From the NCBI GenBank assembly GCA_021848145.1, contig JAJZMX010000004.1, forward strand, positions 186,001 to 250,000: a stretch of 64,000 nt of DNA, given 5' to 3'. The translations under genes and the position numbers were made by a program. The stretch is from a bacterium (GTDB taxonomy: Bacteria; Patescibacteriota; Saccharimonadia; Saccharimonadales; UBA4665). A model generated the notes under the pieces. The model saw nothing but the letters and a program-made list of their open reading frames with translations. It was not told where the DNA came from and did not search any database. Shown in pieces: positions 1 to 64,000 of this stretch. Each line of letters starts with the position of its first letter. The first letter of the stretch is position 1.

Positions 1-215
1 TTTGGGTTAGCCGCTTCTTCTTCTACTTCTTGCCAGTTTGGCAATTCATTTTTTAGTCTAGCCTCTGCATTGCTGGCAAGCTTAGCCGCGACTCTACTTT
101 CCCAATTGCTCCAGTCATTATTTTGGTTGCCTTCTACTTGGTGCGCGGCTGTCGATGCTCCCCATAGAAATGTTTCAGGTGACTGGTTGGCCGCGTCGGG
201 TTTTGGTTGTGGCAT
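1..215 (-). CDS. Glycoside hydrolase family 1 (beta-glucosidase-like), N-terminal part, runs off the window
   Basis: The minus-strand frame stays open from an ATG at 213-215 to the window edge, about 71 codons. The translation contains FLWGASTAAHQVEGN followed by NDWSNWE, the hallmark N-terminal motif of GH1 beta-glucosidases and phospho-beta-glucosidases (the HQVEGN segment carries sugar-binding Gln). Family knowledge gives hydrolysis of beta-linked glucosides; only the N-terminus is visible, so catalytic glutamates cannot be checked. The start overlaps the end of the upstream glycosyltransferase by 41 nt, which implies co-transcription and perhaps translational coupling. A GGAG lies about 9 nt before the ATG. 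Confidence 0.85.
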   Translation of the reverse strand, partial: MPQPKPDAANQSPETFLWGASTAAHQVEGNQNNDWSNWESRVAAKLASNAEARLKNELPNWQEVEEEAANP

Positions 216-1815
216 TGAATGTCTCCAGGGGTTTGTTAAAGATAAGCCTTAGGTGTGCATTTAGGGATGCAAAACTAATGAAACCAATTAGAGCCAGTGG
301 TTCCAGCGCCCACTGTAGCACCATTAATATATTCTTTGATTTACCGTACCTCGACGGTCTCGGTGGCAAACTAAGCATACTGGCAGTGACCGGAGTAATG
401 AGCCCAATTAAGGCTAGAAGCTGCAATGCACTGGTTATGTAAGGTAAGCTTGTAATTAAAGCTGACGGATGCGCATGACTGGAAAGTATTAGTGGCAGCC
501 AGCCGCCAATAGCCAGGACTATTGGAGCTGTTGACCAGGCGATGTAGTCGTCAATTTGTCTTAGAATATGGATAATCTTATTCGGCCAGCTTATTTCCTT
601 GTCACGCCAGGCTTGCCTGATCATCCATGGAGTATCAGCCGTACCCCATGCCCATCTAAGTAGTTGGCGGAACTGGGCAAGGATTGTTTTTAAATAGCTC
701 TTGCTTAGCACTGCGTCCTGGTAAATTGGAGCCCATATTGGCAGAGCAAAATGGTCGCCATTAAAGGTAAAGTAACTGCGCCAGTACTGGTGACCGTCCT
801 CAACTACTACTTCGACATTCCAATAGTCTACGGTTTGCAGGGTTTCTAGACTTTGGGCGTAGGCCGAGAAGAGCCTTAGGCGATGTGGCTGCATAGCTCC
901 TATCATGAACCAAAAACTACTGTCTGTAGCTATGACCCTGACGATCGCCGGAGCATCCCATATGTTATTCATAAACAGAGGAATGGGTTGGTAAGAGCGT
1001 TGAACTCGATTGTTTGTGACAGAATAGGTCCAGGCCAATGCCGAAAGATACTGTGGGTGTGGGCGGTTATCTGCATCAAGGGTAGTAACCAGTACCTGCT
1101 CGGATGGTATTGAGTGTTTTTTGCAGTAATTAGATAAGTATTTAGCGGCGCAAGTTATGTTTCCGGCCTTAGCCTTGGCTTCTCCAGGAACTTCATCCGG
1201 ATGTTTAACTGCCTTAGCGAGCATAAATTTACTGCTATATTTGCTTACCAATCTGTTAACGGCAGCTTCAACTTTAGGTCCACCACGTTCCTCATAGGCG
1301 ATCAAAAGCATAATACGTTTTGTGTCATATTTGCTCTTAGATATTGCCTTGATCGTTGACTTAATTATGTCTTCCGATTCGTTATACACCGCTACTATTA
1401 CAGCGTGGTATATCTCATCGGGGTTTAGTCTGGATTTCTTAGCTATTCCAGAGTAGAGCATTTCGTTATACCACCTTTCAGCCCTGGTCTGCCAAAAACC
1501 CTTAGCGGTAACTAGATTTGGATGATCTGCTTTCAGATCTTCGAGTTTGGCTTGCCAATCTATACATGAAGAGAGCTTAAGATAGTAAAAGCTAGCTAGT
1601 AAACGGTGGTTGTAGCCAAATAATCTCACTAGCCACGCAACTATATACAGGAGTATGACTACAACTGCTACATCTACTAAAAAGTGGCTCAATATAAAGA
1701 GTAGAGCCAGGAATATGAATGGGAGTAGGCCTGTAAAAAGTTCTAGTAGCCGCTGCTTTAAATCTCTAGGTTGGCGGTTCGGCACTCGTGAGGAAGATCT
1801 TGCCGGAAAGTTCAT
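175..1815 (-). CDS. Membrane glycosyltransferase, family 2 (processive type)
   Basis: A 546-residue inverting family 2 glycosyltransferase. Two hydrophobic segments lie near residues 28-66 and two or three more after residue 430. The GT-A core starts at about 138 (HAVIVAVYNE), has the metal-binding TLDAD at 245-249, an acceptor-side VVVEDGHQ motif and a QFRQLLRWAWG motif that matches the Q(Q/R)xRW signature of processive enzymes. It probably builds a surface or extracellular polysaccharide at the membrane; substrate unknown. The ATG at 1813-1815 sits 9 nt after a TATAAT box (1825-1830, minus strand), so the leader is very short. The GH1 gene follows with an overlap. Confidence 0.85.
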   Translation of the reverse strand: MNFPARSSSRVPNRQPRDLKQRLLELFTGLLPFIFLALLFILSHFLVDVAVVVILLYIVAWLVRLFGYNHRLLASFYYLKLSSCIDWQAKLEDLKADHPNLVTAKGFWQTRAERWYNEMLYSGIAKKSRLNPDEIYHAVIVAVYNESEDIIKSTIKAISKSKYDTKRIMLLIAYEERGGPKVEAAVNRLVSKYSSKFMLAKAVKHPDEVPGEAKAKAGNITCAAKYLSNYCKKHSIPSEQVLVTTLDADNRPHPQYLSALAWTYSVTNNRVQRSYQPIPLFMNNIWDAPAIVRVIATDSSFWFMIGAMQPHRLRLFSAYAQSLETLQTVDYWNVEVVVEDGHQYWRSYFTFNGDHFALPIWAPIYQDAVLSKSYLKTILAQFRQLLRWAWGTADTPWMIRQAWRDKEISWPNKIIHILRQIDDYIAWSTAPIVLAIGGWLPLILSSHAHPSALITSLPYITSALQLLALIGLITPVTASMLSLPPRPSRYGKSKNILMVLQWALEPLALIGFISFASLNAHLRLIFNKPLETFNATTKTRRGQPVT

Positions 1816-1854
1816 TTAGTCTCCATTATATAGGACAATTAAGGTGACAATAAC

Positions 1855-2376
1855 TTAATTTAGTTTAAGTTTCCTTCTAATGTCCTCCTCATTAAATGTA
1901 GTTCCATCTATTTTTATTGGATGTTCATCTTCGGTTGGGATTTCCGTGTGGTCGCATAGGTGGTTAAATTCTTTTTCACTCATCGTGATTATATATCCGT
2001 TACGGTCGCGGTGCGTGTGTTCTAGGGCCCTGGATCTTGCAACTTCTTTAGGGGTTGTTACCCATATTAGTTTAAGATCGGCTCCGCATTTATCTGTGAT
2101 GGATTTCATTAAGTTACGGTCGCTTTGGTAGTTGAAATTTGTGTCGTAAATTACGCTTTTGCCTTCTTTTAGCAAATCTTCTGTCTTAATGTTGAGTGCT
2201 AGGTAAAGAGTTTGGCTTTCTTTTAAAGAATGTGTCGGGTAACCGAACATTCTTTGTCTTTCTCTGTCGGACCATATATGCACTGCATTGCTGTGCTGAT
2301 GGATGAATTTGGCTATCGATGTTTTTCCAGCTCCAGGAAAGCCGACGAATATATATAATACTGGCCTAGTGTCCAC
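1855..2376 (-). CDS. P-loop nucleotide kinase (AAA_33 / zeta-toxin-like)
   Basis: A 173-residue protein with a clear Walker A motif, GFPGAGKTS, at residues 12-20, and a D-rich IWSDRER segment that fits the substrate side of small P-loop kinases. The family phosphorylates small molecules, nucleic-acid ends or, in zeta toxins, UDP-sugars; substrate cannot be read from sequence. The start codon is GTG (2374-2376), 8 nt downstream of a TACAAT -10 box, so the transcript may be leaderless. No antitoxin-like partner is adjacent, so a housekeeping role is more likely than a toxin. Confidence 0.7.
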   Translation of the reverse strand: MDTRPVLYIFVGFPGAGKTSIAKFIHQHSNAVHIWSDRERQRMFGYPTHSLKESQTLYLALNIKTEDLLKEGKSVIYDTNFNYQSDRNLMKSITDKCGADLKLIWVTTPKEVARSRALEHTHRDRNGYIITMSEKEFNHLCDHTEIPTEDEHPIKIDGTTFNEEDIRRKLKLN

Positions 2377-2412
2377 GTTTATCTATTGTAGCTAATTTCC
2401 TGAAAATTTTGC

Positions 2413-3396
2413 CTATATGTCGGGGTTAGATATTATGAGCCGTATTGGCTGCTCTTCCATTCTTACCGATACGCAACTACCAGAAGGTATGACTTCGGCT
2501 TCACCGTCAAATTGGGCATATATGTCATGAACAGTTTCAAAATATACTTTGTCTTCTGGTTTCATATAATCACCAGAAATAGTCCCTCTAAGCAAATGCT
2601 TCATAGACCATGCCAAAGTCGTAAGTTTCTTATCTGGTACCACACAATTAAAAATGGCCTGTTCGCTTAATCGGATAGGGTAAGTAAGATACTTGGCCAT
2701 AAATGGTGAGTTTAAGAATTGCATGTCAAAGAATTGAATTTCCTGGTTATTTTGAATCACAGTATTGGTTTTAGACGTCCAAAGGGTTCTTGCCGCAATT
2801 ACCGGCTCACTTAGATGCCTAGTTAGTGCATATCGTCCCATATGTTTTCGATGAGATGGCTTATTTAGGTATCTATCGCTGGAAGCTAAGGCGGTCATGC
2901 CCAGAGAGGCAAAGAAGGCTGCTGAACGGGTTATATGTTCTTTGTTCTGTGGTTTTTGGATATCGAATCTTATGGGGTTCGATTCAATTATTTGGCCATC
3001 TCTCAGGATAAGCTCAGGACGTTTACGGTGCTGTTTAGTGTGTTTTGCCTGAGCTCCGGCATTTGCGTTTCCTGCGCCTAAGGCCAGGATCGGCGTTAGT
3101 TTTGCGGCGTCAGAAAGTCCGTCATTGACTATTTTATTTACTACACGGTTCAGCATTCCGTCGCCCGAGACTACTATTAGTGCACCTTCTTCCGCTTCTT
3201 CTTCGAGTATTCTGCCAATCAGTCCGTCTGTAGCTTCAGCATCACTTGATGTGTAGATACGACGCCTAATTTCGAATTCAGCAGCTTTCTCTAGACGGTT
3301 GAGCTTGCGTTCGCCTTGCCTAATCGTGGTACTAATAGGATTCACCAGTGCTCTGGCGTGACGAATACCACTTAAATCAGATATGTAAGTTTCCAA
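2413..3396 (-). CDS. Diacylglycerol kinase-like lipid kinase family protein
   Basis: A 327-residue protein with the layout of the DagK/YegS/sphingosine kinase family. VVSGDGMLNRVVN near residues 75-87 corresponds to the GGDGT nucleotide-binding loop and ILALGAGNANAGA near 103-115 corresponds to the family's GTGNDFA-type motif, so the two signature loops are present but altered. The role would be ATP-dependent phosphorylation of a lipid or lipid-like alcohol at the membrane. The only reasonable start is TTG at 3394-3396, because an in-frame stop lies seven codons upstream. The altered loops make the exact substrate uncertain. Confidence 0.7.
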   Translation of the reverse strand: METYISDLSGIRHARALVNPISTTIRQGERKLNRLEKAAEFEIRRRIYTSSDAEATDGLIGRILEEEAEEGALIVVSGDGMLNRVVNKIVNDGLSDAAKLTPILALGAGNANAGAQAKHTKQHRKRPELILRDGQIIESNPIRFDIQKPQNKEHITRSAAFFASLGMTALASSDRYLNKPSHRKHMGRYALTRHLSEPVIAARTLWTSKTNTVIQNNQEIQFFDMQFLNSPFMAKYLTYPIRLSEQAIFNCVVPDKKLTTLAWSMKHLLRGTISGDYMKPEDKVYFETVHDIYAQFDGEAEVIPSGSCVSVRMEEQPIRLIISNPDI

Positions 3397-3441
3397 AAAA
3401 TCGATGGCCTTATATGAAGATATATTTTACCAGCTAATAGA

Positions 3442-4011
3442 CTAAAAATCTATACCCTTATTAGCTAGGTACTTGTCGTCAAAGTGATGTTTTATCTTCT
3501 TCATTTCTGTCGCTATGTCGACCAGTTCTAGTAGCTCTGTCTTGAAATTACGGCCAGTCAAACAAAGACTGGTTTTAGGGCTTCGTCTTTCTATTAGCTT
3601 CTTTAGATCGCTAACTTTAAGCAGACCGTCGTTAACGGCATTATTGATCTCATCGCAGATGACGAGATCGTAATTGCCATTTGTTGCGCAGTCCATGGCG
3701 GTTTCAAATGTCATTTCTGCTGCTAATTTATGCTCTTCGGGAGTGACATCCTTAGCACTTAAGTCCCCGGCATTAAAAAACCCCTTGCCACCTTTATAAA
3801 AGAAAAGTTTTTCCTGGTAGAGAGCTTGTATATCTTCAATGAATACGTGCTCACTAACCTGCCAGTGTTTAATGAACTGGATAAATGCTACTCTCCAGTT
3901 GTTACCAAGCGAACGCGCCATCAGGCCTACGCTAGCACTGGTCTTGCCCTTGCCCTCGCCTGTATATACAACTACGACCGATTCCTTAGTCCTATAGTCT
4001 TCAAATGCCAT
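3442..4011 (-). CDS. cobA: Cob(I)alamin/corrinoid adenosyltransferase, CobA/BtuR type
   Basis: A 189-residue protein of normal length for the CobA family, which transfers the adenosyl group of ATP to Co(I) corrinoids. Walker A is TGEGKGKTSAS at residues 16-26, followed by the VAFIQFIKHW strand, and the family's VICDEINNAV motif (Walker B region) and LTGRN motif are all visible. No other cobalamin biosynthesis gene is in the window, so this looks like salvage or is a moonlighting member. A -10 (CATAAT, 4020-4025) sits 8 nt upstream of the ATG with a TAGACA -35 (4044-4049) at 18 nt spacing. Confidence 0.85.
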   Translation of the reverse strand: MAFEDYRTKESVVVVYTGEGKGKTSASVGLMARSLGNNWRVAFIQFIKHWQVSEHVFIEDIQALYQEKLFFYKGGKGFFNAGDLSAKDVTPEEHKLAAEMTFETAMDCATNGNYDLVICDEINNAVNDGLLKVSDLKKLIERRSPKTSLCLTGRNFKTELLELVDIATEMKKIKHHFDDKYLANKGIDF

Positions 4012-4019
4012 TTACTCTA

Positions 4020-4049
4020 ATTATGGCAAATTAGTCTGCCGTTTGTCTA
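4020..4049 (-). promoter_or_regulatory. Promoter of cobA, leaderless type
   Basis: On the minus strand TAGACA (4044-4049), an 18-nt spacer, CATAAT (4020-4025), then 8 nt to the ATG. The expected transcription start falls within one or two bases of the start codon, and no Shine-Dalgarno sequence fits in between. Confidence 0.55.
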
Positions 4050-4054
4050 AGCTT

Positions 4055-4507
4055 TTAGGCGGTTTCCGCCGTAGAGGCTTCATGTAAAATCATGAGGTTT
4101 GCTGCAGCTAGTAAGTAATGTGCGCGTTTGGTAGTCACTTCGAGTTTTTTCCGTATTGCTATATCTTCGCGTGAACTGCCTAAACCTGTTTTCGGAAGCT
4201 TGTTTAAATCATTATTTAGGCTTTCTTGGTCCGAATCTGCGGCGTCGTAAACGGCGTCTTCGAGCTCTTCGTATATGTCAGTGTTAGCTCCTGTAACGAC
4301 CTTGCCCAAAAACTCGTACAGGTTTGCTGCTACTTCTCCTTGGGCATTTTTGACTTCATTAACCTTAATGGGATCAATATAGTCAGGCGAAAGGGGCGGG
4401 CTTGATCGAAGAACTACTAAAACGTCTCTGGCAGCTTGGGGATCTTCTTCCATGCGGGCGAGTATTCTTTTGCTCGAGAAATCTTGCCCTTCTATTTCGT
4501 AAGGCAT
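4055..4507 (-). CDS. Hypothetical protein, acidic, helical
   Basis: A 150-residue protein I do not recognise. It has no signal peptide or membrane segment. The middle (residues 70-110) is rich in Asp, Glu and Asn, and the C-terminal 40 residues form an amphipathic helix rich in Ala, Leu and Lys. The start is supported by AAGGAG about 9 nt upstream of the ATG. A dyad resembling a Crp/Fnr operator (4586-4599) lies about 80 nt upstream, so the gene may be under that control. It sits between cobA and the glutaredoxin on the same strand. Confidence 0.55.
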   Translation of the reverse strand: MPYEIEGQDFSSKRILARMEEDPQAARDVLVVLRSSPPLSPDYIDPIKVNEVKNAQGEVAANLYEFLGKVVTGANTDIYEELEDAVYDAADSDQESLNNDLNKLPKTGLGSSREDIAIRKKLEVTTKRAHYLLAAANLMILHEASTAETA

Positions 4508-4585
4508 CCATCTAACTCCTTATTTGTCGATACATAATATATTCTATAGGGGTAATTAACCTGTTATATTTCCCACTGCCTAGGG

Positions 4586-4599
4586 GTGAGATAAGTCAC
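4586..4599. promoter_or_regulatory. Crp/Fnr-type dyad
   Basis: GTGAG-ATAA-GTCAC, giving a perfect GTGA-N6-TCAC inner dyad as in Crp consensus TGTGA-N6-TCACA. It is upstream of the 150-residue hypothetical gene starting at 4507 and downstream of the glutaredoxin. Two Crp/Fnr family genes occur in this window. Binding is inferred. Confidence 0.4.
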
Positions 4600-4620
4600 G
4601 TAATTTAAGGGTTTGCCCAA

Positions 4621-4666
4621 CAAGTAAAACACTACCCTAAAACTACTTAAGGTAGTGTATTACTTG
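4621..4666. terminator. Long hairpin after the glutaredoxin gene
   Basis: CAAGTAAAACACTACC (4621-4636) and GGTAGTGTATTACTTG (4651-4666) form a 16-bp stem with one mismatch and a 14-nt loop. It begins 20 nt beyond the glutaredoxin stop codon on the minus strand. The following T-tract is weak on both strands, so it could be a terminator or an mRNA 3' stabiliser. Confidence 0.6.
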
Positions 4667-4685
4667 TTTATTGAGGTTTAAGTTC

Positions 4686-4946
4686 TTAAGCTACCAAGTT
4701 GTGGGACTTAAGGGCGCTGTCAATCTTTGGCCGGTCAAAACCAACGATAATATCTCCGTCAATATCTATTACTGGAATACCTCGCTGGCCACTTTTCTCT
4801 ACTGCTTGTTTCCCGTTTTCCGGGTCTGCTTCAACATCCAGGTCGGTGTATTTAACTCCCAGTTTGTCGAGGTACTGCTTGGCGGCGTGACAAAACGCAC
4901 ACCATGTAGCTGTATAAACTTTTACCTTTGAATCGTTATCTGTCAT
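4686..4946 (-). CDS. Glutaredoxin-like thiol-disulfide oxidoreductase
   Basis: A protein of about 86 residues with the thioredoxin fold order of small glutaredoxins. The redox motif CAFC is near the N-terminus (TATWCAFCHAAK), followed by a cis-Pro strand in RGIPVIDIDGD and a terminal helix after VGFDRP. It would reduce disulfides or glutathione-like mixed disulfides in the cytoplasm. The open frame begins at 4958, but a TATAAT-like -10 overlaps that first Met codon, so the second Met (4944-4946) is the better start. A strong hairpin follows the stop. Confidence 0.85.
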   Translation of the reverse strand: MTDNDSKVKVYTATWCAFCHAAKQYLDKLGVKYTDLDVEADPENGKQAVEKSGQRGIPVIDIDGDIIVGFDRPKIDSALKSHNLVA

Positions 4947-5041
4947 AGTAATATACATTATATAGCATCAATCAATGTTTTGTTATTAATAATTTGTTAA
5001 TCTAAGTTTAATCTCAATTAAGAATTGTTATGGCTTATCCG

Positions 5042-5070
5042 TTGTATCAGGGGTGTTGCTTCTGTATAAT
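5042..5070 (+). promoter_or_regulatory. Promoter of the ATP synthase operon, leaderless type
   Basis: TTGTAT (5042-5047), exactly 17 nt, then a perfect TATAAT (5065-5070). The ATG of atpI at 5080 begins 9 nt after the -10, so the RNA should start at or within three bases of the start codon. Confidence 0.75.
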
Positions 5071-5079
5071 ATCTGCGGA

Positions 5080-5364
5080 ATGGTAGAGAAACGAACCGAG
5101 AAAGGGCCAAGTAGTAAGCCCGACTATCCCGATTCATTTGAAACAAAGCAGCTGTTTATATCTAGTGTTATAACTATGAGCTGGCAGATGGCACTAGCTA
5201 TTTTAATTCCTGTGCTTGGTGGTTTCTTTTTGGACCGACAAATGAATAGCTCTCCACTTTACACTATGATCGGATTGTTTATTGGGGTGATACTAGTTGT
5301 ACTGATAGTCTGGCGTACCATTAGGCATTTGCCGGAATATGCAAAAACTAGGAGAAGTAAATAA
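5080..5364 (+). CDS. atpI: ATP synthase-associated membrane protein, AtpI/AtpZ-like
   Basis: A 94-residue protein with two membrane helices (about residues 32-51 and 62-82) joined by a short GGFFLDRQMN loop, the pattern of AtpI/AtpZ proteins that help assemble the c-ring or move Mg2+. A longer reading from 5053 is rejected because that ATG lies upstream of the -10 box. It is the first gene of the atp operon and its stop shares one base with the atpB start (TAATG). Confidence 0.8.
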   Translation: MVEKRTEKGPSSKPDYPDSFETKQLFISSVITMSWQMALAILIPVLGGFFLDRQMNSSPLYTMIGLFIGVILVVLIVWRTIRHLPEYAKTRRSK

Positions 5365-6239
5365 TGGTGCTTAGCAAATTGGCTGGCGTAGTTGCTAGTA
5401 GTGGTCCGAACGTACAAGTAGCGCCACAGACAGTATTCAATATTAGCGGCTGGAGCATTAGCAACTCAATGCTTTACGGCTGGCTCATTATTACCTTCAT
5501 TATTATTCTATGTATTTGGGTTGCTAGAAGAGTCAAGATACATCCCGGTAAAGGTATAGTTGGTCTATTTGAAGAAGGTGTAAATTTTATTATGAACTTG
5601 GTCGAGAATAGCTTTAGTGACCCTAGCATTGGTTATAAGTACGTTCCCTACTTTGTTACGATCTTCTTTTTTATCCTATTCAATAACTGGTCGGAGTTGA
5701 CTCCAATAATTGAGGGCGCATTTAAGCATGGTTCAGTTTGGCTCTTTAGGCCGTTTACTGCCGATTTGGATGCAACTTTTGCCATGGGAGCAGTTACCAT
5801 GGGGCTCGTTTACTACGCTTCCGTTAAAGAATCAGGCGGGATGAGGCGTTATTTAAGACACTTCTTTGTTGGCAGCCCTAAGAACCCGTTGTATTTCATT
5901 ATTGGCCTACTTGAGATGTTAACTGATTTGACAAGGGTCATTAGTCTGAGCCTTCGGTTGTACTTGAATATTACTATCGGGATGATTGTAATTGACGTAT
6001 TTGCTTATCTTGGTCATATTATTGCACCAGTTTCCGCTTTACCGTTCTATCTAATAGAGTCATTTATTTGTGTCTTGCAGGCTTACATCTTCACTGTTTT
6101 GTCGGTTATGTACTTGGCGGTTGCCGTAAATCATGCCAAGGATCATAACGACTTGTCGCATGAAGACTTGACCGAAGGTGATGTACCTGAAAGAATAAAG
6201 GCAGAACCTGAAGGGGTTGGTAGTGCTGGTGGTGCGTAA
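5364..6239 (+). CDS. atpB: F0F1 ATP synthase subunit a
   Basis: A 291-residue integral membrane protein with five to six helices. The fourth-to-fifth helix region reads LSLRLYLNITIG, which carries the essential stator Arg that faces the c-ring carboxylate. The last helix region has SFICVLQAYIFTVLSVMYL, the Gln/Tyr-rich helix of subunit a. It forms the proton half-channels. It overlaps atpI by one base and is followed by atpE after a 62-nt gap. The hydrophilic tail is acidic and ends in a Gly/Ala-rich stretch, slightly longer than usual. Confidence 0.95.
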   Translation: MVLSKLAGVVASSGPNVQVAPQTVFNISGWSISNSMLYGWLIITFIIILCIWVARRVKIHPGKGIVGLFEEGVNFIMNLVENSFSDPSIGYKYVPYFVTIFFFILFNNWSELTPIIEGAFKHGSVWLFRPFTADLDATFAMGAVTMGLVYYASVKESGGMRRYLRHFFVGSPKNPLYFIIGLLEMLTDLTRVISLSLRLYLNITIGMIVIDVFAYLGHIIAPVSALPFYLIESFICVLQAYIFTVLSVMYLAVAVNHAKDHNDLSHEDLTEGDVPERIKAEPEGVGSAGGA

Positions 6240-6301
6240 GGAGCATAACCAGTATAAATACTCCAACAGGGATTAAATTAATAGGAGTAATAAAAAGACA
6301 T

Positions 6302-6550
6302 ATGGTAGCAATTTCAGACGTTGTAGTAGCCGCCAGCTCAATTAACACCGGTATCATCGGTAAAGGCTTGATGATTGGCGGTGGCTTTATTGGGCCAGGC
6401 ATTGGTATTGGTTTAATAGGTGGTAACTACCTGCAGGCAGTAGGTCGTAATCCAGAAGCAGCCAAGTTTTTAGGGCAAGCCCTAATTTTCGTGGCTATTG
6501 TTGAGTTGTTCGGTCTGCTCGCCTTCGCTTCGATTTTCATCGTCAAATAG
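6302..6550 (+). CDS. atpE: F0F1 ATP synthase subunit c
   Basis: An 82-residue two-helix hairpin. Helix 1 contains the glycine motif GPGIGIG, the loop reads GRNPEA and helix 2 contains the ion-binding Glu in VAIVELFG, 17 residues after the loop Arg-Asn-Pro. The Gln that marks Na+-type c subunits in helix 1 is replaced by Ile and there is no Glu-Ser/Thr pair, so proton coupling is the better reading. TAGGAG lies about 16 nt before the ATG. It is the rotor ring of the ATP synthase. Confidence 0.95.
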   Translation: MVAISDVVVAASSINTGIIGKGLMIGGGFIGPGIGIGLIGGNYLQAVGRNPEAAKFLGQALIFVAIVELFGLLAFASIFIVK

Positions 6551-6571
6551 GGGGTAAATTAGTAAGCGCAC

Positions 6572-7108
6572 ATGAACTTAATTCCGATACACAGTTTTGC
6601 AGCTAGTTCTGGTATTGGTGCTTTAGGCGTCGGCTTAAAGCAGTTAATTATCCAGTTAATTACCTTTTTGCTAGCCCTTTTCGTTCTTAAGAAATGGGCT
6701 TTCGGCCCAATAGTTAGGATTCTTAATCAACGTCGTAAGATAGTTGAGGACGGCGTAAAACTGGGTGAGAAGATGCGTGTCGATGAGCAGAAGCTCGAGG
6801 AAAAAATCGAGAAGACACTTCATAACGCTCGTAAGCAAGCTGACCAGATTATTGGCGATGCTAACCAGACAGCACGCCAAATGGTCGCCCAGGCAGAGAC
6901 TGACGCAAGAGTTAAAGCCGAACAAATCCTAACCGAGACTAGGACTAAAACTAAACAGGAAATGGAGTTTGCCCGACGTAAGCTTGAGGGTGAAATGGCA
7001 GGACTGGTGGCGCAGGCTACTTCAGCCGTAATTGACGAGAAGGTTGACGCAAAGAAAGACGCAGGCTTAATTGAAAGGGCTTTAGCATCATCCAGGAGGG
7101 CTCTATAA
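6572..7108 (+). CDS. atpF: F0F1 ATP synthase subunit b
   Basis: A 178-residue stalk protein with one N-terminal membrane helix (about residues 24-41, ending at LKKW) followed by a long, charged Lys/Glu/Ala/Gln-rich coiled coil, as expected for subunit b. It links the F1 head to subunit a and keeps the stator from rotating. It sits 21 nt after atpE and abuts atpH. A short Ala/Ser/Gly-rich stretch precedes the membrane helix, a little longer at the N-terminus than in enteric forms. Confidence 0.92.
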   Translation: MNLIPIHSFAASSGIGALGVGLKQLIIQLITFLLALFVLKKWAFGPIVRILNQRRKIVEDGVKLGEKMRVDEQKLEEKIEKTLHNARKQADQIIGDANQTARQMVAQAETDARVKAEQILTETRTKTKQEMEFARRKLEGEMAGLVAQATSAVIDEKVDAKKDAGLIERALASSRRAL

Positions 7109-7519
7109 ATGGCAAAGGTTTCTAGGCATAGTGTAGCCCAAGTTATTGCTGACAAAAGTTTAGGTGGAGTTGATCTTAAACGGCTGTCTAAGTCGGTTGC
7201 AGCTTATTTGCTCGAAGAACGCAGGGTTAGCGAGCTTGAGTCTTTGCTTAGGGACGTACAGAAACATTGGGCCGATAAGGGCTATGTTGATTTAATTGCT
7301 AAAACCGCACGTCCACTAGATGGGCAGGTCTTAGAAGATCTAGCTGTCCCTTTCAAGGAAGCTTATCCCCAGGCTAAAGAAGTTGCTGTTACTGAAGTGA
7401 TTGATAAAAAAGTAATTGGTGGAGCCAGGGTTGAAATTGGCGAACAAAGGTTTGACCTATCAATAGCCCGCCGTTTGAATCGTTTTAAAAAATCTATTAA
7501 TGCACAACAAGGAAGTTAA
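7109..7519 (+). CDS. atpH: F0F1 ATP synthase subunit delta, short form
   Basis: A 136-residue delta subunit, shorter than the usual 170-180. The C-terminal region with DKKVIGGARVEIGEQRFDLS matches the conserved delta motif (I.GG..i..g....D.S). The N-terminal helical domain that binds the alpha subunits appears reduced. It abuts atpF and atpA (each start immediately follows the previous stop), so translation is likely coupled. Position between b and alpha is the classical atp gene order. Confidence 0.88.
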   Translation: MAKVSRHSVAQVIADKSLGGVDLKRLSKSVAAYLLEERRVSELESLLRDVQKHWADKGYVDLIAKTARPLDGQVLEDLAVPFKEAYPQAKEVAVTEVIDKKVIGGARVEIGEQRFDLSIARRLNRFKKSINAQQGS

Positions 7520-9082
7520 ATGTCAGACCTATCGATAGCAGACTTATCCGCAGATATTCGTTCGGCAATTGCAGAACTAAAGGCGCGTCCAGAAATTGAA
7601 AATGTTGGTATAGTTACCCGGGTTGGTGACGGTATTGCCTGGATTTATGGCTTGTCCAAGGCCGGATACAATGAAATGCTTGAGATTGAAGGCAAAGATT
7701 CTACTGTTATGGCATTTGCCTTTAACTTGGGCCAAGATGAAATTGGTGCCGTAATTATGGGTGATGACACCCAGGTGGCTGCGGGAAGTACCGTACGCTT
7801 AAGCGGTTCGGTTCTTGAAGTGCCGGTTGGAGAAGAACTAATTGGGAGGGTCGTTGATCCATTAGGCAATCCTTTGGACGGTGGAGACCCTATTAAAACC
7901 AAGCAGAATAGCCGAATTGAGAGACGGGCACCGGAAGTGCTCGACCGTAAAGCGGTATCGGAACCCTTAATGACCGGACTTGTTGCAATTGATTCTATGG
8001 TTCCGATTGGCCGTGGACAGCGTGAGTTGATAATTGGTGACCGTCAAACAGGTAAAACTGCTATCGCTGTAGATACTATGATAAACCAGGCTCGGCAGAA
8101 GTCTGGCGTTATTAACGTTTATGTTGCTATTGGTCAAAAACTATCTAAGCTTGCCGCACTTAAGGAACGATTAGCCCGTGAAGGCGTTATGGACCAGACA
8201 ATTATTGTTGCTACTTCCCCTGCCGATCCGGCTGCTATGCTTTATCTGGCGCCTTACGCGGGCTGTGCTATGGGTGAGTACTTCAGGGATAAAGGTGGTC
8301 ACGCGTTGATTATTTACGATGATTTGACCAAACACGCCCAGGCCTATAGGCAAATGTCACTTTTGCTTAGGCGTCCACCTGGAAGAGAAGCTTATCCAGG
8401 TGATGTTTTCTATCTCCATTCCCGCTTGCTTGAACGTGCCGCAAAGCTTTCAGACAAACTTGGCGGCGGAAGCCTTACTGCTTTACCGATAATTGAAACC
8501 CAAGCTGGTGAAATTTCGGCGTATATACCGACAAACGTCATATCTATTACTGATGGCCAGATATTTCTAGAGACTAACCTGTTTTACCAGGGTATACGGC
8601 CGGCTATTTCTGTTGGCCAATCTGTGTCTCGTGTTGGCGGGGCGGCGCAGACTAAGGCTATTAAGTCTGTTGGTGGCGGTCTTAAATTGAGCTTGGCACA
8701 GTTTAGGGAATTGGCTGCCTTTTCGCAATTTTCAACTGACTTAGACTCTGAAACTAGGCACACTATCGAACGAGGGCAAAGACTTACCGAACTCTTAAAA
8801 CAGCTCCAGTACGTGCCATATAGCATTTGGGAAATGTACTGCATGTTGCTTGCTGCAACGAACGGCGCCTTTGACAAGGTCCCAATTGAGAAGATTAAGG
8901 ACGCTAAGTCTGCCTTGCTGCGCACACTGAAGCAGCACCACGCTAAGCTTACTGATGAGTTGAATTCTGGAGACAAGCCAAGTGAAGCTCAGGATAAAAA
9001 AGTTTTAGAAGTTGCTAAACAGGTGGCAGCAGGCTACGAAGAAGAAGCTAAGCCTAAGGCTAAGGTGGACGGAGATTCTTAA
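7520..9082 (+). CDS. atpA: F0F1 ATP synthase subunit alpha
   Basis: A 520-residue alpha subunit of normal length. The non-catalytic nucleotide site has the P-loop [11 protein letters not shown] at about 173-183, and downstream the family motifs [20 protein letters not shown] and [11 protein letters not shown] with its conserved Arg finger region are intact. An acidic-basic tail of about 30 residues ends in KPKAKVDGD. It forms the alpha3beta3 head with AtpD. The start abuts the atpH stop. Confidence 0.97.
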
Positions 9083-9084
9083 TA

Positions 9085-11350
<2,266 letters not shown>

Positions 11351-11356
11351 ATTAGT

Positions 11357-11776
11357 ATGCGTTTCGTATTGACTGCAATTAGTGGCAATAAATATGATGG
11401 CGATGTCTATGAGGTTGTCTTGCCGACTTTGGATGGACGGATTGGCGTAATGGAAGACCACATGCCACTGTTTAGTGTAATATCTACCGGGGCTATATCC
11501 GTAAGGAAAAATGCTCATGATCCTGATTCGGCTATGGAGCATTTTGCTACTTATGGAGGCGCCATAGAGGTATCTGACAATATATTGAGGGTTCTTGTTG
11601 ACGAGGCCAACTTGCCGGAGGAAATTAACGAGCAAGAGGCTCGTGAGGCTATGGTACGAGCCGAGAAAATGAAAGCGGAAGCTAAGGATCAGACATCACT
11701 GGAACACGCCCAGGCTTTGTTGGATAGGCAATCAACAAGACTTCAGGTAGCTGCTTTACGCCACCGCAGGCATTAA
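11357..11776 (+). CDS. atpC: F0F1 ATP synthase subunit epsilon
   Basis: A 139-residue epsilon subunit with an N-terminal beta sandwich (VLPTLDGRIGVMEDHMPLFS is the conserved core motif) and a C-terminal pair of Ala/Glu/Lys helices (EAREAMVRAEKMK) that can inhibit ATP hydrolysis. It ends the atp operon. Its stop overlaps the stop of the convergent apbE gene by four bases, so no room remains for a separate terminator between them. Confidence 0.93.
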   Translation: MRFVLTAISGNKYDGDVYEVVLPTLDGRIGVMEDHMPLFSVISTGAISVRKNAHDPDSAMEHFATYGGAIEVSDNILRVLVDEANLPEEINEQEAREAMVRAEKMKAEAKDQTSLEHAQALLDRQSTRLQVAALRHRRH

Positions 11777-12675
11777 GCATTAATTGGTTCATGTTTTCTT
11801 TGCAATATATATGAGTCGATATATCCCTTGCTTATAAGGGACTTGGCAAACTTGTGCCCACCAATTATTAAGCATTTGGCAAAAACGTCAGATGCCGTTG
11901 CTGAGTTGGAGCATACGCTGGCTCTAGTGTAGTTGGTTTTAGCAGGAAGTCCTGTTTCACTGTTAATGATATGGTGCCAGTTGTTGCCGCAATATTTATC
12001 TATATCGGTTGTTGATACGCCAATAAGTTTGGATTTAGTTTCGATTATGTTTATATGTCTTAATGGCTTAATTGAATTACAGAGATTAATTTTCCAACCA
12101 TATGAATTAATGTCGTTACCAGCGTAAATAATGTCTCCACCGATTGAGAAGCATAGTCCGTAAATGCCCGGTTGGTTGTCACAAAGCTCTGCTAGTCGGT
12201 CAAGAACGTAGCCCTTGCAGATACCTCCTAGATCTATCGCGGTACCTTTTGGGATACGTGCAATTGAATGGTCAATAGTTAATTCCATATATGGGGCGAT
12301 GAGTCCTGTATCAAAGTTTGTTACAGGATCATATTCATCTGGGTTGGGCCATGAGCCAACATAACCGGCCCGCTGCAGTGCCGGTAGGATAAAAGGGTTA
12401 TACATGCCGTTTGTTATGGATGAATACTCTTTTGCAGCAACTAAAACATTACGGAACTCATTAGAAACTGTTACTTCACGTCCTGCGCGGTTATTGAATT
12501 TCGTAAGCTCACTGTCCGAGCGGAAGCGGCTGAATTGGCGCTCAAAGCCGTATATGTACTGCATTAGGCTGTTCAGTAGCTCATTAACTGTTGATGAGTT
12601 TTTTTGACTACTAATAATTGTCAGCAATATGCTTGAACCCAATGCAGTAGCTTGTCTTTGATATCTCTCTAGCAT
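11773..12675 (-). CDS. apbE: FAD:protein FMN transferase
   Basis: A 300-residue ApbE-family protein. The conserved substrate-binding motifs are visible: ERQFSRFRSDSELTKFN near the N-terminus, IDLGGICKGYVLD (the GGIAKG-type loop), SIGGDIIYAG and the HHIINSETGLPA motif with metal-binding residues, ending with SDVFAKC. The family attaches FMN covalently to a Thr or Ser of redox proteins, usually outside the membrane. No Nqr/Rnf target lies in the window, and no signal peptide or lipobox is seen, so its site of action is open. AAGGG precedes the ATG. Confidence 0.9.
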   Translation of the reverse strand: MLERYQRQATALGSSILLTIISSQKNSSTVNELLNSLMQYIYGFERQFSRFRSDSELTKFNNRAGREVTVSNEFRNVLVAAKEYSSITNGMYNPFILPALQRAGYVGSWPNPDEYDPVTNFDTGLIAPYMELTIDHSIARIPKGTAIDLGGICKGYVLDRLAELCDNQPGIYGLCFSIGGDIIYAGNDINSYGWKINLCNSIKPLRHINIIETKSKLIGVSTTDIDKYCGNNWHHIINSETGLPAKTNYTRASVCSNSATASDVFAKCLIIGGHKFAKSLISKGYIDSYILQRKHEPINA

Positions 12676-12872
12676 CTTTATCCCTTATTTTTATTATTGT
12701 TCGTAAAAACGTTGGAGCAAATTTTTGCCTAAAACTAGCCGGAAAATTTGGTCTGTTTGAACTTTAATATGCCCTGTTTTAGGAATTAAAAAACTCTTGC
12801 ATGCAGGGGATAATTATTCTTGCTAATGCTTAATAAAAACTGAATAAACTATAGGTAATATAGACAACTATT

Positions 12873-13322
12873 TTAGGCTTTTGCTTTAGCTGTGGAATCT
12901 TCTTTTTTTATGGCAGCCTGCTTAATGCCGCAATAGGCGCAGCGGGTAGCCTGTAGGGGTATAGTGCTTAGGCATTCTTTACATTTCTTTTCGGTTGGAT
13001 CTGGAGGTCGGCGCATTTTATTAGATATTGCTATAAGCTTATTGATTGGCTGCACAACAAGGAAGTAGACGGCTGCTGCTATTACTAGAAAGGATATTAA
13101 AGTGTTTAAAAACTCTCCGTAAAGAAACCGGCTATGGTTTAGCGTGAAGTAATAGTTAGAAAAATTTGGGTTGCCACCAACCGCAGCGATTAGTGGCGTT
13201 ATAAGGTCTTTGACGAGTGATTGAATCATGCCGTTGAAAGCTGCACCTACTACAAACGCGACGGCCAAATCAATAGTGTTGCCACGGAGGATAAAGTTAC
13301 GAAAGCCCTTCCAGACACTCAT
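12873..13322 (-). CDS. mscL: Large-conductance mechanosensitive channel with C-terminal zinc ribbon
   Basis: About 149 residues. WKGFRNFILRGNTIDLAVAF matches the amphipathic N-terminal helix and start of TM1 in MscL, with a second membrane helix at about 72-93. The open frame can begin at GTG 13328, but the ATG at 13320-13322 aligns with the canonical MscL N-terminus. After TM2 the usual helical bundle is replaced by a CKEC-x10-CAYC zinc ribbon and an Ala/Lys-rich tail. It would release solutes under hypo-osmotic shock. Confidence 0.9.
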   Translation of the reverse strand: MSVWKGFRNFILRGNTIDLAVAFVVGAAFNGMIQSLVKDLITPLIAAVGGNPNFSNYYFTLNHSRFLYGEFLNTLISFLVIAAAVYFLVVQPINKLIAISNKMRRPPDPTEKKCKECLSTIPLQATRCAYCGIKQAAIKKEDSTAKAKA

Positions 13323-13391
13323 TACCACTTCATTTTATATTAAAGGTCAACCTATTGCACTTAACTTCGAGGGGTAGTAGTATCGTTATTT

Positions 13392-13405
13392 GTGATTCGA
13401 ATCAT
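13392..13405. promoter_or_regulatory. Crp/Fnr-type operator at the carbonic anhydrase promoter
   Basis: GTGAT-TCGA-ATCAT: TGATTCGAATCA is a perfect 12-bp palindrome inside a GTGA-N6-TCAT frame. It overlaps the probable -35 region (TTGTGA, 13390-13395) of the gene starting at 13432, whose -10 is TTATAA/TATAAG at 13414-13420. Such overlap would suit repression or class II activation. Confidence 0.5.
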
Positions 13406-13431
13406 GAAAATTCTTATAAGTTAGGTATTAA

Positions 13432-14316
13432 ATGTCAAATAGCTCAATTATTGAAACAAAAAACCATATATTTAGACAAAATTTAACAATTGGTAAAGGA
13501 TCGATTGACCCAGCCGTTAAGGTAGCAAATGGTGAGTTTTTGTGGGGTCTAGTTGATAGCCTGGAGAACGACCTAATTTATGACCATTGGCTTTATGAAC
13601 ACCTGGACTTTGACATACCTATACAATGTGCCGACGGTAGAACAAATTGGATTATTGGCGGTAGTGCGATTGGTGGCACAACTTCAGTTGTAATAGCTGA
13701 TGCTTTGGGTGGACGCAAGTATTACAACGATGAAATTAATGCCAAAGAGCATGCCAAATTAGTTTTCGATTTTCTAATTAGCAAAGGATTTACTATCGGT
13801 GGGCATATTGATGATCAAGCAAAGAATCCTAACTGTGGATGCGGAGGCGAGGATAGGCTTTGTTCTACTGACTCTGGGGTTGTCTCAATACTAGGTTTTT
13901 TGAGTGATAATGGCGACCATGTCAGGCACTTTCTCGAAGGTTTGCGTAACAGTATTAGCGGTAAAAATTTGGGAATAAAGATATCTGACGAACAACACAG
14001 TCTTATTATTAATAATGCTAAAGAATTAAAAAAACGTAGCAGTCGTAATTCGGCCTATTCAACTGGCGGTGTAGACTTTAGTGAAGCTATGGAAGACAAG
14101 AACGCTAAAATTGAAACATTGCATGGACAACATGCTGAAGTAGCATTAGTTATTGATTTAAGGCAAGGCATAGCATTAAACCGGGCGGAAATAATGTCAC
14201 GTTATGGAAACCACCTGCAGGCCTTTTATTTAAACATAGCTAGCCTACAGTTTGCCGCAGACCAAATGCACGAAGATGAACAAGACAAGGACCTTGCATT
14301 TAAGAGTTCCCTTTAA
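13432..14316 (+). CDS. Putative zeta-class (cadmium-type) carbonic anhydrase
   Basis: A 294-residue protein without signal peptide. The metal site of CDCA-type enzymes can be read: C66 in CADGR, H125 in GGHIDD and C135 in PNCGCG, with an H-x9-C spacing equal to that of diatom CDCA1, and an Asp68-Arg70 pair as in beta-type enzymes. GGSAIGGTT forms a glycine-rich loop nearby. The family hydrates CO2 using Zn or Cd. The leader is only a few bases and a palindromic Crp/Fnr-type site overlaps the promoter. Another metal-dependent role cannot be excluded; the C-terminal 130 residues are not recognised. Confidence 0.65.
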   Translation: MSNSSIIETKNHIFRQNLTIGKGSIDPAVKVANGEFLWGLVDSLENDLIYDHWLYEHLDFDIPIQCADGRTNWIIGGSAIGGTTSVVIADALGGRKYYNDEINAKEHAKLVFDFLISKGFTIGGHIDDQAKNPNCGCGGEDRLCSTDSGVVSILGFLSDNGDHVRHFLEGLRNSISGKNLGIKISDEQHSLIINNAKELKKRSSRNSAYSTGGVDFSEAMEDKNAKIETLHGQHAEVALVIDLRQGIALNRAEIMSRYGNHLQAFYLNIASLQFAADQMHEDEQDKDLAFKSSL

Positions 14317-14474
14317 TATAACGTAGCGGCTTCGGCAGTACTTGCTGGATCAAGCTTGCGTGTTATTGTTATGTCTTAGTGGTGCTATAGGCAAATGGCG
14401 CTAGTGTTTAAATACTTTACAATTCATTAAGTTACTTGTACGCTAGGGGTTATAAACTAAGGAGGTTCCAATAA

Positions 14475-15263
14475 ATGGAAATTGGAAGAAAACAGGTGGC
14501 TACACTTGTAGCTGAGTTCCTGGGTACCGGTGTCTTGACGTTGGTTTTTCTAAGCGTCCAGCGTTCAACAATCGGAATTCCCTACTTTGTCGCTCTAGCA
14601 GCAGGCGCCGCAATTGCGGTTGTCTCCTACTTTTTTGGCGACATTTCGGGATCGCACTTGAACCCAGCAATTACACTGGCGCTTTGGACTGCCAGGAAAA
14701 TAAACACGGTAATGGGTGCAGCATACATTGTTGTTCAATGTTTAGGCGCTTGGGCTGCTTACGGTATTTTTCACTATTTTGTGTCAACTACCCTCCAGCC
14801 AATAGGCGGACATTACAGTGCCCGCGTTTTATTCGCAGAAGCAGTAGGTGCGTTTATACTCGCCCTAGCATGGGGTGCAGTAGCATTCAAACGCTTTGAT
14901 TCAACTAATCGAGCTTTATTGCTTGGTGGTTCATATGCTCTTGCGATCATAGTTGCCGCCACAGCAGGTATTGGCTTGGCCAACCCAGCTGTAGCTTTGG
15001 GCGTACGCGCTTGGGCATTTGCAGGAACAATGGGATGGGGTACATACGTACTTGGTCCAGTTCTTGGAGCTGTAATTGGAGTTAATCTATATAACCTACT
15101 GTTCTCTGAGTCTAAGTCAGGAGAAGGTAAATTAGCAGTAGCTTCAGTAACGTCTTCTACTAGTCGTACATCTAGCCGCGGTGCATCCAGCCGCTCTAAG
15201 AGCACTACGTCAAGTAAAAAGAAGAGCACGGGAACTAAGAAAAAGACAGCTTCTCGTCGCTAG
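14475..15263 (+). CDS. Aquaporin / MIP family channel with a basic tail
   Basis: A 262-residue channel with six membrane helices and both half-helix signatures: SGSHLNPAITLALW in loop B and GLANPAVALGVRAW in loop E, the latter followed by the family's aromatic-arginine filter Arg. It passes water or small uncharged solutes. Residues after about 218 form a Ser/Thr/Arg/Lys-rich disordered tail (repeats of SSRTSSRG type, then KKKSTGTKKK) that is not part of the fold. The start is set by TAAGGAGG 6-8 nt upstream of the ATG. A terminator follows. Confidence 0.92.
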   Translation: MEIGRKQVATLVAEFLGTGVLTLVFLSVQRSTIGIPYFVALAAGAAIAVVSYFFGDISGSHLNPAITLALWTARKINTVMGAAYIVVQCLGAWAAYGIFHYFVSTTLQPIGGHYSARVLFAEAVGAFILALAWGAVAFKRFDSTNRALLLGGSYALAIIVAATAGIGLANPAVALGVRAWAFAGTMGWGTYVLGPVLGAVIGVNLYNLLFSESKSGEGKLAVASVTSSTSRTSSRGASSRSKSTTSSKKKSTGTKKKTASRR

Positions 15264-15291
15264 TTTTTAAATTAATAGAAACGCTTAGTTT

Positions 15292-15331
15292 AACTGTCCG
15301 CTCATTAAGCGGGCAGTTTTATTTTATTTTG
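15292..15331 (+). terminator. Rho-independent terminator of the aquaporin gene
   Basis: AACTGTCCGCT (15292-15302) pairs with AGCGGGCAGTT (15308-15318) with one G-U pair, followed by TTTTATTTTATTTTG. The last codons of the convergent helicase gene, whose stop is at 15305-15307, lie inside this hairpin and T-tract. Confidence 0.85.
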
Positions 15332-18300
15332 TTTCAGTATTGTTTCTTCGAAAGCCAAAATGCCCTTAACGTCTTTTGAGAAAGTTTCTGTTTGGGGAAA
15401 GTTCAAATCCATTATCATATGCCATACAGTAACTATTAAGAGCTTTAGTCTTTGTAATTCATCGTCATTAAATATTAATTCAAGTGATCTGATCTGTCCG
15501 TCATCTTCGTCTGGTTCTACAAACTCTATAGACGCACCACTTACAATATAATCTTTGAACTTAGGCGAGGATTCAACTAATAACTTATAAAAATAAAGCT
15601 GTCTTTTATGGTGGAATGGCTTGGTGTCGTCATTCCAACGGTCATAAGTCTTACCGGTTTTAAAGTCCACAATATGTATTTTTTTGTTAGCTTTGTCTAC
15701 TTTTAGCCTGTCTATCATGCCTTTTAGCCTGGCTTTTCCTAGCATTGAGCTAAAAGACTCTTCACTTAAGTCATCACTATTTAGAATTGGCGAAGCTTGC
15801 TTCAAGTATTCTGTTAATGAACCTTTGCCCTTTTTAAGTAGTTGAGTGTAATCGGCGTGGGACAGTCTCTTTTGGGATAAGAACATTTCAAATTGTTCTA
15901 AGATTTGTTTGAGCGTGGGTTGCCTTAAGTTCTGTTTAGTTATTTTGAATTGCCAATCCAGAGTGTTGTGTATGGCACTGCCATATTCACTTCTTGGTGC
16001 TTGAGATTTAGGAAAACGCAGTATTTCGTCTAAGTAGAACTGGACAGGTCCACCGTCAATTACGTTAGTGAAGTTATTTAAGTTGGTTGCGGTTAGCCCT
16101 AGGTTATCTAGCCTCTCCGTTAATAGGGCGCGTCGGCTTGGCTCTGATTCGTTTAAGTGCCTGTCATACCATGAAGGCACCCGGTTATCTATAGTTATGT
16201 CAATCTTTGAGGGTTGTGCCACATTACAGCTTGTTTTTGGTAACAATGGACTGATGATTTTATCTTCCTTAATATATTCGTTCAGGTAGGATAAATGCTC
16301 TGCTTGTTTGCCGTTGATCCCTTCAGAGTAGCTGGTTATTATTAGGCGCCTTTTAGCCCTTGATGTAGCTACAAATAACAAGCGTAGTTTTTCATCGTCA
16401 CTATTTAAGTCTAAGTTTACATGCTTGAGGTTTATTGGCAGTGTTATCTTATTTGATTGGCGTTTTGAACTGTGTCCCCACACATTGTCTACTGCGTCTA
16501 TTAAAACTATAGTGTCAAACTCCCTGCCTTTCGACGCGTATGCTGTCATTAAGTTTACTGATTCTCTACTTTCGCGAAAAGGAGTGGAGTCAATGATTTT
16601 TAGAGCCGCATTTTTATAGTCTTCAATGAATGTCATGAAGTCATTAAGGCTTAAGTAAGTTTCACTTGTTGAAAGTGCTTTTGCCCGCAATATGGATAAA
16701 TGCCCGAGCAACTTCCATTGCCCCGCTTGTATGTTTTGGTCTTGTCTTTCCAGGTTCTTAAAGTAGTGCTCATAAAAAGGACTCCTAAAAGATTCTTGTT
16801 TTAATTCGTTGAGTTCTAGAGTATCGATTCCTATTATGTAATTAAGCATGAGCTCAAAAGGAGTGTCCTTGGCAATTTGGTTGAGCCTGATGAAGAATAG
16901 AGCCATTGCTCGTGTTAGTTCATTATCTAGCAGTAACTTCGTCCAGCCATTATGTTCCTTGTTGGCTATCCACGACATGTTCCATATTTCGCTTGTTGGA
17001 ATTTGCCAATGATCTTGGCTTAGTACAATTGGCCAAAGACAATCAGCTGACTTTTGGTCATCAATCGAAAGAACTAACTTTGCGCAAGACAAAACTTGAT
17101 TTATTAGAGGATCTTCAAGGATATTATCTTTCTGTTCGTAATTTACTGATATATTATGCGCGTGAAGATATGGAATGAAGTCTACTAAATTCTGGTGTTT
17201 AGGTGCTAGTACGGTAATTTCGTTTGGGCTGGTGCCATCTTTAATCAGGCTTGCAATATACTTGGCTGACCAAGCCAGTTGCTCAACATCCAGTGGCAAC
17301 TCAGCCCTTAAGATTTCTTCGGCTCCCTCATGATTTGCTGACTCTTGCTCTTTGGAAGATATTGTTAGTCCTTCTTTGATTTGGTTTCGGATACCGGAAC
17401 TAATTCCTATGATTCCTGGCGTAGAACGGTAGTTGGTTTTTAAGGCTATAATCTCAACGTCCTTGTACATAGACTTGAACCGTTCCATATGCGAATAGTG
17501 TGCCCCCTGGAAACTATATATGGCCTGGTCGTCATCTCCCACGGCTAGCATGTTAGGTCGTCCTTCATTTATTGGACTATCCGCTAATAAGCTGATTAGT
17601 CTAAGCTGCGCTTCGTTTGTATCCTGGAATTCATCTAACTGAAGATATAGATAGCGCTCCTGAAGAGTGTATTTAATATCCGGATTGTTCTCTAAGCCAT
17701 TTATAGCCAGCATTATCATGTCGTCATAGTCATAGAGGCCAAGATTTACAAGCTCCTGGTTGTATATTTCAAATATTTCCGCTAGTGCCCTTTGTTTTCG
17801 TATTGTTTTAGGACTGTTTACTACAAACTTATTCGAGCGATCCTTATCCAGCCATTTATTTTTCCATTTGGTAAGTAGTGATGTTTTGTTTGTCTCATTA
17901 GCGAAATCTATGGCGCTATTAAGCTCCTCAAGCCATAGTTCTTTAAGCGGCGTAATGCCTTTTATTGAATCGTTTGGTAAGCTTAATGACTCTGAGGCAA
18001 TTTCAGTAAAAGCAGATATTAGTTTAGGGTTAACCCTGTCGGTTGGTTTTAAGATGGAGTTAACTATTTTAGTGGCTTTAATTATAAAATCTTCGTTAAA
18101 GCTGCATATTTTTTTAAGATCTTCTGGCTTTATTAATGCTCTTTTATATCCCGAAATTAGACTCTTAATGTCTTTTAAGTAAAAATCATCTTTTAGGGGA
18201 TTTGAATAATCAATCTTTGCCTGAGTTTTTCGCATGATCTTGTCTAGCAGCAGTTCGTCGGCTGGCTTAGCGTCGTAACTAAGTCCGAATAGATCCGGAT

Positions 18301-18616
18301 ACCTGCTGATGAGCTCGTTACCAAAAGCATGATATGTAGAAACTGTTACTTCGTGTGCCATTGGGCCGATAAGACTAGACAGACGTTCCTTCATAGCCTT
18401 AACGGCAGCATCACTGAAAGTTAAGCATAATATATTCTCCGGAAGAGCATCTGTTTGTTCCAATATTCTGCCGATTCTGGTCGTCAGTAGTTGAGTCTTA
18501 CCGGTGCCTGGCCCTGCCAATACTAAAAGCGGACCGTCTAACTTATCTACAGCCTGCTTTTGTTCTCGGTTTAGCTTATTGTAGGCTTTTTTATACTCGG
18601 ATACTTCACCAGACAT
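15305..18616 (-). CDS. UvrD-family helicase with C-terminal RecB-like nuclease domain
   Basis: About 1103 residues. The SF1A helicase core has Walker A in AGPGTGKTQLL, motif II DEFQDTNEAQ, motif III DDDQAIYSFQG, and motifs V/VI in ASKGREFDTI and LLFVATSRAKRRL. The last 250 residues carry the PD-(D/E)XK nuclease pattern GMIDRLKVD ... HIVDFKTGK ... LYFYK, so this resembles AddA/RecB-like repair nucleases. The open frame extends to 18685, but the Met at 18614-18616 is favoured: a TACAAT box ends 7 nt upstream of it and the longer form would overlap the ndh gene. It probably acts in double-strand break repair. Confidence 0.88.
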   Translation of the reverse strand: MSGEVSEYKKAYNKLNREQKQAVDKLDGPLLVLAGPGTGKTQLLTTRIGRILEQTDALPENILCLTFSDAAVKAMKERLSSLIGPMAHEVTVSTYHAFGNELISRYPDLFGLSYDAKPADELLLDKIMRKTQAKIDYSNPLKDDFYLKDIKSLISGYKRALIKPEDLKKICSFNEDFIIKATKIVNSILKPTDRVNPKLISAFTEIASESLSLPNDSIKGITPLKELWLEELNSAIDFANETNKTSLLTKWKNKWLDKDRSNKFVVNSPKTIRKQRALAEIFEIYNQELVNLGLYDYDDMIMLAINGLENNPDIKYTLQERYLYLQLDEFQDTNEAQLRLISLLADSPINEGRPNMLAVGDDDQAIYSFQGAHYSHMERFKSMYKDVEIIALKTNYRSTPGIIGISSGIRNQIKEGLTISSKEQESANHEGAEEILRAELPLDVEQLAWSAKYIASLIKDGTSPNEITVLAPKHQNLVDFIPYLHAHNISVNYEQKDNILEDPLINQVLSCAKLVLSIDDQKSADCLWPIVLSQDHWQIPTSEIWNMSWIANKEHNGWTKLLLDNELTRAMALFFIRLNQIAKDTPFELMLNYIIGIDTLELNELKQESFRSPFYEHYFKNLERQDQNIQAGQWKLLGHLSILRAKALSTSETYLSLNDFMTFIEDYKNAALKIIDSTPFRESRESVNLMTAYASKGREFDTIVLIDAVDNVWGHSSKRQSNKITLPINLKHVNLDLNSDDEKLRLLFVATSRAKRRLIITSYSEGINGKQAEHLSYLNEYIKEDKIISPLLPKTSCNVAQPSKIDITIDNRVPSWYDRHLNESEPSRRALLTERLDNLGLTATNLNNFTNVIDGGPVQFYLDEILRFPKSQAPRSEYGSAIHNTLDWQFKITKQNLRQPTLKQILEQFEMFLSQKRLSHADYTQLLKKGKGSLTEYLKQASPILNSDDLSEESFSSMLGKARLKGMIDRLKVDKANKKIHIVDFKTGKTYDRWNDDTKPFHHKRQLYFYKLLVESSPKFKDYIVSGASIEFVEPDEDDGQIRSLELIFNDDELQRLKLLIVTVWHMIMDLNFPQTETFSKDVKGILAFEETILKQNKIKLPA

Positions 18617-18638
18617 TAACACTATTGTAGCTGAAATA

Positions 18639-19832
18639 TTAAATAGCGGCTTGTCTGGCGGCGCAAACCGGACAACTTTCTTCAACGTTGTTGGTTGTCA
18701 GCCACTGTCTCCCTGCTTTTGCCCACGGTTCGTAATCGTGGAAAGCTACGGCATCAGCTGCTTGACGCAACACCCATCCAAGCATACCGTAAGTCCTAAA
18801 CACTCCGTAATTTACGGCTGCCCAACCTTCTCCAACTGGGATTATGGTTATTGGGGCTTTTGCCATGTAGCTTTTTAGTTTTTTTCCGGATGTACGTCTT
18901 TTAAGGTTTTCAGCTAAATATTCGCCATCATGAACTGCTGTTTGGGCCATTCCGCTATATGGCGTGTTCGCATTATCACCTATAACGAATATATTGGGCT
19001 CAGCTTGAAGGTAAATGTCGGTTGCGACTTTGTGATTTGAACTTAATGTAAAACCGTTTTCGGAAAAGAATGGGTTATTAGCTGTTCCAGCTGTCCAAAT
19101 TACGGTGTGGCTTTGGATCAATTTATTGTCAACCATCAAGTCATTGGCGGTTTCACCTTGGACCCTCTTGCCCAAGTATAGTTTTACGCCAAGCCTTCTA
19201 AGTCGGCGCTGTACCATTCTACTGGTATCTCTTGGCATCCTAGCAAGCAATCTTGGTGCTGATTCAACCAAGTCTATGTGCACTGAACGGTTCTCGATCT
19301 TATGTTGAAGCATCACCTGTCTTAAATATTCCGGTAGTGCTCCGGCAAGTTCAATGCCGGTTGGACCACCGCCAACAATAACGTAGTTAAGGTCTGGCTT
19401 ATGTTCGCTAATGAGCTGTTCATGCAAATGGGCCTTTAGTTTCTCGACGTCTTCTATGCTCTTAACTCCGAAAGATAATTCCTGAAGCCCTTTTATATTA
19501 AAGTAGTTCGTTACTACGCCAAGCGCTAATATTAAGGAGTCGTACGAATAAGATTCTCCTTCTGCCGTGATTATTCTTTTAGACTGCCTGTCAAGCTTAA
19601 CTGCTTTTCCAAAATGAAGCTTAATATTCTTGCTCTCTGTCAGTGAATTTAACGGGATGGAGGCGTTAGACTTGTCTCCTCCGGTAGCTACATGGTATAG
19701 CGTTGGAAAATAGGTAAATATTTTTTTGTCCGATAATAATGTTATGTCGAAACGCTCGTCTTCGGACAAGTCAAGCGCCGCCTTGGCACCGGCAAAGCCG
19801 CCGCCAACTATTAGTATTTTTTCTTTTGTCAT
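18639..19832 (-). CDS. ndh: Type II NADH dehydrogenase (NDH-2)
   Basis: A 397-residue flavoprotein with two Rossmann motifs: GGGFAGAKAALDL at about 10-22 for FAD and VIVGGGPTGIELAGA near 155 for NADH, then the FAD-closing FVIGDNANTPYSGMAQTAVHDG motif. It oxidises NADH and reduces a quinone without pumping protons. The hydrophobic/aromatic C-terminal part suits monotopic membrane attachment; the tail ends in SCPVCAARQ, an unusual CxxC. It is divergent from the FAD-linked oxidase gene and near cyoABCDE, which makes it the electron entry step of the chain. Confidence 0.88.
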   Translation of the reverse strand: MTKEKILIVGGGFAGAKAALDLSEDERFDITLLSDKKIFTYFPTLYHVATGGDKSNASIPLNSLTESKNIKLHFGKAVKLDRQSKRIITAEGESYSYDSLILALGVVTNYFNIKGLQELSFGVKSIEDVEKLKAHLHEQLISEHKPDLNYVIVGGGPTGIELAGALPEYLRQVMLQHKIENRSVHIDLVESAPRLLARMPRDTSRMVQRRLRRLGVKLYLGKRVQGETANDLMVDNKLIQSHTVIWTAGTANNPFFSENGFTLSSNHKVATDIYLQAEPNIFVIGDNANTPYSGMAQTAVHDGEYLAENLKRRTSGKKLKSYMAKAPITIIPVGEGWAAVNYGVFRTYGMLGWVLRQAADAVAFHDYEPWAKAGRQWLTTNNVEESCPVCAARQAAI

Positions 19833-19840
19833 GCATAATT

Positions 19841-19870
19841 ATTGTACACCTATAGCATTAACACTTTCAA
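19841..19870 (-). promoter_or_regulatory. Promoter of ndh, leaderless type
   Basis: Minus strand TTGAAA (19865-19870), 18-nt spacer, TACAAT (19841-19846), then 8 nt to the ATG at 19830-19832. No Shine-Dalgarno sequence is present. Confidence 0.65.
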
Positions 19871-19910
19871 TTTGCTAAAGCTTGCGTTTAGGCTTAAGCT
19901 AAAAATCAAG

Positions 19911-21605
19911 ATGGCTACGAAAATTAAAGAAACAGTGCACTTAACTGATCTTAAGAGTATGGTTTTATCCAGCGGGTTTAAGGGAGAGCTTGATGATTCT
20001 CCGGCGACAATTGAATCATATAGCCATGATGCTTCGTTGTTTGAGGTCAAGCCTAAGCTGGTAGTATTTCCTAAAGATGCCCAAGATGTTGAAATGTTGG
20101 TTAGAATCGTTAGCGAAAATAAGCATAAAATTCCTGGACTTTCACTTACTGCACGATCTGCGGGCACTGACATGGCCGGCGGCGCCATTAATGACTCAAT
20201 TATCGTTGATTTTAGAAAACATTTTACGGAAATAGAGCAGATTACACGGACTTCCGGTCAGGCTCAGCCTGGTGTTCTATATAGGGATTTTGAACCTAGG
20301 ACTTTACAGCACGGTTCATTGATGCCTTCTTACCCCGCATCGAGGGATCTGGCAAGTATTGGCGGTATGGTAGCCAATAACTCTGGAGGTGAGAAATCTT
20401 TAGAATATGGCAAGACAAAGGATTTTGTTAATGAGCTTAAAGTTGTTTTTGCGGATGGTGTTGAGAGGGTTGTCAAACCTCTCAACAAGGACGAACTGGA
20501 TAAGGTTATGGCTAAGCAGGATTTTGAAGGTGAAGTATATCGAAAGATCTTTGAGCTCTGCGAAAGTAATTATGACATTATTAAGGCCGCTAAACCTAAA
20601 GTTAGCAAGAATTCAATGGGCTATACACTTTGGGAAGTATGGGATCGTGAGAGCGGTGTCTTCGATCTGACTAAGCTGATCGTTGGGAGTGAAGGGACAC
20701 TGGGTTTTGTTACGGATATTACCTTTAGGCTAGTTCCGTCCCGTCCGCATTCCGGACTTTTGGTGTTATTTATGCATGACATTGACGACCTTGGAGAACT
20801 AATTCCGGCTGTGCTTTCGCATCATCCGGCAACGTTTGAGAGTTTTGATGACCAGACATTATGGTTGTCTATACGTTTTATGCCAAGCTTCCTAAAGCTT
20901 TTGGGCTGGAAGCGTTTTATTCGACTGCTATTTAGTCTAATTCCGGATGGTATGCAATTGTTACGTGGGGTACCAAAGCTTATCTTGATGGTAGAATTTA
21001 ATGGCCAGACTGAAGCTGAGGTTAGGGCCAAGATTAAAGCACTACATTCAGACCTCAAGGGCATGAAGGCTAGATATGAGATAAATGGCTTCGAAGAAGA
21101 TGCCACTGAGGGTAAAAGTGAAAAATTCTGGGTGATGAGACGACAGAGTTTTAATTTGCTTAGAAGCAAGGTTAAAGATAAACACACCGCCCCGTTCATT
21201 GACGACCTAGTAGTTAATCCGGAGTATTTAGTTGATTTTTTGCCTAAACTGAGAGGTTTAGTTAAGAAGTATAACCTTTTTGCTACAATCGCCGGGCACA
21301 TGGGCGACGGTAACTTTCATATTATTCCGCTCATGAAACTTGAGGATAAGCAAGAACGGGATACTTTGCTTCCAGCTATGAAAGAAATTAATGAATTAGT
21401 TTTAAGCTATCATGGCTCATTGTCTGGAGAGCATAATGACGGCTTAATTAGGGGACCGTGGCTAGAGGAGCAATTTGGCAAAGACGTTGTGGAGTTATTT
21501 CGTGAAGTTAAGCGCATTTGTGATCCTAAAGGCATCTTTAATCCTCATAAAAAAGCCGAAGCTAACTGGGAATACAGCTACTCGCATATTAGAGACCATT
21601 TCTAA
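19911..21605 (+). CDS. FAD-linked D-lactate/glycolate-type dehydrogenase
   Basis: About 564 residues from the Met at 19911; the open frame extends to 19842 but that would overlap the ndh promoter. The FAD_binding_4 domain is seen in PKDAQDVEMLVRIVSENK, LTARSAGTDMAGGA and ASIGGMVANNSGGEKS; the C-terminal FAD-oxidase domain has GHMGDGNFHIIPL and SGEHNDGLIRG with its metal/substrate His residues, and CDPKGIFNPHKK at the end. The family oxidises 2-hydroxy acids such as D-lactate and passes electrons to quinone. It lies directly upstream of cyoA on the same strand, so it probably feeds the oxidase. No membrane helix is obvious. Confidence 0.85.
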   Translation: MATKIKETVHLTDLKSMVLSSGFKGELDDSPATIESYSHDASLFEVKPKLVVFPKDAQDVEMLVRIVSENKHKIPGLSLTARSAGTDMAGGAINDSIIVDFRKHFTEIEQITRTSGQAQPGVLYRDFEPRTLQHGSLMPSYPASRDLASIGGMVANNSGGEKSLEYGKTKDFVNELKVVFADGVERVVKPLNKDELDKVMAKQDFEGEVYRKIFELCESNYDIIKAAKPKVSKNSMGYTLWEVWDRESGVFDLTKLIVGSEGTLGFVTDITFRLVPSRPHSGLLVLFMHDIDDLGELIPAVLSHHPATFESFDDQTLWLSIRFMPSFLKLLGWKRFIRLLFSLIPDGMQLLRGVPKLILMVEFNGQTEAEVRAKIKALHSDLKGMKARYEINGFEEDATEGKSEKFWVMRRQSFNLLRSKVKDKHTAPFIDDLVVNPEYLVDFLPKLRGLVKKYNLFATIAGHMGDGNFHIIPLMKLEDKQERDTLLPAMKEINELVLSYHGSLSGEHNDGLIRGPWLEEQFGKDVVELFREVKRICDPKGIFNPHKKAEANWEYSYSHIRDHF

Positions 21606-21656
21606 GCTAAGCTTAAGCGTGTGTGCTAGACTGGTAGTAAGAGATCTAAGAAAGAC

Positions 21657-22535
21657 ATGCATAAAGCTAAAAGGTGGTTAATAGCGGGTATATTACTTCT
21701 GGTCTTGATTGTATCAGGGGTGTACCTTTCTAGAGTCAATATACCAGTACTTGAACCTAAAGGGCCTATTGCTGACAAAGAGTTCAGGTTGCTAGTGACA
21801 ATAACTAGCATCATGTTAATAGTCGTAATACCTGTTTTTGTTCTATTGTTTTATGTCGTTTGGCGGTATCGGGAAGATAATCCACGTCGTGGTAAATACG
21901 TGCCTGAATGGGAGCATAGTCGGTTGTTGGAGGGGCTGTGGTGGATTATACCGGCAATTCTTATAACTATAGTATCGGTAATATCCTGGCACGCCACTTA
22001 TGCCCTAAACCCATATAATCCTATTCCGTCCAAGAATAAAGCAATTGATATTCAGGTTATTTCAATGGACTGGAAGTGGTTGTTTATTTATCCTAGGCAG
22101 CATATTGCTAGCGTTAACTTGTTTGAGATGCCAGTAAATACCCCTGTGCATTTTTATCTGACCAGCGATGCACCAATGAATGCGTTCTGGCTGCCTCAAT
22201 TATCTGGACAAATATTTACTATGGCAGGCATGCAGACGCAGTTATACATTATGGCTAACGTCAAAGGTAGTTATGTCGGGCGTTCAGCAAATATTAGCGG
22301 GATAGGTTTTGCTAGTATGCAGTTTACGGCTAAGGCGGTTAGTAACAAGAGTTTTAATATTTGGGTCAATAATAAGAGAAATAGTTCGCCTAAACTGACT
22401 ATTGCGGCCTATAAGGCTTTAGATAGGCCAAGTTCTTATGTAGCTCCAAGGTATTATTCAGACCCCGCAAAAGGCCTGTTTATTGATGTTATTGGAAAAT
22501 ATATCATTCCTGCTGGACAGGGGGTCGCATTATGA
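21657..22535 (+). CDS. cyoA: Cytochrome bo3-type quinol oxidase subunit II
   Basis: A 292-residue protein with an N-terminal hydrophobic segment (8-24), two membrane helices (about 45-70 and 88-112) and a periplasmic-type cupredoxin domain. The CuA ligands of cytochrome c oxidases are missing: the region reads VGRSANISGIGFASMQF without cysteines, as in CyoA. It therefore uses quinol, not cytochrome c. No lipobox Cys is present, unlike E. coli CyoA. It overlaps cyoB by four bases (ATGA). Confidence 0.92.
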   Translation: MHKAKRWLIAGILLLVLIVSGVYLSRVNIPVLEPKGPIADKEFRLLVTITSIMLIVVIPVFVLLFYVVWRYREDNPRRGKYVPEWEHSRLLEGLWWIIPAILITIVSVISWHATYALNPYNPIPSKNKAIDIQVISMDWKWLFIYPRQHIASVNLFEMPVNTPVHFYLTSDAPMNAFWLPQLSGQIFTMAGMQTQLYIMANVKGSYVGRSANISGIGFASMQFTAKAVSNKSFNIWVNNKRNSSPKLTIAAYKALDRPSSYVAPRYYSDPAKGLFIDVIGKYIIPAGQGVAL

Positions 22536-24517
22536 ATTTGAATGTTTTCGGTAGCCTTTTAGGCAAACTCTCATTTAGGTATTTGCCCCACGACCCTATT
22601 ACTGTTTCAGGTGCGATTATGATGGTTCTAGTCCCTATAGCACTGGTAGTATTTTTGACCGTCACTAAGCGTTGGAAGTGGCTTTATAAAGAGTGGCTAA
22701 CCACCTTAGACCCTAAACGTATTGGTGTAATGTACATTGTCGTGGCTGTAGCTATGGGTCTACGAGGGTTGTCCGATGTTATATTAGTCAGGACACAACA
22801 GGCTATATCTGTTGGAAATTCTCATGGAATTTTAAGTGCAAGCCATTTCCAGCAGATTGTTAGCGCCCATGGTACGATTATGATCTTCTTTGTTGCAATG
22901 GGTTTAATGTTCGGCATGATCAATATGATAGTTCCCTTGCAGATTGGGGCTCGTGATGTTGCCTTCCCGTTTTTAAATGCTACTAGCTTCTGGCTTTTCT
23001 TTGCAGGGATGGTATTGATTAACATTTCACTAGTTATCGGAGATTTTTCTGCTACTGGCTGGCTTGCCTATCCTCCATTAAGTGAGCTCAAGTATAGTCC
23101 AACTGTTGGGGTGGATTATTGGATTTGGAGTCTTGAAATCGCTGGAGCTGGAAGTTTATTGAGCGGAATTAACTTCCTTGTAACGATCCTCAAGAAACGT
23201 GTCAAAGGTATGAGTTTAATGAAGATGCCGATGTTTTGCTGGGGCGTACTAGGCTCGATGTCTTTGGTAGCTTTTGCCTTCCCTATTTTAACTATTACCT
23301 TAATCCTTTTGTCGCTCGATAGAACCTTAGGGACTCACTTCTTCACTGCCGGAGGAGGCGGAAACATGATGATGTACGTCAATCTTATATGGGCATGGGG
23401 ACACCCTGAGGTGTATATTCTAATCCTGCCGGCATTCGGCGTATTTTCTGAAATTGTATCCACTTATGCCAGAAAAAAGCTGTTTGGATATACTTCGATG
23501 GTTTGGGCTATATGGTCTATAGTCGTACTGTCATTTATCGTTTGGTTACACCACTTCTTTACTATGGGTGCCGGTAGTGATGTTAATGGGTTCTTCGGCA
23601 TAATGACCATGATTATTGCCGTTCCTACCGGCGTTAAGTTATTCAACTGGCTGTTTACTTTGTATAAGGGAAAGCTGAATTTCAAGACACCGCTTTATTG
23701 GTTTATTGGTTTTGCAATAATTTTTACGATTGGCGGTATGGCAGGAGTTTTGATGGCAGTTCCTCCTATAGATTTTCAGTTACATAACAGTTTGTTTTTG
23801 ATAGCCCACTTCCATATGATGATTGTCTCTGGTGTTTTGTTCGGAGATTTTGCCGCAATAGTATACTGGCTTCCGAAATTTACAGGATTTAAACTCAACG
23901 AAAGGCTCGGTCGTTATTCGTTTTGGCTTTGGCTTGTAGGGTTTTTGATGGCTTTTCTACCTCTATATGTGCTGGGTTTCATGGGAGCAACGAGAAGACT
24001 TGACCACTACAGCGCTTCATTGGGGTGGCAGCCGCTGTTTATAGTCGCCGCGATCGGGGTAGTATTTATTATTGGTGGTGTAGTAATGATGTTTGTCCAG
24101 CTCGGATACTCAATTTGGACTCGTAAGAAGCATTTGGCTGGCAGTGATCCCTGGGACGGCAGAACACTTGAATGGTCGCTGCCAACGCCTATTCCTTTCT
24201 ATAATTTTGCACGCTTGCCTCATGTTACTAGCAAGGATCCCTTCTGGTATTTGAAGCATCGAGGCGGTCATAAGATAGCCCAAGGAGAATACGAACCCAT
24301 AGAAATTCCAAAGAATACGCCTTTAGCAATGGTAATAGCCGCAGGGGCATTCATCTTCGGCTTTTCTATAGTGTGGCATATCTGGTGGTTGGCGCCTATT
24401 GGTTTACTAACGTCGATTGTGACAATTATTGTGCGGTCTATGGATGAGCATCCAAACTTTGTGTTGAGTGCCAGTGAGGTTAAACAGTTGGATGAGAAAT
24501 ATGGGAGCGCTGCATGA
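22532..24517 (+). CDS. cyoB: Cytochrome bo3-type quinol oxidase subunit I
   Basis: A 661-residue haem-copper oxidase subunit. Visible are the low-spin haem His in AHGTIMIFF, the CuB ligands in WAWGHPEVYILILP (His, Tyr), HHFF, the K-channel Lys in PTGVKLFNWLF and the haem ligands in IAHFHMMIVSG. Quinol-site residues match CyoB: Arg and Asp in LRGLSDVILVR, and His and Gln in SHFQQI. The D-channel Asp in GARDVAFP is kept. It reduces O2 to water and pumps protons. Overlaps cyoA and cyoC by four bases each. Confidence 0.97.
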   Translation: MNLNVFGSLLGKLSFRYLPHDPITVSGAIMMVLVPIALVVFLTVTKRWKWLYKEWLTTLDPKRIGVMYIVVAVAMGLRGLSDVILVRTQQAISVGNSHGILSASHFQQIVSAHGTIMIFFVAMGLMFGMINMIVPLQIGARDVAFPFLNATSFWLFFAGMVLINISLVIGDFSATGWLAYPPLSELKYSPTVGVDYWIWSLEIAGAGSLLSGINFLVTILKKRVKGMSLMKMPMFCWGVLGSMSLVAFAFPILTITLILLSLDRTLGTHFFTAGGGGNMMMYVNLIWAWGHPEVYILILPAFGVFSEIVSTYARKKLFGYTSMVWAIWSIVVLSFIVWLHHFFTMGAGSDVNGFFGIMTMIIAVPTGVKLFNWLFTLYKGKLNFKTPLYWFIGFAIIFTIGGMAGVLMAVPPIDFQLHNSLFLIAHFHMMIVSGVLFGDFAAIVYWLPKFTGFKLNERLGRYSFWLWLVGFLMAFLPLYVLGFMGATRRLDHYSASLGWQPLFIVAAIGVVFIIGGVVMMFVQLGYSIWTRKKHLAGSDPWDGRTLEWSLPTPIPFYNFARLPHVTSKDPFWYLKHRGGHKIAQGEYEPIEIPKNTPLAMVIAAGAFIFGFSIVWHIWWLAPIGLLTSIVTIIVRSMDEHPNFVLSASEVKQLDEKYGSAA

Positions 24518-25143
24518 GTGATCTTGTACCTTCGGCGCAAGTTGACGTTAAAGAAGTTAACCGGCTTATTGAGCGTAATGACGAAGACAATACAACTATC
24601 TTTGGCTTCTGGGTGTACTTGATGACCGACTGTGTCCTCTTCGGCAGTTTATTCGCAGTGTTTACCGTTTTAAGGAACAATACATTTGGTGGGCCTGGTG
24701 GAGCTGTGCTCTTTAGTCTTCCTTATGCCCTAATTGAGACTTTGTCACTCTTAACCAGTAGCTTCACCTGTGGCCTAGCAGTTTTGAGTGCTCAGCGTAA
24801 GAGTAAGAAGCAAACAGTTTTTTGGTTTGTAGTTACTTTCTTGCTTGGTGCAACTTTTCTAGGGCTTGAACTTACTGAATTCCATAAGTTTATTGCCGGC
24901 GGCAACAGCTGGCATCGTAGCGGATTTCTATCTTCATACTTTGCGCTAGTAGGAACTCACGGTCTGCATATTACTATTGGGCTTATATGGATAGCTGTAA
25001 TGACTGGATTTATTTTGAAGCGTGGAATTAATGGACTGACTATGAAGCGCATTCGGATGTTAAGCCTCTTTTGGCATTTTCTTGATGTGGTATGGATATT
25101 TATCTTTACAATAGTTTACCTATTTGGAGCCTTACACGCATGA
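24514..25143 (+). CDS. cyoC: Cytochrome bo3-type quinol oxidase subunit III
   Basis: A 209-residue subunit with five membrane helices. TTIFGFWVYLMTDCVLFG at about residue 28-45 and GTHGLHITIGLIWI later are characteristic of CyoC/COX3, and it ends with SLFWHFLDVVWIFIFT, also conserved. It stabilises subunit I and its proton uptake. ATGA overlaps at both ends show tight translational coupling in the operon. Confidence 0.93.
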   Translation: MSDLVPSAQVDVKEVNRLIERNDEDNTTIFGFWVYLMTDCVLFGSLFAVFTVLRNNTFGGPGGAVLFSLPYALIETLSLLTSSFTCGLAVLSAQRKSKKQTVFWFVVTFLLGATFLGLELTEFHKFIAGGNSWHRSGFLSSYFALVGTHGLHITIGLIWIAVMTGFILKRGINGLTMKRIRMLSLFWHFLDVVWIFIFTIVYLFGALHA

Positions 25144-25535
25144 GTAGTTTAACTAGCGAAAATATTGACATCCTTGTCTCCCAGCATCAACCGGAGAATG
25201 CAACACTGAAGAATTACGTCATTGGTTTTGTTAGCTCCATAGTTCTGACAATGAGCGCTTATCTTTTGGCTTATTACCACGCTGGCGGGAGGGGTTTGTT
25301 GTTTGGATTGCTGGCAGTCTTAGCATTAATTCAATTTAGTGTACAGCTTATCTTTTTCTTGCACGTAGGCAAAGAATTTAGTCCTAGGCTTAAGTTGATT
25401 GTTACCCTGTTTATGATGTTGGTCGTGTTAATAATTGTTGGCGGATCACTATGGATTATGTATAACTTAAATCATCGGGTTATGCCGAGCACTAAACAAA
25501 TGGTTCAGTATATGAACCGAGAAGATAACTTGTGA
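25140..25535 (+). CDS. cyoD: Cytochrome bo3-type quinol oxidase subunit IV
   Basis: About 131 residues with three membrane helices. QFSVQLIFFLHVGKE in the second helix matches the CyoD/COX4 pro signature. The open frame starts at 25092, but the ATG at 25140 forms the ATGA overlap with cyoC that every other junction in the operon shows, so it is preferred. It assists assembly of the CuB site in subunit I. Confidence 0.9.
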   Translation: MSSLTSENIDILVSQHQPENATLKNYVIGFVSSIVLTMSAYLLAYYHAGGRGLLFGLLAVLALIQFSVQLIFFLHVGKEFSPRLKLIVTLFMMLVVLIIVGGSLWIMYNLNHRVMPSTKQMVQYMNREDNL

Positions 25536-26377
25536 AAATTAAAGCCTATTACAACCTTGCAAAACCTGGGATGGTCTACGGCAACCTACTCACAGCAATT
25601 GCTGGCTATCTACTAGCCAGCGGCCTTAGGCTAAAATGGTCCCAGTTTATTGCCATGGCTATCGGCACTGCTTTAGTAATGGGATCGGCTTGCGTGCTCA
25701 ATAACTTGGCTGATAGGGATATTGACTCACTAATGGAACGTACCCAAAAGCGTCCTTCTGTAAACGGCGATATCTCCTATAGACAGGGTCTGGTTTTTGC
25801 GGTTCTTATGTTGGCTAGCGGCATGTTGTTGATAGTCTTTAAAGTAAATGCGCTTTGTGCTTTAATCGGGCTTATTGGTTTTGTTGATTACGCCTTTGTC
25901 TACACCTATTCAAAGCGTAAGACCTACCATGCGACATTGATTGGCAGCATTGCTGGAGCAGCGCCAATTGTCGGAGGTTACGTTGCGTATTCCGGGCATA
26001 TAACTTTGGCAGCCTTAATAGTAGGGTTGATGATGTTTCTTTGGCAGATGCCCCATTTTTATGCTATTGCCCTGTTTCGGGAGGATGACTATCGTAAAGC
26101 GAATATTCCTGTTGCGCCAATATCTAAGGGTCATAAATTTACCAAATACTCAATGGTAATCTATACTATTGCATTTAGTTTGGCTTCGTTTGCTTTGTAT
26201 GCATACAGTAATTTGAACATCTTCTACTTAGTCGTGATGGCAGTATTGGCTACTTTATGGCTAGCTATTAATGTTAAGGGACTTCTTGTGGATAAGCTAG
26301 AGGCATGGGCTAAGCAGAGCTTTTTAGTGTCACTTATAGTTATGAGCGTAATGTCGTTAGTTGTTGCCGTAAGGTAA
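25532..26377 (+). CDS. cyoE: Protohaem IX farnesyltransferase
   Basis: A 281-residue UbiA-superfamily prenyltransferase with seven to nine membrane helices. The two Asp-rich motifs are present: NNLADRDIDSLMERTQKRP and YTYSKRKTYHATLIGSIAGAAP, and FLWQMPHFYAIALFRE DDY is typical. It farnesylates haem b to haem o for the oxidase. It starts at GTG 25532 overlapping cyoD by four bases. No other haem biosynthesis gene is visible here, so the haem precursor comes from elsewhere in the genome or from outside. Confidence 0.95.
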   Translation: MKIKAYYNLAKPGMVYGNLLTAIAGYLLASGLRLKWSQFIAMAIGTALVMGSACVLNNLADRDIDSLMERTQKRPSVNGDISYRQGLVFAVLMLASGMLLIVFKVNALCALIGLIGFVDYAFVYTYSKRKTYHATLIGSIAGAAPIVGGYVAYSGHITLAALIVGLMMFLWQMPHFYAIALFREDDYRKANIPVAPISKGHKFTKYSMVIYTIAFSLASFALYAYSNLNIFYLVVMAVLATLWLAINVKGLLVDKLEAWAKQSFLVSLIVMSVMSLVVAVR

Positions 26378-26400
26378 CCTTTAAGGCGTTTGCCGGCTCA

Positions 26401-26706
26401 TTAGGACTTGCTTAAATTTTCGTATAGCGGCTCTATTCTATCTTCAGCATCATAATACTCGCCACTATTTAGGTAAGGGTTATTGCAGGATGAATATTCA
26501 GGGCTCACTTTTACCCCTGCCATATAACATAGGTTTAGGATTGAAAACTTTGCTGCGCTAAAGCCTTTACAGTCGATAACGTTTGTCTCTATACCAGCTG
26601 TGATGTTATCCATGGCGTCATTAACCGCCACAGTCATGTTTCCCCTATAATCTTCTTGGATTAAAGGAATCAAATTTCTGAGTGGACAATTTCCACAATT
26701 AGACAT
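26401..26706 (-). CDS. Small cysteine protein with N-terminal CxxCP motif, unknown
   Basis: A 101-residue protein I do not recognise. It begins MSNCGNCPLRNLIPL, with further Cys at 46, 60 and 74, so it could bind a metal or an Fe-S centre. No signal peptide or membrane helix. It converges on cyoE with a 23-nt gap. Two other loci in the window (39477-39776 and the broken gene at 39016-39241) also open with a CxxCP motif followed by hydrophobic residues, which suggests a small lineage-specific family, though overall similarity by eye is low. Confidence 0.55.
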   Translation of the reverse strand: MSNCGNCPLRNLIPLIQEDYRGNMTVAVNDAMDNITAGIETNVIDCKGFSAAKFSILNLCYMAGVKVSPEYSSCNNPYLNSGEYYDAEDRIEPLYENLSKS

Positions 26707-26793
26707 TGGTATTTCGACGGGTATCCCAGTCGCGCATAACTACTAAAAGTTAAACGTAATTTATATTCTTTATCAAAAGCTTTAGCTTAACTA

Positions 26794-27786
26794 TTACTCT
26801 ATAAACGATACCTTTACCGTAGTACCTTGTCCCTTGGCACTGGTAATTGTAATGTCTGCTTTATGTACGTCCGCGATAAGTTTGGCTATAGACAGCCCTA
26901 GCCCGAAACCTGCATTACCACTTCTAGCCATGTCCGCCCTAAAGAAACGGTCGAATACATGCTCTAGATCTTTTGGAGCGATTCCCTGGCCTCGGTCCTT
27001 TATGCTAATTTCTGGTTGGGTTGAATTTTTGGCAATACTAACATCTATAGTTGTATCTTGGGGACTGTATTTAATTGCATTATCCAAGAAGATCACTACC
27101 ATCTGCACTAATGCGTTGTTATCTCCCTTGACCTTACGATCCGCACCCTTTAGCGTTACTTTTATATTCTTTTTGTCGGCTTGTGCCTTAATTTGGTCTA
27201 TTGCCTCAGCAGCAATATTCTTTAGGTCTAATTCGTTAAATTGTCTCTGTAGCTCGCCTGCCTCAAGTCGAGATAGTTTCATGAGGTTATTGATTAATGT
27301 TTCAAGTTTAGATGCTTCTTCCATGTTGCTGGTTATGACATCGCGTAAGCCACTGGCCTTAAGTTTCTTGTCCATTAAGGCTACTTCAGATTCCATCCTA
27401 AGTGCTGTTAATGGTGTTCTAAGCTCATGTGACACGTCAGCGGTAAAGCGTTTTTGTTGTTCGTGGGCCCTCTCGATTGGTTTTAGTGTTTCGCGGGCAA
27501 GGACATAGCTAATTAGGCCACCCCCGATAAGTACGAGTACGTTTGTAAGAACTAATTCGTCTAGTAGATGTCTCTTGCCGGCAGCTAAGTCTGCAGGATT
27601 AGGTTGGGCATACTGGGTTCCGTTAAAGATTGGAAATGCAGTAGAAAGTTCTTGTGTCTCTCTTGCGAGACCGAATGCCAAGTTGTCGGAACCTACGCGA
27701 AAAACTACAGCCGAAAAGACAAGGCTTATTAACATTAATACCGTGAGATATGACACGGTTAACTTGAAAGTCGCACTCTTAAACAT
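26794..27786 (-). CDS. Sensor histidine kinase
   Basis: A 330-residue membrane kinase. Two helices (about 10-30 and 77-97) flank a short outside loop of about 45 residues; no HAMP domain is obvious. The H-box is FTADVSHELRTPLTALR with His120, then the N-box DNAIKYSP, G1 DRGQGIAP and G2 GFGLGLSIAK. It autophosphorylates on His120 and would pass the phosphate to the OmpR-type regulator encoded 16 nt upstream on the same strand. The stimulus is unknown; the small sensor loop points to membrane or intramembrane sensing. Confidence 0.92.
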   Translation of the reverse strand: MFKSATFKLTVSYLTVLMLISLVFSAVVFRVGSDNLAFGLARETQELSTAFPIFNGTQYAQPNPADLAAGKRHLLDELVLTNVLVLIGGGLISYVLARETLKPIERAHEQQKRFTADVSHELRTPLTALRMESEVALMDKKLKASGLRDVITSNMEEASKLETLINNLMKLSRLEAGELQRQFNELDLKNIAAEAIDQIKAQADKKNIKVTLKGADRKVKGDNNALVQMVVIFLDNAIKYSPQDTTIDVSIAKNSTQPEISIKDRGQGIAPKDLEHVFDRFFRADMARSGNAGFGLGLSIAKLIADVHKADITITSAKGQGTTVKVSFIE

Positions 27787-27802
27787 ACTTAACTTAATGA
27801 TA

Positions 27803-28480
27803 CTAGCGGCTTAGTTTATAACCAAAACCGCGTACAGTGTTTATTAGGGACGGTTTTTTAGGGAATGGTCGGTCTATTTTAGCCCTAAGGTAGCCAATGT
27901 AAACCTCAACCGTATTAGGCATTACAATAGCGTCCTCATTCCAAACATGGTTGATGATCATATCCTTGGTTAAAATCTGTTCAGAATGGCGCATGAAGTA
28001 TTCCAAAAGAGAGAATTCCTTGCTAGAAAGCTTAATAGACTTGCCTGCCCGGTTAACTTCGTATTTTGCAGGATCAAGCGTTAAATCGGCGTACTTTAAG
28101 ATGGCTCCGGTTGAAATTGGTGGCCGACGCATTAAGGCCTGCATTCTGGCTACTAATTCTGAAAAAGAGAATGGCTTAATAAGGTAATCGTCAGCACCGG
28201 CATTAAGCCCTTCTACTCGGTCATCTATACTACCTCGAGCAGTCAATATTAAAATCGGCGCTTTTTGACCTTCGTCTCTGGCCTGTTTGGCAATTTGTAG
28301 CCCGTCAACGCTACCAGGTAGCATACGATCTAATATTATAATGTCGTAGTCGGGGTCTACGGCATAACTCAGGCCGGTATCGCCGTCTGCAACGGTATCC
28401 ACTGCGTAACCTTTAAGTTCTAGCCCGCGCTTTACAGCGTTTGCTATTTTTTCTTCGTCTTCTACTAGAAGTACTCTCAT
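27803..28480 (-). CDS. OmpR/PhoB-family response regulator
   Basis: A 225-residue regulator. The receiver has DEE at 8-10, phospho-acceptor Asp51 in IILDRMLPG, Thr in LILTARGS and Lys in YLIKPFSF. The C-terminal winged helix contains LSSKEFSLLEYFMRH, NTVEVYIGYLRAKID and the final VRGFGYKL, all typical of OmpR-type DNA binding domains. It is encoded just upstream of its histidine kinase. A TATACT-type -10 and a GCAGGAAA Shine-Dalgarno-like stretch precede the ATG, so it has a conventional leader. Confidence 0.93.
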   Translation of the reverse strand: MRVLLVEDEEKIANAVKRGLELKGYAVDTVADGDTGLSYAVDPDYDIIILDRMLPGSVDGLQIAKQARDEGQKAPILILTARGSIDDRVEGLNAGADDYLIKPFSFSELVARMQALMRRPPISTGAILKYADLTLDPAKYEVNRAGKSIKLSSKEFSLLEYFMRHSEQILTKDMIINHVWNEDAIVMPNTVEVYIGYLRAKIDRPFPKKPSLINTVRGFGYKLSR

Positions 28481-28542
28481 TTCATTTCCTGCATAATCTG
28501 TTTCTAGTATAAAACAGTGGTTGAAAAATAGCTGTAATCCTT

Positions 28543-29430
28543 TTATGCTTTAGGGTTAATAAACCTGTCCTTAGCATGCGTTGCTAGCATAATAAGGAAT
28601 AGGATTCCCAAAAATACCAGAAAAACTCCCCTATCAATGACGTTGGCGGCAAGGATCTGTGAAGTTGTAAAGTGGTGTAGACTGCGGCTTAATTCCAGAA
28701 ATGCCTCCCTAAAGCCTATTGCACCAGGAGTAAGGGAGACAAATAAGGAGAAGTTTGCAGCACCGGTATAGCTTATATCTCGTATGGGGTGGGTTTGGGC
28801 AGTGACAGCATGTAGCTCAATTCCGTAAATAAGGGCCTGGGTCAATAGCTGGCCAAATGTAAACAGGGCTAGCACAAGGATCTTTCTTTTAGAAAGGTCT
28901 AAAATAATCTTTCCGCTTTTCTTTTCGAAACGATTTTTTGCTATGTAGATTACCAAGTAACTAATTACTGCAGCTGCGGCAATGGCTGGTATGTCTAGCC
29001 ACCAATAATGACTGGCGACAAATAAAAACCCAGAGCTAATAATGGCATAAATACCGAAGTAAACAAGGCTTGCCAAGATATAACTAGAAATCGGTACCTT
29101 ATGCCGGCTTTTAAGATATGCGGCTCGAACACCAGGGCCACTTTGCAAAGGCAAAAAGAAATTTGCAAGAGTGGAGTATATGGATAGCAACATATTTTCT
29201 TTTTGTTTAAGCGGTTTACCGCAAAGAGCGAGAGTAGCGTTATACACTCCCATCCACCACATAAGCAAAATTCCGTAGGATAAAAGTAGTAGGATTAGCA
29301 GTAATGGGTTAATCCTACCAAGTTCTCGGGTAACTTCAGGATGGCTATGAATGTAGTAGGCTCCTGTGCCAATGACAATTAGCAACAGAACTAAGACCAA
29401 CGCAGCCCTTAGGCGCCGATTATTAAACAT
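28543..29430 (-). CDS. Lysylphosphatidylglycerol synthase TM-region / UPF0104 family membrane protein
   Basis: A 295-residue protein with about eight membrane helices. SLTPGAIGFREAFLELSR near residue 230 is the conserved motif of the LPG_synthase_TM (flippase) family, and LPLQSGPGVRAAYLK is the other. In MprF this domain flips the aminoacylated lipid; stand-alone members move lipids or lipid-linked sugars. It lacks the synthase domain. A second family member is encoded at 40235-41221 and a separate synthase-type protein at 59758-61449. Confidence 0.82.
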   Translation of the reverse strand: MFNNRRLRAALVLVLLLIVIGTGAYYIHSHPEVTRELGRINPLLLILLLLSYGILLMWWMGVYNATLALCGKPLKQKENMLLSIYSTLANFFLPLQSGPGVRAAYLKSRHKVPISSYILASLVYFGIYAIISSGFLFVASHYWWLDIPAIAAAAVISYLVIYIAKNRFEKKSGKIILDLSKRKILVLALFTFGQLLTQALIYGIELHAVTAQTHPIRDISYTGAANFSLFVSLTPGAIGFREAFLELSRSLHHFTTSQILAANVIDRGVFLVFLGILFLIMLATHAKDRFINPKA

Positions 29431-29571
29431 GGTAGATATAACTATAGCGCAATTTATTGTTATATTGCTTACAGCTCTAATGCTGTGAAAAAGTCATAGT
29501 ATATTAATCGACCGTTAGCAAAAAATATTATTTAAAGCATAAGGAGGACGGCTATTAGTCGGTGAAAACTT

Positions 29572-29673
29572 ATGTCAGATTTCGAATCAAAAGTAATGCA
29601 GTACGAAGTAGAGCACCAAAGACGATTACAGCGTTTTTATGAGAGAGTACTTAAGAAAAGATCGGGCTTATAG
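29572..29673 (+). CDS. Possible very small protein (33 residues)
   Basis: ATG at 29572 opens a 33-codon frame encoding a charged peptide, MSDFESKVMQYEVEH..., likely one amphipathic helix rich in Glu, Arg and Lys. AAGGAGGA occurs upstream but 24 nt from the ATG, which is too far for normal use. It sits in the divergent gap between the flippase-like gene and the Crp/Fnr gene. No relative recognised. Confidence 0.3.
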   Translation: MSDFESKVMQYEVEHQRRLQRFYERVLKKRSGL

Positions 29674-29719
29674 ATGCTTATGGTAGATATACAAACTTGT
29701 AGCGTGTACACTGTTTTTT

Positions 29720-30436
29720 ATGATTGATATCTACTCTAAAATACTTAACCAGTTTGTGGCTAAGTATCCGACCAGGACTTACCGTAAGGGTGAAATAATT
29801 ATCTTTCAAGGGGAGGCGCCTCGCTCAACTTTTGTGATTGAAGCCGGAGTTGTTAAGGCATACAACCTGAGCATACATGGAGATGAGAAACCGGTCGGCT
29901 TCTTTACGACCAATGAAAGCTTTCCCGGAACTTGGATATACAACAAGGTTCCAAGTGCTATTTATTACTACGAGGCCTTTACTCCCGAATGTAGTGTGTA
30001 TTTGGTGCCCAGAGAAGACTATGTCAATTTCGTGCGTTCTCATCCAATGATGGCGCTAGCCGAGCTTGATCGTTATGTAAATAACCAGTTAAGTTTGTCA
30101 ATGCAGCTTAACGCTTTGCAGCACTCGAGGGCAAATGAAAAGCTTATGTACACTCTTCATTATTTATCTGTAACGCATGGCAAGCAACTGTCCGGCAAGG
30201 TACGCGAAATTAAATTACATCTGACTCACCAGGACTTCGCAAACCTCACCGGCCTAACACGGGAAACGGCTGCTACCGAGCTCAATAAGCTAAAACACCA
30301 AGGTGTTATTAATTACGGCAAAAACCAGCCATATACCGTTGATTTAGGAAAATTACAGTCAATTCTAAATGACCAGTACATAGCTGAGCTAGAGCCAGAG
30401 CAATCTAAGGGTATTGGCGCTTTAGCTGAGACTTAA
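29720..30436 (+). CDS. Crp/Fnr-family transcription regulator (first copy)
   Basis: A 238-residue regulator. The N-terminal cyclic-nucleotide-like beta barrel begins TYRKGEIIIFQGEAPRSTFVI, and the C-terminal winged helix carries LTHQDFANLTGLTRETAATEL as recognition helix. It lacks the N-terminal cysteine cluster of FNR, so it does not bind a 4Fe-4S centre in that way; the cAMP-contact residues of CRP are not evident either, so the ligand is unknown. Its 3' end overlaps that of the receiver protein gene by 15 nt. A TACACT box lies 7 nt before the ATG. Confidence 0.88.
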   Translation: MIDIYSKILNQFVAKYPTRTYRKGEIIIFQGEAPRSTFVIEAGVVKAYNLSIHGDEKPVGFFTTNESFPGTWIYNKVPSAIYYYEAFTPECSVYLVPREDYVNFVRSHPMMALAELDRYVNNQLSLSMQLNALQHSRANEKLMYTLHYLSVTHGKQLSGKVREIKLHLTHQDFANLTGLTRETAATELNKLKHQGVINYGKNQPYTVDLGKLQSILNDQYIAELEPEQSKGIGALAET

Positions 30437-30814
30437 TTGGCTATTGTCGGTTGCTTTAAGAGTGTCTTTTACGACTTTAGATAGGTTTTGCGGAGCGGTC
30501 CAAGATTTAATAATGCAGCGAGTTGCGCCTAGGTTATATGCTTTTGTTACTTCTGGAGAATTTTCCATGTTTGTAAAGATCAGTACCTTTACTTTTTGGT
30601 GAGCTTTAAGATCATATTTCTCCAGTAGTTCGAGGCCACCCATTATTGGCATTAAAAGATCTAGAAGTATAAGGTCTGGTGTGTAGTCCTTCAGGATTTT
30701 TAATGCTTCCTGGCCGTTATATGCGGTTTTAACTTTATGCTTTTCGCTTTCAAGAATAACCTTGTAAGCTGCGTTTAAGTCTTTATCGTCTTCTACTACA
30801 AGAATGTCTGCCAT
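30422..30814 (-). CDS. Single-domain response regulator
   Basis: A 130-residue receiver with no output domain. Acidic pocket ED at 8-10, phospho-acceptor Asp52 in LILLDLLMPI, Thr in VLIFTNMEN and the conserved Lys replaced in position by the RCIIKSW segment (Lys kept). It is encoded 43 nt downstream of the PAS-histidine kinase and is its likely partner. As a stand-alone receiver it would act by protein contact or as a phosphate relay. Confidence 0.88.
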   Translation of the reverse strand: MADILVVEDDKDLNAAYKVILESEKHKVKTAYNGQEALKILKDYTPDLILLDLLMPIMGGLELLEKYDLKAHQKVKVLIFTNMENSPEVTKAYNLGATRCIIKSWTAPQNLSKVVKDTLKATDNSQLSLS

Positions 30815-30857
30815 ATTCTTTAAATTTACCTCGTTTTATCCCATTATGCCATTAGTG

Positions 30858-31994
30858 TCATTCATTTACTATCGATTTCCTTACTGTCTGGGTCCGAATT
30901 GATTGTGGGAGCAAAGGCAATGATACATAAAAAATTGATCCCTCACCCTCTTTACTCGTAAACCATAGGTCGCCGCCTAACTCCTTTACCAGACCCTTGG
31001 CAAGGTAGAGTCCCAGCCCCGTGCCCGAGGTTTCCTGTCTCACTACATTGTCAGCCCGGAAAAATTTACTAAAGACACTAGCCTGTGATTCTTCTGGTAT
31101 TCCCATGCCTGTATCGCGGACACTTATTATTACTTGGCTTCCTTTGGGACTTATGTTCACAGTGACCTTCCCTGAAGGTGGTGTGTACTTAATGGCATTC
31201 GAAACCAAGTTACCAATAACCTCTTTAAGCACCACGCCGTCAGAAATAATCTTTATGGAAGTATCAGGACTTTCTATTTTGAAATTAATGCTTTTTTCTG
31301 ACGCTGCTATGTGGTGTTCGGTGACTACTTCATCAATGATCCTGGTAATTGTTATTGGTTTGCGCGCCACCGCAATGCTGCCGCTCTCTATCCTTGTAAT
31401 GTTCAATAGTGTAGATATTGTTTCGTTCATGCGGTTAGTTGCGGATACGATAGTCTTTAACGATCGGGACTGAGGCTTAGTTATTGGACCCATGAACCCG
31501 TCAAGTAGCATATGTGAATATGTCATTACCGCCGACAATGGTGTGCGCAACTGGTGGGAAGCTAGGGATATAAAGTCGCTTTTCATCTTCTCGATCTCAT
31601 ACTCTTTAGTAATATCTCTAAAGATCTCAATACAGCCTACTGGCTGCTCTTTTACCATGATCGGCGAGATGGTCATTGATACTGGTATTAATTCACCGTC
31701 TTTCCTTTTGTACCTGATCTTCTCGGATATAATCCTTCCACTTACAAATGCCCGTGTCACAGGGCGCTCTATAAGAGGTATGCTTTGTTCTTCATCATCG
31801 TAGGCGGAAAAAACGTCAGGAAACCATTTGCCTATAGCTTCTTCCTCGCTATAGCCTAGAATTTGTTGAGCCGTAGGGTTGATCCGGGTTATTTTTCCAA
31901 ATTCGTCTGTTGTTACTGCACCGTCGCCAATACTATTAAATAGAACTTCGGCTAAAGCCTTCTCCCCTTCATATTCGTGAGGTTTTAATGACAT
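30858..31994 (-). CDS. PAS-domain histidine kinase, soluble
   Basis: A 378-residue cytoplasmic kinase without membrane helices. Residues 10-135 form a PAS domain (ITRINPTAQQILGYSEEEAIG, then PAC-like GCIEIFRDITKEYE). The H-box is FISLASHQLRTPLSAVM with His147, followed by N-box NAIKYTPP, G1 DTGMGIPEE, F-box and G2 GTGLGLYLAK. The PAS core may sense redox state or a small ligand. The ATG is 8 nt after a TATAAT box (32003-32008, minus strand), so it is probably leaderless. Confidence 0.92.
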   Translation of the reverse strand: MSLKPHEYEGEKALAEVLFNSIGDGAVTTDEFGKITRINPTAQQILGYSEEEAIGKWFPDVFSAYDDEEQSIPLIERPVTRAFVSGRIISEKIRYKRKDGELIPVSMTISPIMVKEQPVGCIEIFRDITKEYEIEKMKSDFISLASHQLRTPLSAVMTYSHMLLDGFMGPITKPQSRSLKTIVSATNRMNETISTLLNITRIESGSIAVARKPITITRIIDEVVTEHHIAASEKSINFKIESPDTSIKIISDGVVLKEVIGNLVSNAIKYTPPSGKVTVNISPKGSQVIISVRDTGMGIPEESQASVFSKFFRADNVVRQETSGTGLGLYLAKGLVKELGGDLWFTSKEGEGSIFYVSLPLLPQSIRTQTVRKSIVNE

Positions 31995-32146
31995 ATTGTC
32001 AGATTATACTAAATTACAACCCTATAGTGATTGCTAAATTCCTTACAGTAGCGCTGTTTTTTCATTTTTTATATCTGGACTTTGAGGTTGCACCCTAGTC
32101 AAGTTTGTATGTATAAGTTATATTAATATTAATTAGAGGAACCGGC

Positions 32147-34426
32147 ATGGCGCTATCATTTGTTCCGCTAGCCCTAGTAGTCGTCATTTCGACCGGTTAT
32201 TTCTTGGCAAAAACTAAAAATAAACCAATTAGGTATGTGACCTACAAAATTACACTGCCTGCATTTGGCCAGAAACCAGAGGATCCGGCTAAGTTGTACT
32301 CTTTAATTTCACAGATTTTGAATGGTCATAAAAGTCGTGGCCCAAAACCTCTTGTCGTGCTTGAGTCCGTTATTAATACAACTGAAGGTATTCGTTTTTT
32401 AATAACAGCACCACTTGAGTATAGTTCTCTGCTAAAGAATCATCTTGTTGCCTATTGGCCTAAACTTAGCATCGCTAAAATTAGACATGGACGGGGCTTA
32501 GAAATTGACAATAATATTGGGGTTAGGGCTAGTCAATGGCAGCCAGGATCTATATTTCCTAGTCTGGAGGATGGTAACCTCTTATCTTTAATCTCTGGTA
32601 GTATGCACGGACTGAAGGACGATGAGATCGCAGGATGGCAAATAATACTTTGTTCCGCCAAGGAGCCTTTTTATATCTTATTGTGGAGGTACTTTTATAA
32701 AGTTTTGTTTAGCCTATCCAAGGCTGTTTTTATAGTTTTGCAGGATATATCCGGGGATAGCGTATCTGCCAGACAACGTTCGATCAATAGGGCGCTTAAG
32801 GCGAAGTCAAAAACCAATAATAAACCGCCTCTTAAGGCTTGTTGTCGCAGCATAGTTGGCGCTACCTCGGATAGGCGCTTAAAGGCTCTAAATTTGGCTA
32901 TGAGTTCGACATTGATGGCTTATGGCCTCATGCCTTTTAGGCTAGCAACAGAAGATGGATCCCATGGGTTTATACGGTTCCAATTTAAACGTTCATTTCC
33001 AGCTGGGCCTATAACCCTTAGTTCCCTTTTCGACTTTCCCGATCCTGGGGGGAACTGGCAATTTTCCGCTGAGGCTGTCTATAGTAGCGACGTAAAGCCT
33101 TCTTTGAGGTATAGGCAATCCAAACCAGAGATAATTATTGGGGCTAGCCATGACCAAGATAAAGTCGAAGTCGGTTTAAGTAAAACTGAGCGCAAAAAGC
33201 ATACTTTAGTAATAGGTGGCACCGGCATGGGTAAGTCGACGCTGCTCGAATACTCTTTTGTCCAGGATATGAATTCTAATTATGGGGCTGCTCTAATAGA
33301 CCCCCATGGAGATCTGGCAAACTCACTTATTAAGCGTATACCTTCAGAAAGGATAAATGACGTTATATTCATTGATCCATCCAATCTTGACTATCCGGTT
33401 GCTGTTAATTTGTTGGAAATACCAAAAGGTTTGGACGACAACGCCCAAGCAATGGCCAAGGATTATATAACTGAATCGCTCATATCTATATTTAGGAAGG
33501 TATTTTCTGATGAGGACAGTGGAGGTCACCGCATAGAATACATCTTAAGAAACGTTATTCATACGGCCTTTAGTGTGCCCGATGCCACACTATTTACATT
33601 ACAAAAGATATTGACTAATGATCTTTTTAGAACGTCTGTAATTAACCAGCTAAAAGATGATAGCCTAAAAGATTTTTGGTATGGCGAATTCAATAAGGCA
33701 GGCAGTTACCAAAAGGTAAAGATGATTGGTGGTGTTACGGCAAAGCTTGGTCGCTTCGAGAGGTCCACTGTAGCCAAAAGAATGCTGGCCTATCCGCATT
33801 CAACAATAGATTTTGATGAAGTCTTAGACATGAAAAAGTTACTAATTTGCAATTTGTCCAAGGGCTCAATAGGGAACGATACTTCAAGCTTACTAGGGAT
33901 GGTCATACTGGCTAAGCTGCAGCTATCCTCATGGCGGCGGGCACAAACCCAAAGTTTTAAAAGATCGGATTATTACTTATATGTTGACGAATTCCAGCAG
34001 TTTAGCGCCCCAATATTTACTCAACTTGTTAGTGAATCAAGGAAGTTCGGTTTGTACCTAACCCTTGCCGAACAGACTACCTCATACCAAGACGAAAGCG
34101 AAAGTAGCATTTTATTAGCCAATGTTGGAAACATCGTTTGTTTTAGGACGCACTCTGAAACTGATGTCCGCAGACTTCTGCCTCTATATAAGCCGTACTT
34201 AAACGAATTGGACCTTATATACCTAGATCCATATAAGTTTTACTTAAAGAGTTCGGGTGAAAAAGCTAAGCCTCCAGTTTCAGCTAACACTATTCTTTTT
34301 AAAGATAGTGGAAATTCATCGTTAGCAAAAAGGGCTATAACTTCTAGTCATAGCCAATATTCTTACCCTTATATCTCCTCTCCAGTTCCAGAAAAAGACA
34401 AAAGAATACCTTTTAATCCAGCATAG
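32147..34426 (+). CDS. HerA/TraG-like ATPase, membrane-anchored
   Basis: A 759-residue protein. It starts with one membrane helix, then about 330 residues of unrecognised sequence, then a RecA-type ATPase: Walker A VIGGTGMGKSTLLE near 357, ALIDPHGDLANSLI, and Walker B YYLYVDEFQQF near 610, with the family's late Gln/Arg motifs. This is the layout of TraD/TraG/HerA-type DNA pumps and of secretion ATPases found in Patescibacteria. No other conjugation or type IV secretion gene is adjacent, so the partner system is elsewhere. GAGGAA sits 8 nt before the ATG. Confidence 0.75.
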   Translation: MALSFVPLALVVVISTGYFLAKTKNKPIRYVTYKITLPAFGQKPEDPAKLYSLISQILNGHKSRGPKPLVVLESVINTTEGIRFLITAPLEYSSLLKNHLVAYWPKLSIAKIRHGRGLEIDNNIGVRASQWQPGSIFPSLEDGNLLSLISGSMHGLKDDEIAGWQIILCSAKEPFYILLWRYFYKVLFSLSKAVFIVLQDISGDSVSARQRSINRALKAKSKTNNKPPLKACCRSIVGATSDRRLKALNLAMSSTLMAYGLMPFRLATEDGSHGFIRFQFKRSFPAGPITLSSLFDFPDPGGNWQFSAEAVYSSDVKPSLRYRQSKPEIIIGASHDQDKVEVGLSKTERKKHTLVIGGTGMGKSTLLEYSFVQDMNSNYGAALIDPHGDLANSLIKRIPSERINDVIFIDPSNLDYPVAVNLLEIPKGLDDNAQAMAKDYITESLISIFRKVFSDEDSGGHRIEYILRNVIHTAFSVPDATLFTLQKILTNDLFRTSVINQLKDDSLKDFWYGEFNKAGSYQKVKMIGGVTAKLGRFERSTVAKRMLAYPHSTIDFDEVLDMKKLLICNLSKGSIGNDTSSLLGMVILAKLQLSSWRRAQTQSFKRSDYYLYVDEFQQFSAPIFTQLVSESRKFGLYLTLAEQTTSYQDESESSILLANVGNIVCFRTHSETDVRRLLPLYKPYLNELDLIYLDPYKFYLKSSGEKAKPPVSANTILFKDSGNSSLAKRAITSSHSQYSYPYISSPVPEKDKRIPFNPA

Positions 34427-34468
34427 CTAGCTACATTAGTGATGATTTTGTATAATCCCAAGAGTTAA

Positions 34469-34543
34469 TAGGGCGTCGCCAAGTGGTAAGGCACCAGGTT
34501 TTGGTCCTGGCATTCGGGGGTTCGAATCCCTCCGCCCTAGCCA
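34469..34543 (+). tRNA. tRNA-Gln (anticodon TTG)
   Basis: TAGGGCG (34469-34475) pairs with CGCCCTA (34533-34539), followed by G and encoded CCA. The anticodon arm is CCAGG-TTTTGGT-CCTGG with TTG at positions 34-36; the T arm has the GTTCGAATC loop. A TATAAT box at 34451-34456 is 12 nt upstream. Confidence 0.95.
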
Positions 34544-34549
34544 ACTACT

Positions 34550-34578
34550 TTGACATATAATATTATATGTGACATTAT
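34550..34578 (+). promoter_or_regulatory. Promoter of the small membrane protein gene, leaderless type
   Basis: Perfect TTGACA (34550-34555), 17 nt, CATTAT (34573-34578), then 7 nt to ATG at 34586. It starts 7 nt after the tRNA CCA end. Confidence 0.6.
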
Positions 34579-34585
34579 AGTTTAT

Positions 34586-34924
34586 ATGTCTTTACTTAGA
34601 AACTTCCAAGAAAAATCATATCAGGCATGGAGATATGTGGGTGCGGGGCTTTTAGGATACGCGGCATTATCTGGGGTTCAGGCATTAAATAACATACCGG
34701 TTAAACATTCTGACCAAGTGTTGCTTCAGCAGGCTTATACACAAGGTGACAGATATTTACAAGGGGTGGACCAACAAAAAGTAAATGGGGATGTGGAATT
34801 AATTGAATGGGAAGGTGTTACGGCAGGTATAACAGCTGTCGGTGGAGCTGCAAGTATCCTAATTCTTGGTCGAAGGTCTAGAAGTTCATTAGAAAACATT
34901 GCCTATCAACAAGCGATTGAATAA
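34586..34924 (+). CDS. Small membrane protein, unknown
   Basis: About 112 residues from the ATG at 34586. The longer frame from 34550 starts inside the TTGACA promoter and is rejected. Two hydrophobic stretches occur, VGAGLLGYAALSG and the C-terminal GVTAGITAVGGAASILIL, separated by a Gln/Lys-rich polar segment, so both ends may span the membrane. Nothing else is recognised. It is the first gene of the accessory region that runs to about 44 kb. Confidence 0.5.
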   Translation: MSLLRNFQEKSYQAWRYVGAGLLGYAALSGVQALNNIPVKHSDQVLLQQAYTQGDRYLQGVDQQKVNGDVELIEWEGVTAGITAVGGAASILILGRRSRSSLENIAYQQAIE

Positions 34925-35137
34925 TTCTGTACAATTACTGTATTAACTCAGAAGATTTTTGACTGAATGTATTATCCTGGTTGCACATTATGTTTATGAG
35001 AACCTTTTAAATTATTTTCTAATGTTTAATAAAAACCGTATGGATAAATTACAGGTCTGCTTTCGTAGAAGTTGACTATCGTAAGTATCGATAACTGACA
35101 CTCCTATACCGAATTTAGACCGTTGTTATATAGATAA

Positions 35138-35872
35138 TTATTCTGCTTCAGGACGAAGTTTTAATATTGAAAAATCCTGCTTTAATATGGGGTATTTTAA
35201 CGCCAGTTCGTTAGCCTTCTCTCTTAGACTATCCTGAAGGTATTCACTATCGCTAATTTTTCTTATACGTGATTTTTTTTGCGCAATGTATACGTATAAT
35301 GCTAACTGTGAAGCAATCCCAAAACCTACGGTCATATCTGCTGAATGTAAAACAATGTCTGCTGGCCAAGAAGCTGCACTATATGCTACAAAGCCTGCCG
35401 GCCAGCTTTTCCAAAATGGGAGACTCTTAGAACGTTTAGCCTTTAATGATAATATTTCCTTATCTTCACCTTCTGCTATAGCTTGTGTAGCAATAGCACC
35501 TAACCAGAATGCCTCATTTATCTTGTGGATCACACCCAGGTCTTCATCGCGCTCGTTAACGTTGGGTTTTATTCTTATAATTGCCGATGGAGTTTCACTC
35601 CTACTAGTTGGCCAATTTATTGAAACATCAGGATCTAATCCTTGAGACTTTTTGGGTAATGAATCTATTAATAAAGTAGTTGGCCGCTCAGATTCTATAT
35701 CTCTGAGCCCTTCTTGTAGTAAAAAGGGGTCAATATCAAGAGTACGACCATGCCTGTGCATTCGCTTAAGTAATATTTCTCCTATCTTTATAGTAGGAAC
35801 AACTATTCCCTCGTCATCCAGCCGATCTACTATAGAGTGATCAACAATTAACGTTTCGTATCCATCGGTCAT
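35138..35872 (-). CDS. Hypothetical protein with one hydrophobic segment
   Basis: A 244-residue protein I do not recognise. The N-terminal 140 residues look like a folded alpha/beta domain (IVDHSIVDRLDDEGIVV, then PTTLLIDSLP). Residues 175-215 are hydrophobic and aromatic, FWKSWPAGFVAYSAASWP and following, and may touch the membrane. The C-terminal 40 residues are a charged helix. The start is fixed by a promoter ending 6 nt upstream (TTGACT-17-TATAAA). Confidence 0.55.
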   Translation of the reverse strand: MTDGYETLIVDHSIVDRLDDEGIVVPTIKIGEILLKRMHRHGRTLDIDPFLLQEGLRDIESERPTTLLIDSLPKKSQGLDPDVSINWPTSRSETPSAIIRIKPNVNERDEDLGVIHKINEAFWLGAIATQAIAEGEDKEILSLKAKRSKSLPFWKSWPAGFVAYSAASWPADIVLHSADMTVGFGIASQLALYVYIAQKKSRIRKISDSEYLQDSLREKANELALKYPILKQDFSILKLRPEAE

Positions 35873-35878
35873 CGCTAT

Positions 35879-35907
35879 TTTATAATATACAAAATAGATA
35901 AAGTCAA
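35879..35907 (-). promoter_or_regulatory. Promoter of the 244-residue protein gene, leaderless type
   Basis: Minus strand TTGACT (35902-35907), 17-nt spacer, TATAAA (35879-35884), 6 nt, then the ATG at 35870-35872. Confidence 0.6.
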
Positions 35908-35923
35908 CTCCTTTTTAGGGCGA

Positions 35924-35967
35924 CTATCCTCTCAGAGCAAAGAAATAGCAGAAAGCATTGAGGATAG
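35924..35967. repeat. Inverted repeat in the 478-nt gap 35873-36350
   Basis: CTATCCTC (35924-35931) and GAGGATAG (35960-35967) flank a 28-nt loop, followed on the plus strand by CGGTGCTTTTTATT. It could be a weak terminator; no plus-strand gene precedes it. The rest of the gap holds only the small open frame at 36012-36182. Confidence 0.35.
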
Positions 35968-36011
35968 CGGTGCTTTTTATTAGATGGGGGATTTATAATA
36001 CGGGCATGACT

Positions 36012-36125
36012 TTATTTGTGGCAGTCAGGAGTGAAGACGGTCTCTCCAAGGTAATCAGTTGATTCTATTTTAGGATGCATGTCCTCATGGGACATGTTTA
36101 GGGCTGCTAAACCAATATCTGACAC
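36012..36125 (-). CDS. Possible small protein or remnant
   Basis: A minus-strand frame is open from 36182 to the TAA at 36012-36014, with a protein-like translation (VKYPETVPYIETLPDQ then SDIGLAALNMSHEDM and a TPDCHK end). The first usable start inside it is GTG at 36123-36125, giving 37 residues, yet the residues upstream also look coded. An ATG GAA TAA lies in frame just above, so a nonsense change or frameshift may have cut a slightly larger gene. No Shine-Dalgarno sequence is seen. Confidence 0.3.
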   Translation of the reverse strand: MSDIGLAALNMSHEDMHPKIESTDYLGETVFTPDCHK

Positions 36126-36350
36126 TATTTGGTCAGGAAGAGTTTCTATATAAGGTACGGTTTCTGGGTATTTTACTGTAATTTATTCCATAATGGTCGT
36201 ATCGTTTTTTATTATATAAGCTTATGCTTAGAAGAATAAATTTACCAGGATGCCTTTTCTTATTAGTAATCTGTATAGTTAACTGAATATTAATTAGTTA
36301 GATAAATATTTATCTTATCGCTAGGATTGGGAAGAGCGATAATTTTTAGA

Positions 36351-37088
36351 TTATTGGTCAATAACCCAGTATTTAATAAAGCTTCCTGCTTCGGGAGTAT
36401 TGAGTCTTTCAAGTACTACGTTATATGGGTTTTCGTTTATGTCGGGTAGATATCTTGACGGATCAAGACCCTCTATTTCAACTGTTCTTGCAAGCCAATC
36501 TTTCAGGCTTCCAAATCTATCCCTTACCTCCTCTGTTAATTTTGGAGTTATAGGGCCGAATCTGTCTAAAGAGTCAAAAGCTAATACGCCTGTAGCGGAT
36601 CTATTGTCCTCTCCGTAATTAATTATGTCACCTACTGTTACTCCGTGATCTATTTTTTGTTCTAGCATGAATTGTTTGTAAATGTTTTTCTTGGACATTA
36701 AGGCGCCATAATACCTAGGTATGTCTATCCACCTTGGGCAATGTTTTTCGACTGCGTCTTTGAGTCTGTCAGTTCTATCCATGGAAGCGAATAATGAACT
36801 TTCAGATGTAGGACGTGATTCTTTTACCACCAGATCGTCGCCTAGGGAGAATACCCTGGCATTGCCGCCTTCTGCTAAGAAAACTCTACTACTGCCAACT
36901 CCCTCATTGCCTTGTGTATAATCTTCGACGTATGGACCGAGTAATCGATGCATATTCCTTAGGTTTAATAGTTGCCTACCGGCTCCGGTTAGTAGAATAC
37001 GATAGTTATCGGTTTCATATTGACGCCAAATTGAACCGTCAAATCTTTCCAAAGTACGTATTTTTAGATCAGGAACGGTCCTCGCCAT
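36351..37088 (-). CDS. Protein-kinase-fold protein, possibly inactive
   Basis: A 245-residue protein whose layout suggests a minimal RIO/APH-like kinase fold. GGNARVFSLGDDLVVKES (residues 74-91) resembles a nucleotide loop followed by the ATP-binding Lys89. NENPYNVVLER (218-228) aligns with the DLSEYNVLV catalytic loop of RIO kinases but with Asn218 where the catalytic Asp should be, and KYWVIDQ at the end supplies the metal-binding Asp244. This is pattern recognition, not a database match. Function unknown; an antibiotic-resistance role is not implied. Confidence 0.45.
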   Translation of the reverse strand: MARTVPDLKIRTLERFDGSIWRQYETDNYRILLTGAGRQLLNLRNMHRLLGPYVEDYTQGNEGVGSSRVFLAEGGNARVFSLGDDLVVKESRPTSESSLFASMDRTDRLKDAVEKHCPRWIDIPRYYGALMSKKNIYKQFMLEQKIDHGVTVGDIINYGEDNRSATGVLAFDSLDRFGPITPKLTEEVRDRFGSLKDWLARTVEIEGLDPSRYLPDINENPYNVVLERLNTPEAGSFIKYWVIDQ

Positions 37089-37148
37089 ACATTTATTAAA
37101 ACATAAAAAGCCTACGAAGTAAATATGTCGTATTGTTTTATAAACTAT

Positions 37149-38357
37149 TTATCGTTTTGGGTTATTTGTTAGCTGATTAATTGTCGATTGCCAGTTAGCT
37201 ATCTTATCTATACTTGCTTGTTGTTGAGAGTTTGCCAGGGTGGCTATTCTCGCATCACCCCCATAGCTGCCCACTACGTTAAATTTGTAGGTTGGCTGTA
37301 TTTTTGATAAATGATCATCTTTAGCATAAATTAGACAGCTTTCTGGATGATCTAAGCACTTTTTTGAGAGGTTTATCCATTTTTGGACATTCTGGTTGTA
37401 TTTTATTGACATGTTTACAGAAAGGTTTAATGCAATCCTACCGTTATATTGAAGCTGGTCAAATATAAAGTTTCCCATTGAATAGACTATGAGTTTTCCT
37501 TTGTAAACCTCAGTATTTTGTACCCAGTGGGCGCCATTTCCTATAACGAAGTCGGCTCCGTAATTAACCATCTTATGTGCAATAGCTACTGTAGGGCTAT
37601 TGGCTGTCAGTTGATATTCAAGCCCATGATTGAATAAGCCTATAACCGGCATTTCTTTGGCCCATTTTTGTATACTTTGCAGTTGCCCAGGCTTAGGTGA
37701 GAATAGTTCCTTATAGTTATATGAACACATGGCTACTGGTATAGATGCTGCTGTGGATTTTCCATTTTTGTATATCAGATGTATCGGTAATACTACTGCC
37801 TTACAGTCGTCGCTTAAGCTGGCAGGGTTATAAGTGCCCACTGTTTGAATCCCCGCATTATTAAGGGTTTGGAAAGTCTCTGTGATTCCTTGTGGACCTT
37901 GATCATTTAGATGGTCGCTAGATAAATCAAGTATTGGAAAATATTTTTTAAGTGTTGGTATCCAGGCAGGTTTACAATTAAATACTAGATTCTGTACTTC
38001 ATTTTGGAAGCTGTCATAATTATTCGTGATAGGGCACTCTAAAACTCCTATATGGGCGTCGTAATTTCCAAGGGTATACATTTTACTAAAGGGTTGGTTA
38101 TAGTCAGTGCCTGCATATCTAGCAACGTCCCGAGATAGCACAATAGTTCCACTAAAAAGGTACTTACCTGTTGCTTGATCAGGTGATTTTACGGTGGGTG
38201 CCATATCAGTACTTTTTCTGATCGAAACTGTATTTGTTTTCTTATGCCAAAAATATGTGCCAATTCCTCCAATCATTAGTAATAGCAGCACAGAAATAAT
38301 AACCAGCTTTAGCTTAGATTTCCGGCGTCTCTTTTTAAATGGCTGATTGTTGTTCAT
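37149..38357 (-). CDS. CapA-family protein (poly-gamma-glutamate synthesis / metallophosphatase fold)
   Basis: A 402-residue protein with an N-terminal membrane anchor (about residues 16-36 after KKRRRKSK) and an extracytoplasmic domain. CapA motifs are recognisable though altered: VLECPITN, SSDHLND, IGLFNHGLEYQ, and GNGAHWVQNTEVYKGKLIVYSMGNFIFD. The metal ligands of the family are only partly kept (DLSSDH for the usual NNH pattern). It may act in surface polymer synthesis or as a phosphoesterase. The ATG lies 9 nt after a TATAAT box (38367-38372, minus strand). Confidence 0.8.
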   Translation of the reverse strand: MNNNQPFKKRRRKSKLKLVIISVLLLLMIGGIGTYFWHKKTNTVSIRKSTDMAPTVKSPDQATGKYLFSGTIVLSRDVARYAGTDYNQPFSKMYTLGNYDAHIGVLECPITNNYDSFQNEVQNLVFNCKPAWIPTLKKYFPILDLSSDHLNDQGPQGITETFQTLNNAGIQTVGTYNPASLSDDCKAVVLPIHLIYKNGKSTAASIPVAMCSYNYKELFSPKPGQLQSIQKWAKEMPVIGLFNHGLEYQLTANSPTVAIAHKMVNYGADFVIGNGAHWVQNTEVYKGKLIVYSMGNFIFDQLQYNGRIALNLSVNMSIKYNQNVQKWINLSKKCLDHPESCLIYAKDDHLSKIQPTYKFNVVGSYGGDARIATLANSQQQASIDKIANWQSTINQLTNNPKR

Positions 38358-38498
38358 TTTATTTAGATTATATTTAGCTTGTTTCGAAAAAGTAAGTTCA
38401 TGTTGTACTTTATTTTATTATTTAGGTGCTAAAATAAAATCAATAATGCGTGACTTAGTGCTGATTAGGCTATTGTTTGGTGGCTGGGTTACTCTGTA

Positions 38499-38948
38499 AT
38501 GTCCTATAATAGTGATTTTTCTAGTGCCGAGACTTGGGGATATAACGGTAGTCAGGAGTATTTAGATCAACTTAGGAAAAGTACTGCAAGCAAAATAGTA
38601 ACTAGCGGATGTCATCTAGATTTATTAATCGGCTCTCAAGTGAAATATGCCAATGTATTGGATGAGTTGATAGGTGGATCGTGTACCGGCAAAAGCAATT
38701 TGTTTTATCCTCCAGAAGAAGACGAAAGTGAAGCCGACAGGATTTTGAGAGTCGAGATGGCTAAAAATATCTGTCGTTTGTGCCGAGTTTATGATCGTTG
38801 CAAAGAAAAAGCAGCAAATGATTTTTATACAGGCGTTGATTGTTCACAGGATCCTCTACCTCCCGGCCAGGTTATAGCTGGAATGGATAGCTCTGGTTTA
38901 TATGAGCACAAGAAGCATCTCCAAAGTCCTAGATCATCTATGCTTTAG
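38499..38948 (+). CDS. WhiB-like iron-sulfur protein
   Basis: A 149-residue protein with the four-cysteine WhiB pattern: C62 in GGSCTG, then C92, C95 and C101 in NICRLCRVYDRC, that is C-x29-C-x2-C-x5-C. LFYPPEEDE (68-76) matches the FFPE segment and GQVIAGM (123-129) sits where WhiB proteins have the GVWGG turn. Family knowledge gives a 4Fe-4S cluster that senses O2 or NO and a role in transcription with sigma factor. WhiB proteins are best known from Actinobacteria. The C-terminal tail is short and only mildly basic, so DNA binding by a basic tail is unclear. Confidence 0.65.
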   Translation: MSYNSDFSSAETWGYNGSQEYLDQLRKSTASKIVTSGCHLDLLIGSQVKYANVLDELIGGSCTGKSNLFYPPEEDESEADRILRVEMAKNICRLCRVYDRCKEKAANDFYTGVDCSQDPLPPGQVIAGMDSSGLYEHKKHLQSPRSSML

Positions 38949-39015
38949 GGGATGATAATAGGATTTTTCTCAAACTATAACAATATCTTAAAATACTGTT
39001 TATGCCTGAAATATT

Positions 39016-39241
39016 ATGATGAATCATAGTATTATTTCCCCGAAAAATGCGTTGAGTGCCCACTTCTTGTAGGCCTAATTGGGGTTGGTAATATTTCGAC
39101 TGAAGGAATAACACGAGAGGAAGTCGTTGTGTTGGTTCCATAGGAGACGATAAGTCTAGACTTAAGTTGATGCCCGGGCTTTTTAAAGTTAGACGTAGAA
39201 GGTGGTTACAGTATTACTTGCAGGGCGCACTAAACCAGTAG
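39016..39241 (+). pseudogene. Broken CxxCP small cysteine protein
   Basis: In the 528-nt gap 38949-39476 three overlapping frames carry protein-like pieces. From the ATGs at 39016/39019 the frame gives MNHSIISPKN; a second frame (39030-39143) reads PEKCVECPLLVGLIGVGN and ends at TAG; a third (about 39102-39241) reads GSRCVGSIGDDKSRLK and ends in VRRRRWLQYYLQG. No start codon serves the second piece. The run CCCCGAAAAA lies at the first junction. The best reading is one small gene with two frameshifts, or sequence errors. The remainder of the gap shows nothing further. Confidence 0.4.
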
Positions 39242-39476
39242 ACGTTCGGTTTAGTTGATCAATAGCCTTAAGTTTATTCTATTATAATTAGTACTTTATA
39301 GACTACGCTTGCTTTTGGGGTTTATCGTGACAATTTTAAAGTAAGTAATATATTTTTTTAATCTATTGAGTGATTAAGCTGGAAGATAGCTCATTTTTTT
39401 ACAGATCATTAAGTCTTTTTTCATTAACATGTATTTAAATTACAAAACTAAGTTGGTGTAAGAGCGGAAGAATTTT

Positions 39477-39776
39477 ATGCGTCTGAAGTTATGTGACGAA
39501 TGCCCTATGTGGCCGGTTTTAGAAGAAATTAAGTCTAGTGTAAATTCAGAAACTTACGCTAGCTTTGAAGTAAGTCGTATGATGAGAGTTATAAATTCGG
39601 CACATAAAGGCGTTACTAAAAAACCTGACATCGACTCGCAAAATTTGAGAATGTATATATCGCCGTCTGGATATAAGGACTTGCCCTATGGCATAGGCTC
39701 TTTATGCGCTTCTAGCGTGCTAGACTCTGTTGCTGATTGTTTTACGATGCCTTGCGAAGGCAAGATTACACCTTAG
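39477..39776 (+). CDS. Small cysteine protein with N-terminal CxxCP motif, unknown
   Basis: A 99-residue protein beginning MRLKLCDECPMWPVLEE, with further cysteines near residues 79, 89 and 94 (SLCASS, ADCFTMPCEG). No signal peptide or membrane helix. The cysteine placement fits a metal or Fe-S site. It lies just after the WhiB-like gene and a broken gene with a similar CxxCP opening; the 26401-26706 gene shares the same opening. Function unknown. Confidence 0.5.
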   Translation: MRLKLCDECPMWPVLEEIKSSVNSETYASFEVSRMMRVINSAHKGVTKKPDIDSQNLRMYISPSGYKDLPYGIGSLCASSVLDSVADCFTMPCEGKITP

Positions 39777-39889
39777 AATCTTTGGTTATAAACATCCCAG
39801 TTATGGCATTATAACTTTTATCAAGGAGCGCTATTTTAGGCAGAATGTAACAACAAGAAACAAAATGTTAAGTACTAGACTATCTTAGT

Positions 39890-40208
39890 ATGGGCAGATC
39901 GATATTGATGCTAAGAACAAGAAGCAGCCTTATGATACGGTGCGTTGTGTTAATTATTATTGTTGTTGCTACTGCTTTCATATCGTTATTGATGTATCGT
40001 CTTACAAGGCCAAACTATAAGTCTATCTCCTAGTGCCGCTAGGCTTACTACATTCCTTTGTGCAGCTCTAAATGAATACTTAGTTATAACGAATATCACC
40101 TCAGCTCACGGAGAAAAGTACAAAAAAGTTAGAACCGGTAGATATAAGGTTATTGGTATAATAGCTAGTGATCTTGATTTCGGTATCTCTGAGAATGACA
40201 TTCAATAA
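39890..40208 (+). pseudogene. Frameshifted small secreted or membrane protein
   Basis: The ATG at 39890 opens 47 codons with a basic start and one strong membrane helix (CVVLIIIVVATAFISLLMY), stopping at TAG 40031-40033. A second frame, open 39993-40208, continues with a protein-like domain: LSPSAARLTTFLCAALNEYL, then HGEKYKKVRTGRYKVIGIIA. It has no start codon. Joining them near 39995-40020 gives about 105 residues, an anchored small domain. The total length is 3n+1, so one extra base explains it. It fills most of the gap between 39777 and 40234. Confidence 0.5.
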
Positions 40209-40234
40209 TTTTAGCCGAGAATAGCTTAAACTTT

Positions 40235-41221
40235 TTACCTGATTTTTTTAGAATTTAAGTATTTGTGGTAGTAGTAAAATCCTGGCGGCATGCCGACTGC
40301 AAGGTTGATTATACGATATACAACAGAAACTGATAAAGCCAATACAAAGGGTAATCCTAATGCCAAAAAAGTACCTATCATGCCCAGTTCGAAGACTCCG
40401 GTACTGAAAAAAGTTCCCCCGAATATACTTGCGAGGTTGGCCATGATGTATCCCATAGTGACAATGCCGGGGTTAATGAATTTTCCGAATGCAACAAACA
40501 CTAAGTATAGAGTTAGTATTTCTACTAATATATAGACTATCGACCAAACATAAGGAATTAGAAGCCCTCTTTTATTATTACGGATTGATCGGTAGCCTTC
40601 ATAAAAGTCGTCAACAAACTTATAAAAATGTTTTTGATTAAACTTTTTAAACCTTTTTAATTTTTTTGCAATCCAGTTGACAATTTTCATGAGGATCGTA
40701 TGTTGCTCAACTAGAGCCACAATAATAACTCCGAAAACAATTATTGATATTGCAGAAACTATAGCAACGTGGTCAATAGTACTGTTTCCATGTCTAGTGC
40801 TAACAATAGCAAGAATGCCTAAGGGGATCATTAATAACGCCGCTAAAGCGCTGAAAGTATACCGCATTATTTGAGTTAGAAAACCTTTGCCTCTTGGTAC
40901 GTCGGGCTTTAATACTTGAGATAAAAACCCAGCGCCTGCAACACCGGCGGTTGGAACTATATAGTTCACGAAATTAGACGCTAAGGCCCCCTCGACTAGA
41001 CGACTAATTTTAATCTCGTAACCAAATAGTTTAAGGATGGTTTTATAATAAAGTCCGTTTATATAGTAGCTTGTGATTTGCACGGCTATGATTAGTAGCA
41101 GTACGTACCACTTTATGTCTCCAAGCAATTTTACAAAACTAGATAGTTGGTGCAGGTTTAGAATAATAACAACGGCCAAACCGATGATGCCTAGCACCAA
41201 TAGAACGGTATGTAATTTCAT
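40235..41221 (-). CDS. UPF0104 / LPG_synthase_TM family membrane protein (second copy)
   Basis: A 328-residue polytopic protein with about eight helices. GALASNFVNYIVPTAGVAGAG and FFSTGVFELGMIGTFLALG are the family's two conserved segments (compare the GE/GFRE motif). It is a distant relative of the 28543-29430 protein. Likely role: flipping a polar lipid or lipid-linked sugar. A Crp/Fnr-type dyad lies about 80 nt upstream in the divergent promoter region. Confidence 0.78.
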   Translation of the reverse strand: MKLHTVLLVLGIIGLAVVIILNLHQLSSFVKLLGDIKWYVLLLIIAVQITSYYINGLYYKTILKLFGYEIKISRLVEGALASNFVNYIVPTAGVAGAGFLSQVLKPDVPRGKGFLTQIMRYTFSALAALLMIPLGILAIVSTRHGNSTIDHVAIVSAISIIVFGVIIVALVEQHTILMKIVNWIAKKLKRFKKFNQKHFYKFVDDFYEGYRSIRNNKRGLLIPYVWSIVYILVEILTLYLVFVAFGKFINPGIVTMGYIMANLASIFGGTFFSTGVFELGMIGTFLALGLPFVLALSVSVVYRIINLAVGMPPGFYYYHKYLNSKKIR

Positions 41222-41301
41222 GTGCTTACTTAATTATATGCTATAAGATGTAGAAGCCTAAAAACAACAGAAGTCTAAGTTAAAAATATAGCATTAATTT
41301 G

Positions 41302-41315
41302 TTGATTTAAGTCAC
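41302..41315. promoter_or_regulatory. Crp/Fnr-type dyad between divergent genes
   Basis: TTGAT-TTAA-GTCAC, read on the other strand as GTGAC-TTAA-ATCAA. It lies between the UPF0104 gene (start 41221) and the small membrane protein gene (start 41389). Confidence 0.4.
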
Positions 41316-41388
41316 TTTGTTTTCCTTCTAATGTCATAGCTAAAATATATCTCCTGAATAAAAATAGCTGATAGAAAGGAGGATAAAT

Positions 41389-41766
41389 ATGAAAACTATG
41401 TACCGTGACATCCTATCAATTGCCTTGGCAATTCTAGGTGGCGTAGTAATGTTTGCAAAGCTAAGCTCGTACTCTTGGGTGTTAATTGGTAGTTGGGCTG
41501 GGGCTTTGGGTGTAATAGCTGTAATTGGCCTAGCAATCTTTTTATTAAATAGCCTTGAGCTACTCAAACTCAGTGACAACGCAGCTATTGTTGAGTTTTC
41601 AGTATGGGTAGCGGCTGCAGTAGTTATTGTTGCTAGCCTAGGAGCAACCACAACAAGAGCAGAGTTTATTGCTTCCGGCTCCTTAATTGGTGCTGGTTGG
41701 CTGGCGCAAATGGCTAGAGATTGGTGGCGAAGCACACACACTCCAAAACTGCATGCTGCAAGATAG
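41389..41766 (+). CDS. Small integral membrane protein, unknown
   Basis: A 125-residue protein with three or four membrane helices (about 8-24, 29-53, 66-86 and 90-104) and a short basic tail. The start is set by AAAGGAGG 6 nt upstream of the ATG, one of the strongest Shine-Dalgarno sequences in the window. A strong terminator follows directly, so it is a single-gene unit, probably well expressed. No family recognised. Confidence 0.65.
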   Translation: MKTMYRDILSIALAILGGVVMFAKLSSYSWVLIGSWAGALGVIAVIGLAIFLLNSLELLKLSDNAAIVEFSVWVAAAVVIVASLGATTTRAEFIASGSLIGAGWLAQMARDWWRSTHTPKLHAAR

Positions 41767-41783
41767 TCTTTCAAAGATGGGAT

Positions 41784-41822
41784 ATACGACCCTGCAAATG
41801 GATGCAGGATCGTATTCTTTTA
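41784..41822 (+). terminator. Rho-independent terminator
   Basis: ATACGAcCCTGCA (41784-41796) pairs with TGCAGGaTCGTAT (41803-41815), 6-nt loop, followed by TCTTTTATT. It ends the transcript of the small membrane protein gene. Confidence 0.85.
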
Positions 41823-41869
41823 TTAGTAATAGGGGTATATTATGAATTACGTACGGAGAGGCATAAAAA

Positions 41870-42514
41870 ATGGACCAGACAGTAGAAGTGAAAGTCCGCC
41901 AATACTTTAGTAAGTTTCCAAAGCGACAATACCCTAAAGGACAAATTCTAATTTTTGCTGATGAAGACCCTGACTATATATTTTATCTTACGAAAGGTAA
42001 AGTCATTAAGTACGATGTGGCATATAACGGAGATGAAGTTATTGTTAATATCTTTAAGCCATCATCATTTTTCCCTATGTCGTGGGCTATTAACCATGGC
42101 CAAAACCACTTCTTCTACAAGACAGAAACCGAATCGGAAATGCACGTTATTCCAGCGTCAGATGCCCTGTCTTTCATGGAGTCTAATACTGATGTAATGA
42201 TGGATCTTATTGAAAGGATTTATCGTGGTACAGAAGGGCTGCTTACGCGCATGGTTCAATTGATGGTTGGATCCGCTAAAAACAGGATACTGCTTGAAGT
42301 CTTAATAGAAGCTCGTCGATTTGGCGAAAAGAATAAAGATGGGTCAACTTCTATTAGTATAAACGAGCAGGAATTAGCCTCAAGGGCCGGAATGTCACGA
42401 GAAACTGTTAGTCGTGAGATAAATAAGATGAAGTCCTCTAAATTGGTTAAAGTGGATAAGGGTAACATAACAGTATTAGATCTCGATAGGGTTGAGGCAG
42501 AGCTTAAGCCCTAA
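41870..42514 (+). CDS. Crp/Fnr-family transcription regulator (second copy)
   Basis: A 214-residue regulator. Beta-barrel domain starts QYPKGQILIFADEDPDYIFYL; the winged helix has INEQELASRAGMSRETVSREI, an especially Fnr/Crp-like recognition helix with Arg-Glu-x-x-x-Arg. No cysteine cluster, so not a classic Fe-S FNR. The ATG is preceded by GGAGAGG. It shares the general layout of the 29720 gene but diverges in sequence. It converges on the PNPOx-like gene with an 11-nt overlap. Its recognition helix fits operators of the GTGA-N6-TCAC kind, four of which are in this window. Confidence 0.9.
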   Translation: MDQTVEVKVRQYFSKFPKRQYPKGQILIFADEDPDYIFYLTKGKVIKYDVAYNGDEVIVNIFKPSSFFPMSWAINHGQNHFFYKTETESEMHVIPASDALSFMESNTDVMMDLIERIYRGTEGLLTRMVQLMVGSAKNRILLEVLIEARRFGEKNKDGSTSISINEQELASRAGMSRETVSREINKMKSSKLVKVDKGNITVLDLDRVEAELKP

Positions 42515-43019
42515 GGTCAAAAGATTCTATAGATTCAAATAACTCATGGTTTTGGTAACGGTTTTCGGGGGGAGAATAAACTGCCATCCGGATCTGGTCA
42601 GGCACGATCTTGAAGCCAATATATGGGCCGGCCGATAACTTGGTTAGTGGTGGTAGTTTCTGTAAGCTTGTTGTATTTGAAATATTTAGAATTTCACCTG
42701 CCAAATTATTTAATTCTGTCTTGTTCCCTATTTGCATGCAGTGACCTATTGCTTGTATTGAGCTTTGGTTCATTGAATTAAATGCGGTTAAAGAAACTAT
42801 GTTATTGTGTCGTATATTGTCGCATTTTCTGGTCCCTTCACGGGTAATGAAGTAAATGTTTAGCTTTTCATCGGGAACGTAATAAATAACTACACCGTGA
42901 GGTTCTTCATCTGGGGTTATTGTAGATAACACTCCTACTGGGTTAGCTAACATGAAAGAATAGAAACGTTTAAACCTACTAGATAAATTTAATTGTGACT
43001 GTGTTTTAGCGTTGCCCAT
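42504..43019 (-). CDS. Pyridoxamine 5'-phosphate oxidase-like flavin-binding protein
   Basis: A 171-residue split-barrel protein. VGVLSTITPDEEPHGVVIYY and LNIYFITREGTRKCDNIRHN are the FMN-binding strands typical of the general-stress/PNPOx-like family. It probably binds FMN or F420/haem-like cofactor; true PNPOx activity is doubtful because the family's substrate Arg/His set is not evident. It shares an upstream gap with a Crp/Fnr-type dyad (43095-43108). Confidence 0.75.
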   Translation of the reverse strand: MGNAKTQSQLNLSSRFKRFYSFMLANPVGVLSTITPDEEPHGVVIYYVPDEKLNIYFITREGTRKCDNIRHNNIVSLTAFNSMNQSSIQAIGHCMQIGNKTELNNLAGEILNISNTTSLQKLPPLTKLSAGPYIGFKIVPDQIRMAVYSPPENRYQNHELFESIESFDLRA

Positions 43020-43094
43020 TTAGTTTATCTCCTGAACCCAATAATTTTTATTTATTTAAAAAACCTTTTCTATGTCTATTGTCACCAGAGCTTT

Positions 43095-43108
43095 GTGATA
43101 TGGATCAA
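43095..43108. promoter_or_regulatory. Crp/Fnr-type dyad between divergent genes
   Basis: TTT-GTGAT-ATGG-ATCAA-AG. It matches the layout at 13392-13405 (TTTGTGAT-N4-ATCA). It lies 76 nt from the PNPOx-like start and 51 nt from the start at 43159. Confidence 0.45.
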
Positions 43109-43158
43109 AGAAGCATAATTAAACTTGGTGTTCAATAGATGTTAGGAAGGAGGAAAAT

Positions 43159-43631
43159 ATGGTAGTTAACTCTGATCAACTGAAAGAAATTGAAAAAAGT
43201 CACCTTGCCATAATTTACTTAAAGCGCACCGTGAGCTAATAGAAAATGAAATCCGTGAACTTGGGGCTAATAACTATGACCTGCTGCTCCCAGAAACGCA
43301 TTCATTGCCAATTATTATCCAGCCAAATGAGGTTATTAACGGAATAGTATATGGCAGATATAAACAGGATAATAATCTTAACCAACCATTTAAGGGACGC
43401 GGTGCATTATTGGTAACAGACAGAAGAGTAGTTCTAGTTGATCATAAACCACTCTTTCTTAGATGCCTTGAATATCCATACCGTACCATAAGTGCAATTA
43501 GTTACGGTAAGGTAGGAGCGTTGATGACAATTAAGCTCTATTCTCGGGTGGGAAATCTTAGCATGACTACTGGTAATGCTCGTGCCGCTGATAAATTCGT
43601 ATCAGCTATTCAAAGCAGTATTGAAACGTAA
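43159..43631 (+). pseudogene. PH-like/DUF small protein with a -1 frame break
   Basis: A strong AAGGAGG precedes ATG 43159, which opens MVVNSDQLKEIEK and stops after 26 codons. The -1 frame then carries protein-like sequence from about 43194 (NLLKAHRELIENEIRELG, NNYDLLLPETHSLP) straight into the 108-codon frame that ends at 43631 (GRGALLVTDRRVVLVDHKP, a motif reminiscent of bacterial PH-like domains). The only in-frame start of the second part is TTG at 43305. The break falls at a run of six A (43193-43198). It is either a single-base loss, a sequence error or a slippage site. Joined length is about 157 residues. Confidence 0.55.
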
Positions 43632-43651
43632 GTAATTAGGGGGTATGAGTC

Positions 43652-43918
43652 ATGGCTACGATTGTATTACCGCCAAAAGAAGAAATTGAAAGACTTAGTA
43701 GGTTAGCGCCTGGTTATCCGGTAAACGTAAATGAGCTGGTATGGTCGGCGAGGGAATATGGTTTTGGTCAGGAGATGGTTGACTTTTTGACTCTGTTCTC
43801 TGGGAATCGCATATTCAATAGTGAAGAAGAATTTACTAATGAAGCGCTTGAGCTAGAGTTATTCGAATCAGAAGCAGAAGATATGCCGAAGGAGAGACTT
43901 AGAAGTTCGCTTGATTAA
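43652..43918 (+). CDS. Small DUF2795-like protein
   Basis: An 88-residue acidic protein. YPVNVNELVWSAREYGFGQE followed by LTLFSGNRIFNSEEEF resembles DUF2795 proteins, in which a Tyr-Pro, a helix, and a conserved (Tyr/Phe)-x-Ser pattern form a small helical fold of unknown function. A GGGGG run about 15 nt upstream serves as ribosome binding site at best. It follows the frame-broken gene after 20 nt, probably in the same operon. Confidence 0.5.
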   Translation: MATIVLPPKEEIERLSRLAPGYPVNVNELVWSAREYGFGQEMVDFLTLFSGNRIFNSEEEFTNEALELELFESEAEDMPKERLRSSLD

Positions 43919-43938
43919 AGCGAATATTGTACTTAAGC

Positions 43939-43967
43939 TTGCCTAGGATATAGGGGTAGGATACAGT
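43939..43967 (+). promoter_or_regulatory. Promoter of the hydrolase-fold gene, leaderless type
   Basis: TTGCCT (43939-43944), 17-nt spacer, TACAGT (43962-43967), 8 nt to the ATG at 43976. Confidence 0.55.
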
Positions 43968-43975
43968 TAGGGCAA

Positions 43976-44881
43976 ATGCCCTCACGAAAAGCCCCTTACG
44001 AAAGATATATTGTCTCGCTTAATATGAATAAGCTTGAGGGCAGAATGCTTAATTATCCGGCTAAAAACCGCACAAATAACATTCTTCTTATTGGAGATTT
44101 AGGTACAGATATTGGATTTTGGTGGGGGCTAGCAAAAAGTCTGCATGATCTTGGAAATGTTACGATGCCGGATTTACCAGGCATAGGGGGAATGGATAGT
44201 TTTTATAAGATCAAAAAAGTACCAGATATTGATGCATATGCGGATTATATGGCGTCCTTCATTAAGATGCGTTTCAGGAAGCGTAAGTTTATTACTGTTG
44301 GGGTTGGCTTTGGTTTCATTGTGCTAACTCGTACTTTCCAGCGCTACCCTGAACTACAAAAAAATGTTAAATTTATGGTTTCGCTTGGCGGTTTTGCTGA
44401 TCATGAAGATTACATTCTGCCTAAAACCCGTTACCTGATTTATTCCTACCTTAGTTCCGTCTTTAGCCGCAAGTTATTTTCGGTTCTATTTAGAAGGGTG
44501 TCTTTAAATTCAATGGCGCTAAGCCTGTTTTATCGTTGGCAAATGTCCGGAGTGGTGTCCGAGAGTGATTTGAGCGCCTTGGCTTATAGGAATACTAGAC
44601 GCTTTATTAAAGGAGACGCCCGTACTTTAATGGCTGTAATATCTGAACTGACTAGATTTAGTAATTGCGATAAGCAATTAGAATTACCCTTAGAGCACGT
44701 TGACGTACCAACTAGATATTTAGACTGGAGCCATAACGAACAACACTTAAGGGTGATTTTTCCAGAGATAAACTACTTGCCGCCAGGTAGTAAGATAAAC
44801 CGTTACCCGATAAAGAGAGACAAGCGTTCAGCTGCGGTTTATTTACCTAACGATCTTAAGTCTAAGATCAGGAAGGCTTAA
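43976..44881 (+). CDS. Alpha/beta-hydrolase-fold protein lacking the nucleophile
   Basis: A 301-residue protein with alpha/beta hydrolase features: NNILLIGDLGTDIGFWWGL (oxyanion-loop strand) and VTMPDLPGIGGMD in the right order. The nucleophile elbow, normally G-x-S-x-G, reads GVGFG (109-113) with Gly111 in place of Ser. A lid-like basic helical region follows (140-200). It may be a non-catalytic or differently acting member. No signal peptide. It is transcribed alone from its own promoter. Confidence 0.55.
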   Translation: MPSRKAPYERYIVSLNMNKLEGRMLNYPAKNRTNNILLIGDLGTDIGFWWGLAKSLHDLGNVTMPDLPGIGGMDSFYKIKKVPDIDAYADYMASFIKMRFRKRKFITVGVGFGFIVLTRTFQRYPELQKNVKFMVSLGGFADHEDYILPKTRYLIYSYLSSVFSRKLFSVLFRRVSLNSMALSLFYRWQMSGVVSESDLSALAYRNTRRFIKGDARTLMAVISELTRFSNCDKQLELPLEHVDVPTRYLDWSHNEQHLRVIFPEINYLPPGSKINRYPIKRDKRSAAVYLPNDLKSKIRKA

Positions 44882-44900
44882 TCTTTATGATGTTGTGTTA

Positions 44901-44929
44901 TTGCCTTAATACTAAGCATAAGTGATAAT
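44901..44929 (+). promoter_or_regulatory. Promoter of the AI-2E family gene, leaderless type
   Basis: TTGCCT (44901-44906), 17-nt spacer, GATAAT (44924-44929), 6 nt to the ATG at 44936. Confidence 0.6.
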
Positions 44930-44935
44930 TAGCAT

Positions 44936-46057
44936 ATGCTTTTTCATCGTCATAATAACGAGCAGAAGATACGAGAAGTAGAAGTCACGATATCCAACCG
45001 TACATTAGTTCGAGTTATTATAATAATCCTCATAGCAATTGGTTTGGTCCAGGCATTTATCTCCGTTGAGAGATCTATGTTACTGCTATTCATTGCGTTT
45101 TTCTTGGCACTTGCGTTAAACGCCCCAGTAGCGCGTATTGCCGGATTGCTCCCGGGAAGGATTAGGGGCAACAGGTTGGTCGCAACGAGTATATCCTATT
45201 TACTTGTAATCTTAGTTTTAACTGCTTTTGGTTTTTATGCTATACCTCCTTTTATTCATCAGACCGCAAAGTTTATTTCAGCTGCACCTCACTTAGTTAA
45301 AGAAACGCAAAACCAACAAACTTCATTAGGACACTTTGTTAGAGTGCATCACTTGGAGAATTTTGTTAACACGTTATCTAAAAATATTTCTACCCAATTG
45401 AAGAATATTGGCGGTAAAGCTTTCAATGGCATCACCACTGCTGCCGAGGATATTTTTTATGTGCTGGCAGTTATCGTGCTGACCTTCATGATGCTAGTTG
45501 AGGGGCCTCGTTGGTTAAGTACACTTAGGGAATTATTCTTTACAAAAGACGAAAAGAAAGAGGTAGAGCGCATAGCCGGCGAAATCTACAGAGTAGTCAG
45601 GGGTTATGTTAACGGACAGGTATCTCTAGCTTTTATTGCGGCAGTATTAATTGGACCAGCCCTGTTTATTATGGGCGTCAGTTATCCTATTGCGTTAATG
45701 GTAGTAATTTTCATTTGCGGTCTTATACCTTTGATTGGGCATACGATTGGAGCGGTTATTGTCACTACGGTTGCCTTATTTCACTCACTGACTGCGGCTA
45801 TTGTGGTTCTTATTTGGTATATAATCTACATTAATTTCGAGAATTACATTTTGCAACCTAGGATTCAGGCCAATACTACAAAGATGTCGCCGTTATTGGT
45901 TTTTGCCGCCATCATTGTTGGGGTTAATTTTGACGGTATAGTCGGCGGTCTAATCGCCATTCCTGTAGCTGGTAGCATCCGGATTTTAGTTATTGAGTAC
46001 CTAGAGCGGCGTAGGATGTTGCCAACAGACTATATTGTTGACGATAGTAGTAAATAG
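44936..46057 (+). CDS. AI-2E family transporter (PerM/YdiK-like)
   Basis: A 373-residue membrane protein with about seven to eight helices. FFLALALNAPVARIAGLLP near the N-terminus, then GYVNGQVSLAFIAAVLIG and FICGLIPLIGHTIGAVIV are the core motifs of the AI-2E transporter family, which includes Na+/H+ antiporters and autoinducer exporters. The substrate cannot be inferred. It converges on cysS with a 10-nt gap. Confidence 0.9.
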   Translation: MLFHRHNNEQKIREVEVTISNRTLVRVIIIILIAIGLVQAFISVERSMLLLFIAFFLALALNAPVARIAGLLPGRIRGNRLVATSISYLLVILVLTAFGFYAIPPFIHQTAKFISAAPHLVKETQNQQTSLGHFVRVHHLENFVNTLSKNISTQLKNIGGKAFNGITTAAEDIFYVLAVIVLTFMMLVEGPRWLSTLRELFFTKDEKKEVERIAGEIYRVVRGYVNGQVSLAFIAAVLIGPALFIMGVSYPIALMVVIFICGLIPLIGHTIGAVIVTTVALFHSLTAAIVVLIWYIIYINFENYILQPRIQANTTKMSPLLVFAAIIVGVNFDGIVGGLIAIPVAGSIRILVIEYLERRRMLPTDYIVDDSSK

Positions 46058-46067
46058 AGATAATTTT

Positions 46068-47441
46068 TTAAGCAATATGCTGCCAAATTGTTCCATGTGG
46101 TGTATCTAGTAAAGAAATATTCATTTTCTCTAATTGATGCCTTAAATCATCTGACCTCTGCCAGTCCTTTTCGTTTCTTGCCTTCTCGCGATCGTTAATT
46201 AAGGCTTTTTGTTGTTGGGATATGTTTTTTGTCTTAGATAGTTGTAATCCCAATAAATCGTCGATTAATTTAATTGCTGTTTCAATAGAGTTTTTTGAAA
46301 TGTTTGTATCCTCTGCTTTGCTTAAGAACTCTTCAAAATTAGCTAAAGCTTGTGGTGTGTTAAGGTCATCCTGCATTGGAGATATTAAATCTGGTGCGTC
46401 AAGATTAGTTTTGCCATCTTGTTGGAAACGACGTACGGCAAAATTGCGGTATCTAACAAGCCTTTGGTTAGCTGAAGCTATAGTATCCCACCTAAACTTG
46501 CTTTGACTTCGGTAATGGCTTTCTGCTACCAAAAGTCTTAGTGTTTCGGTACTGTAACCTTTAGTCTCAATGTCTTCAATTGTTATAGTGTTACCCAGAC
46601 TTTTAGATATCTTTTGATCCTCTAATAATATATGGTTTGAATGCATCCAGTAGTTTGCCAAGGGCTTGCCAGTTACAGCTTCGCTCTGCGCGATTTCATT
46701 GGTGTGGTGAATTGGTATATGGTCTATGCCACCGCAATGTATATCAACGGTTTCTCCAAGATATTTCATACACATTGCAGAGCATTCAATGTGCCAACCT
46801 GGGAAACCTATACCCCAAGGGCTGTCCCATTCCATGTCTCTTTTAGCTTCTCTTGGTGAAAACTTCCAGAGGGCAAAATCGTTGGGATTTTTCTTTTGCG
46901 GGTTGAGCTCAATCCTAGCTCCAGCTTGTTGTTCGTCGAGATCAAGGTTGGCAAAGTCGCCGTACTTAGAGAATTTAGAAGTATCGTAGTATATACCGTC
47001 ATCAATTCGGTAAGTGAAACCCTTGGCTTCTAGCTTCTGAATTAAGTTGATTTGCTCAGCTATATGGTTTGTTGCTCTAGTTAGTTGTGATGGAATAATG
47101 AAGTTTAATTTATTTAGACTAGTTATAAAGTAGTCGCTATAGAAGCTGGCAATATCCCATGCTGTCTTGCCTTCCTTGGCGGCTTCCTTTGCTAATTTGT
47201 CTTCTCCCTCGTCGGCATCTGAGGTCAAATGTCCAACGTCAGTTATGTTCATAACCCACTTTGGCTTATAGCCCGATGAAACAAGCGTCCTAATTAATAA
47301 ATCATAACGAATGAATGTAAACCAATTGCCAATATGGGGATAGTCGTAAACGGTCGGGCCGCAGGTATATACTTTAACTTCTGGCGGGTTTATAGGCTTA
47401 AACTCTTCTACTTTTTTGGTTAATGTATTATACAGGTGCAT
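46068..47441 (-). CDS. cysS: Cysteinyl-tRNA synthetase
   Basis: A 457-residue class I synthetase of normal length. KVYTCGPTVYDYPHIGNW carries the first zinc Cys and the HIGH-type signature; GWHIECSAMCMKYLG and the IHCGGIDHIPIHHTNE segment supply the other zinc ligands; the KMSKS loop reads KISKSLGN. It charges tRNA-Cys in the cytoplasm. Its start overlaps the end of the DHH phosphoesterase gene by 14 nt, so the two are co-transcribed. Confidence 0.96.
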   Translation of the reverse strand: MHLYNTLTKKVEEFKPINPPEVKVYTCGPTVYDYPHIGNWFTFIRYDLLIRTLVSSGYKPKWVMNITDVGHLTSDADEGEDKLAKEAAKEGKTAWDIASFYSDYFITSLNKLNFIIPSQLTRATNHIAEQINLIQKLEAKGFTYRIDDGIYYDTSKFSKYGDFANLDLDEQQAGARIELNPQKKNPNDFALWKFSPREAKRDMEWDSPWGIGFPGWHIECSAMCMKYLGETVDIHCGGIDHIPIHHTNEIAQSEAVTGKPLANYWMHSNHILLEDQKISKSLGNTITIEDIETKGYSTETLRLLVAESHYRSQSKFRWDTIASANQRLVRYRNFAVRRFQQDGKTNLDAPDLISPMQDDLNTPQALANFEEFLSKAEDTNISKNSIETAIKLIDDLLGLQLSKTKNISQQQKALINDREKARNEKDWQRSDDLRHQLEKMNISLLDTPHGTIWQHIA

Positions 47442-48429
47442 CCAAAAGTTCCTTAGCTTTATTTATAATTGTTTTTTTTAATTCTTCAATGTTTGGGTTG
47501 TTGGTAAGTTTGAAACCGCTAGCGTAGTCATGGCCACCTCCTCCAAAGGACTCAGCTAGTTTGGCGGCTATGGGTCTTCCATGATTGCTCCTTATTTTGC
47601 CAGTAACTTTCCCTTCTGGATAAATCTTAACCACTACCGAAACGGCAGTGTTTGTTGTTAGACGCATGTCGTCAAGAGCCAAAACTGCAGGGTTATACAT
47701 GGGACTGTAGTGCTCGATTTCTTGCCAAGGAATAATTAGTAGTGCTATGCGGTCATCATAGAAGTATTCAATCCTCTGTAGTAGCTGGCCTTTATAATGT
47801 ACGAGTTCTGGGCTTTTGCGTTGGTAGTCACGTCTGGCGTTTTCAAGCGCAGATAAGGAAACTCCAGACTCTACTAGTTCGGCTAAGGCATATATCGTGC
47901 TTGACTTGGTACTTTCAGTAGTTAGGCCAAGAGTGTCGGATAAGATTGCAGCCGCTATAGCATTTTTGCCTGGTTGAGGTATTTCCCAGCTAAGATATTT
48001 ACTAAGTTCGTATATTACTTGCCCCGTAGCTGCCGCTGAATCTTCTTTTAGCAGGACTGTCGAAAAACCTATACTCTCTTCGCTTGAGTGATGGTCAATT
48101 ATGACCATTGGCTTCGACTTTAAGGCCAAAACACCTTTGCTTTTTGTTAAGTTTTCGATTAACGAAAGCGAAGATGTGTCCACTAAAATACTAAGGTCGA
48201 AATTGTGAGGTATCTCTTGATCAACTCTATCCCATCCAGGTAAATAAGCTAGATAAGATGGAATGTTAGCACCGCAGACCATATATACATCCTTGCCCAA
48301 TTCGCCTAATATCTGTTCAAGGGCTAGGCTGCTGCCAAGGCTGTCTCCGTCAGGGTTGTCTGGCTGAACGATAACTATACGTTTGGAATTATTTACCAAA
48401 TCATTTATTTTTAGAGCTTTTTCGTGCAT
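47428..48429 (-). CDS. nrnA: DHH-family phosphoesterase (NrnA-like nanoRNase/pAp phosphatase)
   Basis: A 333-residue protein with DHH motifs: QPDNPDGDSLGSSLALE for metal binding, VDTSSL, IIDHHSSEE for the name-giving DHH, and the DHHA1 tail FGGGGHDYASGFKL. The family degrades 2-5-mer RNAs or pAp. It lies between recR and cysS in a run of same-strand housekeeping genes (ybaB, recR, nrnA, cysS). The start ATG at 48427-48429 follows the recR stop by 17 nt. Confidence 0.9.
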   Translation of the reverse strand: MHEKALKINDLVNNSKRIVIVQPDNPDGDSLGSSLALEQILGELGKDVYMVCGANIPSYLAYLPGWDRVDQEIPHNFDLSILVDTSSLSLIENLTKSKGVLALKSKPMVIIDHHSSEESIGFSTVLLKEDSAAATGQVIYELSKYLSWEIPQPGKNAIAAAILSDTLGLTTESTKSSTIYALAELVESGVSLSALENARRDYQRKSPELVHYKGQLLQRIEYFYDDRIALLIIPWQEIEHYSPMYNPAVLALDDMRLTTNTAVSVVVKIYPEGKVTGKIRSNHGRPIAAKLAESFGGGGHDYASGFKLTNNPNIEELKKTIINKAKELLDAPV

Positions 48430-48446
48430 TAAAATGAATTCCTAAT

Positions 48447-49073
48447 TTAAGTAGCGGATTCTTGACTGTTTAAGGTTTGGCGGTGCTCGATTGCTCGGCC
48501 GAGGCTAATTTGGTCGGCATATTCTAAATCAACACCAATTGGTAAGCCTCTAGCTAAACGGGTTATCTTAACATTCCTCTGGCCTATTTGTTGTTGTATA
48601 TATAGGGCAGTTGATTCACCCTCTACGCTAGCATTAGTTGCCAGTATTACTTCGACCACTTTGTCTTCGTCGATCCGGTTAATTAATTCATGGATGTGAA
48701 GTTGTTCGGGTGATACGCCATCTATTGGTGAGACTAGGCCACCCAATACATGGTATGTGCCGCCATATTGTTCTGTCTTTTCTATGGCTAAAATGTCGAA
48801 TGGTTCGGCGACTACGGCGACTACTGTTTTATCTCGTTTTGGGTCTGTGTAAAGGTCGGAAAATTCTTGACCGGCCGGAACTAAAGCAAATGTCTTTTTG
48901 CAATAACCGATACCATCCGCTAGCTCATTTAGTGATTTAGCGAGCTTGATAGCACTTGCATTATCGTGACGCACAAACCAGTAAGCATAGCGTTCCGCAG
49001 TTCTTGGTCCGACGCCCGGAAGAGAACTAAATGCATCAATAAGGTTGGTTAGTGCTGGAGGAATGACATTCAT
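48447..49073 (-). CDS. recR: Recombination protein RecR without a full zinc finger
   Basis: A 208-residue RecR. The N-terminal helix-hairpin-helix (SLPGVGPRTAERYA) and the Toprim domain (VVAVVAEPFDILAIE, and VEVILATNASVEGESTALYI with the conserved acidic residues) are intact. The zinc finger between them, normally four Cys, keeps only C58 in GYCKKT; the other positions are Phe, Phe and Tyr-like in PAGQEFSDLYTDPKRD. It works with RecO/RecF in gap repair. ybaB follows the usual gene order upstream. Confidence 0.93.
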   Translation of the reverse strand: MNVIPPALTNLIDAFSSLPGVGPRTAERYAYWFVRHDNASAIKLAKSLNELADGIGYCKKTFALVPAGQEFSDLYTDPKRDKTVVAVVAEPFDILAIEKTEQYGGTYHVLGGLVSPIDGVSPEQLHIHELINRIDEDKVVEVILATNASVEGESTALYIQQQIGQRNVKITRLARGLPIGVDLEYADQISLGRAIEHRQTLNSQESAT

Positions 49074-49084
49074 TCTTTAATCTA

Positions 49085-49378
49085 TTAAAGTCCTAGGCTA
49101 CCTAAAGACCCCATCATTGGCTGCATTTTCTCTGCAGCTAGGCGTTGACTGTCTTTAATAGCATCTTTAACTGCATCTTCGATCCAACGTTCTAGTTGGG
49201 TTATGTCATCTAGATCTATAGACTTTGGGTCTATATGTATTTTCTTAATTTTTTGCTCACCGGTTATCTCAACGATCACGGCACCATCGCCCTTTTCGAC
49301 CTTTATTACTTCTTTTTCTAGTTCTTTCTGGATCTTCTTAATCCGCATTGCCATTTTGGCTTGGTCTATTTTGCTCAT
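49085..49378 (-). CDS. ybaB: Nucleoid-associated protein YbaB/EbfC
   Basis: A 97-residue protein with the YbaB fold: helix QAKMAMRIKKIQKELEKE, central strands VEITGEQKIKKIHIDP, and a C-terminal helix AVKDAIKDSQRLAAEKM ending in a Met/Gly-rich tail. It binds DNA as a dimer and is nearly always next to recR, as here (11-nt gap). An AAGGTTAA-type ribosome binding site precedes the ATG. Confidence 0.92.
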   Translation of the reverse strand: MSKIDQAKMAMRIKKIQKELEKEVIKVEKGDGAVIVEITGEQKIKKIHIDPKSIDLDDITQLERWIEDAVKDAIKDSQRLAAEKMQPMMGSLGSLGL

Positions 49379-49439
49379 AATTAACCTTTCTTAAGTTCTT
49401 CTTGTCTCTTGTAATTATAACAAAAATAAGGGGTAAAAC

Positions 49440-50702
49440 TTAGTTGAGCTTTTTCGAATAGGTTGTTTTTGTTATAGGATTATTTGCCCAGGCCACTATA
49501 TAGCTACGGAAACTGTAAAAACTTATAAAAATAATAACCAATGACATAAGAATTGGGCCAAAGTTTTTGGCAATTTTGTTTCTCGGAAAAACCACGTACC
49601 ATTGTTTTAGCATATATGCCATGCCGGTTCCGGCACTTATGGCAAATAGCGGCAACAGCGCCAATGGGTTTATTAAATTAAACCCGCTCATCGCCCAGCA
49701 TATTACCATTAGCAGTATTATTGCTCTAAAACGCCAGTTCTTAAACCGGGTTGCATAACTGAATAATCCAAGAAGAGACAAAATTGTAAATGCGAAAGGC
49801 ATAGCCGGTAGATGGCCTAGGCTTAAATTACTGTTTAAGTTCATGTTTCTTAAGAACAAATCCAGTGGCGTAGACAGTATATTGTTGCCAAAGGAATGGA
49901 TTACGTGTAAAGCGTTGCCCTTTAGGCCATAACCTAGCCAAATATATATTTGGGATTGGCTATAGTGTACGACTAGGCGGAACAATAGGGGCGCCATTAA
50001 TATTATTCCGCCAACTCCGGCAATTATCCTACTTCTAACATTTATACCAGTAAAGCTCTCTTTTAGGTCCGGCCAGGATAGGGCTAATGCCGTTAGGCTT
50101 AACCAAATTCCTCCTGGTATGTATAGTCCTAGCATGGCTAGTACCAGCATTAAACTAAAGCCAATAATATCAGTTCTGCGGCTTAAGTATATTATTGCTG
50201 AAAGCAGGGCTACTAACATTAATGGCTGGACTGACAGTGGCGTTCCGTTCCTGGATATTGCCAGCTGGCCAAAACTAAATAATGCAACACCGGCAGCTAA
50301 TAGGCCTATCTTATAGCCATGAAATTGATTTACTATCCAATACACTAAGGTAACGGTAACTACACCTAATAACACTGAAGCTAATCTAAGGGACCAGGCG
50401 TTGCTGCTAATAGCATAAGTAAGGTGTAGCAAAAAGTAGTATGGGCCATATATATTAGCGAAGCTTTTCCACCAAGGACTGTTTATATATAGCTGGTGTT
50501 TAGTTGCTAATTCGCTAGCACTTACCTTACCTAATGTAATTGCTGAAAGGCGCCAGATAAGGGCTAGTGTAGAAGTGCAGGCTACTAAAATCCCCCAAGT
50601 CGTCTCAACTTCCAATCGAGGAAGCGATACGGTTTTAGCTTTTTTATATGAATTAATTTTTAGTTGATCTAGTTTTCCTGCCACCTGCATGTTTTGTTTC
50701 AT
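49440..50702 (-). CDS. GT-C type membrane glycosyltransferase, ArnT/PMT-like
   Basis: A 420-residue protein with about ten to twelve membrane helices, no soluble domain of size. The first outside loop, LGKVSASELATKHQLY, is where GT-C enzymes place their acidic catalytic residue; here only Glu is present. WWKSFANIYGPYYFLLHL and the next helices fit the ArnT/PMT_2 pattern of lipid-linked sugar transferases. Substrate unknown. It follows dnaB with a 1-nt gap on the same strand. Confidence 0.65.
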   Translation of the reverse strand: MKQNMQVAGKLDQLKINSYKKAKTVSLPRLEVETTWGILVACTSTLALIWRLSAITLGKVSASELATKHQLYINSPWWKSFANIYGPYYFLLHLTYAISSNAWSLRLASVLLGVVTVTLVYWIVNQFHGYKIGLLAAGVALFSFGQLAISRNGTPLSVQPLMLVALLSAIIYLSRRTDIIGFSLMLVLAMLGLYIPGGIWLSLTALALSWPDLKESFTGINVRSRIIAGVGGIILMAPLLFRLVVHYSQSQIYIWLGYGLKGNALHVIHSFGNNILSTPLDLFLRNMNLNSNLSLGHLPAMPFAFTILSLLGLFSYATRFKNWRFRAIILLMVICWAMSGFNLINPLALLPLFAISAGTGMAYMLKQWYVVFPRNKIAKNFGPILMSLVIIFISFYSFRSYIVAWANNPITKTTYSKKLN

Positions 50703-50703
50703 C

Positions 50704-52062
50704 TTAAAATGGCTCAGTATGCTTGGTGTCTAAGGAGCGGAAGCGTTGTTTCTCGTTATCGAAGTATAACTCAACGCCGCCGATTGGACCGTTACGGTGC
50801 TTCTTGATTAGTAAATCGGTAATTTTTTTACGGTCGGTCTCCGGATTGTAAAACTCCTCACGGTATATGAATGCGACAATGTCAGAGTCTTGCTCAATGG
50901 CGCCACTTTCTCTTAAGTCTGACAGTTGTGGTATTTGCGGACTTCGGTTTTCAACTGAACGGTTAAGCTGCGAAGCGGCTAAAAGTGGTACGTTCAATTC
51001 ACGGGCAATACCCTTCAATCCTCTGGATATTTCTGATATTTCTTGAACCCGGTTAGCATCGTTACCAAATTTACCGCCTCCACTCATTAGTTGTAGATAG
51101 TCGACTATGATTAGTCCTAGTTGGTGTTTATGGTTTTCTCGACGGGCAATAGTTCTAAGATCGCTTACAGTAATGCCAGGGGTATCATCTATATATATCG
51201 GCGCTTCACTTAATGTGCCCATTGCAGCACCGATTTTCTCGAAATCGGTATCGGTTAGGTTGCCGGTCCTAAGCGCCCAGGCATCAACCCCGGATTCCAT
51301 GCTAAGCAATCTATCCACTAGTTGTTCCTTGCTCATTTCCAAGCTAAATAACAGAACAGGTTCTTTGGAGTCAACTGCGACATTATGTGCAAAATTAAGC
51401 ATTAATGCCGTCTTCCCCATAGATGGCCTTGCTGCCAGTATGAACAAATCTGATCTCTGGAATCCTGCTAGTAGATTGTCGACGTCTTTAAAACCAGAGG
51501 GAATGCCGCGGATTTTCTTCTTATCTTTGTGAAGTTCGTCAAGGCGCTCAAAGCTTTCTTCAAGTATCGATTCCAGACTAACGGCTGACTGCTTTACGTG
51601 CTGTTCGCTTACTGCAAATAAATTACTCTCAGCTTCTTCTATAAGCTCGTTGAGAGCTTTTGTCTCGTCAAAGCCTAAAGATACCAGTTTCTGCGAAGCT
51701 GCTATTAGACGTCGTCTTAATGCCTTCTGGGCTACTATGTCAGCATACTGTTCGACGTGGGTTGCCGTAGGGACAAAGTTTGTTAACTCTGTTAAATATC
51801 CCGCTCCTCCTACGCTATCGAGTTCACCGCTGTTTTTTAATTCATTGGCTAAAGTTAAAACATCTATGGCTGAACGACGGTTATATAGACTAATCATTGT
51901 CTGGTAGATAAGTTCATGGCGCCTATCAAAGAAATCAGTCGACCTTATCTGGTCGGCGATCTTAACTATCGCATCTGTGTCTATGAGAATAGAACCAAGT
52001 AACGAAGCCTCGGCATCCAGGTTTTGTGGGGGCTGTTTAACGCTTTGTGCAACACTTGCCAT
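50704..52062 (-). CDS. dnaB: Replicative DNA helicase
   Basis: A 452-residue DnaB of normal length. N-terminal domain starts PPQNLDAEASLLGSILID; the RecA-like motor has Walker A AARPSMGKTALMLN, LFSLEMSKEQL, Walker B LIIVDYLQLM and LNRSVENR with the arginine-finger region. No intein interrupts it. It unwinds DNA at the fork. GAGAG precedes the ATG by about 8 nt. Confidence 0.97.
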   Translation of the reverse strand: MASVAQSVKQPPQNLDAEASLLGSILIDTDAIVKIADQIRSTDFFDRRHELIYQTMISLYNRRSAIDVLTLANELKNSGELDSVGGAGYLTELTNFVPTATHVEQYADIVAQKALRRRLIAASQKLVSLGFDETKALNELIEEAESNLFAVSEQHVKQSAVSLESILEESFERLDELHKDKKKIRGIPSGFKDVDNLLAGFQRSDLFILAARPSMGKTALMLNFAHNVAVDSKEPVLLFSLEMSKEQLVDRLLSMESGVDAWALRTGNLTDTDFEKIGAAMGTLSEAPIYIDDTPGITVSDLRTIARRENHKHQLGLIIVDYLQLMSGGGKFGNDANRVQEISEISRGLKGIARELNVPLLAASQLNRSVENRSPQIPQLSDLRESGAIEQDSDIVAFIYREEFYNPETDRKKITDLLIKKHRNGPIGGVELYFDNEKQRFRSLDTKHTEPF

Positions 52063-52141
52063 TCATGTCTCTCGCTTGTATGCCATTATATTACCTATTT
52101 TTAGTTAAGCCTAACAGTTATAAACACTTTATCCCCTGTGT

Positions 52142-53614
52142 TTAATCTAACAGTTCACCTTCACCGAATATTGAGTTAATAGCTTCTAGTTCGTGTGGTT
52201 CAATTGCCTCTTCTTTGGGTTTAGACAATAATTTTTTGTCTACAATACATTCGATGATGTAGTTGCTGCCACTTACTTGGATTATGGCATCTTCTATAAT
52301 TTTTCGGTTTTTTGAGTCATTAACTCTTTTTTGGTGGAACGGAAATGCAAACTTTAATCTTATAGAGCTTGGTTCTTCAAAGTCTACACTCGCCATTCTT
52401 ACTACGCCGTATAAAGTGTTGTACTTGGTTTTGAGGATGTTAAGAACTTCATTCCATGTTGTTTTATCAATTGGTTTTTGTGGAATTGCCTCTACTTTTT
52501 TTGGAAGTATTTTTTCTTCCTCTTTGTCTTTAGATTGCTTAACTGGCTCTGGGGACTGTTCCTTAGTCACAGCAATACCTTTTTGGTCGGCTTTCGCTAT
52601 TTTTTTAAGTGCGATAGGAGCCTCTTTTCTTTCATTCGGTTGTGACTTGGGCTCTTCAATTTGAGCCTTTAGTAAGCATATCTCTAGATATTGTTCAGGA
52701 CTGGAGTTGCTTGGCACATCTAGGAGCTGGGATAATAATTCCAGGGCTGTTCTGGTGTCAAGACTAGAGCTTCTATTTACAAGCTGTTGTCTTATTAAGC
52801 TAGAAACTTGACTGGCGATGGCAGGGGCTGGGTAGCCTTGATCATATAATCTGTGTAGTGCGATGACTAACTTTGCTGTGTCTGGTTTGCTTAGATACAA
52901 TATAAGTTCTTCCAATAATTTTATAGGCGGTATTCCGAGCAACGTATTTATTGTGTCTATAGTTACTGGCTGGGAATAGTTCGAGGCCTGGTCAAGCAAT
53001 CCAATGCTATCCCGAAAACTACCCTGGCCATGAATTGCCATCATTTCCAGAGCTTCATCTTCTACTTCAATCTTTTCTTTTCGGGCTATATCCTTAAGGT
53101 GCTCAGTTACCTTATTTACTTCTATTGGTTTAAATTGAAAGCGTTGAGTACGGCTGATTATGGTTTCAGGAAGTTTATGCGCATCAGTGGTGGCAAGAAT
53201 GAATATGACGTGCTCAGGAGGCTCCTCTAGGGTCTTTAGGAGCGCATTGAAGGAGTCCATAGTTAGCATATGGACCTCGTCGATGATATATACCTTGTAT
53301 TTAGCGCTAACCGGAGCTACATATACTTTCTCAATAAGGGACTTGGTCTCTTCTAGTTTACGGTTAGACGCGGCGTCGATTTCAATAATATCTATATGGC
53401 CATTAGATTCGTCGTCATAGTTTAGGCCATTGATATTATGTGCTAATATGCGAGCTATTGATGTCTTGCCCACTCCCCTAGGCCCAGTAAAAAGGTAAGC
53501 ATGCGCAATCCGGCCAGATTTAACTGCTGTTTCTAGCGTGCGCGTAATGTGCTCCTGGCCGACTATCTCCTGAAGCGATTTAGACCGGTATTTACGGTAT
53601 AAAGCTTGGCCCAT
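52142..53614 (-). CDS. dnaX: DNA polymerase III subunit gamma/tau
   Basis: A 490-residue clamp-loader ATPase. Walker A GPRGVGKTSIARIL, IDEVHMLTMDSFNALLKTLEEPP (Walker B and the following helix) and the sensor-1 SRTQRF motif are clear. The four-Cys zinc module after Walker A is absent: the stretch reads NGLNYDDESNGHID. The C-terminal part is a Lys/Glu/Pro-rich linker then a small domain that resembles tau domain V. No frameshift signal to make a gamma form is seen. Confidence 0.94.
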   Translation of the reverse strand: MGQALYRKYRSKSLQEIVGQEHITRTLETAVKSGRIAHAYLFTGPRGVGKTSIARILAHNINGLNYDDESNGHIDIIEIDAASNRKLEETKSLIEKVYVAPVSAKYKVYIIDEVHMLTMDSFNALLKTLEEPPEHVIFILATTDAHKLPETIISRTQRFQFKPIEVNKVTEHLKDIARKEKIEVEDEALEMMAIHGQGSFRDSIGLLDQASNYSQPVTIDTINTLLGIPPIKLLEELILYLSKPDTAKLVIALHRLYDQGYPAPAIASQVSSLIRQQLVNRSSSLDTRTALELLSQLLDVPSNSSPEQYLEICLLKAQIEEPKSQPNERKEAPIALKKIAKADQKGIAVTKEQSPEPVKQSKDKEEEKILPKKVEAIPQKPIDKTTWNEVLNILKTKYNTLYGVVRMASVDFEEPSSIRLKFAFPFHQKRVNDSKNRKIIEDAIIQVSGSNYIIECIVDKKLLSKPKEEAIEPHELEAINSIFGEGELLD

Positions 53615-53670
53615 AATCTTGTAAGATTATTATATCCTAGTCTCCGAATCACGAACGTTGTAGATTAATT

Positions 53671-54180
53671 CTAGAGAGCGGCCTCAAGTGCTGCCCATTC
53701 AGCGCTTGCGTCTTCTTCAGGTATATTGACGCTAACCTGATCGCCAGGCTTAGCCTTGAAATATGTCACACTCGCAAGAAGAACCCTGTAGTTTTTGCCG
53801 CCAACGTCTACAGAGTAGTGGCCGTTTTCCAACTTGAGTGTTCCAACAACTTGTTTACGTGGTATAGGGCCAATTTGTTTGTACATGAAAGCGCCGTCAT
53901 CGGCTATTGTAAGCTTTAAGATGTCGCCTTGGACTAATTTAGATTTTGATGCGTAATTAGCTGGCACAGGATAGGTTTTTCCGTCACTCCCAACCATATT
54001 TTGGCCATCAAAAACGCCCTCAATGACCTTTCCCAAGGTGTCATCACGGGCAATGGGGGTGACTTTTTCATCATCACCCACTAAACTAATTAATAACTCA
54101 TGGGCGGCAGCCAAATTTGTTTCTGCTTCCCTAATTAGAGATCTTAGTCTCTTGATTTGTTTATCCGGTACGTCTGGCAT
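53671..54180 (-). CDS. Conserved hypothetical, OB-like domain with N-terminal coiled coil
   Basis: A 169-residue soluble protein. Residues 5-38 form an amphipathic helix (KQIKRLRSLIREAETNLAAA). Residues 60-165 are beta-rich with repeated Gly and Val, such as VIEGVFDGQNMVGSDGKTY, LVQGDILKLTIADDG and KAKPGDQVSVNIPEED, which look like small barrel domains. Not recognised further. Strong GGGGAAA-type Shine-Dalgarno upstream. It lies between dnaX and the ribosomal L7/L12 terminator, so it may act in translation, but that is only position. Confidence 0.5.
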   Translation of the reverse strand: MPDVPDKQIKRLRSLIREAETNLAAAHELLISLVGDDEKVTPIARDDTLGKVIEGVFDGQNMVGSDGKTYPVPANYASKSKLVQGDILKLTIADDGAFMYKQIGPIPRKQVVGTLKLENGHYSVDVGGKNYRVLLASVTYFKAKPGDQVSVNIPEEDASAEWAALEAAL

Positions 54181-54300
54181 GTTAATTTCTCGTTTCCCCG
54201 CCTCTCTAAAGTCTTTGTCTAGTTAAGGTAACCTTAAACTATCACTATTAACTGTATATGTCAAAGTGTTCTGTGGAAAAACGACAACGTAATAAATTAA

Positions 54301-54332
54301 GAAAAAAGCTGCCTGATGTTTGTGGCAGCTTT
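54301..54332 (-). terminator. Rho-independent terminator of rplJL
   Basis: On the minus strand AAAGCTGCC (54332-54324), loop, GGCAGCTTT (54313-54305) and a TTTTTTC run (54307-54301), 14 nt after the rplL stop. Confidence 0.88.
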
Positions 54333-54345
54333 GATTCTTCTAAAA

Positions 54346-54726
54346 CTAGGCTAGTTCTACCGTAGCTCCGGCTTCTTCAAGCTTCTTCTTGGCTTCTTCT
54401 GCTTCTTCGGCTTTAGCCTTCTCCAAGATTGGTTTTGGAGCGCCATCAACTAAAGCTTTTGCTTCTCCAAGGCCTAGGTTGGTTATGTCCTTGACTGCTT
54501 TAATTACTGCTACCTTTTGTGAGCCAGCGTCTTTTAGGACAACATCATATTCACTTTTTGCTTCTTCAGCTGCTGCGGCTTCGCCGCCTGTGGCTGGTGC
54601 GGCAACTGCGGCAACTGCTGCTGCAGGTTCAATGCCATACTTTTCCTTTAGGGTGTTGCTTAATTCATTGACTTCTAGAACTGTTAATCCAACGAGTTCT
54701 TCAGCGAGTTTTTCAATATTAGCCAT
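54346..54726 (-). CDS. rplL: Ribosomal protein bL12 (L7/L12)
   Basis: A 126-residue stalk protein. N-terminal dimerisation helices ([17 protein letters not shown]), an Ala/Gly hinge ([16 protein letters not shown]) and the conserved C-terminal domain [20 protein letters not shown] and [16 protein letters not shown]. It recruits translation factors to the ribosome. It is 23 nt after rplJ and is followed by a terminator. Confidence 0.97.
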
Positions 54727-54749
54727 AAATTCTCCTTATATTTTCTTAG

Positions 54750-55271
54750 TTAACTTGCTTTAGTTTCAAGTGCTGACAGTATTGCAGGTAGGTGTCCTGA
54801 CGATGCGCTTATTACTGATCGAATAGGCGATCCTAGCAGGGATATAACAGAAGCAATCAGTACTGGCTTGCTTGGCAGTTCAGATAGGGTCTTAACTTCT
54901 GTAGCATTAAGCCATTTACCTTCTGCGCTAAGGGCACCTACGAACTCGAGTGTAGGTTTGTCTTTTGCGAATTGAGCGATTGCCTGTGCTGGTGCTACTT
55001 CGTCCTCTTTATTAAAGGCGTAAGTTAACATTCCCTCTAGTTCAGAAGTGTCTACGTCCTTGAATTGCTCTAAGTTCTTTAGGGCTTGAATAACAAGGCG
55101 GTTCTTAACTACTTTTACTTGAGTTCCGTTGTCTCTTGCTTGTCGCCTTAATGCCTGCATGTCTTTAACCGATGTTCCTTGGTATTTAGCTACCACAGTT
55201 AACTTCGATTCTTTTAACAGATCGCTTACATCAGATACGACCTGCTCTTTCTTAGCTTTTGTTAAGGGCAT
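54750..55271 (-). CDS. rplJ: Ribosomal protein uL10
   Basis: A 173-residue L10 of normal length. TKAKKEQVVSDVSDLLKESK opens the N-terminal domain, VVKNRLVIQALKN follows, and the C-terminal helix that binds L12 dimers is present. It holds the L12 stalk on 23S rRNA. Upstream is a candidate L10-binding leader with an attenuator hairpin. AAGGAAAT sits 8 nt before the ATG. Confidence 0.95.
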   Translation of the reverse strand: MPLTKAKKEQVVSDVSDLLKESKLTVVAKYQGTSVKDMQALRRQARDNGTQVKVVKNRLVIQALKNLEQFKDVDTSELEGMLTYAFNKEDEVAPAQAIAQFAKDKPTLEFVGALSAEGKWLNATEVKTLSELPSKPVLIASVISLLGSPIRSVISASSGHLPAILSALETKAS

Positions 55272-55339
55272 AATTATTTCCTTGTGTTTAGTTGTTGTTC
55301 TTACGGTATCGACCTATTAGACCGTAAGATCTGTTGCCA

Positions 55340-55465
55340 ATAAAAAAGCCTTTGGCGTTATCCAAAAGACTTCTTAATTTGCACTCCTATGCTTAAGAGT
55401 ATAACCTCGGCGACATTATTAAGGCTTTAACCCGTCGCTGTCTTTGGCAACTTAAGCATATTTTA
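55340..55465 (-). promoter_or_regulatory. Candidate L10 leader with attenuator upstream of rplJ
   Basis: On the minus strand the leader contains GACAGCGACGGGTTAAAGCC and GTCGCCGAGGTTATA, which resemble the conserved L10-binding kink-turn region of rplJ leaders. It is followed by AAGTCTTTTGG (55372-55362), a 6-nt loop, CCAAAGGCTT (55355-55346) and a T6 run: an intrinsic terminator placed before the gene. L10 binding may decide termination. Resemblance judged by eye. Confidence 0.55.
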
Positions 55466-55479
55466 GCAAGCTTAGCTAA

Positions 55480-55713
55480 TTATTTCAACACCTTAGCAAC
55501 TAGGTCATCTATTATTTGTCTGGAAGGCACATATTGCTTGGGTAAATCATTTTCATCCATTAAGCCAAAAACTATCATCTTTTTTACCAATTCAGTGCAA
55601 TTAACACCATTTATCTCTGTTGGGTCAACATAAACACTCCCATCGAAGTCCCACTTTTCTGTTTCTGCTTGCTCTCCTGTTGGTTGAGGTTGCTCGAATA
55701 AGGTATCGGTCAT
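55480..55713 (-). CDS. Hypothetical small acidic protein
   Basis: A 77-residue acidic protein, not recognised. It begins with a disordered Gln/Glu/Thr-rich stretch, then WDFDGSVYVDPTEINGVNC, and ends in a helical region (ELVKKMIVFGLMDENDLP and IIDDLVAKVLK). AAGGAG sits 8-9 nt before the ATG. A structured RNA ending in an intrinsic terminator lies directly upstream, so the gene may be controlled by attenuation. Confidence 0.5.
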   Translation of the reverse strand: MTDTLFEQPQPTGEQAETEKWDFDGSVYVDPTEINGVNCTELVKKMIVFGLMDENDLPKQYVPSRQIIDDLVAKVLK

Positions 55714-55734
55714 TTTTATCGTCTCCTTAATTTA

Positions 55735-55850
55735 AAAACAGGCTCTTTTCGTTGAAGCCTGGCGGTTTTTAGGACTGTACTTTTAGCGTTCAGTTAACGC
55801 CGGCTCCAACCATATTGAAGCACAGTCCCCGTAGGGATAGGACAGTTAGT
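55735..55850 (-). ncRNA. Structured RNA element with terminator, sRNA or leader
   Basis: On the minus strand: a CCC-TAC-GGGG mini hairpin, then GGACTGT (55828-55822) pairing with ACAGTCC (55778-55772), enclosing GCGTT (55800-55796)/AACGC (55790-55786) with an ACTG-type loop, then CAGGCT...AGCCTG (55761-55739) followed by TTTTT. It ends 25 nt before the 77-residue gene. A TTGACT-type -35 occurs near 55915. It does not show the conserved cores of SRP RNA, tmRNA, RNase P or 6S RNA. It may be a riboswitch-like attenuator or a free small RNA. The rest of the 321-nt gap (55851-56034) holds AT-rich DNA and the promoter TTGACA (55986-55991) of the plus-strand gene. Confidence 0.5.
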
Positions 55851-56034
55851 CCAAGTATTTGCTTCTGGTTTAAGCACATGTTATTTTTTTACTCCTAATG
55901 GGGCTATCCAAGTCAAATACTTCTATTTTTATATTGTTGCAAAATTGTTTTATCTAAATACCCCTTATTCAGCTCGTCTGGGCCATTGACATCGGATATT
56001 AATGCGAGTAATGTATTTTTCGGTTATTAAGTAG

Positions 56035-56592
56035 ATGAGTGTTATAGAAGAAAGATCATTGGGTGTAGAAAACTCTGCGGACGTAAAGCGTCGGTTAGTA
56101 ATTGAATATGTGCAGACTCAACTAACAAATAAGTTTCCTTATTTCCAAGAAAGTACTAATGTTCACTCTGACCAAGGTTTTAATAAATCATTGCTCGTAA
56201 GTGATAAAGCTAAGGTTTCATTGACGGTTCCGCAAGTAGCAGATTACCGTGCGCTAAAGATATTGTCCTTGATTGTTTCTGGTGAAAAAAACGACTTTCC
56301 GGTTGAGAATCCGCTCCATAGACTTACTCACTCGTTATTGAGGTTTCGTTTGGTAGATATGGCCGTAGAGCTTAATGATGTAGATCCTGATGGATATGTT
56401 GCCGAACCTATTGATTGGGAACAACCAAAAAAATATATTGAACACAGATCCCCGGAAAATCCAGAAGATATATTAGCTAGGTCTGTGAAATCTAATGGAG
56501 ATATTTCTACTGGATTCAGCTGTAACTATTCATTTAGCGAAGGTGAAGCGTCCATAAAAGGGCTTTACTACTACTTTACGCCTTCGGCTTGA
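56035..56592 (+). CDS. Hypothetical protein
   Basis: A 185-residue soluble protein, not recognised. It is rich in Val, Ser, Lys and Asp with no membrane helix or Cys cluster (one Cys). A perfect TTGACA (55986-55991) with TAATGT at 17-nt spacing precedes it, leaving a short leader. Its last 22 nt overlap the 3' end of the convergent tmk-thyX gene. Confidence 0.5.
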   Translation: MSVIEERSLGVENSADVKRRLVIEYVQTQLTNKFPYFQESTNVHSDQGFNKSLLVSDKAKVSLTVPQVADYRALKILSLIVSGEKNDFPVENPLHRLTHSLLRFRLVDMAVELNDVDPDGYVAEPIDWEQPKKYIEHRSPENPEDILARSVKSNGDISTGFSCNYSFSEGEASIKGLYYYFTPSA

Positions 56593-58931
56593 ACCCTTTT
56601 GTTATCGGTCTTATCTGTTTTGTCTTTGTTTAAAATAGATAGTTTGTATTGGCTGTACTTCTCAGCTGCTAGCCTAGTTAACTCAGGATCCTCATCTTTA
56701 TTAACAAAGATCATTGCTTGAGCTATTAGCGGATGGACTTCATTTAGAGTTTCGTGCATCTTTTTTACCAGCTTGCGGTAGCCAGGGTGGCCTTGGGGGC
56801 TGGTTCTAAGTTCATGAAGATGAAAAGCTTCGCGGGCGTTATATGTAACTTTCCAACGCATACGATGACCAAGAAGCGTGGCGTATTGCGCTTCATTACG
56901 GTAGCCTAAGTTTTGTAGATCACTATAAAGCTCAAGGGACAGGTCAAAACAATTCTCGAATTGGTCGCTTAAACCGGCATCTTCTACTATTTTTGGCACA
57001 TCATAGCCAAAACGAGGGGATAACTGTTGCCACTCCAAATCATCTACCATCCGGTGGCGTTGCAAATCCCTAAATATGCCATAGTCACAAATAAGATCCC
57101 AACTGTAATGAGCTTTTTCAAGAGCTCTACCCGGGCGGTGTCGGCGGTTTAATCTCTCGCCAAAGTAGGTTTGGAATACTTCGGCTTTCTGTTCGTAACT
57201 CCAGTTCGAGACAATGTCTTTTATTTTATCCAGTGGAAGGTCGGTGTGCTCATATAGCATGTCAGCGACCAAATCCAGTTCATTGCGTGGCCAGAAATCT
57301 ACCAGCGAAACATCGTTATTGTCTGTAGGTATCGGCTCTTTGTTAATAGTTTTGTCGGCTAACATTTGCATGGCTTTAAAGTTATTAGCCCTATACGCCA
57401 CTATAGCTCCACCTCTTTCTGGTTTATCTGCACGCTCTAAAAACATCGGCATAACTTTTCTTGCTTCTTCTAGCACCTTTTCACCGGTTTGGCGTGATTC
57501 TAGTAGCTCATCGCCCAGCAAATGTATTACTAGAGATTCTAATGCTTGGCCTGACGCAAAGATTCCAACTGTTGAAGTAGTGGCCACCGGTAGTAATGGT
57601 CTTATAGCATCACACGCCTGTGCCCGGATTGCTGCGCGAAAGGCACCGTCGTGTTCATTTTTAGGAACCTTGCTGTTAGTTTCGATATAGCTAGTTAACT
57701 TATGGACAAGCTCTGAATAGATATCAAATATTTGATCCATGCTTTTTTTGTAACTTTTTTTAGTTTTGGGATCAAAATTATCGGGAATGAAGTAACGATA
57801 ATTCCCTGCTTCGTCTTTCTTGTCGAAATATATATAACGAGTTGATTGTTCTAAATATGAAGCTAATCTGCCCCATTCTAGTTTTTTGGTTAATAAGTTT
57901 GAGGCTTGTTCGATGACTATATGGATTCCAGCTAATTGCTGTACTGAGTCATCACCGTACGCCGTTATTACTCGCTTAAGAAGATCTTCGTCTTTTCCCT
58001 CGTTGGTAGCGAATTCGTCTAGAAGGGTTATTCTCATGTCATCGCCACGACGACTAAGCCTGGCCATTGCGGCAGCGATGGTGGTGGGGCTCAAGTAGTC
58101 ATAGAAGGCGTAGATGTTACCGTTTGTGTTTGTCACCGCTTTATCTAAGAATTGCTTTCCGATTTCAGTTATGCCAAAGCCTTTTTCCTCCTTTTTGATC
58201 AAGTCTGTTGATGTGTTATTGAGGCTATGACTTATAACAGGAATTGGTGGCTCACTAGAGATTAGTTCTGCTATTGAGTTAGTTGAATTCAGTGGCTTAG
58301 CTGATCGTAACTTAAGATTTTTGGATACATGATTCCATAGTCGTTCTGTAACTTCCTCTTGAGTTCCTGTTGCAAAAATAATAGGGAATCCGCGTTGGTC
58401 GGCCTCCCATAAGTAACCCGCCCTGACCCTCTCCAAGAATGCGGGGTCTAGCTCGTCAAATCTTTCACCTTGGTTACGCTTGGACTGGCGTTCAGTAAGT
58501 ACTTGTACGGGAGCATCGAGAACTAAAGTTAGGTCAGGTTCAACACCATTGACAGCAAATTTTATGATCCTATTAATTGTTTCGTAATCCGGGATATCCC
58601 CGCGCCCATAATATTGGACAGCTAGAGTTGTTAAATAATTACGGTCAACTATGCAGCATATTCCCTGCTCTATACTACGCTTAATTACTTGTAGTGACTG
58701 AGATCTCGCAGCGTTATACAGTAGAGTTTCGGTAATTGTATTCATCGGGTAGCGTGGATCCTGTGTTAGTTGCCTAATTGCCCGAGCAGTTAGGTCGGTT
58801 TGGGAATCTGGTTCGCGCATAGATCGCACTGGAATTCCTGCCAATTGCAATCTTTTTGTCATCTCTGTTACCTGTGTTGTTTTGCCAACTCCCTCAGGTC
58901 CTTCAATGACAATGTATTTACCCCTATTCAT
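56571..58931 (-). CDS. Thymidylate kinase fused to tandem ThyX domains
   Basis: A 786-residue fusion. Residues 1-207 are thymidylate kinase: P-loop EGPEGVGKTTQ, MREPDSQT, DRNYLTTLA and the lid GERFDELDP. Two ThyX (flavin-dependent thymidylate synthase) domains follow. The first (about 253-500) has GRLASYLEQSTRY (354-366), the Ser-x-x-x-Gln-Ser-x-Arg half of the ThyX motif, without its RHR. The second (about 545-775) has RHR at 625-627 but a 3-residue longer, altered second half (QQLSPRF). It would make dTMP from dUMP with FADH2 and methylene-folate and then dTDP. The dcd gene upstream overlaps by 8 nt. Confidence 0.85.
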   Translation of the reverse strand: MNRGKYIVIEGPEGVGKTTQVTEMTKRLQLAGIPVRSMREPDSQTDLTARAIRQLTQDPRYPMNTITETLLYNAARSQSLQVIKRSIEQGICCIVDRNYLTTLAVQYYGRGDIPDYETINRIIKFAVNGVEPDLTLVLDAPVQVLTERQSKRNQGERFDELDPAFLERVRAGYLWEADQRGFPIIFATGTQEEVTERLWNHVSKNLKLRSAKPLNSTNSIAELISSEPPIPVISHSLNNTSTDLIKKEEKGFGITEIGKQFLDKAVTNTNGNIYAFYDYLSPTTIAAAMARLSRRGDDMRITLLDEFATNEGKDEDLLKRVITAYGDDSVQQLAGIHIVIEQASNLLTKKLEWGRLASYLEQSTRYIYFDKKDEAGNYRYFIPDNFDPKTKKSYKKSMDQIFDIYSELVHKLTSYIETNSKVPKNEHDGAFRAAIRAQACDAIRPLLPVATTSTVGIFASGQALESLVIHLLGDELLESRQTGEKVLEEARKVMPMFLERADKPERGGAIVAYRANNFKAMQMLADKTINKEPIPTDNNDVSLVDFWPRNELDLVADMLYEHTDLPLDKIKDIVSNWSYEQKAEVFQTYFGERLNRRHRPGRALEKAHYSWDLICDYGIFRDLQRHRMVDDLEWQQLSPRFGYDVPKIVEDAGLSDQFENCFDLSLELYSDLQNLGYRNEAQYATLLGHRMRWKVTYNAREAFHLHELRTSPQGHPGYRKLVKKMHETLNEVHPLIAQAMIFVNKDEDPELTRLAAEKYSQYKLSILNKDKTDKTDNKRVQAEGVK

Positions 58932-59637
58932 AAGCCATACCCTTTATCGGCTCCGGCATAGTGCGCTGGTCGTTATATGCCTTGGGTAGCATCATGTCTG
59001 GCGACCATGTTTTAATAATCGTATCTAGGTCAGTGCCCTGTTGGTATTTACCACTAAAACCGTTGTCTCTCCCCGCCCCATAATTACCTTCAACTTCACC
59101 TGTTTCGTGAAATACTGCTTGGGCTATGCGCTCACCAACAGGAAGTAAAATTGTTTCTCTGTGGTTGAGATTATATATTTCAAGGGTTAAGCGGTTTATG
59201 TAGCCCGGGTCTACCCATCCAGCATCAAAACATACGGCAATTCCGTTACGACCCCAACTTGAGCGTGATTTTAATTCATATGCTCCAGGCGGTTTAATAC
59301 CGAAAAATTCATGGGTATGGGCCAGTATTCGCTCACCGGGTTTTAGGCTTATTACTGGATGCTCTGGTGGTATATTTGCAAGTGGCAAAAACCCATTCTG
59401 CTTGCTCCATTGTCTGTGGGGCATTGCCTTGTAGGGACCATCAAAGTAACGTTCGATATCTTCTTTGTCGAACGGGTTGTATATTATCCTGTCGTTCATT
59501 CGTTCAATGCGGTAGAAATAGTAACCTAGGGTTACGTCTAGACTTGCATGCGCAATATGTTTTGGGTTGAAAGGCGTGCAAACTATATGTCCCTCTTCAA
59601 GAGCCACTTTTATTTGTGTGTTGCTATAGACTGACAA
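58924..59637 (-). CDS. dcd: dCTP deaminase / dUTPase family
   Basis: A 237-residue trimeric dUTPase-fold protein. YELKSRSSWGRNGI carries the triphosphate-binding RSS motif, DAGWVDPGYINRLTLEIYN the catalytic Glu and core, and GERIAQAVF the later motif. It turns dCTP into dUTP (or dUMP if bifunctional), the precursor for ThyX. Somewhat longer than the 190-residue E. coli form. TTG start codon at 59635-59637, supported by GAGGGAG 7 nt upstream. The overlap with tmk-thyX makes a pyrimidine operon. Confidence 0.88.
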   Translation of the reverse strand: MSVYSNTQIKVALEEGHIVCTPFNPKHIAHASLDVTLGYYFYRIERMNDRIIYNPFDKEDIERYFDGPYKAMPHRQWSKQNGFLPLANIPPEHPVISLKPGERILAHTHEFFGIKPPGAYELKSRSSWGRNGIAVCFDAGWVDPGYINRLTLEIYNLNHRETILLPVGERIAQAVFHETGEVEGNYGAGRDNGFSGKYQQGTDLDTIIKTWSPDMMLPKAYNDQRTMPEPIKGMAYE

Positions 59638-59757
59638 GGTACTCCCTCACTTGTTTTATGTATTTTACTAATTTACTTGCGTTTTACGCAAATTAAAAAT
59701 AACTACGGAGAATGTAGTTTTATTGGGGTAAAATAGGTAGAATCTGATAGATAAAAG

Positions 59758-61449
59758 ATGTTAAAAAAACTTAGATTAGAATTTCATCATATAGTTGCTT
59801 TAGTTAGCTTCCTGGTCGGATTTTATGGGTTATTTATTATTACCTCGACGTTACTAGACCAATTTTCTATACATAGGCTTCGCTTTGTGAACAGTTTTAC
59901 GATTGACGTGCATATAGTGTTTGGACTGGGGTTTATTTATTTAAGCTTGCTTTTACTGCGCAGAAAGAAGAATGCGCTTTACCTAGCCCTAACTGCGTTC
60001 ACTTTTCTTTTAGTAGACGGTGTAGCAGAAATTGTTATCCATCCTAACTTACATAAATTTAATGCATTGATAGTAGGCAGATATATCGCGTTGCCATTAG
60101 TAATAATGGGGAGTCTTATAGTGACTCATGATGAGTTTAAAGTTAAAAGCGATCAGCAGGCGTTTACGAATTCACTAAGACTAGCGGTGATTGTGTTTAT
60201 TATTACATTTGCATACGGTGTAAGCGGATTTATGCTGATGGCTAAAACTGATTTTCATCAAGAAATTGGCTTTACGTCGGCTCTATATCATACAGCTGAT
60301 CAATTTGATTTATTTTCTAACCACCCCCTAAAACCTTATACTAAACGAGCTCGATTGTTTAATGATTCTTTGTCTTTTGTTAGTCTTGCTGCAATAGGCT
60401 ATCTTATTATTTCACTGTTTCAACCAGTTAGAGCCAGGTTAATAGATCAGAGCGATCAAAGAGATAGGCTCAAGATCATTTTAGATAAATACGGTGCACT
60501 GAGTGAAGATTTTTTTAAGTTGTGGCCAAAAGATAAGCATTATTTTTTCGAGAGTAAGGGCGAGGCTGCAATAGCCTACCAAACTAGACACGGAGTTGCG
60601 CTTGTATTGGGGGATCCGGTAGGTAACAAAAAATCATATGCCAGTTTATTTAGTGAATTTAGCGATATGTGCTGGTCTAATGATTGGCAGCCCGCCCTCA
60701 TACACGTCGATGAACGTTTTATTCAGTTTTATAAGGATTTAGGTTTCCAACTTCAACTAATTGGGCAGGAAGCTTTTGTGAATATTGAGCATTTTGTAGC
60801 TAAGACTTCTAGGAACAAGTATTTTAGAAATATTAAAAACCGGTTTAATAAAGAGAACTTTAGCTTTGAGGTATTAGAACCGCCACACCATCAGGCAGTA
60901 CTTACGCGCATGCAGGCCATATCTGATGATTGGCTTTCTAAGCCCGGTAGAACTGAGCGGGGTTTTGTAATGGGTTACTACAGTGAGGAGTATGTTCAAC
61001 AATGCAATATTGCCGTGGTTCGTGACGCGGCAAAAACCATACAGGCATTTATGAATATTATTCCTTCAGATAGTTTTAATAAGCGTGAGGTAACTTATGA
61101 TATGTTGCGCACGACTAAAGATGCTCCACCGAACATCAATGACTTTTTGCTTTATAGTCTCCTGTATAACCTGAAAGACGAAGGTTACAAAATATTGAGC
61201 CTTGGACTGTCTCCGTTAGTAGGTTTAGACGAGGCCTCAAGTGAAAGTTCGCTTATTTCTAGTGTATTAAGGTTTGCTTATGTTAACGGAGACCGAATTT
61301 ATTCCTTTAGCGGGCTACATAGATTCAAGGAAAAATATGAACCAAAATGGGAGGATCGTTTTATAGGCTACCGGGGTGGAGTAAGAGGCTTTTCTAGAAT
61401 GCTTAACGGATTAGCCTCAGCAATGAAAGTCCGCAATTTAAAGCGCTAA
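59758..61449 (+). CDS. MprF-like phosphatidylglycerol lysyltransferase (DUF2156) with short membrane part
   Basis: A 563-residue protein. About six helices in residues 10-235 replace the usual 14-helix flippase of MprF. The C-terminal 310 residues are the GNAT-fold DUF2156 synthase: VALVLGDPVGNKKS, WQPALIHVDERFIQFYKDLGF, RNKYFRNIKNRFNKENFSFEV, VMGYYSEEYVQQCNIAVV, and FAYVNGDRIYSFSGLHRFKEKYEPKWEDRFIGY. It transfers an amino acid from tRNA to phosphatidylglycerol, lowering surface charge. Convergent with rplA (12-nt overlap). Confidence 0.85.
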   Translation: MLKKLRLEFHHIVALVSFLVGFYGLFIITSTLLDQFSIHRLRFVNSFTIDVHIVFGLGFIYLSLLLLRRKKNALYLALTAFTFLLVDGVAEIVIHPNLHKFNALIVGRYIALPLVIMGSLIVTHDEFKVKSDQQAFTNSLRLAVIVFIITFAYGVSGFMLMAKTDFHQEIGFTSALYHTADQFDLFSNHPLKPYTKRARLFNDSLSFVSLAAIGYLIISLFQPVRARLIDQSDQRDRLKIILDKYGALSEDFFKLWPKDKHYFFESKGEAAIAYQTRHGVALVLGDPVGNKKSYASLFSEFSDMCWSNDWQPALIHVDERFIQFYKDLGFQLQLIGQEAFVNIEHFVAKTSRNKYFRNIKNRFNKENFSFEVLEPPHHQAVLTRMQAISDDWLSKPGRTERGFVMGYYSEEYVQQCNIAVVRDAAKTIQAFMNIIPSDSFNKREVTYDMLRTTKDAPPNINDFLLYSLLYNLKDEGYKILSLGLSPLVGLDEASSESSLISSVLRFAYVNGDRIYSFSGLHRFKEKYEPKWEDRFIGYRGGVRGFSRMLNGLASAMKVRNLKR

Positions 61450-62346
61450 TTTTAGAGATGGCCCCATAGAGGTGGACAAGTGGGCGCTTATTACGTATGA
61501 ACCTTTAACTGTGGCTGGCTTGTTTGATTGAACACTAGATAGGATAGCTTCAATATTCTTAAGCAGATCATCAGACTTAAAACTAACCTTACCGACGGGC
61601 ACATGGATATTTCCGCCGCTATCTACACGGTATTCAACCTTACCTGCTTTTGCTTCTCTGATCGCTTTTGCTACATCTGTTGTGACGGTACCGCTTTTAG
61701 GGTTGGGCATTAAACCACGTGGCCCTAGGAGACGGGCGTATTTACCGAGTTTAGGCATTTGCGATGGAGTAGAAACCAATACATCGAAACTGAAACTTCC
61801 AGCATCCAATTCCTTAATAACCATTTCTTCTCCAACCAGATCCGCATTAGCATCTTTAGCTAAAGCTATGTCGTCTCCGTCAACAAATGCTGCGACTCTG
61901 ACATTTTTGCCGCTTCCTGATGGAAGAAGTACACTATCCCTAATGTTTTGTTCTGCTTGTCTGGGATCAACGTTCAACCGTATGTGTAGTTCAACGGTAG
62001 CGTCAAATTTAACCGGATTTGTTTTTGGAACTATCCGGCTGGCCTCTTCTACCGAATAACGCTTTTCCGTATCTATAAGGGTTTGCTTTTCCCGGTATGT
62101 CTTTGATCGACGTTCTAGGCGGGACCTAGTCGGTTTAGCCACTGGCTTCCCAGCTTTAGCCTCCTCTTTATCCTTTGTTTGCTTGCGTTCTTCTTTAGCC
62201 TGTTTGGCTTCAACTTCTTTGAGTGATTTGGCACTGCGCTTACCAGCTTTGGCGGTTACTTCTTTCTTATCTTCATCTGCCTTAGTTTCTACCGGCTGGG
62301 TACTTAATTTCTTATCTTTATCGTCTATTGCCTTATTATCGGCCAT
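61438..62346 (-). CDS. rplA: Ribosomal protein uL1 with a charged N-terminal extension
   Basis: A 302-residue L1; the core of about 225 residues starts near SKTYREKQTLIDTEKRYSVEE. Conserved segments include PVKFDATVELHIRLNVDPRQ, RGLMPNPKSGTVTTDVAKAI and GKVEYRVDSGGNIHVPVGKVSF. The first 78 residues are a Lys/Glu/Ala-rich disordered or coiled extension. L1 forms the stalk at the E site. It shares strand with rplK, 73 nt upstream. Confidence 0.95.
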   Translation of the reverse strand: MADNKAIDDKDKKLSTQPVETKADEDKKEVTAKAGKRSAKSLKEVEAKQAKEERKQTKDKEEAKAGKPVAKPTRSRLERRSKTYREKQTLIDTEKRYSVEEASRIVPKTNPVKFDATVELHIRLNVDPRQAEQNIRDSVLLPSGSGKNVRVAAFVDGDDIALAKDANADLVGEEMVIKELDAGSFSFDVLVSTPSQMPKLGKYARLLGPRGLMPNPKSGTVTTDVAKAIREAKAGKVEYRVDSGGNIHVPVGKVSFKSDDLLKNIEAILSSVQSNKPATVKGSYVISAHLSTSMGPSLKLAL

Positions 62347-62419
62347 ATTTATCCTTTCGTGGTATTAGCGGCTATAAATTGCCTCCCACAATTATTAATT
62401 ACTACCTTTTAGTTAAGCT

Positions 62420-62854
62420 TTATGCACTCTCAACTTCAACGCCCATGCTTCTTGCAGTTCCAGCAACCATTTTCTTAACGGAATCAATGTCATCAGTGTT
62501 CATATCTTTTGCCTTATCTTCAGCAATCTTAGTAAGATCTGCTTGGCTTAACTTTTTGCTTAACTTCTCACTATTAGGACGTCCTGAACCTTTAGGGATC
62601 TTAAGAGCGGCCTTAATTCTTTCGTCTGTTGGCGTAGTAACAACCCTAAAGTCCATAGTCCTGTCTTCGTAAATAGTAATGTGAACTGTTAGTTCCGATC
62701 CTTGCATGTCCTTAGTCTGGTCATTGAAGGGATTAATGAAATCCATCATGTTAACACCGTACTGACCTAGGGTGCTTCCAACTGGTGGTGCCGGGCTCGC
62801 CTGTCCTGCTCGTATTTTCATTTTCAAATTAGCTCTAACGGCTTTGTCTGCCAT
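62420..62854 (-). CDS. rplK: Ribosomal protein uL11
   Basis: A 144-residue L11 of normal length. Conserved NLKMKIRAGQASPAPPVGST (N-terminal domain), LGQYGVNMMDFINPFNDQT and the C-terminal rRNA-binding GSGRPNSEKLSKKLSQADL and DDIDSVKKMVAGTARSMGVEV. It binds the GTPase centre with L10. A 309-nt gap separates it from nusG, larger than usual. Confidence 0.97.
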   Translation of the reverse strand: MADKAVRANLKMKIRAGQASPAPPVGSTLGQYGVNMMDFINPFNDQTKDMQGSELTVHITIYEDRTMDFRVVTTPTDERIKAALKIPKGSGRPNSEKLSKKLSQADLTKIAEDKAKDMNTDDIDSVKKMVAGTARSMGVEVESA

Positions 62855-63163
62855 ATTTACTCCTTAAGTGTTTGGGTACCTAATAAAGATATCCTAGTGC
62901 GTAACCGCTCAATTTTACTAAATACTACCTCTGTTGTCCAGAGTGTAGGCTTGAGCGTAAGATTTTTGCTAACATATCTGAGTATTCTTTAAAATTCGTT
63001 CTTCGGTTTTAGCTCGGTTAGGTTTGAAACGGCAATAATGGAGTCGGGAAACTAATAATTAGAATTTAACCTAAGGTTGAATTATTATATTGAGTAGTAC
63101 TATCACTTTCATACATGAAAGTATAGCCTACAATATTCAAGCTCGTGTTGCAAGAATGCTTGT
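62855..63163. other. 309-nt gap between rplK and nusG
   Basis: No coding frame of note. It holds a small palindrome, ACTTTCAT-AC-ATGAAAGT (63104-63121), beyond the nusG stop, without a T-tract. The rest is AT-rich and may contain the promoter and a leader of the rplK-rplA unit. AAGGAG precedes the rplK start. Confidence 0.5.
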
Positions 63164-63718
63164 CTAGACGCGTTTCACCTGTAGGCTATCTAGCTCTACA
63201 GGGGTTTCTCGGCCAAACATATTAACTAGTACTTTAAGCTTGCCTTTTTGGGCGTCAATTTCGTTAATGCTTCCATCGAAGCCCTTGAATGGCCCATCGA
63301 TAATGTTTACAACTTCACCTATGTTGTAATCGATCTTATGTTTAGGTTGTTCTAGGCCCATTCGTTTCTGGATCTTTTCTATTTCTTCCTTTTCGATCGG
63401 TGTTGGGTCAGTGCCACTACCGACAAAACCAGTTACACTTGGAGTATTACGGACTATATACCAGGCATCTTCACTTAACTTCATTTGAACAAGCACATAA
63501 CCTTGGAAGATCCTCTTTTCAACTACTCGCCTTTTGCCGTTTTTTATTTCAATCATCTTTTCCTTTGGAACAAGCACTTCAAATATCTTATCTCCCATGT
63601 CCAGACTATCTGCGCGTTGGCGGATACTTTCGGCAACTTTTTCTTCGTAACCGCTGTAGGTGTGAATTGCATACCAGCGCTTACTGGTGTCATAGCGTTT
63701 GTTGGTCGTTACTGCCAT
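63164..63718 (-). CDS. nusG: Transcription termination/antitermination factor NusG
   Basis: A 184-residue NusG of normal length. The NGN domain opens KRWYAIHTYSGYEEKVAESI with QGYVLVQMKLSEDAWYIVRNTP and VTGFVG; the KOW domain is IGEVVNIIDGPFKGFDGSINEID. It travels with RNA polymerase and links to Rho or the ribosome. secE precedes it by 13 nt, the common secE-nusG order. Confidence 0.97.
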   Translation of the reverse strand: MAVTTNKRYDTSKRWYAIHTYSGYEEKVAESIRQRADSLDMGDKIFEVLVPKEKMIEIKNGKRRVVEKRIFQGYVLVQMKLSEDAWYIVRNTPSVTGFVGSGTDPTPIEKEEIEKIQKRMGLEQPKHKIDYNIGEVVNIIDGPFKGFDGSINEIDAQKGKLKVLVNMFGRETPVELDSLQVKRV

Positions 63719-63731
63719 AGCTATCTCCTAT

Positions 63732-64000
63732 TTACTTCTTTCCTAAAATTATTAGCCTGAATAAGTGGCTCAAGCCATAGTCTAGGCTTGCTACTAAAGC
63801 TCCGAAGACTACAGCAAAACCTAGAACAGCTACTGTTAAACGGCGACTCTCGTTCCAGTTTGGCCAAGTTACAAGCTTAATCTCACGCCAGCTACTGCGC
63901 AAGTACTCTGGCCATAATATTCGACCAATAAATTTGAGCACCTTGCCGATTATCCTAAAAACCTTATATTTGTTTAAAAATTTGCCTAGTTTTTTAAAAG
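63732..64000 (-). CDS. secE: Preprotein translocase subunit SecE, N-terminus outside the window
   Basis: The conserved SecE core SSWREIKLVTWPNWNESRR and one membrane helix (LTVAVLGFAVVFGALVASL) end at 63732. A GTG at 63939-63941 could start a 69-residue protein, but the frame stays open to the window edge with a basic, coded-looking stretch (GKFLNKYKVFRIIGK), so the protein probably has an N-terminal extension and starts beyond 64000. It clamps SecY in the membrane. Confidence 0.88.
   Translation of the reverse strand, partial: FKKLGKFLNKYKVFRIIGKVLKFIGRILWPEYLRSSWREIKLVTWPNWNESRRLTVAVLGFAVVFGALVASLDYGLSHLFRLIILGKK

Follow-up and report, generated by a model that had tools for sequence, protein, structure and literature searches.

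The window, by which we mean the whole 64,000-nucleotide stretch of DNA analysed here, carries a gene for a protein that we consider, with a probability of about 85%, to be an active flavin-dependent thymidylate synthase (ThyX) and a dTMP kinase on one chain, in which the ThyX part was duplicated and its two copies lost complementary halves of the active site. The domain make-up of this protein was computed directly (Table 1), and a Pfam search with all 786 residues bore out the earlier note's description of a thymidylate kinase (Tmk, 1-207) followed by two ThyX-like domains, D1 and D2: Thymidylate_kin matched at residues 9-196 (E 1e-27) and Thy1 matched in two stretches (E 5e-38). When D1 and D2 were cut apart, each matched Thy1 alone (E 5.6e-19 and 1.1e-18, respectively), and the curated cut-off of PF02511 (Thy1), 24.8 bits, was passed by both, at 69.1 bits for D1 and 68.1 bits for D2. 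The score against the NCBIfam equivalog TIGR02170 (thyX) was 58 bits, below the cut-off of 87.9 bits, as is expected for divergent tandem domains. Because phmmer searches with either domain by itself gave no relevant match among PDB sequences, profile and fold comparison were needed. Both domains matched a single-domain ThyX profile in hhalign with a probability of >99.5 (99.7 for D1), and the D2 fold matched that of T. maritima ThyX 1o26_C (Z 14.9, rmsd 2.2 A, 191 residues); the ThyX fold was assigned to D2 by structure comparison and to D1 by profile only.

Table 1. Positions in the window of the fused gene, its domains and motifs, and the adjoining dcd gene.
Feature	Position	Strand	Remarks
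Fused dTMP kinase - ThyX(D1) - ThyX(D2) gene	56571..58931	(-)	786 aa, ATG start
Thymidylate kinase domain, residues 1-207	58311..58931	(-)	Pfam and NCBIfam matches, fold match 2pbr_A
Kinase-ThyX linker, residues 208-245	58197..58310	(-)	Predicted disordered (pLDDT <50 at 210-240)
ThyX domain 1 (D1), residues 246-535, putative dUMP/lid half	57327..58196	(-)	Pfam Thy1, hhalign
D1 motif GRLASYLEQSTRY, residues 354-366	57834..57872	(-)	S363, R365, Y366 invariant, 119 proteins
D1 R444-x-x-L447-P448, equivalent of T. maritima R147-x-x-LP	57588..57602	(-)	Invariant, 119 proteins
ThyX domain 2 (D2), residues 537-775, putative FAD/RHR half	56607..57323	(-)	Pfam, fold 1o26_C, hhalign
D2 RHR, residues 625-627	57051..57059	(-)	R/H/R in 119, 117, 119 of 119 proteins
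D2 altered loop after RHR, residues 628-643, MVDDLEWQQLSPRFGY	57003..57050	(-)	3 residues longer
D2 N698-A-R700 (Tm N163/R165, Mtb R190)	56832..56840	(-)	FAD phosphate residues
D2 R709 (Tm R174, Mtb R199)	56805..56807	(-)	Arg in 118/119 proteins
dcd, dCTP deaminase, TTG start	58924..59637	(-)	Overlaps fused gene start by 8 nt

The kinase domain passed the dTMP kinase equivalog TIGR00041 (NCBIfam; kinase family PF02223) with 106.8 bits against a cut-off of 83.25. It contains the P-loop (GPEGVGKT, 11-18), the REP motif (REPDSQ, 39-44), NAARSQ (73-78), the DR motif (96-97) and the LID arginines (RQSKRN, 148-153), and the P-loop Gly/Lys, REP, N-A-A-R and DR residues were conserved in all 47 kinases of the window's type. 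Its closest folds were thymidylate kinases (2pbr_A, TM 0.86 over the target), which also filled the match list when the whole protein was submitted to Foldseek.

A review of solved structures (PMC6514825) assigns the residues of one Mtb ThyX active site to three subunits, with RHR (95-97) and Arg199 coming from subunit A, Ser71 and Arg190 from subunit B, and Gln103, Ser105, Arg107 and Tyr108 from subunit C, so that the two motif halves serve different sites even in the ordinary enzyme. If a tandem is split along these lines, one of its domains should keep the A set and its partner the C set, and we tested this in 119 aligned tandem proteins. The full complementary division, with the A set in D2 and the C set in D1, was present in 117 of these, a degree of retention that argues against a chance split. 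The equivalents of Ser105, Arg107, Tyr108 and R147 were kept in D1 of every protein, as was the preceding Glu/Gln, and the first Arg of RHR was Arg in 1/119 D1s, with the third Arg kept in 111/119. Conversely, D2 kept the R-x-R of RHR in 119/119, its His in 117/119 and the Arg199 equivalent in 118/119, and had Tyr at the R147 position in 119/119. The B set was itself divided, Arg190 being found with D2 (110/119) and Ser71 with D1 (Ser or Thr in 119/119), and the FAD phosphate residues N-x-R were kept in D2 and were usually S/Q in D1. An independent alignment of 64 proteins showed the same invariant positions.

The canonical RHR-x7-S-x-R-Y was found in neither domain of the window's protein, and is complete only across D1 and D2. 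The D1 half motif that had been reported at 354-366 without an RHR was confirmed: D1 reads E-W-G-R-LASYLEQSTRY, i.e. WGR-x7-S-T-R-Y, with W353-G354-R355 at the RHR position and only the third Arg of the triplet retained. Alignment likewise upheld the reported RHR of D2 (625-627) and its altered second half, which reads RHR-MVDDLEWQQLSPRFGY, i.e. RHR-x10-S-P-R-F, and is three residues longer than the canonical form. This second half, which varies among the tandem proteins, has been altered but not lost, as D2 retains T/S-x-R-Y/F in many Saccharibacteria. In two unfused tandem ThyX proteins (L042 and L043) D2 has RGR in place of RHR, these being the two with Gly at position 626. The division of the A and C sets of solved tetramers between D2 and D1 strongly supports, at the level of sequence, the earlier note's proposal of one composite site per D1-D2 pair; we would guess that the third contributor to this site is the D2-D2' FAD interface.

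Structure prediction with AlphaFold2 gave a pLDDT of 89.1 and a pTM of 0.69 for the full protein. The ThyX pair alone reached a pLDDT of 93.7 and a pTM of 0.88, and on these values D1 and D2 are predicted to form one compact packed unit. In the linker (210-240) pLDDT was about 42, with all residues below 50, and this, together with a pTM that is lower for the full protein (0.69) than for the ThyX pair (0.88), suggests that the kinase is held on a flexible, loose tether.

In the model that we favor, an ancient tandem duplication of ThyX would have been followed by the loss, from each copy, of the active-site half kept by the other. The half that holds FAD (RHR, N-x-R and the counterpart of Arg199/Arg174) would come from D2, and the half that holds dUMP, with the lid (E-x-S-x-R-Y and R-x-x-LP), from D1. 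As each of the four sites of a homotetrameric ThyX takes these two sets from different subunits, the oligomeric state and exact geometry that we infer are those of a dimer of tandem chains, which would make a pseudo-tetramer with two complete and two dead sites. Catalysis would then proceed by methylation of dUMP to dTMP in the composite site and conversion of dTMP to dTDP by the tethered kinase, with two live synthase sites and two kinase sites per dimer fixing a 1:1 ratio.

We evaluated how widely this architecture is spread, and found Thy1 matches in 126 of 380 Patescibacteria genomes. Many of the Thy1 frames in this phylum were single frames of ~430-620 aa, most of them with two Thy1 matches, and frames of 737-796 aa occurred, among the 380 genomes, only in the window's order. 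A scan of genome contigs with Saccharibacteria-like patterns returned 80 loci, 78 of which encode the full-length fusion, the other two being cut by contig ends; where the organism was named, it was nearly always assigned to Saccharibacteria/Saccharimonadia or Patescibacteria, with one Chlamydiae entry that is presumably mislabelled. The contig scan and the phylum search together yielded 81 distinct fused proteins, including the window's, so that the fusion, for which a search in other Patescibacteria had been proposed, was recovered in 80 further distinct Saccharibacteria proteins. We rejected an assembly artefact on the grounds of this recurrence.

Two kinase types occupy the same N-terminal place in the 81 proteins, 47 being of the REPD/REPG type of the window (TIGR00041), 33 PRK07933-like and one odd. 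The second type, about 40% of the fused relatives, had NF005923/PRK07933 as its closest NCBIfam model, with scores below that model's cut-off. Repeated swapping of the kinase domain was considered, as a quick ThyX tree needed 5-6 changes of type, but was rejected: one clade per kinase type could not be refuted (AU test p 0.708), and the tree constrained in this way was even better than the unconstrained tree. We claim only that the kinase types reflect one replacement or two separate fusions. Some loci (L116, L125, L128, L153 and L168) have a second thymidylate-kinase-like gene upstream of dcd, besides the fused kinase.

In other Patescibacteria, the unfused tandems often had a kinase gene as neighbor, sometimes directly upstream or overlapping (L061, L069, L080, L085 and L093), suggesting that the fusion arose from operon adjacency. 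These adjacent unfused tmk genes also bear on the earlier note's proposal that the fused kinase channels dTMP into dTDP. A fusion that evolved to pass dTMP directly between the synthase and kinase sites would be in keeping with the 81 distinct proteins that retain it, in which kinases of two types take the same position. However, a linker predicted to be disordered suggests that the kinase is not rigidly docked, and the adjacent unfused genes make co-expression the simpler reason for the fusion; channelling was thus not supported, and we regard it as unlikely. The benefit of fusion that we infer is co-production and proximity rather than a tunnel. A broader scheme, to which we attach similarly little likelihood and which we offer as speculation, is that a whole branch of ThyX consists of hard-wired half-of-sites enzymes, with two complete composite and two degenerate sites in each pseudo-tetramer, that the degenerate sites are kept as structural or nucleotide-sensing pockets, and that in Saccharibacteria dTMP goes straight to the kinase of the same chain.

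Other arrangements of ThyX were also observed. In the window's order, L186 (1438-2361) and L185 (a 306-aa frame) encode an apparently circularly permuted ThyX, in which positions 60-187 of the Thy1 profile match first and positions 12-57 match downstream in the same open frame; the permuted ThyX lies near dcd and rplA, and L186 falls in phage family phrog_85. Two compact tandem-like ThyX proteins, L187 (400 aa) and L188 (396 aa), again carry S-A-R-Y in their first half, and their second half has RHR.

The gene content of the host genome (950 kb, 97.8% complete) agrees with the model of an active fused enzyme. No Thy1 domain or thymidylate kinase was found in this genome outside the fused gene, nor was any ThyA or DHFR, but SHMT, which provides CH2-THF, is encoded. 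Such a set of genes is usual for a ThyX-reliant organism, and it indicates that the fused protein is probably the genome's only de novo dTMP source. The upstream dcd gene overlaps the fused gene, as the earlier note had it, and the overlap measures 8 nt; in 74 of the 80 fused relatives, too, dcd is found close to the open frame, at a distance of -120 to +60 nt. The dcd product of the window scored marginally above the cut-off of the TIGR02274 equivalog (93.0 vs 92.8 bits). A separate trimeric dUTPase was not found in the genome, where the only dUTPase-family match was dcd itself, below the cut-off; the dcd product may be bifunctional (dCTP -> dUMP). Between dcd and rplA the window encodes, on the (+) strand at 59758-61449, a 563-aa membrane protein with a C-terminal phosphatidylglycerol lysyltransferase domain (PF09924, E 2e-65).

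It could be argued that the duplicated ThyX is a relic, decayed or non-catalytic, or acts as a regulator, and that only the kinase works while the cell draws on imported thymidine or host nucleotides, as cells of Saccharibacteria are reduced and depend on a host, and in several genomes of the window's order there is no Thy1 match at all. We consider this very improbable, because the known catalytic residues are invariant in 119 diverse proteins, the loss of complementary halves in step is not expected from decay, and the presence of SHMT with the absence of DHFR and ThyA is the classic ThyX genotype. About equally improbable is the alternative that each ThyX domain forms its own relaxed site, so that all four sites of the pseudo-tetramer work. 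Its proponents could point to the S/T-x-R-Y/F that D2 keeps, three residues late, in many Saccharibacteria, and to the third Arg of RHR that most D1s keep; but D1 is without the first Arg, usually without the His of RHR and mostly without the FAD-site N-x-R, and D2 lacks the R147 equivalent throughout the 119 proteins and is variable in its second half. Least probable of all is methylation of another pyrimidine nucleotide, as by the ThyX homologue PolB (a UMP/dUMP methylase), whose structures 4p5a/4p5b were among the structural matches of D2, since a dTMP kinase is fused to the protein, dcd adjoins it in almost all Saccharibacteria, and it is the only thymidylate synthase candidate in the genome.

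Tandem ThyX also occurs outside Patescibacteria. Searches with tblastn located it on plasmids of Euzebya, Miltoncostaea, Parabacteroides, Bacillus and Paenibacillus and in phage Tunturi_5 (Tunturiibacter). All eight sequences checked outside Patescibacteria (from Actinomycetota, Bacteroidota, Bacillota and phage) carried S-x-R-Y with R-x-x-LP in their first half, and their second half carried R-H-R (R-H-N in the Bacillus/Paenibacillus forms) and the counterpart of Arg199. L178, L179 and L180, the tandem proteins from Bacillus and Paenibacillus plasmids, have RHN for RHR in D2, the Arg replaced being the third. A search with the predicted structure matched a 491-aa protein of Microcystis phage Ma-LMM01, by fold only, and no kinase-ThyX fusion outside Saccharibacteria was found in the plasmid collection. 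When single domains, D1s and D2s were placed in one tree, D1s grouped with D1s and D2s with D2s, with 4 label changes compared with 45 when labels were shuffled, which is consistent with one old tandem duplication.

To our knowledge, all work on ThyX, an antibiotic target, has dealt with a homotetramer whose four sites are equal. In the open-licence PMC literature we found no description of a split ThyX site, a tandem or duplicated ThyX, a Tmk-ThyX fusion or a ThyX in Saccharibacteria. Databases already contain tandem ThyX proteins, named simply 'FAD-dependent thymidylate synthase' or 'thymidylate synthase', and the many database proteins of tandem length that carry the former name need re-reading. 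A site divided between two non-identical domains would offer a clean system for single-site mutants, site stoichiometry and subunit roles, and a two-step pathway fusion is here seen to be shared across Saccharibacteria, which are poor in tractable enzymes.

Compared with homotetrameric ThyX/FDTS (PF02511; T. maritima TM0449, Mtb ThyX), D2 has the same fold, D1 belongs to the same family, and the catalytic residues are the same when D1 and D2 are taken together, whereas each chain here has two non-identical domains with one half-site each, and two live sites are expected rather than four. The kinase resembles bacterial dTMP kinase (TIGR00041/PF02223) in its P-loop, DR and LID motifs and differs in being fused to ThyX. 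The tandem ThyX proteins of Euzebya, Miltoncostaea, Parabacteroides, Bacillus, phages Tunturi_5 and Ma-LMM01, and phrog_36506 are ~460-570 aa long with no kinase fused and, where checked, show the same D1/D2 division as the window's protein, with RHN rather than RHR in Bacillus/Paenibacillus. Herpesvirus-type monomeric dUTPase, of a fold and reaction unrelated to ThyX, is likewise a duplicated chain with complementary motif loss, in which a composite site replaces the homo-oligomer.
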